Positions 1 through 42,143 of a DNA stretch of 42,143 bases are shown piece by piece; positions within the stretch are counted from its first letter, which is position 1, and every line of letters starts with the position of its first letter. Source of the DNA: Lachnospiraceae bacterium (GTDB taxonomy: Bacteria; Bacillota; Clostridia; Lachnospirales; Lachnospiraceae); assembly GCA_015057085.1 (NCBI GenBank), contig SVFB01000092.1:1-42143 (forward strand), read 5' to 3'. The translations under genes were made by a program, and so were the position numbers. The notes beneath the pieces are model-generated. The model was not told the origin of the DNA, searched no databases, and saw only the letters and a list, made by a program, of their open reading frames with translations.

Positions 1-2
1 AT

Positions 3-317
3 GACTGCGAGGCGGCTAGAAATATCGGCCCGGATACCCCGGAGAAGAAAAATTCGGTAATAGAAGAAGCGAAACACGTTGGTGCAATTTTCGCAGCAAG
101 ACCTTGTGCGGGAAGAGGGAATGGTGGCGTGGTTGCAAAACAAAATCCGCCAATAAAGTCTATGGAGCCTGCACAAATCATAAACTACAAAGACCTGTTG
201 CTTTCGAAAAACTTCGAAGGTGGACTTGTGTCTGAGAGGCGGTGGAAATGGCGGTTCGCAGAGGGGAAAGTGGGTGTGCGACTCTTTACTTGCAACAGCG
301 TGTGTTCAAGGTTATAA
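3..317 (+). other. Open reading frame of unknown origin running in from the window edge
   Basis: This frame is open from the left edge to a TAA at 315-317, about 104 codons. I recognise no domain. Its codon choice (AGG, CGG, TGG, GGG clusters) and its apparently higher G+C differ from the proA gene next to it. Its stop lies inside the proposed proA -10 box. The first internal ATG (129) has no good ribosome site. It may be the tail of an upstream gene, a decayed gene, or chance. No proB is visible here. Confidence 0.2.
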
Positions 318-318
318 T
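290..318 (+). promoter_or_regulatory. Probable sigma-A promoter for proA
   Basis: A TTGCAA -35 box (290-295) lies 17 nt from a perfect TATAAT -10 box (313-318). The predicted start is near 325, about 38 nt before the proA ATG. The leader is short and holds only the GGGAGG ribosome site, so no regulatory RNA is expected. Confidence 0.55.
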
Positions 319-362
319 TTATCTCAATAGTGACAGATTATGCATTTTAGCGGGAGGCTTGT

Positions 363-1664
363 ATGAACATTAGAGAAGAAGCTGCAAAGATGAAACTCGT
401 GGCACCGGAATTGGCCGCATCTTCTATTGAAACCAGAAATCACGCATTAGAATTAATTGCCCAAGCATTGGAAGCGCAAAAAGCAGAAGTATTCGCTGCC
501 AACGCAATGGACCTTAAAGCAGCCGAAGAAAACCAAATTGCACCGGCAATCATCAAACGCCTAAAATATGACGAAACAAAAATGCGAGACAGCATCGCAG
601 GACTGCGTCAGCTCCAGGGCCTCGCAGATCCACTGGGCAAAGTTATGCTCTCTAGAGAACTCGACGAAGAATTGCTGCTATCGCGTATCAGCGTACCAAT
701 CGGTGTCATCGGCGTTATCTTCGAAGCACGCCCGGATGCAATGGTTCAAGTTGCCTCTCTATGTCTTAAGAGCGGAAACTGCGCAATTCTAAAAGGTGGA
801 AAAGAGACCACCCATACCAACCGCGTACTGTTTGAAATCATAAAGCAGAGTGCAATCAAAGCAGGTCTTCCGGAAAGCTGCCTGCTTCAAGCAGAACTGC
901 ATAACGAAATTGACGAACTATTAGCCTGTGATCAGGATGTAGACCTTTTGATTCCGCGAGGATCCAATCAGTTTGTCCGCTATATCATGGAGCACACGAA
1001 GATTCCGGTGATGGGACACTCCAGTGGAATCTGTCATATCTATGTGGACCGGGCAGTTGACCAGGAACAGGCAATTCCAATTATCGTAGATGCAAAGATT
1101 CAGTATCCGGCAGCTTGTAATGCTGTGGAAACCATATTGGTAAATCGCGCAATCGCAGAAGAATTCCTGCCGAAGATGGCAAAAGCCCTGGATGCGGTTA
1201 AAGTAACTTTGCGTGGTACAAAAGAAGTAAAGGAAATCATTGAAGGAGCAACCGGAATATCGGTTGATTGTATGGCCGAAGAAGATTTTGCAACAGAATA
1301 CAACGACCTTGTAATCTCAATTAAGCTAGTCGATGATGTTGCGGCTGCAGTTAAGCATATCAATTATTTTGGTTCGCATCACACAGACTGTGTTTTGACA
1401 ACAGATGATGCATGCGCAGCTTATTTTGCACAGACGGTGGACAGCGCAGGCGTATATCGCAATTGCTCCACAAGATTTGCAGATGGATTCAGATATGGAT
1501 TTGGCGCTGAGGTAGGAATCAGCACCGGAAAGCTTCATGCAAGAGGACCGGTCGGTTTGGAAGGGCTTGTAACCTACAAATACTTACTCACCGGAAAAGG
1601 CCAAATTGTAGGTGACTACGCAAGTGGCAAGAAGCAGTTTCACCACAAAGATTTACAGATATAG
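363..1664 (+). CDS. proA: Glutamate-5-semialdehyde dehydrogenase (gamma-glutamyl phosphate reductase)
   Basis: This enzyme makes the second step of proline synthesis: NADPH-dependent reduction of gamma-glutamyl phosphate to glutamate-5-semialdehyde in the cytosol. The 433-residue protein shows the aldehyde dehydrogenase-type fold of ProA across its length, with the family hallmark segments GVIFEARPDA and LKGGKE, and the catalytic cysteine C252 in the context QYPAACNAVET. The C-terminus contains the typical ARGPVGLEGL segment and carries a short extra tail (QFHHKDLQI). The ATG follows a GGGAGG ribosome site. A Nudix gene starts 10 nt after the stop, with its ribosome site overlapping the proA stop region, so the two are probably cotranscribed. 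The usual partner proB is not in the window. Confidence 0.97.
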   Translation: MNIREEAAKMKLVAPELAASSIETRNHALELIAQALEAQKAEVFAANAMDLKAAEENQIAPAIIKRLKYDETKMRDSIAGLRQLQGLADPLGKVMLSRELDEELLLSRISVPIGVIGVIFEARPDAMVQVASLCLKSGNCAILKGGKETTHTNRVLFEIIKQSAIKAGLPESCLLQAELHNEIDELLACDQDVDLLIPRGSNQFVRYIMEHTKIPVMGHSSGICHIYVDRAVDQEQAIPIIVDAKIQYPAACNAVETILVNRAIAEEFLPKMAKALDAVKVTLRGTKEVKEIIEGATGISVDCMAEEDFATEYNDLVISIKLVDDVAAAVKHINYFGSHHTDCVLTTDDACAAYFAQTVDSAGVYRNCSTRFADGFRYGFGAEVGISTGKLHARGPVGLEGLVTYKYLLTGKGQIVGDYASGKKQFHHKDLQI

Positions 1665-1674
1665 GAGGACAAAT

Positions 1675-2199
1675 ATGGCATCGACCAATTCGCCGGAAAT
1701 GATAGATATTTATGATGAAAACAGAAATAAGACAGGATTGCTTTTGCCTCGCAAAACAAAGTTGGAGAAAGGGCAGTATATGCTCTATGTGTTAGCACTC
1801 ATCGAGGATGCAAACCATCGTTTCTTGATTACGCAGCGTGCGATGGACAAGAAGTGGGCGGCCGGACATTGGGAAATTCCGGGCGGTGGTGCCATGGCAG
1901 GCGAGAGCAGCTTTGAAGCACTTTGCCGAGAAGTAAGAGAAGAGACAGGTCTTGATCTTTCATTATGCCAGCCGAATGTCGCATATTCTTATTGTAACGA
2001 GGATTTAAAGAGCGGTGATAATTATTTCGCAGACATTTACCGCATTCAGACTGATTTCACGTTAGATGATGTGAATGTGGATTCCCGTGAAGTAATCGAT
2101 GTGAAGCTGGCAACCGCAGAAGAAATTAAGGCGCTTCACAAAGAGATTGGATTCTTACACTATGAGAGAATCTGCAAAGCGTTGGGAATCGAAGCTTGA
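1675..2199 (+). CDS. Nudix hydrolase (YfcD/IPP isomerase-like group)
   Basis: This 174-residue protein has a complete Nudix box at residues 71-93 (G-x5-E-x7-REVREETGL), the Mg2+-binding motif of enzymes that cleave nucleoside-diphosphate-X compounds. The opening segment MIDIYDENRNKTG is typical of the YfcD-like subgroup related to isopentenyl diphosphate isomerase-type Nudix proteins. The substrate cannot be read from sequence. The ATG at 1675 is chosen because AGGAGG sits just before it. The frame is open further upstream to 1612, but that part overlaps proA and lacks a ribosome site. It probably shares the proA transcript. The lipoprotein gene that follows is convergent. Confidence 0.9.
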   Translation: MASTNSPEMIDIYDENRNKTGLLLPRKTKLEKGQYMLYVLALIEDANHRFLITQRAMDKKWAAGHWEIPGGGAMAGESSFEALCREVREETGLDLSLCQPNVAYSYCNEDLKSGDNYFADIYRIQTDFTLDDVNVDSREVIDVKLATAEEIKALHKEIGFLHYERICKALGIEA

Positions 2200-2212
2200 T
2201 GTGATAAGCGCC

Positions 2213-2671
2213 TTATTGCATTTCGAAAATATCTCCATCCATCAATCCTTTTTTTGGATCTTCACAGGTGGTATATAGGTTAGATTTTTCGGCTTCAAAA
2301 GTCAGATTGCCTTCATCGCTGATACGGAAATAATAAGCATCGGAGGTGTCGGCAAAGAGTGCCAATTCGGAATCGATGACTTCATATGTTCCGGTGTAAC
2401 CGCTTTTGTCACTTTGATGCACATAAAAGAGGAATGTGCCATCGGAATTAAGCGTTAAGTTAGAAACCTGCGCACGATTATCCTGATAGATTCCCGGTGC
2501 GATGAGCTCATCTTCAGACATAGGATTTACGTAATTAGCATTTTGATATGACATCAGTTCGTAATCGGAATAGGAAGGTGGTGCGGTTTCTTTTGTATTT
2601 TGCTGGCTACATGCTACAACAAGCAAAATTGCACAGGCAAGAATCATAAAATAAGTTGATCTTGGTCTCAT
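2213..2671 (-). CDS. Small secreted lipoprotein of unknown function
   Basis: The 152-residue product starts with a charged n-region and a hydrophobic stretch (ILACAILLVVAC) ending in a lipobox with C21, so it should be lipid-anchored on the outer face of the membrane. The mature part is Ser/Thr/Glu-rich at first. It then has a region (SNLTLNSDGTFLFYVHQS to TYEVIDSELALF) that resembles the strand pattern of small lipocalin-like 'GTY' modules common in Firmicute lipoproteins; that resemblance is inference. The ATG has a strong AGGAGGG ribosome site. A -10 box (ATTATA on the plus strand at 2713-2718) lies upstream on the minus strand. It is convergent with the Nudix gene. Confidence 0.8.
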   Translation of the reverse strand: MRPRSTYFMILACAILLVVACSQQNTKETAPPSYSDYELMSYQNANYVNPMSEDELIAPGIYQDNRAQVSNLTLNSDGTFLFYVHQSDKSGYTGTYEVIDSELALFADTSDAYYFRISDEGNLTFEAEKSNLYTTCEDPKKGLMDGDIFEMQ

Positions 2672-2894
2672 ATTGCACCCTCCTTTCTCAAAAAACAGTC
2701 GTTTCTACTGATATTATACAGGAAAAAAGTCCTAGAAAAAGGAAAAATTTAAAATTTGAATGTAGAAATTTCAGCTGAAAATTTGATTGTTTTACCACTA
2801 GTAAAATCTGATTAAATATGGTATATTAGTACTAAATTTGGCGATGAATTAAAAAACAAGCGATACTAAAATATTAATATTGGTAAAAAGTATG

Positions 2895-2939
2895 CCATCT
2901 CTCGATATTTTTTGGACACTTCGAGGGATGGATTTTTTT
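2895..2939 (+). terminator. Rho-independent terminator in the GGDEF leader region
   Basis: CCATCTCTCGA (2895-2905) pairs with TCGAGGGATGG (2921-2931) over 11 bp, including one G-U pair. A 15-nt loop separates the arms and a T-run (2933-2939) follows. It lies about 110 nt after an extended -10 at 2822-2827 and just before TATAAT at 2951. It therefore ends either a short orphan transcript or an attenuated leader. Confidence 0.75.
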
Positions 2940-2950
2940 GTTTTTTGGAG

Positions 2951-2956
2951 TATAAT
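2951..2956 (+). promoter_or_regulatory. Candidate -10 box for the GGDEF-MATE pair
   Basis: A perfect TATAAT lies 71 nt before the GGDEF start codon and just past the terminator. The -35 region at the usual distance (TGGATT, 2929-2934) is poor and lies inside the terminator stem, so this promoter is tentative. Confidence 0.35.
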
Positions 2957-3027
2957 GCTGATTGTGTGTTATTTTTGAATGACTATGAGAATTTGATTTG
3001 TGAGTATATTAGAGGACAGCAGGATTT

Positions 3028-4170
3028 ATGGAATACGTAGTGATTGGAATGGAAATCATCTGCGTCTTTGTGCTTTTGGTGGTGTTATACGGATGCCTTT
3101 TCGAAAATCGTAAATGCAAGCGCAAGGACAGATTATTTGTTGCTACAACATTTTTTTCGATGTTAGGCACTTTTGTGGATGCCATCGGTAAGCTTTTAAA
3201 TGGTAATATTGAGTATGTAAAAGCAGCAAGGGTAACGTTGCTTTTTTGCTTTATCTTTGGATATTTAATCACAGCGCTTTATGTGCATTATCTGTTGGAA
3301 GTCATTGAAGAAAAGCATCATGTGCCGAAGTTTTTCCCTATGATTGTGGGAGGGACTTTGTTAAGCGTCATCATATTTACGATTGTAGGCGCGGTGACCG
3401 GTAATTTGTATTCTTATGTGGATGGTTATTATACCGTAGGAAGTTGGTATCCGTTTTCTCAGGTGTATTATTATCTTGTGGCAGTCTACGGAATCACTTT
3501 TTTGATTTACTATCGAAAATATGTCAGCCGTCATGATATGATTGCTTTCTTTTCCTATTATGTACTGCCGCTTGTTTCGTTAGTTTGCCACTTTATTTGT
3601 CCGGAATTGAATTTCTCTTTTGTGGCAGTCAGCATGAGTATGCTGATTTTGTATGTGGCGATTCAAGGCGAAATCAATGCGGAACATCTCGGCAGAGAGA
3701 AGCGCTTGAAAGAGCAATCCTATACGGACTTTTTGACAGGGTTGCAGAATAGAAGAGCTTATGACAGAGCCTGCGATCAGATGCAGGGAAATCATAATGT
3801 GGGCGTGATTTTTTGTGATTTGAATGCATTAAAGTATGTGAATGATCATCATGGACATATGGCAGGGGATGATTTGATCATGGCATTTACGGAGCGTTTG
3901 CGACAGCATTTTGATAAAGAAAACATTTATCGAATTAGCGGCGATGAATTTATGGTGATGATTCCGAATATTTCAGCAAGAGAATACGAACGCAAAGTGG
4001 ATGAGTTCCGAGACTCTCTGGATGCGGATGAACGGCTGATGGCTTCTGTGGGCTGCGAATACGGAATTGGCGATCATATTCTGGATTTGGTTCGCGTCGC
4101 AGAAAAGAAAATGTATGGGGAAAAAGATAAGTTTTATCAAATCTTTCCGGAGTACAAAAGAGGCAGATGA
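3028..4170 (+). CDS. Membrane-anchored diguanylate cyclase (GGDEF domain)
   Basis: This 380-residue protein has an N-terminal half of about six to seven hydrophobic segments (residues 1 to about 215) and a cytosolic GGDEF domain (about 230-375). The signature is SGDEF at 304-308, a variant usually compatible with cyclase activity, preceded by YTDFLTGLQNRRAYD and FCDLNALKYVNDHHGH with the metal and substrate Asp residues. It should condense two GTP to cyclic di-GMP. No RxxD inhibitory site is seen at the usual place before the signature. Ribosome site: AGAGGA at about 11 nt. The stop codon overlaps the ATG of the MATE gene (ATGA), which indicates translational coupling. The membrane sensor module is not recognised. 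Confidence 0.92.
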   Translation: MEYVVIGMEIICVFVLLVVLYGCLFENRKCKRKDRLFVATTFFSMLGTFVDAIGKLLNGNIEYVKAARVTLLFCFIFGYLITALYVHYLLEVIEEKHHVPKFFPMIVGGTLLSVIIFTIVGAVTGNLYSYVDGYYTVGSWYPFSQVYYYLVAVYGITFLIYYRKYVSRHDMIAFFSYYVLPLVSLVCHFICPELNFSFVAVSMSMLILYVAIQGEINAEHLGREKRLKEQSYTDFLTGLQNRRAYDRACDQMQGNHNVGVIFCDLNALKYVNDHHGHMAGDDLIMAFTERLRQHFDKENIYRISGDEFMVMIPNISAREYERKVDEFRDSLDADERLMASVGCEYGIGDHILDLVRVAEKKMYGEKDKFYQIFPEYKRGR

Positions 4171-5501
4171 CAGAAGGCAATATTTTAAAATCTATAATTC
4201 TATATTCGATTCCATTGATTTTTGGAAATCTGATGCAGCAGCTATATAATACATTCGATTCTTTTATCGTGGGACAGTTTGTAGACGAGAATGCATTGGC
4301 TGCAGTTGGAGTCAGCGGTTCCATCAGCTTTTTTCTGGTGGCTTTTTATCTGGGGGCTTCCTCAGGTGCCGGCATTTTGATTTCACAATTTTATGGTGCG
4401 AAAAAGTATGATGAATTACAGCGTGTGACTCACAATATGCTTGGAATCGGAATCTTATTGGGTGTGGCAATCACCATCATCGGAATGATTTTTTGCCCGG
4501 TTTTCCTCGGTTGGATTGGAACACCGGAGGAAGTGATGGGAGATGCCATCGTCTATTTGCGCATCTTCTTCGGAGGTATGCTCTTTCAGGTGATTTATAA
4601 CATGCTGGCGGCAGTGCTGAATGCAGTTGGCAATTCTATGAGCTCATTGCTCTATCTAGTAATCTCATCCGTTTTAAATATCATATTGGATGCTTTATTG
4701 ATTTGCGTTTTTCATATGGGTGTCGAAGGTGCTGCGATTGCAACTGTGGTTAGCCAGGGCGTTTGTTGTATCCTGATTTTGCGCAGATTGATGAATGCAG
4801 ATCCGGTTTATCGCGTGTCACTTGAAAAGATAGAGTTGAATGGACATTACTGTAAGAAGATTGTAGCAGTGGGATTTCCGGCAGCAGTGCAAAATGCGGT
4901 GATTTCTTTTTCATCGCTGTTGATTCAGGCGGGAGTGAATTCTTACGGTCCGAAGGCGGTGGCCGGTTTTACAGCCTATATGAAGGTGGATGGATTTGAT
5001 ATCCTTCCGATTCTTAGTTTCTCTCTTGCAGCCACCACGTTTGTGGGACAGAATCTCGGCGCCGGAGAGACAAAGCGCGCGGCAAAAGGCGCATTGGTAA
5101 TTGTGGTATTAAATGTGATTTATACTGCGATGATGTCAATCGTGATGCTGACATTCGATGAGCAGATTATTTCGATTTTTAATACAGAACCGACGGTGGT
5201 TCATTATGGCGTCATGTGCATTTGGGCATTAGCACCTTACTACGTGTTGCTGGGGCTGATTCATTCTCTGGCAGGATGCATTCGCGGAACCGGAAATACT
5301 GTGGGTCCGATGGTCATTATCCTCTTTTCACTTTGTATCTATCGTGTGGTTTGGATGTGGACAGTGCGACCAATGTTTTCCGACATGAACGGAGTGCTGT
5401 TAACTTATCCGACATCTTTTGCAGTTGGCGCCATTCTGATGGGAGGATATACTTTATATCTCATCCGGAAAAAATCTTTTTCCATAAAGAAGAAAGCTTG
5501 A
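4167..5501 (+). CDS. MATE family efflux transporter
   Basis: The 444-residue protein is hydrophobic throughout, with about twelve membrane segments in two similar halves, as in MATE/NorM-type Na+- or H+-coupled exporters of drugs and other organic cations. Typical pieces are IPLIFGNLMQQLYNTFDSFIVG near the N-terminus (MATE-type first helix, quoted in part), AVGVSGSISF and, in the second half, AGCIRGTGNT. The gene starts inside the stop of the GGDEF gene, so the two are made together. There is no separate ribosome site. The cargo cannot be inferred. Coupling to a cyclic di-GMP synthase is unusual enough to note, but no functional link is shown. Confidence 0.93.
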   Translation: MTEGNILKSIILYSIPLIFGNLMQQLYNTFDSFIVGQFVDENALAAVGVSGSISFFLVAFYLGASSGAGILISQFYGAKKYDELQRVTHNMLGIGILLGVAITIIGMIFCPVFLGWIGTPEEVMGDAIVYLRIFFGGMLFQVIYNMLAAVLNAVGNSMSSLLYLVISSVLNIILDALLICVFHMGVEGAAIATVVSQGVCCILILRRLMNADPVYRVSLEKIELNGHYCKKIVAVGFPAAVQNAVISFSSLLIQAGVNSYGPKAVAGFTAYMKVDGFDILPILSFSLAATTFVGQNLGAGETKRAAKGALVIVVLNVIYTAMMSIVMLTFDEQIISIFNTEPTVVHYGVMCIWALAPYYVLLGLIHSLAGCIRGTGNTVGPMVIILFSLCIYRVVWMWTVRPMFSDMNGVLLTYPTSFAVGAILMGGYTLYLIRKKSFSIKKKA

Positions 5502-5594
5502 TTTCATATTTGAATCAGTGGGAAATTCACCAATCTGTCTCGAATTATATTATAATTGGAGAAAAAGTATGATTTCACAGAGTTAAAAATTCGG

Positions 5595-5600
5595 TATAAT
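5595..5600 (+). promoter_or_regulatory. Candidate -10 box upstream of the oxidoreductase gene
   Basis: A perfect TATAAT lies 38 nt before the ATG at 5639. A second TATAAT lies at 5551-5556. The -35 match is weak for both (TTCACA at 5574-5579 with a 15-nt spacer for the first). No terminator was found after the MATE gene, so read-through is also possible. Confidence 0.4.
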
Positions 5601-5638
5601 GTGATTATGTTAAGCTTGGAATTTTTGAGGGAAAACGT

Positions 5639-6640
5639 ATGACGAAAATTGTTTTAGTCGGGACAGGAATGCTTGGCAGACAGATGCTCCCGGTGCTTGA
5701 TGAACTTGAAGAATTTGAGATTGTTGCAATTTGCGGAACCGAGAATTCGAAAGATGTGATTTTGCAACTGCAGGAGGAATATCATATTCCGAAAGCATAT
5801 ACAAATTATTCCAAAATGTTAAAGGATAAGCATCTTGGGGCGGATGTGATTTATCTTGCTGTTCCGAATCACCTTCATTTTTTGATGGCAAAAGAAGCAA
5901 TAGAGCGTGGTTATCATGTGTTTGTGGAGAAGCCTTTTGTGCTTAGCTATGAAAATGCAAAGGAATTGGTGCAGATGGCAAGAGACAGGCATTTATTGGT
6001 GTTAGAAGCAATTTCTAATCAGTATCTGCCGATGTTTGAGAAAATCAGGGATGCGCTTCCCATGGTGGGAACCATTCGTCATGTGAATATTAATTTTTCA
6101 CAGTATTCAAGCAGATTTGACAAGTTTTTGGCCGGAGAGTATGTGCGTGTTTTCGACCCGGAAATCGGGGGCGGTGCGCTGATGGATATCAATATTTATA
6201 ATCTTCATCTTGCGGTTGGTTTGTTTGGTTTTCCTTCTGATGGTATATATTTTTCAAATATGATGAAGGATGTGGATACCAGTGGAACGGCAGTGCTTCG
6301 CTATCCGGACTTTATTTGTACCTGCATCGGCGCAAAGGACGCGCAAGGGCCTTCGGAATTTGTAATCGAAGGAACGGCAGGATATCTGAAAGTGGGTGCT
6401 CCGGCAAATCATTTGCAGGCACCGCTGGAGTTTTACGATAATGCGACCAAAGAAGTCAAGATTTTGTTTCAGCCGGATATGGAAATCCATAGGATGGTAT
6501 ATGAATTTAAGGAACTTGACCGGATTTTGGCGGAAAGTGATTGGGAGACTTGCAGAATAAGACAAAAGGAGAGCTTGCGCGTATGTAAACTGGCGGAGCG
6601 CCTTTTGAATGGGGAATGGAATGAACGCTTTAGAATTTGA
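5639..6640 (+). CDS. Gfo/Idh/MocA family oxidoreductase
   Basis: This is a 333-residue NAD(P)-dependent oxidoreductase. The N-terminal Rossmann fold shows GTGMLG at residues 8-13. The family's EKPF motif is at 97-100, with the lysine that acts near the substrate. The C-terminal half forms the alpha/beta substrate domain, with the GGGALMDINIYNLHL segment typical of the family. Members oxidise or isomerise sugars, inositols and related polyols or dihydrodiols; the substrate here is not predictable. The ATG follows GAGGG. The 3' end overlaps the ABC ATPase gene, so the oxidoreductase and the ABC genes share a transcript. Confidence 0.92.
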   Translation: MTKIVLVGTGMLGRQMLPVLDELEEFEIVAICGTENSKDVILQLQEEYHIPKAYTNYSKMLKDKHLGADVIYLAVPNHLHFLMAKEAIERGYHVFVEKPFVLSYENAKELVQMARDRHLLVLEAISNQYLPMFEKIRDALPMVGTIRHVNINFSQYSSRFDKFLAGEYVRVFDPEIGGGALMDINIYNLHLAVGLFGFPSDGIYFSNMMKDVDTSGTAVLRYPDFICTCIGAKDAQGPSEFVIEGTAGYLKVGAPANHLQAPLEFYDNATKEVKILFQPDMEIHRMVYEFKELDRILAESDWETCRIRQKESLRVCKLAERLLNGEWNERFRI

Positions 6641-7247
6641 ACATGTTTATTTTCGCAGGGGATATTTTGCGCTGGCAGATATCAATTTTGAAATTAAACA
6701 GGGAGAGACAGTGGCCATTCGCGGTCGAAGTGGCTGCGGAAAGACCACTTTGTTTGGCTTGATGGGAAATGTCCTTCAGCCGGGCGGCGGCTATATTCGT
6801 TATTTCGGAAAGGAAATGTATGAAAACGAAGCAGAGATCCGTAAGATGATGTCTCTGATGTTTACAGAGCCAAACTTCAACGGAGAACGCAGAATCGATG
6901 GATTTGTGAAAGCCTTTAAGAAGTTAGAGCCATGGTTTGATCTGGACGGATTTTATGAGCGATTAAAGGCCTTTGATTTAGATGAAAAGAAATCAATCAA
7001 AATGTATTCAAAGGGAATGCGAAAGAAGATGATGCTTAGTTTCTTTTTGAGTCGCAATCCTAAGCTTTTATTAATGGACGAGCCTACCGGCGGGCTGGAT
7101 CAGAAGTCTCGTGCGGAAGTGTTTGGCATGATTGAGGACTATCGTATCAAGAATGAACTGACAGTTTTGTTTTCGACACATCATAATGATGATATTGCAG
7201 AATACGCAGATCGCATTCTGACGATGGAGAACGGAGGGATTCGATGA
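6621..7247 (+). CDS. ABC transporter ATP-binding protein
   Basis: This single nucleotide-binding domain of about 208 residues has Walker A GRSGCGKT (35-42), a signature of the YSKGM type (YSKGMRKKMMLS) instead of LSGGQ, Walker B LLLMDEPTGGLD, and the switch histidine in STHHNDD. The YSKGM signature is common in small ABC-2 type exporters for peptides, lantibiotics or drugs. I prefer the ATG at 6621 because family alignment begins there and GGGGA precedes it. An in-frame ATG at 6609 would add four residues. The gene overlaps the preceding oxidoreductase and, by ATGA, the following membrane gene, which is its likely permease partner. Confidence 0.9.
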   Translation: MNALEFEHVYFRRGYFALADINFEIKQGETVAIRGRSGCGKTTLFGLMGNVLQPGGGYIRYFGKEMYENEAEIRKMMSLMFTEPNFNGERRIDGFVKAFKKLEPWFDLDGFYERLKAFDLDEKKSIKMYSKGMRKKMMLSFFLSRNPKLLLMDEPTGGLDQKSRAEVFGMIEDYRIKNELTVLFSTHHNDDIAEYADRILTMENGGIR

Positions 7248-8788
7248 AAAAATTTCTTCGTTTGGCATGGGGCGCAGATTCTACACCTCTTGGCCTTTTA
7301 GGTTCTGTGATTTTATCATTTTTGGTCATGCTATATATCAATACCTTCATTGGAGGATTTGGAGGAATACCGGCTTTTGTTGCCTATACGGTTATATTCT
7401 TTTTGATTCGTTCTGTGCAGATTTCGGGAAATCGAATCAGCCACTTTGTGGCAATCAGCAGCGGAACGGAACTGCGCTATATCTATGTGAGTTACGCAGA
7501 AGGATATATTTGCTTTTATATTATTATGAAGGTGGTGCAGGTCTTCGCGGGAATCGCCGGTTGGGGCAATATGAAGGGTGTCACTGTCGGTGAGTATCTA
7601 AACGGACTTTACGGAACCACCATAATGGAGCGCTGGGCTTACATTTTTGCATTTGTATTTATGCTTGCCTTTGTACTTTCACTTTTTCCACTTTTGGTGA
7701 TTCGCAGAATAAGAACCTGGGTCTGCTATGCAATTTGTGATGTTCTTTTTCACACTGCGGTCATTGCGGTATTGTTTTTGACTTCGCGCCATTATATCTC
7801 AGCTTCTAAGATGAAGAAGGTGTCCTGTCTTCTTGATGCACTTTTGCTCAGCAATTTGCGTTCGACGGGACGTGTGACATTTTATCTGGTCTTAATCGGA
7901 GTGTATGTCATCATTGCAGTACTTGGCTCTTATTATATTGCAAAGAGAATCTATCGGCCGAAGCCGGGACATGAAGTGAAAAATCCGCAGTTGTATCAGC
8001 CGCTTTCGGCGCAGGAAATCGATGAACTTCGGATGAAGGCACGGAAACGTTGGTGCATTTACGGCGGAATCAGCTTCGTAATCATTCTGATTTGTGTGCT
8101 GCTCTTTGTCTATGTGTTTTTTATCCAACTTGATGAAAATATTGAGTATGAACAGGTGGGAGAGTGTCTGACAGAGGATCGGGATTTCGGACCAATCGAA
8201 TACAAAGGTTCGGTTTATATTCCGGTGGATGTTTCTTTGAATTTGGATCAGACAGGAACTGCGGTCGGATATCTGGCAATGAAGGGCGAGAATACGAAGA
8301 GTCGATATTATCGATTGGTGAATGCCAATGTTTTATATGAGCCGGAGGATCCTGCAAATCTATATATAGAAGTATCGGGAACCGTGAATCATGATTATCT
8401 TCCGGTGACTTATTTGGAAGAACAGAATCTGTGGAGACGCGATGAAATCTTCTTGTTGTGGGACGAGGATTGGAGCGGAGAAAGCTTATATTCGAAAGAA
8501 GTAACCGGATATTCAGTTTGTCCGCAGGAATTGATCTACGGATTGGAAGAAGAATTTGGCGTAGTCTCATATAATATCAATGACTTCGAAGATTACGATG
8601 CTTATTTCACACTAAGCGGATATACGGATATGCAGGATGCCTTTGCGGAAGGCGCATATGCAGGTGACTGGGCCGGTTGCATTCTGGTTCGTGATGAGCG
8701 TTTCTATTACTGTAGTTACGAAAATGAAGTGACGGGAGAGTTGCTTGAAATTCTAAAAGCAGTGCTTGGTGGAGCGCAATCCGAATAG
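7244..8788 (+). CDS. Multi-pass membrane protein, probable partner of the ABC ATPase
   Basis: I do not recognise this 514-residue protein by family. It has six hydrophobic segments in residues about 17-231, a charged cytosolic stretch, a seventh strong segment at about 270-294, and then a soluble part of some 220 residues that should face outside. The six-helix start with a position directly behind an ATPase gene (ATGA overlap) fits an ABC-2 type permease. The seventh helix plus the large acidic, Tyr-rich outer domain is not standard. No signal peptide or lipobox is seen. A hairpin with a T-run follows at 8847. Confidence 0.7.
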   Translation: MKKFLRLAWGADSTPLGLLGSVILSFLVMLYINTFIGGFGGIPAFVAYTVIFFLIRSVQISGNRISHFVAISSGTELRYIYVSYAEGYICFYIIMKVVQVFAGIAGWGNMKGVTVGEYLNGLYGTTIMERWAYIFAFVFMLAFVLSLFPLLVIRRIRTWVCYAICDVLFHTAVIAVLFLTSRHYISASKMKKVSCLLDALLLSNLRSTGRVTFYLVLIGVYVIIAVLGSYYIAKRIYRPKPGHEVKNPQLYQPLSAQEIDELRMKARKRWCIYGGISFVIILICVLLFVYVFFIQLDENIEYEQVGECLTEDRDFGPIEYKGSVYIPVDVSLNLDQTGTAVGYLAMKGENTKSRYYRLVNANVLYEPEDPANLYIEVSGTVNHDYLPVTYLEEQNLWRRDEIFLLWDEDWSGESLYSKEVTGYSVCPQELIYGLEEEFGVVSYNINDFEDYDAYFTLSGYTDMQDAFAEGAYAGDWAGCILVRDERFYYCSYENEVTGELLEILKAVLGGAQSE

Positions 8789-8846
8789 AAAAATGATTGC
8801 AAATGAATTTTTTTGAATATTTTAAAAAATAAAAAAGGATTTTGAA

Positions 8847-8885
8847 AGAGACTCTAGAATTATACTAATATGAGTCTCTTTTTTT
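8847..8885 (+). terminator. Terminator-like inverted repeat between the ABC operon and dgt
   Basis: AGAGACTC (8847-8854) pairs perfectly with GAGTCTCT (8872-8879) across a 17-nt loop, followed by T-run 8879-8885. The same bases also contain TTGAAA (8842-8847) and TAATAT (8866-8871) at 18-nt spacing. The element could therefore be both the terminator of the ABC operon and an inverted repeat over a dgt promoter. Confidence 0.7.
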
Positions 8886-8924
8886 GTGGCTTACGATGTT
8901 GTTCCGGGACGAAAGGAGAAAACA

Positions 8925-9938
8925 ATGTCCATTCGAGAACAGATTGAGGCTATGGAGCAGGAAACCTTAAGCCCATATGCCTGTCTTAGTGTAAATTCAA
9001 AGGGACGTAAGAAGGATGAACCGCAATGCGATATCCGTCCCGTATTCCAGCGAGATCGCGATCGAATCTTACATAGTAAAGCATTCCGTAGATTAAAAAA
9101 CAAAACGCAGGTCTTTTTGACTCCGAAGGGAGATCACTATCGAACACGTATGTCTCACACCCTCGAGGTGTCGCAGAATGCGCGCACAATCGGAAAGGCG
9201 CTTCGGTTGAATGAGGACCTGGTGGAGGCGATTGCCTTAGGTCATGATTTGGGCCATACACCCTTTGGCCATGCGGGTGAGCGTACCCTTGCGAGATTAA
9301 CGGACGGTGCATTCAAGCACAACGAACAGAGTGTGCGAATCGTGGAAAAACTTGAAAAAGACGGTGAAGGTTTGAATCTCACCTGGGAAGTCCGAAATGG
9401 AATTTTAAATCATGAGATGGAGCTGACACCTGCAACTTTAGAAGGCAAATGTGTGCGATTGGCAGACAAGATTGCCTACATTAATGCAGACTTTGATGAT
9501 GGAATCCGTGCCGGAATCTTAAGCGAAGAGGATATTCCGATTGCCATCCGGGAAGAATTGGGGTATGATGTTAAATCCCGTCTGGATTATATGATTCACG
9601 ATATCATTATCAACAGCACCGGGAAAAACGACATTGTCATGTCCGAAGGATGTTATCAGGCTTTTATGGATTTGCGAAAGTTTATGTTTCAGAATCTTTA
9701 TACCAATCCGGTGGCAAAATCGGAGGAAGTAAAGGCAGATCTAATGATAGAACAGCTTTTCTATTGGTATATGGATCATTCGGAGGAACTGCCTGAGAAA
9801 ATGCAGAAGTTCATGCGTGAAGGAGAAGCCAAATACCGCGTGGTCTGCGACTACATTTCGGGAATGACAGACCAGTATGCCATCGAGAAATTCTCGCATC
9901 ACTTTATACCAATGGCTTGGCAAGTGGATGGTTATTAA
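8925..9938 (+). CDS. dgt: Deoxyguanosinetriphosphate triphosphohydrolase-like protein (HD domain)
   Basis: Members of this HD family hydrolyse dNTPs to deoxynucleoside and triphosphate. The 337-residue protein shows the metal-binding set: H78 in RMSHTLEV and H107-D108 in LGHDLGHTPFGHAGE, with a later Asp in the KIAYINADFDDGI segment. The ATG at 8925 is preceded by AAAGGAG at good spacing. A GTG at 8886 in the same frame has no such site. It is the first gene of the cluster dgt-dnaG-rpoD-trmK, an arrangement well known in clostridia. The length fits the short form without the C-terminal extension of the E. coli enzyme. Confidence 0.93.
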   Translation: MSIREQIEAMEQETLSPYACLSVNSKGRKKDEPQCDIRPVFQRDRDRILHSKAFRRLKNKTQVFLTPKGDHYRTRMSHTLEVSQNARTIGKALRLNEDLVEAIALGHDLGHTPFGHAGERTLARLTDGAFKHNEQSVRIVEKLEKDGEGLNLTWEVRNGILNHEMELTPATLEGKCVRLADKIAYINADFDDGIRAGILSEEDIPIAIREELGYDVKSRLDYMIHDIIINSTGKNDIVMSEGCYQAFMDLRKFMFQNLYTNPVAKSEEVKADLMIEQLFYWYMDHSEELPEKMQKFMREGEAKYRVVCDYISGMTDQYAIEKFSHHFIPMAWQVDGY

Positions 9939-9964
9939 AACAGATTACGAATCAGGGGAATGAA

Positions 9965-11746
9965 ATGCCATATTATTCAGATGAAATAGTGGAAGAAGTA
10001 CGTTCCAAAAACGACATCGTGGATGTGGTTGGGTCCTATGTAAAATTGCAGAAAAAGGGAAGCACCTATTTTGGACTTTGCCCGTTTCATGCAGAGAAGA
10101 CCCCATCTTTTTCGGTATCACCGAACAAGCAGATGTTTTACTGCTTTGGATGTCATAAAGGTGGAAACGTATTTACTTTTCTTCAGGAATACGAAAATTA
10201 TACATTTGTGGAAGCCCTTGAAGCCTTAGCGGATCGCGCCGGAGTGGATTTGCCGAAACAGGAATTGACACCGGAGAAAAAGCGGGAAGCAGACAAGAGG
10301 GAATTGCTGCTGGCCATCAACAAAGAAGCAGCAAAATACTTTTATACTTTATTGCGCAGTCCGCGCGGAGCACGGGCCTATGAATATTTCAGAGGTCGTG
10401 AACTGACGGATGAGACCATGCAAAAGTTTGGCCTTGGATATTCGGATCAGTACAGTGACGATTTGTATAAATACCTGCGCAAGAAAGGTTATGACGATGC
10501 AATCCTAAAGGAAACAGGACTTGTCCTGATTGATGAGGCAAGAGGAGGACATGATAAATTCTGGAATCGTGCCATGTTTCCGATTCAGGATGTGCGCGGT
10601 CGCGTGATTGCATTTGGCGGTCGTGTGATGGGAGAAGGTGAACCGAAATATTTAAATTCGCCTGAAACCAAAATCTTTAACAAAAGAAGAAATCTTTATG
10701 GCCTTTATTATGCAAAGGCCACAAAGAAAAACTATATGTTGCTGTGCGAGGGCTATATGGATGTAATCGCACTTCATCAGGCCGGATTTGATAATGCGGT
10801 GGCATCTTTGGGAACCGCTCTGACAGAAGAGCAGTGCAGATTGCTGGCACGCTTTACAAAAGAAATCTATCTGACCTATGACAGCGACGGAGCCGGAATG
10901 GATGCAGCAGTGCGAGCGATTCCGATGCTTAATGAAGTCGGAATCACCACAAAGGTCATCAATATGCAGCCGAAAAAAGATCCGGACGAATTTATTAAGG
11001 CTTTTGGCGCGGAGGAATACGAGAAGCGGATTCGGGAAGCAGAGAATAGTTTCCTGTTTTTGGTTCGCATTTTGGCCCGCGATTACGATATGAGCGATCC
11101 AACAGACAAGAGTGCCTTTTTTAGGGAAGTAGCATCAAGGATGACACAGTTTGAGGATGTTCTTGAGCGTAGAATTTACGCAAAAGAAATCGCAAAAAAT
11201 TATGATGTCACAGAGGATGAGTTGGTCATGATGGTCAATCGTATCGGCGAAAAAGGCGGGATCATCCGACAAGAGCCAAAATCTTCTTTAAAGGACGGAA
11301 GAAATCGTCCCAAAAAAGAGGATGGAATGAAGAAATCCCAGAAGCTATTGCTTTCCTGGCTGGCAGAGAGACATGAACTTTATCTCTCCATCAAAGGAAA
11401 ACTTACGGCTGAGGATTTCACGGATCCGATGTGCCACAAGGCGGCGGAAATGCTGTTTGAGCAATTCGAAAGCGGAAGTAATGTGGTGCCGGCCAAAATC
11501 ATCAATGCCTTTACAGATGCGGACGAACAAGCCGAGCTTGCCGGTGTATTTAATGCGGCAATCCATGAGGTAGAGAGCAAAGATGACATGGCAAAGGCCA
11601 TTAAAGAAACGATTATTCGAATCAAGCAAAACAGCATAGAAGAACGGTCCAAAAATATGGACCCGTCTGATATCAACGGATTAATGCGTGTGATTGAGGA
11701 CAAAAAATCTCTAGATCATCTGGAAAAGATGAAAATCGAGATCTAA
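9965..11746 (+). CDS. dnaG: DNA primase
   Basis: DnaG makes the RNA primers for lagging-strand synthesis with the replicative helicase. The 593-residue protein has the CHC2 zinc-binding domain (C39, H42, C60, C63, with CPFHAEKTPSFSVSP between), the N-terminal catalytic domain with ending FGGRVMGEGEPKYLNSPET, the TOPRIM core (CEGYMDVIALHQAG and TYDSDGAGMDAA carrying the metal-binding Glu and Asp residues), and a C-terminal helicase-interaction region. The ATG at 9965, which begins MPYYSDEIVEEVR, is preceded by AGGGGAA. The frame is open to 9917, but that part overlaps dgt. rpoD follows 24 nt later. Confidence 0.97.
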   Translation: MPYYSDEIVEEVRSKNDIVDVVGSYVKLQKKGSTYFGLCPFHAEKTPSFSVSPNKQMFYCFGCHKGGNVFTFLQEYENYTFVEALEALADRAGVDLPKQELTPEKKREADKRELLLAINKEAAKYFYTLLRSPRGARAYEYFRGRELTDETMQKFGLGYSDQYSDDLYKYLRKKGYDDAILKETGLVLIDEARGGHDKFWNRAMFPIQDVRGRVIAFGGRVMGEGEPKYLNSPETKIFNKRRNLYGLYYAKATKKNYMLLCEGYMDVIALHQAGFDNAVASLGTALTEEQCRLLARFTKEIYLTYDSDGAGMDAAVRAIPMLNEVGITTKVINMQPKKDPDEFIKAFGAEEYEKRIREAENSFLFLVRILARDYDMSDPTDKSAFFREVASRMTQFEDVLERRIYAKEIAKNYDVTEDELVMMVNRIGEKGGIIRQEPKSSLKDGRNRPKKEDGMKKSQKLLLSWLAERHELYLSIKGKLTAEDFTDPMCHKAAEMLFEQFESGSNVVPAKIINAFTDADEQAELAGVFNAAIHEVESKDDMAKAIKETIIRIKQNSIEERSKNMDPSDINGLMRVIEDKKSLDHLEKMKIEI

Positions 11747-11770
11747 ATTTTATAGAAGGGTAAGGTAGAT

Positions 11771-13051
11771 ATGGCTAAGAAAACAACCGAAGAAGTAGTA
11801 GATAAGGCAACCCAGGAAAAGGCAGTTGATAAGAACTTCGATCAGGAGAAATTTGATGCGAAGCTCAAAGAACTGTTTGAACTTGGAAAGAAGAAGAAAA
11901 ATATCTTAGAGTACCAGGAAATCAGCGATTTCTTTAAAGATATGAATCTCACTCCTGATAAATGGGAGTCTGTACTTGATTCACTTGAGGCAAATCGCAT
12001 CGACGTTCTTAAGATGACAGAAGAAGATGACGATGATGATGATATCATCCTCGAGGACGACGATGAAATCAATGTGGAAACCATTGATTTATCTGTTCCG
12101 GAAGGTGTATCCGTAGAAGATCCGGTTCGTATGTATTTAAAAGAAATCGGAAAGGTTGCTCTTTTAACTGCGGATGAGGAAATTGAATTGGCACAGCAGA
12201 TGGAAGCAGGCGCTGTGGCACAAGAGAAAATTTTGATTTTAAAAGGACGTCTTGAAGAGGCGGAAGAAAGCGAAAAAGACGAAATCAAGGCTGAAATCAA
12301 AGCACTTCAAAAAGATGTTGCAATTGGTGGAAATGCGAAGAAGCGTCTGGCTGAGGCCAACCTTCGTCTGGTTGTCTCTATCGCGAAAAGATATGTTGGT
12401 CGAGGCATGCTTTTCCTTGATTTGATTCAGGAAGGTAACCTTGGTTTGATTAAGGCAGTGGAGAAGTTTGATTACAGAAAGGGTTATAAGTTCTCTACCT
12501 ATGCCACATGGTGGATTCGTCAGGCAATCACCCGTGCGATTGCTGACCAGGCAAGAACCATCCGTATTCCGGTTCATATGGTAGAGACCATCAACAAATT
12601 AATCCGTGTTTCCAGACAGTTGCTTCAGGAATTGGGACGAGAGCCATCTCCGGAAGAAATTGCTGAAGAGATGAATATGCCGGTGGAACGTGTGCGTGAG
12701 ATTTTAAAGATTTCTCAGGAACCGGTATCTCTCGAAACTCCAATCGGTGAGGAAGAAGATTCCCATCTTGGCGACTTTATCAAAGATGACAATGTTCCTG
12801 TTCCGGCAGATGCAGCAGCATTTACCCTTTTGAAGGAGCAGTTGGGAGAAGTTTTAGGTACATTGACAGAGCGTGAGCAGAAGGTTTTGACCTTACGTTT
12901 TGGTTTGGAAGACGGACGCGCTCGCACACTTGAGGAAGTTGGTCGTGAATTCAATGTCACACGTGAGCGAATTCGTCAGATTGAAGCGAAGGCACTCCGT
13001 AAGCTTCGTCATCCAAGCAGAAGCAGAAAGCTAAAGGATTACTTAGAGTAA
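11771..13051 (+). CDS. rpoD: Primary RNA polymerase sigma factor (sigma-70/sigma-A)
   Basis: This 426-residue group 1 sigma factor directs housekeeping transcription. Region 1.1 is at the N-terminus and ends in a very acidic run (residues 84-99, almost all D and E). Region 1.2 is at about 116-148 ([11 protein letters not shown]). A short charged coiled segment (about 150-185) stands in place of the long insert of proteobacterial RpoD. Regions 2.1-2.4 (about 187-265) include [17 protein letters not shown]. Region 3 and a C-terminal region 4 with [20 protein letters not shown] complete the set. Ribosome site: AAGGT before the ATG. Its promoters in this window match the TTGACA/TATAAT consensus. 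Confidence 0.98.
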
Positions 13052-13062
13052 AGGATACTGTT

Positions 13063-13812
13063 ATGATTAAATTATCGAAGCGCATGGAGGCGGTGGCCTC
13101 CATGGTGACTCCCGGGTATGTTCTGTGTGATGTGGGGACAGATCACGGATATATTCCGATATACCTGGTGCAGTCCGGAAAGAATCCGTCGGCGTTGGCG
13201 ATGGATTTGAGGGAGGGCCCGCTTTCGAGAGCAGAAGAAAATATAAAGGGATACGGTTTAGAAGATAAGATTCAGACTAGAATTTCGGACGGAATCGAGG
13301 CAGTGGAAATCGGTGAAGCGGAATCTGTCATCATCGCCGGCATGGGCGGCGAGCTGGTGCTTCACATTCTGAAAGCCTATCCGCAAAAGATGCGCTCTTT
13401 CAAAGAATTGATTTTGCAACCGCAATCCGATGTTGATAAAGTGCGCAGATATTTGCGAGAAAACAATTATAAAATTGTGGACGAGGATATGATTTTCGAA
13501 GATGGAAAATATTATCCAATGTTTCGTGTTCTGCCAATTGACTGCCGTGAACCATGGGGTAAATTAAAGGAAAACGCGCGGATCGTCTGTGATTTGTATG
13601 GACCGCTTCTGCTTCGCAACGGAAATCCGACATTACGTAAGTATTTAGTAAAAGAGAACAAAAACTTAAGATTGATTCGGTCAAATCTTGAGAAGCAACA
13701 AGAAACCGATTCTATCGCAATCAGAATCAAAGAAGTGGAAAAACAGCTTTCGTACAACGAGGCTGCATACTCCATTATGGGGGAAATTATTAATGCAGGA
13801 ATATCAGATTAA
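13063..13812 (+). CDS. trmK: tRNA (adenine(22)-N(1))-methyltransferase
   Basis: TrmK methylates N1 of A22 in tRNAs with S-adenosylmethionine. The 249-residue protein starts with the family motif LSKRMEAVASMV and the SAM-binding DVGTDHGY (residues 23-30). It has the GMGGELVLHIL segment, equivalent to the catalytic NPP-like region of this family, and LILQPQSD. The C-terminal third is a helical coiled-coil-like extension, as in the Bacillus and Streptococcus enzymes. Ribosome site AAAGGA overlaps the rpoD stop, and the 3' end overlaps the nucleoside kinase gene by 20 nt. Its position behind rpoD is the usual one in Firmicutes. Confidence 0.93.
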   Translation: MIKLSKRMEAVASMVTPGYVLCDVGTDHGYIPIYLVQSGKNPSALAMDLREGPLSRAEENIKGYGLEDKIQTRISDGIEAVEIGEAESVIIAGMGGELVLHILKAYPQKMRSFKELILQPQSDVDKVRRYLRENNYKIVDEDMIFEDGKYYPMFRVLPIDCREPWGKLKENARIVCDLYGPLLLRNGNPTLRKYLVKENKNLRLIRSNLEKQQETDSIAIRIKEVEKQLSYNEAAYSIMGEIINAGISD

Positions 13813-15478
13813 ACTGTATCTACCGGGTGAAAATTTAAAGGAAGTCACAGTTCCGGAGGGAACCACCTTAGAAGATTTGTATTGTATGCATAAGGATGCT
13901 TATGATGCGCCTGTCATGCTCGCAAGATGGAATCATCGTTTGCGCGAATTAAATAAAGAAATTAAGGCGGATGGCGAAGTTCGCTTTATCAAGATGACAG
14001 AAGCGGATGGAAGACGTACTTATCGAAGAAGTGCTGTGATGCTATTGCAAAAAGCGCTGGACAATTTATATGGAACGATGGCTGACCATACTACAACTGT
14101 TCGCATTTTATATGCGCTGGGTCAGGGATATTACTGTGAATTTGTCGGCGACAATAAGCGCGTGCTCAGTCAGGAAGAACTGGAACGCGTAAAAGAAGAG
14201 ATGTTACGTCTGGCGAATGAGGATTGCCCAATCAAAAAAGTAAGCTTTAAATCCGAAGATGCAGAGGAATTCTTCCGTAAGCAAGGCTTAAAGGATAAAG
14301 AACGTCTGTTGCATTATCGCAGAAGCTCACGCGTAAATTTATATGAACTAAATGGCATGCTGGACTATTTCTATGGTTATATGGTTCCGTCCACCGGATA
14401 TCTGAAATATTATAATCTGGAAACCTACGAAAACGGCTTTGTCATCATGTTCCCAAACAAGCAGTATGACGTGGTAGAACCGCTTGAGACATCGAATAAA
14501 TTGCATAATACTTTGCATGCATCCAGAGAGTGGAGCAATATGTTAAATATTGGCTCTGTCGGTGCGCTGAATGATTCCATTGCCATGGGAAAAGCCCAGA
14601 AGCTGGTTTTGACCCACGAGGCTTTGATGGAACAGCGTATTGGTAATTTGGCGCAGCAGATTATAGAACATCCGGATATTAAATTTGTCATGATTGCGGG
14701 ACCTTCTTCATCAGGCAAGACTTCTTTTGCAAACCGTTTGTCCATTCAGCTTTTGGCAAAAGGGGCAAAGCCTCATCCTGTCAGTTTAGACGATTATTAT
14801 GTGGATCGGGATAAGTGCCCGAAGAATCCGGACGGAAGTTTTGATTTTGAATGTCTCGAATCCATTGATGTGCCGCTGTTTAATCAAGACATGAATACCT
14901 TATTAAACGGAGGCGAGATAAAGATGCCATCCTTTAACTTTAAGACCGGAAAGCGTGAATATCGTGGCGGTACTTTAAAGTTGGGAGACAATGACATTCT
15001 TGTTATTGAAGGTATCCACGGATTAAATGACAAGCTTTCCATGAATTTGCCGGATTGTTCGAAATTTAGAATTTATATCTCGGCTTTGACACAGCTAAAT
15101 ATTGATGAACACAACCCGCTTCCAACCACGGATTGTCGTCTGGTTCGACGAATCGTGCGTGATGCGAGAACCCGTGGAACCAATGCGCAGGAGACCATTG
15201 CAATGTGGCCGTCTGTTCGTGCGGGAGAAGAAAAGTATATTTTCCCATTCCAGGATGGAGCTGATGTTATCTTTAATTCCGCACTTTTGTTTGAACTTTC
15301 TGTATTAAAAGTTTATGCAGAACCGCTACTTTTCCAGATTCCGAGAGAAGCACCGGAGTATTCCGAGGCAAAGCGCCTCTTGAAGTTCCTGGATTATTTC
15401 CTGCCGATGCCGGCGGATGATGTACCACAGAATTCCCTGCTTCGTGAATTTGTGGGCGGAAGTGTGTTTAATGTATAA
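13793..15478 (+). CDS. TGS-domain nucleoside (uridine-type) kinase
   Basis: The 561-residue protein joins three parts. A TGS domain (about 1-65) comes first. A middle region resembles the editing-type second domain of threonyl-tRNA synthetase (about 70-230). A C-terminal phosphoribulokinase/uridine kinase domain has P-loop GPSSSGKT at 303-310 and the segment PVSLDDYYVDR. Such 'nucleoside kinase' proteins phosphorylate nucleosides with ATP or GTP; the role of the ThrRS-like part is unknown. The ATG at 13793 lies inside trmK, after GGGGGAAATT, and gives the normal TGS start. The frame is open further upstream to 13688, but that part would lie wholly inside trmK. rnpB follows with its own promoter. 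Confidence 0.9.
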   Translation: MQEYQIKLYLPGENLKEVTVPEGTTLEDLYCMHKDAYDAPVMLARWNHRLRELNKEIKADGEVRFIKMTEADGRRTYRRSAVMLLQKALDNLYGTMADHTTTVRILYALGQGYYCEFVGDNKRVLSQEELERVKEEMLRLANEDCPIKKVSFKSEDAEEFFRKQGLKDKERLLHYRRSSRVNLYELNGMLDYFYGYMVPSTGYLKYYNLETYENGFVIMFPNKQYDVVEPLETSNKLHNTLHASREWSNMLNIGSVGALNDSIAMGKAQKLVLTHEALMEQRIGNLAQQIIEHPDIKFVMIAGPSSSGKTSFANRLSIQLLAKGAKPHPVSLDDYYVDRDKCPKNPDGSFDFECLESIDVPLFNQDMNTLLNGGEIKMPSFNFKTGKREYRGGTLKLGDNDILVIEGIHGLNDKLSMNLPDCSKFRIYISALTQLNIDEHNPLPTTDCRLVRRIVRDARTRGTNAQETIAMWPSVRAGEEKYIFPFQDGADVIFNSALLFELSVLKVYAEPLLFQIPREAPEYSEAKRLLKFLDYFLPMPADDVPQNSLLREFVGGSVFNV

Positions 15479-15494
15479 GGCATGCGAAATGATT

Positions 15495-15523
15495 TTGACA
15501 TGTCTTTAGAATTTTGATATATT
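15495..15523 (+). promoter_or_regulatory. Sigma-A promoter of rnpB
   Basis: A perfect TTGACA (15495-15500), a 17-nt spacer and TATATT (15518-15523) give a predicted start near 15530, exactly where the RNase P RNA begins. Confidence 0.85.
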
Positions 15524-15530
15524 AACTTGG

Positions 15531-15871
15531 ATGCAGGACAGGCGATCGCGGCCGCAAGTGGGGAAACCCCGCGGGTGAGGAAAGTCCGGGCTTCATAGGG
15601 CAAGGATGCCGGTTAACGGCCGGTGGAGGAAACTCTAAGGATAGTGCAACAGAAAATAAACCGCCCCTTTTGGGGTAAGGGTGGAATGGCAGTGTAAGAG
15701 ACTACCGCACTTCTGGTAACAGAAGTGGCTGTGTAAACCCCATCCGAAGCAAGACCGAATCAAAGCAGTGACGTGGCCCGCCAGCTTTAGGTAGGTCGCT
15801 TGAGGCGGCTGGTAACAGTCGTCCTAGATAGATGATCGCTCAACGACATAACCCGGCTTATCGTTCTGCTA
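15531..15871 (+). ncRNA. rnpB: RNase P RNA, bacterial type A
   Basis: This is the catalytic RNA that removes 5' leaders from tRNA precursors. Conserved blocks are present: GAGGAAAGTCCGGGCT (the 5' strand of P4 and its flank), ACAGAAA after the GTGCA segment, AGATAGATGATCGC, and ACATAACCCGGCTTA near the 3' end. P1 can be drawn as GCAGGAC (15533-15539) with GTTCTGC (15863-15869), including one G-U pair. The length of about 340 nt and the layout fit type A, the form seen in clostridia, rather than the Bacillus type B. It has its own promoter and terminator. Confidence 0.96.
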
Positions 15872-15875
15872 TTAT

Positions 15876-15912
15876 GAAAACCACCATGCCAGCAGCATGG
15901 TGGTTTTCTTTT
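15876..15912 (+). terminator. Rho-independent terminator of rnpB
   Basis: GAAAACCACCATGC (15876-15889) pairs perfectly with GCATGGTGGTTTTC (15895-15908), loop CAGCA. T-rich sequence follows. Confidence 0.93.
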
Positions 15913-16064
15913 ATAGTTCATGACTGATGAGATATTTCTTTCTTTTCTTAACAAGTAAAAAACTGATTCTTAAATGTTTGTTAAATAACCTTGCCTCTCC
16001 TTGACTGGTGGGTTTTTGACGGTTAACATTTTTATCAGAATATCAGTTTGGAGGAAGTGATAGC

Positions 16065-16481
16065 ATGAGATTAAGAGATCGATTCGCCAGATTTATGTAT
16101 GGAAGAAACGGAGCAGACCAGCTGGGACAGGCAGAGTCCTTTGCCATTTTGGCACTTGTGATTATCGGAATGTTTTTTGGTCGGCTTCCAGTGGTTAGAA
16201 CCGTGATTTATCTGATTGTACTTGTCGGATTTATTCATATGTATTTTCGAATGTTTTCAAAGAATATTGCAAAGCGTCAACAGGAGAATCAGTGGTTCTG
16301 CAATTTGAGATATCAATTTGCAATCGACAGAAACAAGCGTAAGGTTCGCCGTGAACAGCGCAAAATTTACAGCTTTTTCAAATGCCCGATGTGCCATCAG
16401 AAAGTACGTGTGCCAAAGGGAAGAGGCAAGGTTTGTATCACTTGCCCAAAGTGCAGACAGGAATTTGTGCGCAAGGCGTAA
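16065..16481 (+). CDS. Small membrane protein with C-terminal zinc ribbon
   Basis: This 138-residue protein has two adjacent hydrophobic segments (about 25-39 and 44-62), a basic linker rich in Lys and Arg (about 63-103), and a C-terminal zinc ribbon with two CxxC pairs (C107/C110 in CPMC and C127/C130 in CPKC). The VPKGRGK loop between them is typical of MJ0042/FmdB-like ribbons. The two short helices form a hairpin with the basic part in the cytosol. The role is unknown. The GGAGG site is well placed before the ATG. A possible promoter TTGACT-17-TAACAT lies at 16001-16029. It heads an operon with the DUF5685-like and J-domain genes. Confidence 0.8.
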   Translation: MRLRDRFARFMYGRNGADQLGQAESFAILALVIIGMFFGRLPVVRTVIYLIVLVGFIHMYFRMFSKNIAKRQQENQWFCNLRYQFAIDRNKRKVRREQRKIYSFFKCPMCHQKVRVPKGRGKVCITCPKCRQEFVRKA

Positions 16482-16510
16482 ACACAGAATAGACACAGAG
16501 GTTTCGTAAT

Positions 16511-17356
16511 ATGTTTGGGTATGTAGTAATCGATCGGGAAGCACTTTCCGATGAAAATAAAAAAATATATCAGGCTTATTATTGTGGCCTCTGTCAGAAT
16601 CTAAAGCATCATTATGGCGCAAAAGGGCAGATGTTATTAAATTACGACATCACTTTTCTGCAGCTTTTGCTGACAGGGCTTTATGAGCCAAAAGAGGAAG
16701 TGGAAGAAAGTTTCACCTGCCATCTTCATCCGTTTAAAAAGCGCCAGATACGAAAAAATGAAATCTTAGATTATGCTTCGAGCATGAATGTGCTTTTGGC
16801 TTATCATAATCTTCAAGATGATTGGCATGACGATAAGAATGTTGCCAAAAAGACATTTGCATCCATGATTAAGAAAGACTATCTGGAAGCAAAGCATTTA
16901 TATCCCAGACAGGCAAAAGCTGTGGAATCATACCTGGAACGATTGGCGGAATATGAGAAATGCAATTGTCAGAATATGGATTTGGTGGCCGGACTGACCG
17001 GCGAGATGCTTGGCGAATTATTTGCAATGAAGGATGACGAATGGCACGATGAGCTGAAAACACTTGGTATGTATCTCGGGAAATTCATATATATGATGGA
17101 TGCGTACGAGGATGTTGACGACGATATCAAGCATGGGCACTACAATCCACTGACCAATCTCCGCAAGGATCGCACACAGGATTTTGAAACCGTTATGCTT
17201 TTGATGCTGACCAGTATGATTTCCGAATGTGCAAAGTCCTTTGAACGTTTGCCAATCTTGCTTCATGCAGATATATTAAGAAATATTATTTACTCCGGTG
17301 TCTGGATGAAATATAATTACATCCGGGCAAAAAAGGAGAAGAGGAAGAAGACATGA
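16511..17356 (+). CDS. DUF5685-like protein of unknown function
   Basis: The 281-residue protein begins MFGYVVID and has [13 protein letters not shown] (C25, C28) followed by [13 protein letters not shown], the pattern I associate with the DUF5685 family; no activity is known to me. It is helical. Two Asp-rich motifs stand out: DDWHDD (103-108), and DAYEDVDDD (197-205) after [20 protein letters not shown] segment lies between them. The spacing and context recall the two Asp motifs of squalene/phytoene synthase-like and other all-alpha isoprenoid synthases; this is inference. A GAGG site precedes the ATG. The stop overlaps the start of the J-domain gene (ATGA), so the two are coupled. Confidence 0.82.
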
Positions 17357-17994
17357 TGGATCCTTATCAGGTTCTCGGTGTGAATCGAAACGCATCCGAT
17401 GACGAAATCAAAAAAGCATATCGCAAATTGAGCAGAAAATATCATCCGGATGCAAATGTGAATAATCCAAACAAAGAGCAGGCTGAGGAACGCTTTAAGC
17501 AGGTTCAGCAGGCTTATGATCAGATTATGAAAGAAAAGCAAGGCACAAGCGGCTATTCGGATCCCTTTGGATTCGGCAGTCACTATGGCAGCAGTCGCGG
17601 CTATAGCGGTGCAGGCTCGGATCCAAATGATCAGCTTTTACAGGCTGCGGCTAATTATATTTCGAACAGATATTACAATGAGGCAATCAATGTGCTTGAT
17701 AATATTCCGTTTTCACAGCGCTCAGGCCGCTGGTATTACTACAGCGCAGTGGCTCATTATGGAAATGGCGACAGAGCTACCGCATTAGAACATATCAATT
17801 ATGCGGTGCAATTAGAACCGAGCAATATGGAATATCGCCGTGCGCAGGAACAGTTGCAAAGCGGCGGCAATTGGTATGCATCCAGAGCCGGCGGATATGG
17901 TTATGATGGATATCGGACAGCAACCACCGGAGGAAGCTGGTGTATGGATATGATTCTTTTAAATTTATTATGTCACTGCTGCACCCCTTGCTAA
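17353..17994 (+). CDS. J-domain (DnaJ-like) protein with TPR-like region
   Basis: This 213-residue protein has an N-terminal J domain (about 4-66) with the DnaK-stimulating HPD at 31-33. A Gly/Ser/Tyr-rich linker follows (about 70-95). Then come two helix pairs with TPR-like pattern ([20 protein letters not shown] and [20 protein letters not shown]). It ends in a hydrophobic, Cys-rich tail (LCHCCTPC). It lacks the zinc-finger and client-binding parts of true DnaJ, so it is a specialised DnaK partner. An ATG at 17356 is an equal start. It overlaps the DUF5685-like gene by 4 nt, which suggests that they act together. The gene abuts the convergent AraC gene with no spacer. Confidence 0.9.
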
Positions 17995-18993
17995 TCAAAG
18001 CTGGGATGTGGCAGTTTGGATACGGTAATGGCGTGGAGTCATACCGTATTTTTTTTGGAAAATACGATGAAAATAGCTGATATTTTCGTAACCTACAGCA
18101 ACGGAAATATCGGATACGGACATTTTGGTGTGAGATAGCAGATATGCAGCTTGAGAAAGCCTTTTATTCTGTAGTAAATCCGTGTAATTTTGTCCCGTGA
18201 GCCGTTTGATTTCGCGGGATAAAAAATATACATCATAATGCATTGCATCGGCGAGACTTGCAAGTTCTGCATCCTTATAATGTCCTTCGATGTAGCTTAA
18301 AACCGTGATGGCCAACTTCTCACCTTCGCTGAGATTGTCTGTTTCCGCCGTGTCGGCATAGTTCATTAAATGCATCATCAAAAGCCCCATTGTGGCCTGA
18401 TTTAAGCTGCGATTATTTTGCTGTTTGTTCATCAACGTCCAGATCAGATTTTCGATTAGATTCTGAATCGGAAGTACATCACTGATTTTGAAATGCAAAT
18501 ATGCAGAGGTTTTGATTTCACCGCGCATACAATCAATGACAAATGAACGAAGCGGATTATCGCGTACATCAAGCATGGTCAGTGCATAGTCGAAGAACGC
18601 CGGAAGAATAATGAAGTTGACTGCAATATCATTTTCGCCGGCCGGGAGAATTTCCTGGATGGCATTTTGATTCAGAAATAGCAGTTCGCCTTCCTCAAGG
18701 ATCACATCATTATCATTGATGATATGATGGGTGGAGCCTTTGCACATATAGATGACTTCCACATAGTTGTGAGAATGCTTCGGAAAATGGGTAAATCGTG
18801 TATGCTTACGAATGGTAATCAGACGACCGGAATCCATTAGCTTTTGCGCATCAAAAATTGTGCCCGGATGTTCCGGATGGGCCAGACTTTGCTCAGTTTG
18901 ATATAGAGTGCGATTGTATTCAATTTCTCCGGAAAGAGCTTGTGCTTCCTCTGGTGTGATTTTGCTCAACTCGTTTAAAATTTCTTGTCGCAT
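17995..18993 (-). CDS. AraC family transcriptional regulator with cupin sensor
   Basis: The 332-residue regulator has a cupin-like sensor region in the first two thirds (HTRFTHFPKHSHNYVEVIYMC, quoted in part, with the His-rich cupin motif). A C-terminal pair of helix-turn-helix motifs occupies about 225-330, ending in the AraC hallmark VAVGYENISYFHRIFQKKYG followed by MTPRHYR. Such proteins usually sense sugars and activate nearby catabolic genes. No obvious sugar operon is adjacent. Ribosome site AAGGA lies 8 nt before the ATG. It is divergent from the riboswitch-controlled cation exporter and ends directly against the J-domain gene. Confidence 0.93.
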   Translation of the reverse strand: MRQEILNELSKITPEEAQALSGEIEYNRTLYQTEQSLAHPEHPGTIFDAQKLMDSGRLITIRKHTRFTHFPKHSHNYVEVIYMCKGSTHHIINDNDVILEEGELLFLNQNAIQEILPAGENDIAVNFIILPAFFDYALTMLDVRDNPLRSFVIDCMRGEIKTSAYLHFKISDVLPIQNLIENLIWTLMNKQQNNRSLNQATMGLLMMHLMNYADTAETDNLSEGEKLAITVLSYIEGHYKDAELASLADAMHYDVYFLSREIKRLTGQNYTDLLQNKRLSQAAYLLSHTKMSVSDISVAVGYENISYFHRIFQKKYGMTPRHYRIQTATSQL

Positions 18994-19067
18994 AATATGG
19001 GTCCTTACTGATTATTGTTTATTGCATACTCATATTTATCATACCAAATTTTGGGGAAAATGGAATT

Positions 19068-19083
19068 GTTAGTCTTGACTAAC
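19068..19083 (+). promoter_or_regulatory. 16-nt palindrome over the -35 of the exporter promoter
   Basis: GTTAGTCTTGACTAAC is a perfect 7-bp inverted repeat with a 2-nt centre. It contains TTGACT (19075-19080), a likely -35 box; the -10 is less clear (TTACTG at 17 nt, or TATAAA at 19105-19110). It lies between the divergent AraC start and the riboswitch, so it is placed as an operator. The binding protein is unknown. Confidence 0.5.
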
Positions 19084-19123
19084 GTAAATGGGTTCTGTTA
19101 CTGTTATAAAGCAATTGAATTAT

Positions 19124-19216
19124 TTCGTGAGGGAGTAGTTCGCGCTAAGCGTGGTTTGTCAACAGTCCCGATTGTTTTTACAATCTGGCAAATCTTAAAG
19201 AATGAGACTCATGCAT
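19124..19216 (+). ncRNA. yybP-ykoY (Mn2+) riboswitch aptamer
   Basis: The conserved elements of the family appear in order: AGGGAGTAG (19130-19138, consensus GGGGAGUAG), GTCAACA (19158-19164), TGGCAAA (19186-19192) and GAGACTC (19204-19210). The P1 helix can be CGTGAG (19126-19131) with CTCATG (19208-19213). The P1 3' arm is part of the 5' arm of the following terminator (19206-19220), so metal-bound aptamer and terminator exclude each other. This predicts an ON switch in which Mn2+ allows expression of the exporter gene downstream. The family is known to control Mn2+ exporters. Confidence 0.85.
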
Positions 19217-19269
19217 ACATATTCCGACTGTATTTGTCTGACGGTTTATGTATGCATGGGTCATTTTTT
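19206..19269 (+). terminator. Riboswitch-controlled terminator
   Basis: GACTCATGCATACAT (19206-19220) pairs with ATGTATGCATGGGTC (19248-19262) over 15 bp, including one G-U pair. The loop is 27 nt and a T-run (19264-19269) follows. It ends 32 nt before the exporter ATG and shares bases with the aptamer P1. Confidence 0.88.
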
Positions 19270-19301
19270 ATACCATATAAAGCAGGAGGAAAAAGAAAAA
19301 T

Positions 19302-20306
19302 ATGGATCAGTTTATTGCAAACACAAATATTGTTTTGGTAATCGTACTTTTGGTTTTGGGATTTGTATTTCTTATCAAAGGTGCTGATTTCTTCGTGGAA
19401 GGTAGCTCAAGCGTAGCAAAGCGCTTTCACGTTCCAAGTATTATCATCGGACTTACAGTTGTGGCAATGGGAACAAGCTTGCCGGAGACCGCGGTGAGCG
19501 TAACTGCTTCTCTTGTCAACAATAATACATTGGCAATCAGCAACGCAGTAGGCTCGAATATATTTAATATCATGGTGGTAATCGGTGTTTGTGCGATTTT
19601 GACTCCGGTTGCAGTTTCCAGACAGACGATTGTGCAGGATATTCCGGTTTCGGCAATTTGCGCGATTATTCTGGCAGCGCTTGGAATGCTTGGGATTGCA
19701 GATGCGACCAATATGACATTAGGACATCTTGATGGTGCTATTATGCTAATCGTTTTTGCAATCTATCTGTTTGTATTGGTACGTACGGCAATGAAAAGTG
19801 CTAAGAGCCGGGGAGCAGAAGCAAAAGAAGAGGAATTAAAAGAAGATGAAGTGAAAGTGATTTCGGTTCCTCTTAGTTTGTTATTTATCATCGGTGGTGC
19901 GGCAGCCATTGCCTTCGGTGGAAAGCTGACGGTATCCACTGCCAGCAGAATTGCATCGGATTTGGGTATGAGCCAGACCTTGATTGGATTAACCATCGTA
20001 TCCATTGGAACCAGTCTTCCGGAGCTTGTGACCTCTGTTGTGGCTGCAAGGAAAAACGAAGTGGATATGGCTTTGGGAAATGCAGTTGGTTCTAATATCT
20101 TTAATATTTTGATGGTGCTTGGAATCGCATCCGTCCTCAGTCCAATCAACTTCATCACAGAAAATATCATCGATATCGTAGTACTTTTGGTATTCACTCT
20201 TGTGGTATGGCTGTTTGGCGCTACAAAGAAGAGCATTGCCCGCGTGGAGGGACTAATTATGGTTTTACTTTATGTGGCATATGCTGTTTATATCTGCATT
20301 CGATAG
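19302..20306 (+). CDS. CaCA family cation antiporter (calcium/sodium antiporter type), probable Mn2+ exporter
   Basis: This 334-residue membrane protein belongs to the Ca2+:cation antiporter superfamily (YrbG group). It has about ten helices and the two inverted alpha repeats: GTSLPE (57-62) with GSNIFN (84-89), and GTSLPE (236-241) with a second GSNIFN further on. A charged cytosolic loop (EAKEEELKEDEVK) separates the halves. Family members exchange Na+ or H+ for Ca2+. The Mn2+ riboswitch directly upstream suggests that this one exports Mn2+; that is inference from regulation. AGGAGG precedes the ATG. No terminator was found after it. Confidence 0.93.
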   Translation: MDQFIANTNIVLVIVLLVLGFVFLIKGADFFVEGSSSVAKRFHVPSIIIGLTVVAMGTSLPETAVSVTASLVNNNTLAISNAVGSNIFNIMVVIGVCAILTPVAVSRQTIVQDIPVSAICAIILAALGMLGIADATNMTLGHLDGAIMLIVFAIYLFVLVRTAMKSAKSRGAEAKEEELKEDEVKVISVPLSLLFIIGGAAAIAFGGKLTVSTASRIASDLGMSQTLIGLTIVSIGTSLPELVTSVVAARKNEVDMALGNAVGSNIFNILMVLGIASVLSPINFITENIIDIVVLLVFTLVVWLFGATKKSIARVEGLIMVLLYVAYAVYICIR

Positions 20307-20321
20307 TTCAAGTCTCGCGGA
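20307..20321 (+). repeat. Possible remnant of the palindromic element found at 34.06 kb
   Basis: TTCAAGTCTCGCGGA is directly after the exporter stop. Its first 12 bases match the start of the palindrome cluster at 34064-34075, and CTCGCGGA matches that cluster at 34144-34151. An internal deletion between the two CTCGC copies would give exactly this sequence. Confidence 0.35.
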
Positions 20322-20414
20322 TAAAAAATCAGACCGGCACTGATTGCGAAAATCATCACCGATCCGATTATATAAGATAATAAAGAATCAAATTTTTTAT
20401 GTAAGCGAGTATGC

Positions 20415-21143
20415 TTAGAGCTTAAAGTCAATGGACTGGCCGACAAAATGTTCTTGTTCGGTCTGTACTTCATTCATTCTCTGGTTCTGAGTATATTCGC
20501 TTAATTTGTCTAACAGTTCATCAATTGAGCCAGCGCTGATGACGTCGGTTCGTTTCACATCTTTATCAGAGACTTTATCAGAAAGATGTTCTCTGAATTT
20601 TTCGGAGCGTTCTTTGCTCTTTTCTCTACGCTCTTCGATGCGTTCTTCTTTTGCTTTTTCGATACGTTCTTTTTGCTGAGAGAAAGATTTCTCTACAACG
20701 GCAAATAATGTAGAAGTTCCGTCATCATTGATTCGAATTCCGTAACCTTTTACATTGGCGCCGGCTTCGTTTAAGCGATTTCCCATTTCCTCAATCTGCT
20801 TTGCACCTTGCTCGATTAAGGTTTCATATTTCTCGCGATAGCTTTCATCAGATGCCATCTGTTCAATTTTTGCAGCATCCAAAAGGACTACAGTCTTTCC
20901 AGAAGACATATATTTAACTGCTTCCTGCTCTGCGGTATCCACAGAATCGTTATCAACGAGAACGAATTCCAAATCAGAATACTTTGATTTCAGAGATTCG
21001 TAATATTCTGCTGCTGAATCCGATAATTGCGGATTGCCCACAGTATTGCCGTATTTAGATGTCGCTTTTTGGGTTTCTTTTGTGTTTGAGGTGCTTGCTA
21101 ATGCATTCACCAGATTTGTGCCTAAAGAATCGATTGTACTCAT
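20415..21143 (-). CDS. DUF6033-like protein of unknown function
   Basis: I place this 242-residue protein in the DUF6033-type group from the segment KYGNTVGNPQLSDSAAEYYE followed by a strand and helix pattern (LEFVLVDND), and from the short conserved end SIDFKL; no function is known to me. Residues 1-160 look like a compact domain. Residues about 160-210 are a highly charged helix (repeated E, R, K and S), and the end is acidic. There is no signal peptide or membrane segment. An AGGAGG site precedes the ATG. An extended -10 (TGATATAGT on the minus strand) lies just upstream. It is transcribed alone, convergent with the cation exporter. Confidence 0.7.
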   Translation of the reverse strand: MSTIDSLGTNLVNALASTSNTKETQKATSKYGNTVGNPQLSDSAAEYYESLKSKYSDLEFVLVDNDSVDTAEQEAVKYMSSGKTVVLLDAAKIEQMASDESYREKYETLIEQGAKQIEEMGNRLNEAGANVKGYGIRINDDGTSTLFAVVEKSFSQQKERIEKAKEERIEERREKSKERSEKFREHLSDKVSDKDVKRTDVISAGSIDELLDKLSEYTQNQRMNEVQTEQEHFVGQSIDFKL

Positions 21144-21347
21144 AATTTTACGCCTCCTTGCGTTTCAGGTGGAGAAGTCCTTTTCTCCAAAGATACTTTT
21201 ACTATATCATATTCATCGGTCAATACAATAGGATTCTGAACCCCTTTTTAGAAAAAAACTAAAATTCTTTAAAATAATTTGAAAAAAGAATGCTTTTGTT
21301 ACCTGGTGAGTGAAAGTTGGAAAATGTCAGATTGAAGAAGTTTCACG

Positions 21348-21375
21348 TTGTAAGGGTCCTATGGAATGCTATAAT
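21348..21375 (+). promoter_or_regulatory. Probable promoter of the CbiET-like gene
   Basis: TTGTAA (21348-21353), a 16-nt spacer and a perfect TATAAT (21370-21375) give a start near 21382, about 37 nt before the ATG. Confidence 0.6.
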
Positions 21376-21418
21376 AAAACTATCAGAAATTGACATACTT
21401 GGATAAGGAGAGGGTACT

Positions 21419-22318
21419 ATGGCAGAAAACTTATTTGAAAACACAGCCGTTTTGGAGTGGTTGAATTATTTTGCTGAAAATATGGATATTGATGTGAAAA
21501 AGGTTAAAATCTTAGACATCACTACAAAGAATAAGAATCTAATACCGACAGTGGAATCACATCGTTCCACACTCGTGTTTACAGAGGCCGGACATCCGGA
21601 AATCTTTTATAAGATGTGGGAAGTGGGACTCGGAGAGTGCATGGTTTATTATAACGAAGGTTCAGAAGCAAAGGGAGAATTGATCTGGACGCCTGTGAAG
21701 GATATGATTGACCGTGGAATCAATGCTTCTGCCGCAATGTTGATTGTAAATGAAAATGCCAGAAATACATATAAAATAGGAATGGATAACGATAATTTCT
21801 CAAAGGGTTCCGTTCATTATGTGGGAAGCGAAATTCGTTCCGTTATTTTAAATAAAATGCATATTTCTTCTAATGATAACGTATGCATCATCAGCGGGGA
21901 AAGTATTGCAGTGGAATCGGCTTTGATCGCGGAAGAAGGTCATGTGACAGCCGTAGAATATAACGCAAATGATCGCGCAACCATGGAAGAAAATATCGAG
22001 AAATTCGGAGTAAATAATATTTCTATCATTGATCATGTGGATGAAAATACCATGAAGGGAGAGCCGGTTCCATCCTTTACGATGTTGGTGGCTTCCGCTT
22101 CTATGGAAAAAGAAATCGATACGATGTTAAAACTGAATCCACATATGGAATTTTTGATTTATACATTGGATTTCCAATGTGCAGCTGATGTGCCGGAAAT
22201 TTTTGCAAGACGTGGAATCAATGATGTAGAAGTGATTCAGATTGCAGTATCGAAATTAAATCATAAGCATATGTTTGAAGCAGAACCGGCTCCTTGGCTG
22301 ATTACGGTTCGGGCATAG
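21419..22318 (+). CDS. Degenerate CbiE/CbiT-like (precorrin methyltransferase-related) protein
   Basis: The 299-residue protein aligns by eye with the CbiE C-terminal half (STLVFTEAGHPEIFYKMWEVGLG, quoted in part; compare the family's GLGD motif) followed by CbiT (IRSVILNKMHI, then VESALIAEEGHVTAVEYNAN). CbiT normally has a glycine-rich SAM loop (D-x-GAGSGSxxIE). Here it is CIISGESIAVESAL, with the glycines mostly lost. It stands alone with its own promoter and terminator, away from any cobalamin genes. It is probably not a working corrin methyltransferase and may bind SAM weakly or not at all. The family match is my reading, not a search. AGGAGAGGG precedes the ATG. Confidence 0.6.
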   Translation: MAENLFENTAVLEWLNYFAENMDIDVKKVKILDITTKNKNLIPTVESHRSTLVFTEAGHPEIFYKMWEVGLGECMVYYNEGSEAKGELIWTPVKDMIDRGINASAAMLIVNENARNTYKIGMDNDNFSKGSVHYVGSEIRSVILNKMHISSNDNVCIISGESIAVESALIAEEGHVTAVEYNANDRATMEENIEKFGVNNISIIDHVDENTMKGEPVPSFTMLVASASMEKEIDTMLKLNPHMEFLIYTLDFQCAADVPEIFARRGINDVEVIQIAVSKLNHKHMFEAEPAPWLITVRA

Positions 22319-22337
22319 AATTCGTGCATAGAATAAG

Positions 22338-22373
22338 AAAAAGGTTGCTTTTAAGGCAACCTTTTCTTTTTTT
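22338..22373 (+). terminator. Rho-independent terminator of the CbiET-like gene
   Basis: AAAAGGTTGC (22339-22348) pairs perfectly with GCAACCTTTT (22356-22365), loop TTTTAAG. T-rich tail to 22373. Confidence 0.93.
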
Positions 22374-22468
22374 AAGAGACTATGTTATCCTTTGCAAATG
22401 TGTTAAAATATCTTATGCTTAAGAAGATTTGGAACACATAAATGTACTTTATTTTAAGGAGAATTTAA

Positions 22469-24262
22469 GTGGAAAGATATATGGATGCCACTCTTTCACC
22501 GGAGGAGCGCGCAAAAGATTTGTTTTCAAAGATGTCTCAGGAAGAGATTGTTGCTCAAATTCAGAATTTCGAATTGGGAATTGATGAGGCTAGAGCATGC
22601 AATTTTCATTCGGATGTCGGAATAGGATTTTTGAGTGCTGAGTGGATGCAGGATTGTGCAAGCACGGAAGAGGCTGCAGAATTGCAAAGAGCATTGCAGA
22701 AGCGAGCAATCGAACAATCACCACATCATATTCCTGCCACTTTTTATATTCATGGGTTGGTCGGAGCACATGTTCCGTCAGGAACTTCTTTTCCGTCGGA
22801 CTTAAATCGCGGAGCCAACTTTAATACGAGACTTGAGGAGCGTATTGGTTATATTGTTGCTGCTCAGGCTTTGGTTCTGGGAATCAATTATGTGATTTCG
22901 CCGGTGATGGATATCACAAGAGATTTCTTTGTGGAAAGACGTCGCAAGACATATAGTGAGGCAAGAACACTTGGCGTAATTATGGGATCAGCCTATGTGC
23001 GAGGAATTCGTTCTGCCGAAATCGAGGGCCGAAGAGCAAATGTGATTACAGATTCTAATGTATTTCGAATGGATTTGCTTACAGAAGAGCAAATCAGAGA
23101 ACTCGCTCTAATGGTGCTAACCGAAAAATTTGCCATGGGTGTATTTGAACATCCATATGCTTTAGAAGGAGAGGCATTAAACAAGCCTTTTGAAGATCCG
23201 GCCAATTATGAAGTGACCAGAATAAGTGCCGAGGAGTCTTTAATCCTTTTGAAAAATACAGGAGTCATTCCTCTTGGCCGCAATGTGAAAAAGATTGCTG
23301 TCATTGGTCCTCATGCGGAGGATTATGAAAGCTATTATCTGACAGACAAAGCTGCAAAGGTGAATACGGTTACACTTTTACAGCGAATCAAAAAAGAAAA
23401 GCCTCAAGCGGAAATCCTGTATTCTCGCGGCTATGATTATTATGGCTATGATGAGACGCTGTATGAGGAAGCTCTGGCAATCGCAAAAGAAGCGGACATC
23501 ACGATTTTGACCCTTGGAATGCGATATAATTATTGGAATCATGAAATCGGAAGCATGGATATTGAGACGGACTGCGGTATCATTCCTCCATGTCAGGAGC
23601 ATTTTATCGAATTGTTGCATGAGGAAGGCGTTCCGACAGTTGGAATTCATTTAGGTGTGCATCCTTTCGCCAGCGATATCGGTGCGCATCAGCTGGATGC
23701 CATCGTGGAGGCACTTTTACCGGGGGAAGCAACTGCAGATGCGGTGACAGATGTCTTAAGCGGAAAGGTCAATCCGGGTGGAAGATTGCCGATTGAAGTA
23801 TTTGACGATATTGATCACAAACTGCGTTTGGCATTTGGATATGGCGAATCTTTTAGCAATTTCGAATATTCAAATGTTCATGCAAATAAAACGGAAGTCA
23901 GTGCAACCGATAAATTCGAGATTAGTGTACATCTTATTAATCACGGCCCGATTGCAGGAAGTGAATTGATTCAGCTCTATATCCAGGAAGATAAGGATGT
24001 CAGAGAAAATCGCAAGTTGGTTGGACTTCGTAAAGTATTTTTCTTATGTGGAGAAGCGCATGATATTATCTTTACCATCGATCCGGCGCAGATTGCTGTG
24101 CCTTCAGAGGAAGGCATTTGGATGGTTCAATCCGGAAAATATACGTTTATGATTGGCCGCAGTGTAGATGATATCATTGGTGAGATGTCTGTCACCATAA
24201 CCGGTACGGACAAAATAGAAGGTCCGGAGCGCGTATTCTATTCCACCAGTCGCGTAGAGTAA
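22469..24262 (+). CDS. Shortened glycoside hydrolase family 3-like protein
   Basis: At 597 residues this is about 150-200 shorter than usual GH3 beta-glucosidase-type enzymes. The barrel start is present (ATFYIHGLVGAHVPSGTSFP, ALGINYVISPVMDITRD-like, SAYVRGI at 174-180). The segment that normally holds the conserved Lys-His pair is missing. What may remain of the nucleophile region is NVITDSNVFRM, with D195. The GH3 C-terminal domain (AEESLILLKNTGVIPL, PGGRLPIEVF) and a final Fn3-like domain are intact. There is no signal peptide, so it is cytosolic. GTG 22469 is chosen because AAGGAG lies 7 nt before it; ATG 22481 would be too far. It is followed 16 nt later by degV-like. Confidence 0.8.
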   Translation: MERYMDATLSPEERAKDLFSKMSQEEIVAQIQNFELGIDEARACNFHSDVGIGFLSAEWMQDCASTEEAAELQRALQKRAIEQSPHHIPATFYIHGLVGAHVPSGTSFPSDLNRGANFNTRLEERIGYIVAAQALVLGINYVISPVMDITRDFFVERRRKTYSEARTLGVIMGSAYVRGIRSAEIEGRRANVITDSNVFRMDLLTEEQIRELALMVLTEKFAMGVFEHPYALEGEALNKPFEDPANYEVTRISAEESLILLKNTGVIPLGRNVKKIAVIGPHAEDYESYYLTDKAAKVNTVTLLQRIKKEKPQAEILYSRGYDYYGYDETLYEEALAIAKEADITILTLGMRYNYWNHEIGSMDIETDCGIIPPCQEHFIELLHEEGVPTVGIHLGVHPFASDIGAHQLDAIVEALLPGEATADAVTDVLSGKVNPGGRLPIEVFDDIDHKLRLAFGYGESFSNFEYSNVHANKTEVSATDKFEISVHLINHGPIAGSELIQLYIQEDKDVRENRKLVGLRKVFFLCGEAHDIIFTIDPAQIAVPSEEGIWMVQSGKYTFMIGRSVDDIIGEMSVTITGTDKIEGPERVFYSTSRVE

Positions 24263-24278
24263 GAAGCAGGAGGGAAAA

Positions 24279-25136
24279 ATGAAAACTGCAATTATTACAG
24301 ATTCCAATTCAGGAATCACCAGAGAAAAGGCAAATCGGTATGGAATCAAAATGTTGCCAATGCCGTTTTATATTGATGACGAATTGTATTTGGAAGGTGA
24401 AACGCTTTCTCATGTGGATTTTTTTGCAATGCAGCAGGAAGGTGCCCGCATTTATACATCTCAGCCATCTCCGGCGGATGTTATGGAACTATGGGATCAG
24501 ACATTAGAAGAATACGATGAAATTCTTTATATTCCAATGTCCAGCGGATTGTCCGGCTCTTGTCAGACTGCACAGGCACTTGCGCAGGATTATGACGGAA
24601 AGGTGATTGTGGCAGACTTAGGACGCGTCTCTGTTGCGCAAAAGCATGCCGTGTTGGAGGCTGTCAAACGCGCTCGTGCAGGAATGAATGCCAGCGATAT
24701 TTGCAAAGAATTGGTATATTTCAGAAGCGAATTCCAGATTTATTTAACTGTGGAAACTTTGGATTATCTGAAAGCAGGTGGCCGTGTTTCGGCTTCAAGT
24801 GCTGCAATCGGTAATTTTTTAAATATTCGTCCAATTCTGGGATTGAACACAGGACAGGTAGAAGTGGTATCAAAAGCAAAAGGCGAAAAGCTTTCTCGAA
24901 AGAAGATGATTAGTGCAATCGAGAATGATTTGATTGGAAAATTCCATGCGAATAATCTGGATGATTTCTATTTGGCAGCAGCAGCTTCCATGCCAAAAGA
25001 AAAAGCGGCAGAGTGGAAGCAACAATTAGAGGAACACTTTGGTATTCACTGCAATATGTCTCCGATTCCATTGTCTGTGGCGACACATTTAGGTTATGGA
25101 ACTCACGGTGTAGCAGTCATGCGCAAGATGAAATAG
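24279..25136 (+). CDS. DegV family fatty acid-binding protein
   Basis: The 285-residue protein has the DegV/EDD fold. It begins AIITDSNSGITRE, contains YTSQPSPADVMELW and the MSSGLSGSCQTAQ segment that lines the lipid site, and has LDYLKAGGRVSASSAAIGNFL with NIRPIL in the second domain. DegV proteins bind long-chain fatty acids, and FakB-type members pass them to the kinase FakA. No FakA is nearby, so whether this one serves as FakB is open. AGGAGGG precedes the ATG. It lies 16 nt after the GH3-like gene and 16 nt before the YjbR-alkyltransferase gene, so it shares their transcript. Confidence 0.94.
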   Translation: MKTAIITDSNSGITREKANRYGIKMLPMPFYIDDELYLEGETLSHVDFFAMQQEGARIYTSQPSPADVMELWDQTLEEYDEILYIPMSSGLSGSCQTAQALAQDYDGKVIVADLGRVSVAQKHAVLEAVKRARAGMNASDICKELVYFRSEFQIYLTVETLDYLKAGGRVSASSAAIGNFLNIRPILGLNTGQVEVVSKAKGEKLSRKKMISAIENDLIGKFHANNLDDFYLAAAASMPKEKAAEWKQQLEEHFGIHCNMSPIPLSVATHLGYGTHGVAVMRKMK

Positions 25137-25152
25137 CAAAAAGGGCGATTAT

Positions 25153-25842
25153 ATGCATCCGCAAGTAGAAGATTTGATTCAATATATGAAAGAAAAATAT
25201 AATGCATTTGTGGAGCAACCATGGGCTAAATATCCGGAGAATATCACATTCAAGGATCCTGATGTGATGAAATGGTTTGCGCTGATTATGCCGGTGGAGC
25301 GAAATAAAGTGGCACCACTATGGAACCGTGACGTTTCGGAATCGTCGGATCAGGTTTATATCATCAATGTGAAAGCGGAACAATATTTCATCGGGATGAT
25401 TTCGCAAAACTATGGATATATGCCCGGCTATCATATGAATAAGCAGCATTGGCTTACCATATTGGTGGATGGAACTGTGCCTACAGAGCAGATTCTTGAT
25501 CGGATTGATGATAGTTATGAATTAATCACCAATACTCCGACGAAGCGAATCTATCAAGCAGTCAAGCAAATTCCAAAGGGGAAAGTTGCGACCTATTCTC
25601 AGGTGGCAGAAATGGCCGGAAATCCCAAAATGTCCCGGGCTGTAGGAAACGCCTTGCATAAGAATCCGAATCCGGAGCAGATCCCATGTCATCGGGTGGT
25701 CAATGCAAAAGGGGAGCTGGCGGATGCTTTTGTATTTGGAGGCAAGAATGTCCAGGAAGAGAGATTGACAGCTGAAGGTGTAATTGTGACAAACGGAGCA
25801 GTAGATCTGGATTTATATGGAATAAAAAAAGAGGACTGCTAG
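25153..25842 (+). CDS. Fusion of MmcQ/YjbR-like domain with methylated-DNA-cysteine methyltransferase domain
   Basis: The 229-residue protein has an N-terminal YjbR/MmcQ-type domain (about 10-135; DVSESSDQVYIINV, MNKQHWLTILVDGTVP, DDSYELI). A C-terminal alkyltransferase domain (about 138-215) carries the active-site motif PCHRVV with C179, preceded by the helix-turn-helix part PKGKVATYSQVAEMAGNPK. The cysteine is intact, so repair of O6-alkylguanine by direct transfer is possible, unlike the ATL proteins that carry Trp there. The YjbR domain has a double-wing DNA-binding-like fold and may help target DNA. Ribosome site: AAGGG. It sits in a run of closely spaced genes. Confidence 0.87.
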   Translation: MHPQVEDLIQYMKEKYNAFVEQPWAKYPENITFKDPDVMKWFALIMPVERNKVAPLWNRDVSESSDQVYIINVKAEQYFIGMISQNYGYMPGYHMNKQHWLTILVDGTVPTEQILDRIDDSYELITNTPTKRIYQAVKQIPKGKVATYSQVAEMAGNPKMSRAVGNALHKNPNPEQIPCHRVVNAKGELADAFVFGGKNVQEERLTAEGVIVTNGAVDLDLYGIKKEDC

Positions 25843-25863
25843 GAACAAACAAGGGTAAATTAC

Positions 25864-26424
25864 ATGAAACAGTATTATCAGGCTTGTGTGGCATTTCAAC
25901 AAGCTGATGAAAGCCTTACAGAGCAAATCAATCAGGTCCCCTTTGATGAGATGATCGCAATTCAATCGGTAGAAATCTTATATGCCTTATATCAGGAAAT
26001 GGACGAAAGCGCCTCTGAGAAAGTTGAATTTCGAGCTGATCGAATAGCGCAGCTTATGAGAGAAAATACAGACAACGGCTTTTATTCGCAGTGGCAGATT
26101 TGGTATCATTATTTTATCTCTATGGGCGCGGCAGAGTGGCAGCAGTTTTGGATTGACCTGAGTGAATATATCAAAAGCAATCCGGCAGGAAATTCGCAGG
26201 CTCGCTTTTTGGCAGAGATTCCGCAACCGATTTATAATGTTGGATTTGCAATTTGCTATATTGCGTGGGGAATATGCTATCTTTATGATATAGATGATAT
26301 AGCGAGTGCATGGACCCTCATCAAAATGCTTTTAGGGACGCTGATATGGGGAAGCTTATGCGGAATTGTAACTGTAATTATAGCTGGATTGTTATGGAAA
26401 ATAATGCGAAATAAAAGAGGTTGA
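25864..26424 (+). CDS. Small membrane protein of unknown function
   Basis: I do not recognise this 186-residue protein. Residues 1 to about 120 are soluble, acidic and helical, rich in Gln and aromatic residues (AEWQQFWIDLSEYIK). Two hydrophobic segments follow: about 125-143 (YNVGFAICYIAWGICYLY) and about 150-178 (a long one ending in IVTVIIAGLLWKIM). A basic end RNKRG points to the cytosol. It lies between the repair fusion gene and the PspC gene, with the PspC ribosome site overlapping its stop. A role at the membrane together with PspC is only a guess from position. Confidence 0.65.
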   Translation: MKQYYQACVAFQQADESLTEQINQVPFDEMIAIQSVEILYALYQEMDESASEKVEFRADRIAQLMRENTDNGFYSQWQIWYHYFISMGAAEWQQFWIDLSEYIKSNPAGNSQARFLAEIPQPIYNVGFAICYIAWGICYLYDIDDIASAWTLIKMLLGTLIWGSLCGIVTVIIAGLLWKIMRNKRG

Positions 26425-26438
26425 AAGGAGATATCATT

Positions 26439-26627
26439 ATGGAACCAAAGAGATTGTATAAAAGTAACACAGACAGAAAACTTTCAGGTGTGTGCGGAGG
26501 TATCGCAGAATATTTCAATTGTGATTCCACATTAATCCGATTGGCATGGGTTGCATTTACTTGCTTAGGCGGAAGCGGACTTCTTGCCTATATCATAGCT
26601 GCAATTGTGATGCCGGATCGAGTATAA
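26439..26627 (+). CDS. PspC domain protein
   Basis: This 62-residue protein consists of a single PspC domain: KRLYKSNTDRKLSGVCGGIA, then a segment with Asn-Cys-Asp-Ser-Thr, and one hydrophobic helix ending IIAAIVMPDR. PspC proteins sit in the membrane and take part in phage-shock-type envelope stress responses; stand-alone short forms are common in Firmicutes. The ATG at 26439 has AAAGGAG 8 nt upstream. An in-frame TTG at 26421 is not preceded by such a site. The LiaF-like protein at 34.2 kb belongs to the same general stress theme, but the genes are far apart. Confidence 0.92.
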   Translation: MEPKRLYKSNTDRKLSGVCGGIAEYFNCDSTLIRLAWVAFTCLGGSGLLAYIIAAIVMPDRV

Positions 26628-26645
26628 GTACCGTGCAAGCAACTC

Positions 26646-26674
26646 TTGACAACTTTGGCTTTCATGCGTAAAAT
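26646..26674 (+). promoter_or_regulatory. Sigma-A promoter of the ileS T-box transcript
   Basis: A perfect TTGACA (26646-26651), a 17-nt spacer and TAAAAT (26669-26674) give a start near 26681, about 300 nt before the ileS ATG. Confidence 0.8.
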
Positions 26675-26699
26675 ATTTTCAGTTGAATATATAAAACTT

Positions 26700-26955
26700 T
26701 GACGGAGACAGTATTTATTTTGACGAACGCTTCAGAGAGCCGGGGTTGGTGTGAACCGGTGCTATTAGTAAGATAAAGAAAATCACTCCTGAGTTGCGGA
26801 GCCGAAATCAAATTATTATTTGACAGTAGGTGACGACGTATTTTCTACGTTACAGGAAACTTGTATGCGAATAGTGATTGACTGTTCAAGTACATTGTAA
26901 TCAGGTGGTTAAACGTAGCGATAAGCTGTGTCCGGTTACGGACGCAGCTTTTTTT
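26700..26955 (+). ncRNA. T-box leader responding to uncharged tRNA-Ile
   Basis: Stem I is visible with AGAGAG and the distal loop region. The specifier codon reads ATC (Ile, 26782-26784), followed by the usual purine. The T-box sequence has AGGTGGT with TGGT at 26906-26909, which complements the ACCA end of tRNA-Ile. The terminator is GCTGTGTCC (26925-26933) with GGACGCAGC (26940-26948) and a T-run (26949-26955). Binding of uncharged tRNA-Ile should stabilise the antiterminator and let ileS be read. The T-box core departs from the common ACCGCG ending. Confidence 0.9.
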
Positions 26956-26983
26956 ATTCCCATTGCTAAGGAGGCAAAATCAA

Positions 26984-29900
26984 ATGTACAACAAAGTTGA
27001 TACGAACATGAACTTCGTGGAGCGCGAAAAAGAAATCGAGAAGTTCTGGAGAGAAAATGACATCTTTAATAAGTCATTGGAGAAAAACAAAAAGGAAGGC
27101 GAAACCTATACTTTCTATGATGGACCGCCTACAGCAAACGGTAAGCCGCACATCGGACACGTGGAAACCCGTACCATCAAGGATATGATTCCTCGTTTCC
27201 AGACAATGAAAGGCAAATATGTACCGCGTAAAGCTGGCTGGGATACACACGGCCTTCCGGTAGAGCTTGAGGTAGAAAAGAAGCTTGGATTAAACGGAAA
27301 AGAGCAGATCGAAGAATACGGTATGGAGCCGTTTATCAAAGAATGTAAGGAATCCGTTTGGAAATACAAAGGAATGTGGGAAGACTTCTCCGGAACCGTT
27401 GGATTCTGGGCTGATATGGATAACCCATATGTTACCTACGATGATAACTTCATTGAGTCAGAATGGTGGGCACTTTCCGAAATCTGGAACAAGGGTCTTT
27501 TATATAAGGGCTTTAAGATTGTGCCATACTGTCCTCGTTGCGGAACTCCGCTTTCATCAGCTGAGGTTTCTCAGGGATATAAGACTGTTAAGGAGCGTTC
27601 TGCAATCGTTCGCTTTAAGGTAACAGGAGAAGACGCATACTTTTTAGCATGGACAACCACTCCTTGGACTTTGCCAAGTAATGTGGCTCTTTGCGTAAAT
27701 CCGGATGATACCTATTTAAAGGTAAAGGCTGTTGACGGATATACCTACTATCTTGCTCAGGCATTGGCTGATAAGGTATTGGGACAGCTTTTGGACAAGG
27801 ATGCAGAAGGCCCGGCATATGAAGTGCTTGAAACCTATAAGGGAACTGATTTAGAGCGCAAGGAATACGAGCCGCTTTATGAATGTGCAAAGGTAGAAGC
27901 AGATAAGCAAAAGAAGAAGGGCTTCTATGTGACCTGCGATTCCTACGTTACCATGACAGATGGTACCGGTATCGTACATATCGCACCGGCCTTCGGTGAG
28001 GACGATGCCAACGTTGGTAGAAATTATGATCTTCCATTGGTACAGATGGTAGATGACAAGGGTGTGATGTTAGACGCTTCTCCATTTGGCGGAATGCGTT
28101 GCAAGCCAACCGCTGCAGAAATGGAAAAGGGCGCAATCTCAGCAGATCCGGAAGTAATCAAGGATTTATCAGCAAGAAAGCTTCTCTTTGACGCACCAAA
28201 ATTTGAACACGAATATCCACACTGCTGGAGATGCGATACCCCGCTTTTGTATTATGCAAGAGAATCCTGGTATATCAAAGAAACCGCTGTCAAAGATGAC
28301 TTGATTCGCAACAACAACACTGTAAACTGGATTCCTGAATCCATCGGAAGCGGACGCTTTGGCAACTGGCTTGAGAACATTCAGGACTGGGCAATTTCAC
28401 GTAACCGCTATTGGGGAACTCCGCTGAATATCTGGGAGTGCTCATGCGGACACAGAGAATGCGTGGGAAGCCGTGCAAGATTGGAAGAATTATCAGGCAA
28501 TCCTGCGGCTAAGACAGTAGAATTACATCGTCCATATATTGATGAAATTATCTGCAAATGTCCGGAATGCGGTGGCGATATGAAGCGTGTACCGGAAGTA
28601 TTGGACTGCTGGTTCGACTCAGGTGCAATGCCATTTGCACAGCATCATTATCCATTTGAAAATAAGGAAGTATTTGAGCAGCAATTCCCTGCACAATTCA
28701 TTTCCGAGGCGGTAGACCAGACTCGTGGATGGTTCCATTCTCTGATGGCAGAGTCTACTTTGCTCTTTAACAAGAGCCCATATGAGAACGTAATCGTACT
28801 TGGTCATGTACAGGATGAGAACGGACAGAAGATGTCTAAGTCTAAAGGCAATGCTGTCGATCCGTTTGATGCATTAGAGCAGTACGGTGCAGATGCCATC
28901 CGTTGGTATTTCTATACTGCATCCGCTCCATGGATTCCAAAGCGTTTCTCAGGCAAGCTTGTTCAGGAAGGACAGCGACGTTTCATGGGAACCTTGTGGA
29001 ACACTTATGCATTCTTTGTATTATATGCAAATATCGATGGATTCGATGCAACAAAGTACAGCTTGGATTACAGCAGCTTATCTGTTATGGATAAATGGTG
29101 TTTATCTAAATTGAATTCTGCAGTGAAAGCTGTAGATGAGAACCTTGAAAATTACAAAATCCCGGAAGCTGCAAAGGCTTTGGATGAATTCGTAGATGAA
29201 TTATCTAACTGGTATGTTCGCCGTAGCCGTGAACGTTTCTGGGCAAAGGGCATGGAGCAGGACAAGATTAACGCATATATGACACTGTATACTTCTCTTG
29301 TTACCATCGCAAAGGCTTCTGCACCGATGATTCCGTTTATGACAGAAGAAATCTATAGAAACCTGGTTTGTTCTGTGGATGCATCTGCTCCGGAATCTAT
29401 CCATTTGTGTGACTTCCCTGTTGCAGACGAGAAGCTTATCGACAAGAAGTTAGAAGCGGATATGGAGACCGTACTTGAGGCAGTTGTTCTTGGTCGTGCA
29501 TGCAGAAATGAGTCTAATATCAAGAACCGTCAGCCAATCGGTAAGATGTATGTCAAGGCAGAAGAAGAACTTTCACAGTTCTATCTTGATATCATCCGCG
29601 ACGAATTAAACGTAAAAGAAATCGAGGCAACCGATGATGTCAGCGGTTTGACAAATTATAACTTCAAGCCACAGCTTAAGACACTTGGTCGCAGATTCGG
29701 AAAAAATATCAATGCGGTAAAAGAAATTTTGGCCGGATTGAATGGACAAGAAGCTATGGCTGAGTTAAAGTCAAAGGGAAGCTTAACCATTACTGTAGAT
29801 GGAAATGAGGAAGCACTTACAGAAGAAGATCTCTTAATCGAGACCGTTCAGATGGAAGGCCTTGTTTCTGCATCAGATCACGGTGTGACAGTTGTTCTGG

Positions 29901-30178
29901 ATACGAATTTGACTCCGGAATTACTAGAGGAAGGCTTTGAAAGAGAATTAATTTCTAAGATTCAGACCATGCGTAAGGAAGCTGGTTTTGAAGTACAAGA
30001 TCATATTCGCGTTGGTTATCAGGCGAATGAGAAGGTGACTGCAATTTTCGAAAAATTCGGTGCCAACATTCAGTCTGAAGTATTGGCTGATGAAATTTCA
30101 TCAACACTTGGGGGATATGAAAAGGAGTGGAACATCAACGGAGAAAGTGTAACCTTATCTGTTGAGAAACTTGCATAG
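26984..30178 (+). CDS. ileS: Isoleucyl-tRNA synthetase (type 2)
   Basis: IleRS charges tRNA-Ile and edits valine. The 1064-residue protein has HIGH at 56-59 (GKPHIGHVET), a CP1 editing domain with AWTTTPWTLPSN, KMSKS at 616-620 followed by KGNAVDP, and a long C-terminal anticodon domain. It has GWDTHGLPVE rather than the GWDCHGLPIE of type 1. The total length and the C-terminal part resemble the eukaryote-like IleRS2 group, which is known for poor binding of mupirocin; the subtype is my inference. The ATG at 26984 follows AAGGAGG. An upstream in-frame start at 26963 lies just behind the T-box terminator and lacks support. glgP follows after 22 nt. Confidence 0.97.
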   Translation: MYNKVDTNMNFVEREKEIEKFWRENDIFNKSLEKNKKEGETYTFYDGPPTANGKPHIGHVETRTIKDMIPRFQTMKGKYVPRKAGWDTHGLPVELEVEKKLGLNGKEQIEEYGMEPFIKECKESVWKYKGMWEDFSGTVGFWADMDNPYVTYDDNFIESEWWALSEIWNKGLLYKGFKIVPYCPRCGTPLSSAEVSQGYKTVKERSAIVRFKVTGEDAYFLAWTTTPWTLPSNVALCVNPDDTYLKVKAVDGYTYYLAQALADKVLGQLLDKDAEGPAYEVLETYKGTDLERKEYEPLYECAKVEADKQKKKGFYVTCDSYVTMTDGTGIVHIAPAFGEDDANVGRNYDLPLVQMVDDKGVMLDASPFGGMRCKPTAAEMEKGAISADPEVIKDLSARKLLFDAPKFEHEYPHCWRCDTPLLYYARESWYIKETAVKDDLIRNNNTVNWIPESIGSGRFGNWLENIQDWAISRNRYWGTPLNIWECSCGHRECVGSRARLEELSGNPAAKTVELHRPYIDEIICKCPECGGDMKRVPEVLDCWFDSGAMPFAQHHYPFENKEVFEQQFPAQFISEAVDQTRGWFHSLMAESTLLFNKSPYENVIVLGHVQDENGQKMSKSKGNAVDPFDALEQYGADAIRWYFYTASAPWIPKRFSGKLVQEGQRRFMGTLWNTYAFFVLYANIDGFDATKYSLDYSSLSVMDKWCLSKLNSAVKAVDENLENYKIPEAAKALDEFVDELSNWYVRRSRERFWAKGMEQDKINAYMTLYTSLVTIAKASAPMIPFMTEEIYRNLVCSVDASAPESIHLCDFPVADEKLIDKKLEADMETVLEAVVLGRACRNESNIKNRQPIGKMYVKAEEELSQFYLDIIRDELNVKEIEATDDVSGLTNYNFKPQLKTLGRRFGKNINAVKEILAGLNGQEAMAELKSKGSLTITVDGNEEALTEEDLLIETVQMEGLVSASDHGVTVVLDTNLTPELLEEGFERELISKIQTMRKEAGFEVQDHIRVGYQANEKVTAIFEKFGANIQSEVLADEISSTLGGYEKEWNINGESVTLSVEKLA

Positions 30179-30200
30179 CATGAAATAAAGGAGAAGCCAT

Positions 30201-31145
30201 ATGAAACCGTTTAACAAGAAGGCGTTTATCAAGCGTGTTACTGAAACTGTCAAAAGCAAATATCGCAAGAGCGTGGGGGAGGCCTCTCAGGAGGAGCTCT
30301 TCCAGGCAGTAGCCGATACCGTAAAGGATGCCATCATGGATGATTGGTTTGCAACTCAGAGCGTGATGGATCGGGAAGATCCGAAAACCCTTTACTATTT
30401 ATCCATGGAGTTTTTGATGGGACGTGCCCTTGGAAACAATCTGATTAACATGACTGCGTATAAAAAAGCGCAGGAAGCGTTAGAAGAGATGGGATTGGAC
30501 ATCAATGCCATCGAAGATCAGGAACCGGATCCGGCACTCGGAAACGGTGGCTTGGGCCGACTTGCAGCATGTTTTTTGGATTCTCTTGCATCTCTTGGAT
30601 ATCCTGCTTATGGATGCGGAATCCGTTATCGTTACGGAATGTTTAAACAGCAGATTATCGACGGATTCCAGGTGGAAGTTCCGGATAACTGGCTAAAGAA
30701 TGGTTATCCATTTGAATTAAAACGTCCGGAATACAGTTATGAAGTACGTTTTGGCGGAAATGTCAGAACCGATGTGGATGAAAACGGAGAGCTTCATTTT
30801 ATTCATGAAAATTATCAGGCCGTCAATGCGGTGGCGTATGATATGCCGATTGTGGGACATGGAAATTATGTCACAGATACATTGATCATCTGGGATGCAC
30901 AGCCGAAAGAAGAGTTTTCGCTTACCTCTTTTAATGAGGGTGAATACGCAAAGGCTGTGGAACAATCAAATTTAGCACGTACTTTGGTAGAGGTTCTTTA
31001 TCCGAATGATGAGCACGAGCAGGGCAAGGAATTGCGCTTAAAGCAGCAGTACTTCTTCGTATCAGCATCTGTACAACGTGCAATTGCGAAGTTTAAGAAG
31101 CATCACAGAAGTTTGCGTCAATTGCCAAAGAAGGTGGTATTCTAA
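30201..31145 (+). CDS. glgP: Glycogen phosphorylase, N-terminal piece
   Basis: This 314-residue piece has the first part of the phosphorylase catalytic fold: YYLSMEFLMGRALGNNLINM, DPALGNGGLGRLAACFLDSL and the GIRYRYGMFKQ segment, all of the substrate-binding half. It stops at KKVVF just before the expected QMNDTHP. An AAAGGAGA site precedes the ATG, 22 nt after ileS, so the T-box transcript may extend into it. The piece alone lacks the PLP site and cannot be active. Phosphorylase releases glucose-1-phosphate from alpha-1,4-glucans. Confidence 0.85.
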   Translation: MKPFNKKAFIKRVTETVKSKYRKSVGEASQEELFQAVADTVKDAIMDDWFATQSVMDREDPKTLYYLSMEFLMGRALGNNLINMTAYKKAQEALEEMGLDINAIEDQEPDPALGNGGLGRLAACFLDSLASLGYPAYGCGIRYRYGMFKQQIIDGFQVEVPDNWLKNGYPFELKRPEYSYEVRFGGNVRTDVDENGELHFIHENYQAVNAVAYDMPIVGHGNYVTDTLIIWDAQPKEEFSLTSFNEGEYAKAVEQSNLARTLVEVLYPNDEHEQGKELRLKQQYFFVSASVQRAIAKFKKHHRSLRQLPKKVVF

Positions 31146-32666
31146 ATGAATGATACTCATCCGACTGTGGCAGTTGCGGAATTGATGCGTATTTTGATTG
31201 ATGAGGAAGGCATGGAATGGGATGAGGCTTGGCAGGTGACCACGCATTGTGTCGCTTATACCAACCATACCATTATGGCAGAAGCATTGGAAAAATGGCC
31301 AATCGATATTTTCCAGCGTATTCTTCCGCGTGTCTACCAAATCGTAGAGGAAATTAACCGCAGATTTGTGTTGGATATTCAGGCCCGTTTCCCGGGAGAT
31401 GAAGAGAAAGTACGCAGCATGGCAATCCTTTATGACGGTCAGGTACGTATGGCAAATCTTGCAATCTGTGCAGGTTTCTCTGTGAACGGTGTGGCAAGAT
31501 TGCATACTGAGATTTTAAAGAACGAGTCGTTAAAAGATTTCTACGAGATGTTCCCGGAGAAATTTAACAACAAGACGAATGGTATTACACAGCGTCGTTT
31601 CCTGGCACACGGCAATCCGCTGTTGGCTGATTTCGTGACAAAGTATTGCGGAAAAGGCTGGGAGACAGATCTGACAAAGACCATTAAATTAGTGGAAAAG
31701 GCAGAGGATCCAAAGGTACAAAAGGCCTTTATGGATATCAAGCGTGAGAACAAAAAGCGCCTGGCAAAATATATCAAGGAGCATAACGGAATCGATGTCA
31801 ATATCGATTCGATCTTTGATGTACAGGTAAAGCGTTTGCATGAATACAAGCGTCAGCTGATGAATATTTTGCATGTGATGTATCTGTATAATCAGCTGAA
31901 GGAAAATCCGGATATGGAATTTACACCGAGAACCTTTATATTTGGAGCAAAGGCGGCTGCCGGATATCGAAATGCCAAAATGACCATTAAGTTAATCAAC
32001 AATGTGGCGGAAGTAATCAATAACGATGCGTCAATTGGAAATAAGCTTAAGGTGGTTTTCATTGAGGATTATAAGGTTTCCAATGCCGAAATAATTTTTG
32101 CGGCAGCTGATGTCTCTGAGCAGATTTCGACAGCTTCAAAAGAAGCATCCGGAACCGGTAATATGAAATTCATGTTAAACGGCGCATTGACCATCGGTAC
32201 GATGGACGGTGCAAATGTGGAAATGTTTGAAGAAGTGGGCGGAGATAATATGTTTATCTTTGGTATGAGTGCGGATGAGGTCATTGCCCATGAGAGAAAT
32301 CATGATTATCATCCGATGGATATTTATAATCATGATAGAGACATTAATCGTGTGCTGAATCAGCTGATTGATGGAACCTATTCTTATGGAGATCATGAGT
32401 TGTTCCGTTGCCTTTACAATGCACTTTTGAATGATAAACCTGGAAATCCTGCAGATAGATATTTTATCCTTGCAGATTTCCGCGCATATGCGAAAGCACA
32501 GATGGATATTTCTGAATTCTATAACGAAAAGGAAGCCTGGGCAAAAAGCGCAATTTTAAATGTGGCGCATGTGGGCAAATTCTCATCAGACAGAACCATT
32601 CAGGAATATGTAGATGACATTTGGCATTTGGACAAGATTAAAGTCAATAACACCGGAATGTTTTGA
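31146..32666 (+). CDS. glgP: Glycogen phosphorylase, C-terminal piece
   Basis: This 506-residue piece begins MNDTHPTVAVAELMRILIDE directly after the TAA and carries the rest of the enzyme: NGITQRRFL, the VKRLHEYKRQLMNI segment, and the PLP-binding lysine in GTGNMKFMLNGA (residue 341 of the piece, 656 of the whole). It ends IKVNNTGMF. The ATG is adjacent to the stop, and AAGGTGG (31131-31137) lies 8 nt before it. Ribosomes ending the first piece could thus restart, giving a two-chain enzyme. Whether the chains assemble is unknown. The TraX-like gene follows 20 nt later. Confidence 0.85.
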   Translation: MNDTHPTVAVAELMRILIDEEGMEWDEAWQVTTHCVAYTNHTIMAEALEKWPIDIFQRILPRVYQIVEEINRRFVLDIQARFPGDEEKVRSMAILYDGQVRMANLAICAGFSVNGVARLHTEILKNESLKDFYEMFPEKFNNKTNGITQRRFLAHGNPLLADFVTKYCGKGWETDLTKTIKLVEKAEDPKVQKAFMDIKRENKKRLAKYIKEHNGIDVNIDSIFDVQVKRLHEYKRQLMNILHVMYLYNQLKENPDMEFTPRTFIFGAKAAAGYRNAKMTIKLINNVAEVINNDASIGNKLKVVFIEDYKVSNAEIIFAAADVSEQISTASKEASGTGNMKFMLNGALTIGTMDGANVEMFEEVGGDNMFIFGMSADEVIAHERNHDYHPMDIYNHDRDINRVLNQLIDGTYSYGDHELFRCLYNALLNDKPGNPADRYFILADFRAYAKAQMDISEFYNEKEAWAKSAILNVAHVGKFSSDRTIQEYVDDIWHLDKIKVNNTGMF

Positions 32667-32686
32667 ATATTTGGAGGTAAGCGTTC

Positions 32687-33529
32687 GTGAATTATAATCC
32701 GACGGGAAAAGTCAACGGATTTACATTGAAGATGATTGCAGTCATCACAATGTTTATCGATCATTTTGCAGCTTCTGTTTTGGAGCGTGCAATTGTGATT
32801 GGAAATATTGGATTTATCGAAGACCGCAGATCGATGTGGCTTGTGATTTATTATATTATGCGTGGAATTGGAAGAATGGCCTTTCCAATCTATATTTACT
32901 TGCTTGTGGAAGGCTTCATGCATACAAAAAGTGTGCCGAAATATGCACTGCGACTCTTTGTATTTGCATTGATTTCCGAGTTGCCATTTGACTTTGCATT
33001 GCTATATAACGGATATTGGAATGATAATTATGACGGCAGCCATTTTATCACACACATAATAGGATTGACTGCGCATCAGAACGTATTCTTTACCCTATGC
33101 CTTGGCCTTTTGATGATCTGGGGAATGGACAGAATTCGACAAGGTTTTATGGAAAAGGAAAATGATACAAGCCAAAAAGGTTTCGCCTTTTTATTGCTTC
33201 GCATGTTTCTTCAGTTTGTGCTTTTAATTGCAGCAATGATTGTCGCATATATTATTCGTTGTGATTACAGTGTTGCGGGTATTGTATCCATCGGATTAAT
33301 GTATTTGTTCCGTGATTACAGAATCGCAGGTTTTTCACTTTCGATTTTGGCATTAACATTTATGGCCGGTCAGATTGAGGCACTTTCGCTTTTGATGTTG
33401 ATTCCGGTTTATTTCTACAACGGAGAGCGCGGAAAGCAGGCAAAGTATTTCTTTTACGGTTTTTATCCTGCGCACCTGGCAGTTTTAGCATTGCTTGTGT
33501 TTGCACTCGGATTGCCGATTTTTATGTAG
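32687..33529 (+). CDS. TraX family membrane protein
   Basis: The 280-residue protein has about eight membrane segments and the TraX-type opening GFTLKMIAVITMFIDHFAAS, with GRMAFPIYIYLLVEGF and ALISELPFDFAL, the core of this acyltransferase-like family. TraX of F plasmid acetylates pilin; chromosomal relatives in Firmicutes have no known substrate. GTG is used as start because GGAGG lies 9 nt upstream, and the first ATGs downstream would cut into the motif. It is 20 nt after glgP and 33 nt before a small unknown gene, so it is part of the same run. Confidence 0.9.
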   Translation: MNYNPTGKVNGFTLKMIAVITMFIDHFAASVLERAIVIGNIGFIEDRRSMWLVIYYIMRGIGRMAFPIYIYLLVEGFMHTKSVPKYALRLFVFALISELPFDFALLYNGYWNDNYDGSHFITHIIGLTAHQNVFFTLCLGLLMIWGMDRIRQGFMEKENDTSQKGFAFLLLRMFLQFVLLIAAMIVAYIIRCDYSVAGIVSIGLMYLFRDYRIAGFSLSILALTFMAGQIEALSLLMLIPVYFYNGERGKQAKYFFYGFYPAHLAVLALLVFALGLPIFM

Positions 33530-33562
33530 ATCATAATAGGACAGAGTAAAATAGGAGAAGAT

Positions 33563-34060
33563 ATGTCAGAATTTACACCAGAACAACTTGCACTTCAGGA
33601 AGAAATTCAAAAGAGAAGACATGAGACCATTGATCATTCCGGTAAGACGGATACCTACATTCGTGCCTGGATGATGATTAAAAACGGCGCTGAGCAGGGC
33701 GTTTCACGATTTACGATGAAGTCTCACAAAAAGTCACTTGATGTTTATATGGCAGAATTGGATTTGTTCCGATATCAGGAGGCAAATGAGGCGGAGCAGG
33801 AAGTCTATCGAGCTGAGTGGACGGATTTTGCAAAGACTTTAATTCGACTTTGCTATGAGGATCGCACTTATGGCTCCACTCTTTTTGGACTGATTCCGAT
33901 GAAAAAGGAAAATGTGGGAGCTAAGATTGCAAGAGATATTCAGCTTGCGCTGTATGATTATCCGGCGCAGTTTCAGTTGGAAAGCTATTTTGAACCATTA
34001 AAGCAAATCGTAGAGCGTGAATTGGAAATTCAAAGACCGAATTACGAGAAGCAGGAATAA
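33563..34060 (+). CDS. Conserved small cytosolic protein of unknown function
   Basis: This 165-residue, mostly helical, acidic protein has no signal peptide or membrane segment. Visible segments are HETIDHSGKTDTYIRAWMMI, the repeat of Trp and Tyr within TDFAKTLIRLCYEDRTYGST, and a Glu/Arg-rich end. It reminds me of a DUF6553-type family found in Lachnospiraceae, with low certainty. Ribosome site AGGAGA lies 5 nt before the ATG. It is the last gene of the run that begins with ileS and is followed by strong palindromes that can end transcription. Confidence 0.65.
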   Translation: MSEFTPEQLALQEEIQKRRHETIDHSGKTDTYIRAWMMIKNGAEQGVSRFTMKSHKKSLDVYMAELDLFRYQEANEAEQEVYRAEWTDFAKTLIRLCYEDRTYGSTLFGLIPMKKENVGAKIARDIQLALYDYPAQFQLESYFEPLKQIVERELEIQRPNYEKQE

Positions 34061-34063
34061 CAA

Positions 34064-34220
34064 TTCAAGTCTCGCTCGCGAGACTTGGCGCGAGATTTGC
34101 GTCAGCGTAGCTGACATATTTCATATGCAAATCTCTGCGCATCCTCGCGGAGCGTTTATCTCAGTCGGGGTTACAATCTCCGACTGAGATAAACCACCGG
34201 CTCAGCCGGTGGTTTATTTG
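34064..34220. repeat. Cluster of four strong palindromes, including a bidirectional terminator
   Basis: Four hairpins lie in a row. CAAGTCTCG/CGAGACTTG has 9 bp (34066-34087). A branched hairpin has GCGC and GAGATTTGC pairing with GCAAATCTC and GCGC (34088-34140); it holds two small internal hairpins, GTCAGC/GCTGAC and ATAT/ATAT. A third has TTTATCTCAGTCGG/CCGACTGAGATAAA, 14 bp (34155-34193). The fourth, AAACCACCGGC/GCCGGTGGTTT (34191-34215), is followed by a T-rich stretch. The last can end both the forward run and the reverse LiaF-like gene. The first two look like a mobile palindromic element. Confidence 0.8.
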
Positions 34221-34236
34221 CATTAATTAGAATGTA

Positions 34237-35028
34237 TTAATTGAAATAGATATCTACATGTCCGAACCCATTATCAACATTGATATGAATAATCGGAGCA
34301 TCATTTTCGTTGGAAGGCATTCCATGAACCAATACCTTTCCAAATCCGGAATCCTCTTTCAAATTTAATTTCCATGATGCAGGAAGATAAAGATTTGTAT
34401 TTCCAAAACCATTATCTACTGAAATGACTGCAGCACCATTTGTGATTTGAGTGCCATCGAAATATACAGTTAAATTTCCGAAACCATTATCCAAAGTGGC
34501 ACTTTGAAAATTCTGACTGCTGATATAATCAGTGCGTTCTCCGAAACTGTTTTCGATAGTGACATTATTATCACTGTATGAGTTGGTATAAACCACATCG
34601 TCATCCGAATTCTGATTGGATTCATTCTCATCATCGTCATCAAAGCTATAAGAGATGTTGAATTTTGGTTTCTTGTGGTGCTTTTTTTTGATTTGTTTTT
34701 TGGAATTCTTAAAGATGATATCCAAACCTACACCGATTAAAGTACCTGCAATGATAAGTGTCCAGGATGATAAAGTATACGGAATTTGAAGCGCATCACG
34801 ATAGAGATGAACAATCACAGATGCTGATAAGAACATTCCTATGAAGGACAAATCAACAATCGAATTGACCAATACTACGCCAAAGATGATGGTCCATGCA
34901 ATTTGTGAGAAGCTTAGGCTTAGATTTAAAGAATCGAAGACGCCAAGTCCGTTTAAAAGAAATAAAACAGCGGCAACGATGATTACGATTCCCCAGAGAA
35001 TTCCTTTATATTTTTTCTTGATTTTCAT
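34237..35028 (-). CDS. LiaF-like membrane stress protein
   Basis: The 263-residue protein starts with about four hydrophobic segments (residues 8 to about 100; GILWGIVIIVAAVLFLLNGL first). A basic/acidic linker (KKHHKKPK, then a D/E/N/S-rich stretch) leads to a C-terminal domain built of five repeats of about 20-25 residues around SFG or GFG (ENSFGERT, DNGFGNLT, DNGFGNTN, DSGFGKVL, DNGFGHVD). This is the beta-repeat pattern of the LiaF/VraT-type cell-wall antibiotic response domain. ATG 35028 is chosen for GAGGT 7 nt upstream; a GTG at 35052 is less likely. It follows the LytTR gene on the same strand and is probably its partner. Confidence 0.82.
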   Translation of the reverse strand: MKIKKKYKGILWGIVIIVAAVLFLLNGLGVFDSLNLSLSFSQIAWTIIFGVVLVNSIVDLSFIGMFLSASVIVHLYRDALQIPYTLSSWTLIIAGTLIGVGLDIIFKNSKKQIKKKHHKKPKFNISYSFDDDDENESNQNSDDDVVYTNSYSDNNVTIENSFGERTDYISSQNFQSATLDNGFGNLTVYFDGTQITNGAAVISVDNGFGNTNLYLPASWKLNLKEDSGFGKVLVHGMPSNENDAPIIHINVDNGFGHVDIYFN

Positions 35029-35068
35029 TTGATTTACCTCATTTCTGCACAAGTTGGTGTGCTTTTGA

Positions 35069-35515
35069 TTAATGTGTCATCTTATCGATGAGCAACTTGT
35101 AGTAGTTTCTTGATACATAAGCTTTTTTAGAAGAAGCTGCGAATTCAATCTCGCTTGCTCCGGTAATGTTTTTGTGAATGCTTCGGATTTCTTTGATGTT
35201 CAAAATACATGATTTTGAAACACGCATGAAATAAGGTGGAAGCAGTTCTTCCAGCTCATATAATTTCTGTTTGGTCGAAAAGATTTTATCCTTTGTGTGA
35301 ACAGCCAAACGATTTCCATCAGTTTCCATAAAGATGATCTCGGGATATTTTAAGAAATAATCCAGCTCGCCATGACTTACGGAAAGGGTAGCCTGAGATT
35401 TGATTAAGCTTTGAAGTTGCCTTTGTAATTCAAGCGTTTCTTCATTTAGTTCACGACAGCGAATGATGATTTCGTCTTCTTCTAACCGTTCATCTGTCTC
35501 AATTCTGATTTTCAT
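35069..35515 (-). CDS. LytTR-type DNA-binding regulator without receiver domain
   Basis: The 148-residue protein has a coiled N-terminal part (about 1-50, rich in Glu and Leu) and a C-terminal LytTR domain (about 55-148; YFLKYPEIIFMETDGNRLAV, FMRVSKSCILNIKEI, VSRNYYKLLID). There is no receiver domain, so it is controlled by something other than a classic histidine kinase. GGGGAGG precedes the ATG. Its promoter (35546-35574) is good. It is 40 nt from the LiaF-like gene, with which it forms an operon. Such pairs of small LytTR proteins and membrane partners are common in clostridia and are thought to act as membrane-controlled switches. Confidence 0.92.
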   Translation of the reverse strand: MKIRIETDERLEEDEIIIRCRELNEETLELQRQLQSLIKSQATLSVSHGELDYFLKYPEIIFMETDGNRLAVHTKDKIFSTKQKLYELEELLPPYFMRVSKSCILNIKEIRSIHKNITGASEIEFAASSKKAYVSRNYYKLLIDKMTH

Positions 35516-35545
35516 ACATCCTCCCCTTGTTTTTTGATAATCACA

Positions 35546-35574
35546 ATTATAAGAAATGGAGAATGAGGCGTAAA
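35546..35574 (-). promoter_or_regulatory. Promoter of the LytTR/LiaF-like pair
   Basis: On the minus strand TTTACG (35569-35574) lies 17 nt from a perfect TATAAT (35546-35551), giving a short leader before the LytTR start at 35515. Confidence 0.6.
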
Positions 35575-35665
35575 GTAGATTTATATGAAAGGTAAAAAAT
35601 AAAAGCTAAAAGGTGAATTTTGGTAATGAAAAATTTGATTACATGAAGAAAATTCATTTTGTGTG

Positions 35666-35694
35666 TTGACATGGAAACTGAAAAGTGACAGAAT
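35666..35694 (+). promoter_or_regulatory. Promoter of the ABC exporter leader
   Basis: A perfect TTGACA (35666-35671), a 17-nt spacer and CAGAAT (35689-35694) give a start near 35701. This leaves a leader of about 330 nt before the ABC gene at 36035. The -10 is imperfect. Confidence 0.55.
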
Positions 35695-35754
35695 AAGCAT
35701 GTCGATACTGCTACACATCGACAAAATATGAAAGAAAGCGAGGTAAAAAGTATT

Positions 35755-35856
35755 ATGTTTAATACAGTGGCAATTTTAGTGAATAATTTTAAGCATGATT
35801 ATGATTACGTGGGAAACCACAACTTTACCTCGGGATATTCTATAAAGATGCCGTGA
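35755..35856 (+). CDS. Putative 33-residue leader peptide
   Basis: The ORF begins MFNTVAILVNNFKHDYDYVG and ends with KMP before TGA (35854-35856). GAGGT in segment 1 of the attenuator is the only ribosome-site-like sequence, about 10 nt before the ATG, so it is somewhat distant. Codons 24-27 coincide with attenuator segment 2, and a GTGG-GAAA-CCAC hairpin (35809-35820) precedes them. There is no run of one amino acid, so control by a single charged tRNA is unlikely. Stalling by a ribosome-acting compound is the better guess, as for BmrB. It is too short to judge by coding bias. Confidence 0.5.
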   Translation: MFNTVAILVNNFKHDYDYVGNHNFTSGYSIKMP

Positions 35857-35904
35857 TACGTTTGATGTGCATTTTTAAATAGAATTGATTTGTTTGCAGA
35901 CATT

Positions 35905-35941
35905 GCCCTAGGTAAAGATAGATTTACCTAGGGCTTTTTTT
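35905..35941 (+). terminator. Attenuator terminator hairpin
   Basis: GCCCTAGGTAAA (35905-35916) and TTTACCTAGGGC (35923-35934) form a perfect 12-bp stem, loop GATAGA, followed by TTTTTTT (35935-35941). It is the 3:4 pair of the attenuator. A second hairpin, ATATAGGAAATTT/AAATTCCTATAT with loop CTTCG and one bulged A (35943-35972), follows directly. Confidence 0.93.
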
Positions 35942-36034
35942 GATATAGGAAATTTCTTCGAAATTCCTATATGTCATGCGAACAAGCCCGGGAGTAGAGA
36001 GAGTAGGATTTGAGAAAAAGAGGAGGAGAAAAAC

Positions 36035-37768
36035 GTGAAAACACTTGGTAGCTATGTGATAAAACATTGGGCAACCTACACGATGGCAATTTTGTTTATG
36101 ATATTTGCAATAGCTCTTGATATGATGTATCCGCAGATTACAAGAATTATCATGAATGAAGTGCTTGTGGGAAGAGATTTCCATCGATTTGGTTGGCTGC
36201 TAGGCGCGATCATTTTGATTGGAGTTGGACGCAGTGTCTTCGGATATTTTAAAGAATTTACTTTTGACAAGAACTGTATCACCATCGGAACAGAAATGAG
36301 AAAAGATTTGTTTGACCATATTCAAAGTCTTTCATTAGACTATTTCGATGATACAAATACAGGGGAACTGATGGCCCGTGTAAAAGATGATATCGATAAA
36401 GTATACAATATGGTAGGAATGCAGGCTATGCTTGGAATGGAAGTAATCCTAAATGTAATTTTGGTGCTTTATTTTATGTTTAGCCTGAATTGGATTTTAA
36501 CTTTTCTTCCACTTTTTTGTATGGTAATTTGCGGTGTGACAGCAATTGTTATGGAAAAGAAGCTGGATAAGGTATATGACGAAATCAGTGAGGAAAATGC
36601 AGAACTGACAACCGTCGCAGAGGAAAATCTGGCAGGTGTCAGAACGGTTAAGGCTTTTGCCAGAGAAGAATATGAAATCAAAAAGTTTATGGAACATAAT
36701 CACAGATATTATGATTTAAACATGAAAGAGGCAAAAACCTTGATTCGATTCTATCCGATATTTCAGTTGACAGCGATGCTTCTTCCGGTTGCATGCGCAG
36801 TACTGGGCGGTATTTTTGTAATTCAAGGGAAAATGAATTTGGGTGATTTGACAGCCTATATCGTATACAGTCGTAACTGTACATGGCCAATGGAGGAAAT
36901 CGGATGGATCACAAATGATTTCTCAAGTTCTCTTGCATCGCTTAAGAAAATCAAGAAAATTTACAAAGAGCATTCGACTTTGCAGCTTGCGCAATATCCG
37001 ATTGAGGTTCCGCAGGTTGATGGAAATGTTCGATTTGACCATGTTTCTTTGAAATTTGGAGACCAGGAAGTACTTTCCGATATTTGTTTTGAATTGGAAT
37101 GCGGAAAGACACTAGGTATCATGGGCGAAACCGGATCCGGAAAATCTACCATTGTTAATCTGCTTCAGAGATTTTATGACCCGACTGAGGGAGATATTAC
37201 TCTTGACGGAAACAATATTAAAGAGATGGATTTACAACAGGTGCGCGGTGCAAGTGCTGTTGTAATGCAGGATGTATTTCTGTTTTCGGATTCCATTGAG
37301 GAGAATATCCGAATGGGAAGACGAGAAGAGATGAACATGGAAGAGATTCAAAGTGCTGCGCAGATGGCACAGGCAAGTGATTTTATCGAAAAGATGGAAG
37401 AACAGTACAAGACTGTAATCGGAGAACGTGGCGTTGGTCTTTCCGGAGGACAAAAGCAAAGAATCAGTATAGCAAGAGCGTTATCAAAGCATGCGCCGAT
37501 TCTGATAATGGATGATTCGACTTCGGCTCTTGATATGGAAACCGAAGCAGAGATTCAAAAGACAATGGATTCCATTACCGGCGTAACTCGCATTGTAGTT
37601 GCTCACAGAGTATCGGCAGTGAAGCATGCCGATGAAATCATTTATTTAAAAGATGGACGTATTGCTGAACGCGGTACACATCAGGAATTATTGGCAAAGA
37701 AGGGACTGTATTACGACACTTATGTGGCACAATACGGTTTAGATATGAAAGAGGAGGTGATTGCATAA
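36035..37768 (+). CDS. Heterodimeric ABC exporter subunit with degenerate NBD (BmrC/LmrC-like)
   Basis: This 577-residue half-transporter has six membrane helices (about 10-310) and a C-terminal nucleotide-binding domain: Walker A GETGSGKST, normal signature LSGGQKQR, Walker B ILIMDDSTSALD with Asp in place of the catalytic Glu, and H-loop VAHR. An Asp at this place marks the non-catalytic site half in heterodimeric exporters such as BmrC, LmrC and TM287. GTG is the start, 6 nt after AGGAGGAG. It overlaps the next gene by one base (TAATG). Together they should export drugs or other hydrophobic compounds. Control is by the leader attenuator upstream. Confidence 0.93.
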   Translation: MKTLGSYVIKHWATYTMAILFMIFAIALDMMYPQITRIIMNEVLVGRDFHRFGWLLGAIILIGVGRSVFGYFKEFTFDKNCITIGTEMRKDLFDHIQSLSLDYFDDTNTGELMARVKDDIDKVYNMVGMQAMLGMEVILNVILVLYFMFSLNWILTFLPLFCMVICGVTAIVMEKKLDKVYDEISEENAELTTVAEENLAGVRTVKAFAREEYEIKKFMEHNHRYYDLNMKEAKTLIRFYPIFQLTAMLLPVACAVLGGIFVIQGKMNLGDLTAYIVYSRNCTWPMEEIGWITNDFSSSLASLKKIKKIYKEHSTLQLAQYPIEVPQVDGNVRFDHVSLKFGDQEVLSDICFELECGKTLGIMGETGSGKSTIVNLLQRFYDPTEGDITLDGNNIKEMDLQQVRGASAVVMQDVFLFSDSIEENIRMGRREEMNMEEIQSAAQMAQASDFIEKMEEQYKTVIGERGVGLSGGQKQRISIARALSKHAPILIMDDSTSALDMETEAEIQKTMDSITGVTRIVVAHRVSAVKHADEIIYLKDGRIAERGTHQELLAKKGLYYDTYVAQYGLDMKEEVIA

Positions 37769-39549
37769 TGGCAGCAAATTCTTTCCGTGAAGATGAAACA
37801 TTGCAAAATACGGACAAAAAGAAAATTGTCGGCCGTATGCTCAGCTATCTCAGACCTCACATCGCAGAAATCATTCCGGTATTGATTTCGCTGGTGATCA
37901 CTGTATTGATTAACCTTGTAAGTCCGCTTTTAATAGAGCGGGCTGTGGATGTTCATGTGGCGAATAAAGATATCAAAGGATTGATTACGATTACGTCGAT
38001 TGTGGTGGCGCTGGGTATTATATATGTGCTTGTAGTAAAACTTCGAATGTTTTTGATGAATCGTATTTCAAACAAAATTCTGCTTGATATTCGAGAGGAG
38101 TTATATAAGCATATTCAGACATTGTCATTTACATTTTTTGACAGCAGACCTACCGGTAAGATTTTGGCGCGCATCATTGGAGATGTCAATTCTTTAAAAG
38201 AAGTTATGGCAAATACCATTACGAATTTGATTCCGAACTTTGTAACGGTAATCGGAGTTGTCATCATAATGTTGTTGAAGGATTGGAGACTGGCTCTTGG
38301 AACGCTTTGCTCCATGCCGCTTATGATAATTGCAGTCTTTATCATTCGAAGCAAGACTCATTCCCGTTGGCAGGCGATGAGAAAGAAAGCATCTAACTTA
38401 AATGCATATGTACATGAGGATATTGCCGGAATCTCTGTGGTACAGAGTTTTCATGCGGAAAACGAAACCAAGACGACATTTCGTCAATTGGCAAATGAGC
38501 ACAGAGATGCGTATATTTCTGCTTGTCGTTCCGCCGATTTGTTTGGTCCTGCCATTGATTCAAGCTGGAGTATCAGCAGTATGGTGATGTATCTGGTAGC
38601 AATCTGGGCACTTGGTTATACAGATGCTTCCGCTGGTTTGATTATTGCATTTGCTACTTATGCAAATATGTTCTGGAGCCCAATCATGAGATTGTCAGGA
38701 TTTTATAATCAGCTGGTTACGAATATTTCTGCAGCAGAGCGTGTGTTTGATATTCTGGACACAGAAGCAGAAATCGTAGACAAGCCGGATGCTTTTGAAC
38801 TTCCTGAAGTCACAGGAAGTGTTGAATTCTCTCATGTTGGATTTACTTATGATGAGGGCACTGAGGCAGAAACAAAGGTGCTTGAAGATGTGAGCTTTAC
38901 CGTTAAACCGGGTGAAACCATCGCCTTGGTTGGACCGACGGGAGCGGGTAAGACGACCATTGTGAATTTGATCAGCAGATTCTATGATATTCAAAAAGGA
39001 AGCATTTCAATCGACGGATACGATTTGACGGATGTGACTATCAACAGTCTGCGCCGTCAGATGGGTGTGATGACACAGGATAATTTCATCTTCCATGGAA
39101 CGGTAAGAGAAAATATCATGTATGGCAAGATGGATGCAACAGAAGAGGAAATGATTGCAGCAGCAAAGGCTGTCAATGCGCATGACTTCATTATGAAACT
39201 GGAAAAGGGCTATGATACACCGCTTAAGGAACGCGGAGCCGGCCTTTCAATTGGACAGAGACAGCTGATTGCATTTGCCCGCACCATGATTTCTATGCCG
39301 AAGGTATTGATTTTGGATGAGGCAACCAGTAGTATTGATACGCATACGGAAATGCTGGTACAGCAGGGCATTCAGACCTTATTAAAGGGACGAACCAGCT
39401 TTGTAATTGCACATCGATTGTCAACAATTAAGAATGCGGATCGTATTTTTGTCATCAACGATGGCGGAATCAAAGAAAGCGGAACACATGAACAGTTGAT
39501 GAATAAAAAAGGTGCTTATTACGATTTATATATGGCCGCATATGCATAA
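37768..39549 (+). CDS. Heterodimeric ABC exporter subunit with catalytic NBD (BmrD/LmrD-like)
   Basis: This 593-residue half-transporter has a cytosolic N-terminal stretch, six membrane helices (about 35-330), and an NBD with Walker A GPTGAGKTT, signature LSIGQRQL, Walker B VLILDEATSSID with the catalytic Glu, and H-loop IAHR. The signature deviates from LSGGQ and would face the partner's degenerate site. The partner's perfect LSGGQ completes the active site here. This division matches known heterodimers. The ATG overlaps the previous stop and has GAGGAGG upstream. No terminator was seen behind it. The M42 gene begins 48 nt later. Confidence 0.94.
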   Translation: MAANSFREDETLQNTDKKKIVGRMLSYLRPHIAEIIPVLISLVITVLINLVSPLLIERAVDVHVANKDIKGLITITSIVVALGIIYVLVVKLRMFLMNRISNKILLDIREELYKHIQTLSFTFFDSRPTGKILARIIGDVNSLKEVMANTITNLIPNFVTVIGVVIIMLLKDWRLALGTLCSMPLMIIAVFIIRSKTHSRWQAMRKKASNLNAYVHEDIAGISVVQSFHAENETKTTFRQLANEHRDAYISACRSADLFGPAIDSSWSISSMVMYLVAIWALGYTDASAGLIIAFATYANMFWSPIMRLSGFYNQLVTNISAAERVFDILDTEAEIVDKPDAFELPEVTGSVEFSHVGFTYDEGTEAETKVLEDVSFTVKPGETIALVGPTGAGKTTIVNLISRFYDIQKGSISIDGYDLTDVTINSLRRQMGVMTQDNFIFHGTVRENIMYGKMDATEEEMIAAAKAVNAHDFIMKLEKGYDTPLKERGAGLSIGQRQLIAFARTMISMPKVLILDEATSSIDTHTEMLVQQGIQTLLKGRTSFVIAHRLSTIKNADRIFVINDGGIKESGTHEQLMNKKGAYYDLYMAAYA

Positions 39550-39597
39550 AAATGTGGTATCATAACCGAGGAATGATCATAGAAAGAAGGAAGATAT

Positions 39598-40635
39598 ATG
39601 AATGCAACAACTTATGTGGATTATATTTTAGAACAGACAAAGGCAGTACTTGCCATTGATAGCCCAACCGGCTATACCTTAAATGCTGCGAAATATGTGG
39701 CTGGTGAATATGAGAAACTCGGGTATAAAGCGACCATTACCACAAAGGGAAGTGTACTTGTGGAAATCGGAGGCAAGAACGCGGATGATGCAATTGTTCT
39801 TGCGGCACATTGTGATACCCTTGGTGGCATGGTAAAAGAAATCAAAGGAAACGGAAATCTTCGTGTCAGCCCATTGGGCGGCATGAATCCAAATAATGCA
39901 GAAGCAGAGAATGTCACCATCGTCACCAAGTTTGACGGAAACTATGAAGGGACCTTCCAGTTGGATAATGCCTCTGTTCATGTCAATAAAGATTATAGCG
40001 AAACCACCCGTGGATGGGATTGCATGGAAGTGGTATTGGACGAGAAGGTTTCTTCAAAAGAAGATACCGAAAAGCTTGGCATCAGCGTGGGGGATGTAAT
40101 CTGTTTTGATCCTCGCACACGAATTACAAAGAGCGGATACATTAAGAGCCGCTTTTTAGATGACAAGTTAAGCGTTGGAATTCTCCTTGGATATGCGAAA
40201 TATTTAAAGGATGAAAAGATTACCTTAGAGCATAAAATGTATCATTACATCACGGTTTATGAAGAAGTCGGACATGGCGGGGCTTCTTCTATTCCGGATG
40301 GTGTTAAGGAAATGATTTCTGTAGATATGGGATGTGTAGGCGAAGGATTAAATTGTACAGAACATCAGGTTTCAATTTGTGCAAAGGATTCTCACGGCCC
40401 ATACAATTATGATGTAGTCACAGGCTTGATGAAGGCCGCAAAGGAAGAAAAACTGGATTTTGCAGTGGATGTATATCCATTCTATGGCTCCGATGTGGAT
40501 GTGACATTAAGCGCAGGCTATGAAATTCGACACGGTTTAATCGGTTCCGGTGTTTATGCTTCTCACGGCTATGAGAGAAGCCACAGGGATGGCGTGGAGA
40601 ATACCTTTAAGCTGATTGCGGCTTATTGCAAATAA
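39598..40635 (+). CDS. M42 family metallopeptidase (glutamyl/deblocking aminopeptidase type)
   Basis: The 345-residue cytosolic enzyme shows the metal ligands of M42/M20-type aminopeptidases: AAHCDTLGGMV (His and Asp), SRFLDDKLSVG (bridging Asp), YEEVGHGG (catalytic and ligand Glu), SVDMGCVG (Asp), and a late His in ASHGYERSHRDG. Family members form large tetrahedral shells and trim N-terminal residues from peptides. The insertion between the first His and the bridging Asp is the usual PDZ-like oligomerisation domain. GAAGGA precedes the ATG. It is followed by another peptidase gene 41 nt later, which suggests a peptide-use pair. Confidence 0.93.
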   Translation: MNATTYVDYILEQTKAVLAIDSPTGYTLNAAKYVAGEYEKLGYKATITTKGSVLVEIGGKNADDAIVLAAHCDTLGGMVKEIKGNGNLRVSPLGGMNPNNAEAENVTIVTKFDGNYEGTFQLDNASVHVNKDYSETTRGWDCMEVVLDEKVSSKEDTEKLGISVGDVICFDPRTRITKSGYIKSRFLDDKLSVGILLGYAKYLKDEKITLEHKMYHYITVYEEVGHGGASSIPDGVKEMISVDMGCVGEGLNCTEHQVSICAKDSHGPYNYDVVTGLMKAAKEEKLDFAVDVYPFYGSDVDVTLSAGYEIRHGLIGSGVYASHGYERSHRDGVENTFKLIAAYCK

Positions 40636-40676
40636 TCTGTTCCGGGGAAGGATAGAATAGAATGGAGGATTTACAA

Positions 40677-41924
40677 ATGCAATCATATTTATGTGAGCGC
40701 CGGAATCAAATCTCAGACGCGATGGAAGATAACAGTATCTTAATCAGTTATGCCGGCATCCCGCTTCATATGAACGAGGATGATTATCATGATTTTATGC
40801 CAAACAGTCAGTTCTTCTGGCTCACCGGACTTTCAAGAGAAAAGCAGGTCTTGGTGATGGCCAAAATGAATCAAAAGGTCAGAACCTATTTATTTATAGA
40901 AGAAAGAGACGAGTTCAACGAGCGTTGGACCGGCAAAATGCCTACCGCCCAGGAAGTGGCAGAAGCCAGTGGAGTGGACGAAGATGATGTGCTTTATCTG
41001 GAGGATATGAACTCGATTGTGGGACGCATGATGAGTTCCTACGAGATTACCAATGCGTATTTTGATGTTTTCCGCAATGATCCGGAAGATATGGATGATT
41101 ATAATACACTGATGGCTAAACGCTTTCAGGAGACTTATCCGGATGTGCGCGTGAAAGATTTGAGAAAGCTTGTTTTTACATTCCGAAAAACAAAAGACGA
41201 AAAAGAAATCCAGCAAGTGCGCAGGGCAATTGATATCACCGCAAATGGATTAAAGGAAGTCCTTTCCAAATTAAAGCCCGGCTTAAAGGAATATCAGGTG
41301 CAGGCAATTTTTGAAGGCAGCTGCAAATATCAAGGGGCAAAGCATTTTGCTTTTCCGACGATTTCTGCAAGCGGAATCAACGGTTGCAATATGCATTATA
41401 TTACAAACAATGACGAAGTACAGGATGGCGATTTGATCCTATTGGATTTGGGCGCAAAATACGGAAATTACTGTAGTGATATCACCAGAACCTATCCGGC
41501 AAACGGCAAGTATTCACCGCGTCAGAGAGAAATATATGACCTCGTCCTAAAGGCAAACCGCGCTGTGGCTGAGGCTGCGAAGCCGGGCATGACATTGCGT
41601 GAATTAAATGATCTTGCCAAAGAGATTTTAGGTCAGGGACTGGTGGATATGGGTATGATTGATTCAGTGGCAGAAGTGGGTACTTATTATATGCATAGTG
41701 TCAGCCATTCCATCGGAATAGACGCTCATGATGTCACACTGGGAAATGCGGTGCTTGAACCGGGCTGGATTATCAGCGATGAACCGGGAATCTATATAGA
41801 TGAAGAAGGCATCGGAATTCGAATCGAGGACGATCTGTTGATTACAGAGGATGGTTGTGAATGCTTAAGTGAGCATATTGCACGTGATGCGGATGAAATT
41901 GAGGCAATTATGGCAGGCAGATAG
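40677..41924 (+). CDS. Xaa-Pro aminopeptidase (M24, aminopeptidase P type)
   Basis: The protein of about 415 residues has an AMP_N domain (about 1-150) followed by a pita-bread M24 domain with all five metal ligands: LLDLGAKYGNYCSDITRTYP (two Asp), HSVSHSIGIDAHDV (His), DEPGIYIDEEGIGIRIEDD (two Glu, near the end). It removes N-terminal residues before proline. I prefer ATG 40677, because GGAGG lies 8 nt upstream and the protein then opens MQSYLCERRNQ like relatives. ATG 40662 would add five residues and has GAAGGA before it, so it cannot be excluded. Confidence 0.95.
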   Translation: MQSYLCERRNQISDAMEDNSILISYAGIPLHMNEDDYHDFMPNSQFFWLTGLSREKQVLVMAKMNQKVRTYLFIEERDEFNERWTGKMPTAQEVAEASGVDEDDVLYLEDMNSIVGRMMSSYEITNAYFDVFRNDPEDMDDYNTLMAKRFQETYPDVRVKDLRKLVFTFRKTKDEKEIQQVRRAIDITANGLKEVLSKLKPGLKEYQVQAIFEGSCKYQGAKHFAFPTISASGINGCNMHYITNNDEVQDGDLILLDLGAKYGNYCSDITRTYPANGKYSPRQREIYDLVLKANRAVAEAAKPGMTLRELNDLAKEILGQGLVDMGMIDSVAEVGTYYMHSVSHSIGIDAHDVTLGNAVLEPGWIISDEPGIYIDEEGIGIRIEDDLLITEDGCECLSEHIARDADEIEAIMAGR

Positions 41925-42143
41925 TAGGTTTCAAGTGGGTTTTGTTTGGTTACCATTCACAGCATGTATTGTCTAGTATCCTCAGCCCATAAACCCGGTA
42001 CCCCCTTCACTTTGCAAGAATATTTTGGTTTTCATATATGCAAAAGCTCGCATCCTGATAGACATGTGTCTTTTGAATGCCTGTACAATTTTGAAAAAAG
42101 TTTTATGGTTGGCGGACACCAAAAACTGTCGTATATGTACTTC
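41925..42143. other. Right-hand edge without a recognised gene
   Basis: No terminator or promoter stands out in these 219 bases. On the minus strand a frame is open from the window edge to a TGA at 41982-41984 (53 codons). It could be the 3' end of a gene lying to the right, but I recognise nothing in it. Confidence 0.25.

Follow-up and report, generated by a model that had tools for sequence, protein, structure and literature searches.

A leader RNA family with the build of a ribosome-sensing attenuator precedes exporter and RsgA-like genes in the order Lachnospirales

Do ribosomes decide whether the exporter genes at this locus are transcribed? Ahead of two ABC exporter genes in the window, as we call the whole analysed stretch of 42,143 nucleotides, a preliminary description had seen a promoter, a 33-residue leader ORF, four mutually complementary segments and a 12-bp terminator with T7. 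It had read them as a ribosome-dependent attenuator, a clostridial counterpart of the bmrB-bmrCD system. We recovered all of these elements at the positions given there, and the arrangement of the leader is not a product of chance. The analysis added a 5' hairpin (35700-35723), a hairpin around the leader stop codon (35837-35884), a fifth segment, and the membership of the leader in an RNA family that is found in the taxonomic order of the window. From 5' to 3', the features are:

35666..35694, + strand: sigma-70-type promoter, TTGACA-N17-CAGAAT, matching the consensus at 10 of 12 positions
35700..35723, + strand: 5' hairpin at the predicted RNA 5' end, loop around GCTAC, with covariation
35739..35747, + strand: segment 1, CGAGGTAAA, the Shine-Dalgarno region of the leader ORF and arm of the predicted 1:2 anti-antiterminator
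35755..35856, + strand: leader ORF of 33 residues, ATG at 35755, stop codon ending at 35856
35823..35834, + strand: segment 2, CTTTACCTCGGG, within the leader ORF, predicted partner of segment 1, 3 or 5
35837..35884, + strand: hairpin between segments 2 and 3 that contains the leader stop codon, predicted by folding and partial covariation
35905..35916, + strand: segment 3, 5' arm of the terminator and 3' arm of the predicted antiterminator
35923..35941, + strand: segment 4 and T7 (35935-35941), 3' arm and U tract of the terminator
about 35986..35999, + strand: segment 5, complementary to segment 2 and less so to segment 4 (p 0.010 in the window)
36035..37768, + strand: ABC exporter subunit 1, Walker B ILIMDD
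37768..39549, + strand: ABC exporter subunit 2, Walker B VLILDE

Segment 1 had been placed in the ribosome-site region of the ORF; it is the Shine-Dalgarno region itself, and all nine of its positions (35739-35747) pair with 35824-35832. The complementarity described for segments 2 and 3 holds at 11 of 12 positions (35823-35834 against 35906-35917), with one fixed mismatch inside the helix. The terminator stem formed by segments 3 and 4 (35905-35916 and 35923-35934) is complete at 12 of 12 pairs. The leader as a whole folds with a z-score of -6.2, and none of 200 shuffled sequences was equally stable. A second in-frame ATG at 35728 would give an ORF of 42 residues; no Shine-Dalgarno sequence was seen ahead of it. 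The promoter site alone is weak evidence, because an 8-kb scan returned 23 promoter-like sites where 22.9 were expected. TTGACA with a 17-nt spacer is present in all 20 listed members of the close clade, and over all loci of the family an upstream promoter scoring at least 10/12 was found at 68 of 129, against 19 of 645 shuffles.

The surroundings hold other recognisable elements. An RNase P RNA of bacterial class A lies at 15530-15876 of the window, and genes for a LytTR regulator and a LiaF-like membrane protein (34237-35515, minus strand) diverge from the exporter leader. Directly 3' of the terminator stands a short hairpin, ATATAGGAAATT / AAATTCCTATAT (35943-35972), also present at L002-L006 and L008. 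The genome contains about 20 copies besides that of the window, and those that were viewed adjoin T-rich, terminator-like stretches: the element looks like a terminator-associated palindromic repeat whose copy in the window is partly degraded.

The two exporter genes overlap by one base, and the difference between their Walker B motifs is characteristic of heterodimers in which one site is degenerate. By protein similarity we fetched 80 exporter homologues, 13 of them with at least 54% identity. The leader layout lies upstream of all 13, recognised by covariance model in 12 and by eye in one (L019). Ten of the 12 leaders found by the model went into its building, with L015 and L021 outside it. 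No covariance-model match was obtained for the other 67 homologues (at most 41% identity), some of which come with little upstream DNA. The closest named relative is Agathobacter ruminis (L011, 81%), followed by Butyrivibrio. Segment 2 is read as FTSG in the window and in A. ruminis and as TLPR or LPR in the Butyrivibrio clade; given this difference in frame, it is the RNA and not the peptide that is kept there.

How far does the leader extend beyond these exporters? When the complete leader was searched as DNA against 200 genomes of the Lachnospiraceae, a single place besides the window itself came up (L010). The latter lies ahead of an unrelated gene, which led us to a pattern search and then to a covariance model, R1. 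The pattern matched in 9 of 397 family genomes and a reversed control pattern in none. R1 was built from 19 sequences and runs from segment 1 through the intervening ORF sequence to segment 2; it contains no terminator. The model matched in 46 of 397 family genomes (E 0.1) and in 56 of 79 genomes of the genus of G207 (E 0.05), which is probably Butyrivibrio, to judge from leaders identical to named loci. It matched in 39 of 392 genomes of the window's order, ten of them in other families (E 0.02), and in 7 of 391 genomes of the class (E 0.02), where the single match outside the family looks false. Searches over 40 genomes ran with stricter filters, so that absences there are to be read as lower bounds. 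The pooled set, with each place counted once, consists of 128 loci that were fetched from 104 genomes and amount to 122 distinct sequences; 14 further R1 matches (3, 3 and 8) lie outside it. Close species weigh too heavily in the set, with 79 of the genomes searched drawn from one genus.

The E-values of R1 are rough and hold per genome, and on paper E 0.1 allows about 40 chance matches in 397 genomes. The terminator, which lies outside the model, was therefore taken as evidence: it was found within 220 nt downstream of the R1 match at 121 of 127 testable loci, against 11 of 381 shuffles. A leader ORF spans segment 2 at 118 of 128 loci, while shuffled spacers were open in 454 of 2360 cases. 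The leader stop lies a median of 13 nt past CCTC across the family loci and 22 nt past it in the window. Two loci (L152 and L153) gave no terminator in one scan and a terminator once bulges were allowed. Several R1 matches are likely false: L132, L137, L143 and L221, with neither leader ORF nor terminator found, and L246, outside the pool, with a long gene and no terminator seen. A second, weak match in the genome of the window (L245, E 0.89) shows no such leader. L164, whose gene start went unrecognised, was left out of the clade tables for that reason.

Rfam 15 gave no match above the gathering score over the window leader or the leaders of nine related loci, and at E up to 5 only weak, unrelated matches over the window leader. 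Among the best-ranked matches of a literature search in openly accessible journals, we found neither an attenuator family of the same kind nor an RsgA gene under attenuator control. Nor did we find there a published description of this family, of a leader Shine-Dalgarno sequence serving as anti-antiterminator arm together with a stop at a kept distance, of the shared gene set, or of segment 5. PMC2965389 places many attenuators ahead of ABC transporters, and RsgA is absent from its main text.

The aligned leaders show compensatory changes in the terminator, in the 1:2 helix and in the 5' hairpin, and show them only weakly in the antiterminator 2:3. Among 20 close-clade sequences, two-sided changes occur at 10 of the 12 terminator pairs and at 5 of 6 pairs of the 5' hairpin, in which 99.2% of cells are paired; for either stem, 0 of 500 shuffles scored as high. 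Since its arms covary, a reading of the 5' inverted repeat as a DNA operator was ruled out. The 1:2 helix is 94.7% paired over 19 rows and three of its nine pairs covary, a count in which 8 of the 19 rows had been found by a pattern that itself required pairing. The hairpin at 35837-35884 is paired in 93.6% of cells of the 20 close-clade sequences and has two-sided changes at 3 of 9 pairs; its covariation score was reached by 4 of 500 shuffles and its number of such pairs by 67. The antiterminator is paired to 96.5%, and two-sided change is limited to a single pair, which goes from G-C to U-A in L168 and L017; here shuffles reached the score in 8 of 500 cases and the number of two-sided pairs in 157. 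The preliminary description had called for a covariance check in relatives: uncompensated loss of pairing was not seen in the terminator, the 1:2 helix or the 5' hairpin, and the 2:3 helix is kept with few two-sided changes. Conservation, covariation and geometry give good support to its reading of the leader as a ribosome-dependent attenuator.

On the anatomy, conservation, covariation and distribution established here, the leader quite probably acts as a ribosome-sensing transcription attenuator that is open when ribosomes sit on the start of its ORF. From this arrangement we infer the following logic. Without translation, the Shine-Dalgarno region (segment 1) would pair with segment 2, segment 3 would pair with segment 4, and transcription would end. 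Under brisk translation the ribosome would move over segment 2, and the 3:4 stem would form again, so that the switch would also be off. Ribosomes on the leader start, or queued behind a slowed ribosome, would mask segment 1 and free segment 2 for segment 3. With 2:3 formed first, the terminator would come too late to stop RNA polymerase on the U tract, and transcription would run on into the exporter genes. In the read-through RNA, segment 5 could take segment 2. Analogy and the genes involved suggest translation inhibitors as the signal.

Folding alone is no proof of a switch. Partition functions with masked stretches, computed for 115 loci with the last 4 stem nucleotides still unexposed, agree in direction with the proposed logic: the median predicted probability of the terminator, 0.84 without any mask, fell to 0.13 when the mask covered the leader start and to 0.64 when it covered segment 2, and stayed at 0.84 when it covered the middle of the ORF. 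Start masking lowered this probability by more than 0.3 in only 52 of the 115 loci, and in the RsgA class, described below, masking of segment 2 lowered it as well (from a median of 0.79 to one of 0.50), an effect not expected from the simple model. For the window, the same run gave a decrease from 0.95 to 0.87 only; with the 5' end set at 35695 or 35701, start masking brought the value to 0.07 or 0.01 at the same point. Under all three assumed 5' ends, start masking kept the predicted 2:3 helix at 0.90 or above up to an exposed end at 35928, and the terminator took over between exposed ends 35929 and 35932. In the full-length RNA the terminator wins in every masked state, so the open state would need kinetic trapping, that is, timing. 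In models of the window, one ribosome in the middle of the ORF leaves 1:2 and 3:4 favoured and the switch shut, and two ribosomes, one of them on the start, give the open state.

Which genes stand behind the switch? By blastp, the first ORF behind the R1 leader at the 128 loci is RsgA-like in 63 cases and exporter-like in 41 (L201 was counted as an exporter at 25% identity only), and a rescan of the remaining loci added three RsgA genes and four exporters. GNAT acetyltransferase genes follow the leader at L115, L165 and L223, and likewise at L211, there ahead of an RsgA gene. By eye, such genes were also seen behind the leader at L117, L128 and L195, and the GNAT class has a leader peptide type of its own, ending SEYLLKTSA. 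A MATE-family efflux pump (L191, 273-1664) lies behind an RsgA-type leader, and an NFACT protein is encoded about 500 nt further on at L108 (the same place as L096). At L121 (1843-3085), a gene for a small RNHCP-domain protein is located between the leader and the RsgA gene.

The RsgA copies were checked in seven genomes, of which five have two strong copies. In four of these five, the second copy lies behind an R1 leader (G207, L130; G405, L206; G419, L202; G047, L104), and in none of the seven is the best-scoring copy at an R1 match. The genome of the window and its congener G292 have one strong RsgA copy, without such a leader. The second RsgA copy behind the leader is possibly an inducible ribosome factor. 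It would then be a parallel to hflXr, described in PMC6310831 as the Listeria resistance copy of HflX.

A stretch complementary to segment 2 was detected behind the terminator in 14 of 20 members of the exporter clade and in 50 of 63 RsgA-class loci (p <0.05 in comparison with shuffles). The six exporter-clade members that did not fall below 0.05 by best pairing are L100, L154, L155, L161, L166 and L168; at L151 and L155 the best-pairing stretch differs from the shared segment 5 motif. In the exporter clade, the mean predicted pairing of segment 5 is -13.8 kcal/mol with segment 2 and -12.0 kcal/mol with segment 4, a comparison in which segment 5 was picked by a motif resembling the complement of segment 2. 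Segment 4 is the better partner in 4 of the 20 members. Pairing with the Shine-Dalgarno sequence of the exporter was rejected for this clade, its mean being -5.1 kcal/mol compared with the two values above.

The segment 5 of the RsgA class reads like GAGGTCTCCATAC. TCTCCA is followed by TGGAGA within 130 nt at 23 of the 63 loci and not at the other 40. As TGGAGA is likely the Shine-Dalgarno sequence of RsgA, a second, translational layer appears plausible in this class, like that proposed for vmlR in PMC9226507. Column counts of the 2:5 pairing outside the anchor, taken over 48 of the 63 RsgA loci (32 distinct; 15 have no anchor), give a modest signal: 0.912 paired compared with 0.886 when partners were shuffled, a value reached in 24 of 2000 cases.

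How does the leader relate to known systems? An intrinsic terminator ahead of the gene is overlapped by an alternative antiterminator, and a short leader ORF overlaps the switch segments, as is characteristic of ribosome-mediated attenuators. This kind of switch is already known from bmrB, hflXr, vmlR, cplR and toiL. The best reading by analogy is that the leader works like vmlR, cplR, hflXr and bmrB, all of them established by experiment, but belongs to a separate RNA family. The vmlR leader of Bacillus subtilis, which opens when lincomycin or retapamulin stalls ribosomes at the start codon, shares with ours a uORF, an anti-antiterminator, an antiterminator and a terminator (PMC9226507). In an extra hairpin the Shine-Dalgarno sequence of vmlR itself is sequestered, and this hairpin, which according to the proposal is opened in the read-through RNA, is to be compared with segment 5 of the RsgA class (PMC9226507). 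However, the vmlR uORF has three codons, the target is an ABCF protein, and the uORF Shine-Dalgarno sequence is single-stranded and precedes the anti-antiterminator, whereas here it would form an arm of it (PMC9226507).

The cplR leader of Clostridioides difficile has its uORF sequestered in a 5' hairpin, switches between terminator and antiterminator, and combines transcriptional with translational attenuation; in contrast to our leader, the uORF has three codons (MRI), the target is an ABCF protein and the cplR Shine-Dalgarno sequence is held in the terminator stem (PMC10201436). The rli80-hflXr leader of Listeria monocytogenes shows ribosome-dependent attenuation with anti-antiterminator, antiterminator and terminator, and the gene that it controls encodes a ribosome GTPase in a resistance copy, the parallel to the second RsgA; it differs in its 14-residue ORF with an RLR motif and in its HflX-type target (PMC6310831). 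The comparable toiL uORF of Escherichia coli senses several drug classes, with tetracycline and retapamulin stalling ribosomes at the start codon, but it acts on topAI translation and Rho-dependent termination and not on an intrinsic terminator (PMC12121999).

The counterpart proposed in the preliminary description, bmrB-bmrCD of Bacillus subtilis, also serves a heterodimeric exporter. There, translation of the leader ORF is required and drugs that target the 50S subunit act as inducers; what the anti-anti-terminator does is a point that the authors do not settle (PMC4191407). The 53-residue bmrB ORF encloses the terminator (PMC4191407), whereas in the window the ORF ends at 35856 and the terminator begins at 35905. 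Among the solved structures compared, BmrC (YheI) and BmrD (YheH) do not stand out from several other exporters as matches to the two subunits: for subunit 1, Sav1866, TmrB and others score equal to or above BmrC/BmrD, and for subunit 2, TM288 scores clearly above them. With the terminator outside the ORF, the exporter no closer to BmrC/BmrD and the leader family also standing ahead of unrelated genes, the comparison survives as an analogy and fails as a claim of membership; we found no evidence of a common origin of the two systems.

The explanation that competes best with a drug-responsive attenuator, and one that we consider unlikely, is a sensor of initiation capacity, in which the 1:2 helix would compete with 30S subunits, and the switch would report on free ribosomes or on the state of growth and not on stalling by a drug. 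That the switch arm is the Shine-Dalgarno region itself and that RsgA is a 30S maturation GTPase both fit such a sensor, which by itself, however, needs neither an ORF open across segment 2 nor a stop at a kept distance. Less probable again is a peptide- or amino-acid-specific attenuator, in which the nascent peptide or a codon would stall the ribosome for one metabolite or drug. RsgA-class leader peptides do resemble one another (e.g. MSVKRIEIVTEYSMKTSVCDR), and VA stands near the start of many exporter-class peptides of the close clade, but segment 2 is read in the frame of FTSG in the window and of TLPR in the Butyrivibrio clade, and a ribosome that stalled at the end of the ORF would lie over segment 2, to the advantage of termination. 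The window peptide has no single-residue run (the longest is NN), as had been noted at the outset, which speaks against an amino-acid attenuator, and codon runs of the trp/his kind were found neither in this peptide nor in the family peptides read by eye.

A ligand- or protein-binding switch, with the 5' hairpin and its kept GCTAC loop as the sensor, appears improbable to a slightly greater degree: the hairpin covaries and the loop is kept in most of the 20 clade members, but it is described for the exporter clade only, whereas the remaining switch parts occur at loci of other classes. Chance repeats around an ordinary terminator are hardly credible, for although terminator-like sites are common in the 8-kb scan (11 against 5.5 expected), such an origin is at odds with conservation and covariation and already contradicted by the terminators at 121 of 127 loci against 11 of 381 shuffles.

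The ribosome-sensing attenuator may be part of something larger, which we put forward tentatively and rate at just short of an even chance. One RNA family, in which the Shine-Dalgarno sequence of the leader doubles as an arm of the switch, would wire a translation-stress regulon in the order of the window, made up of exporters and an inducible second RsgA, a ribosome-protecting or -recycling factor parallel to HflXr; in the RsgA class it would act on termination and, via segment 5, on the RsgA Shine-Dalgarno sequence. Should this hold, bacteria that are common in gut and rumen would possess the same compact RNA sensor for the state of their ribosomes, one recognisable by its sequence, and the switch would name a gene set turned on under disturbed translation, second RsgA copies included. 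The idea of a shared translation-stress regulon would then become testable with one reporter design.
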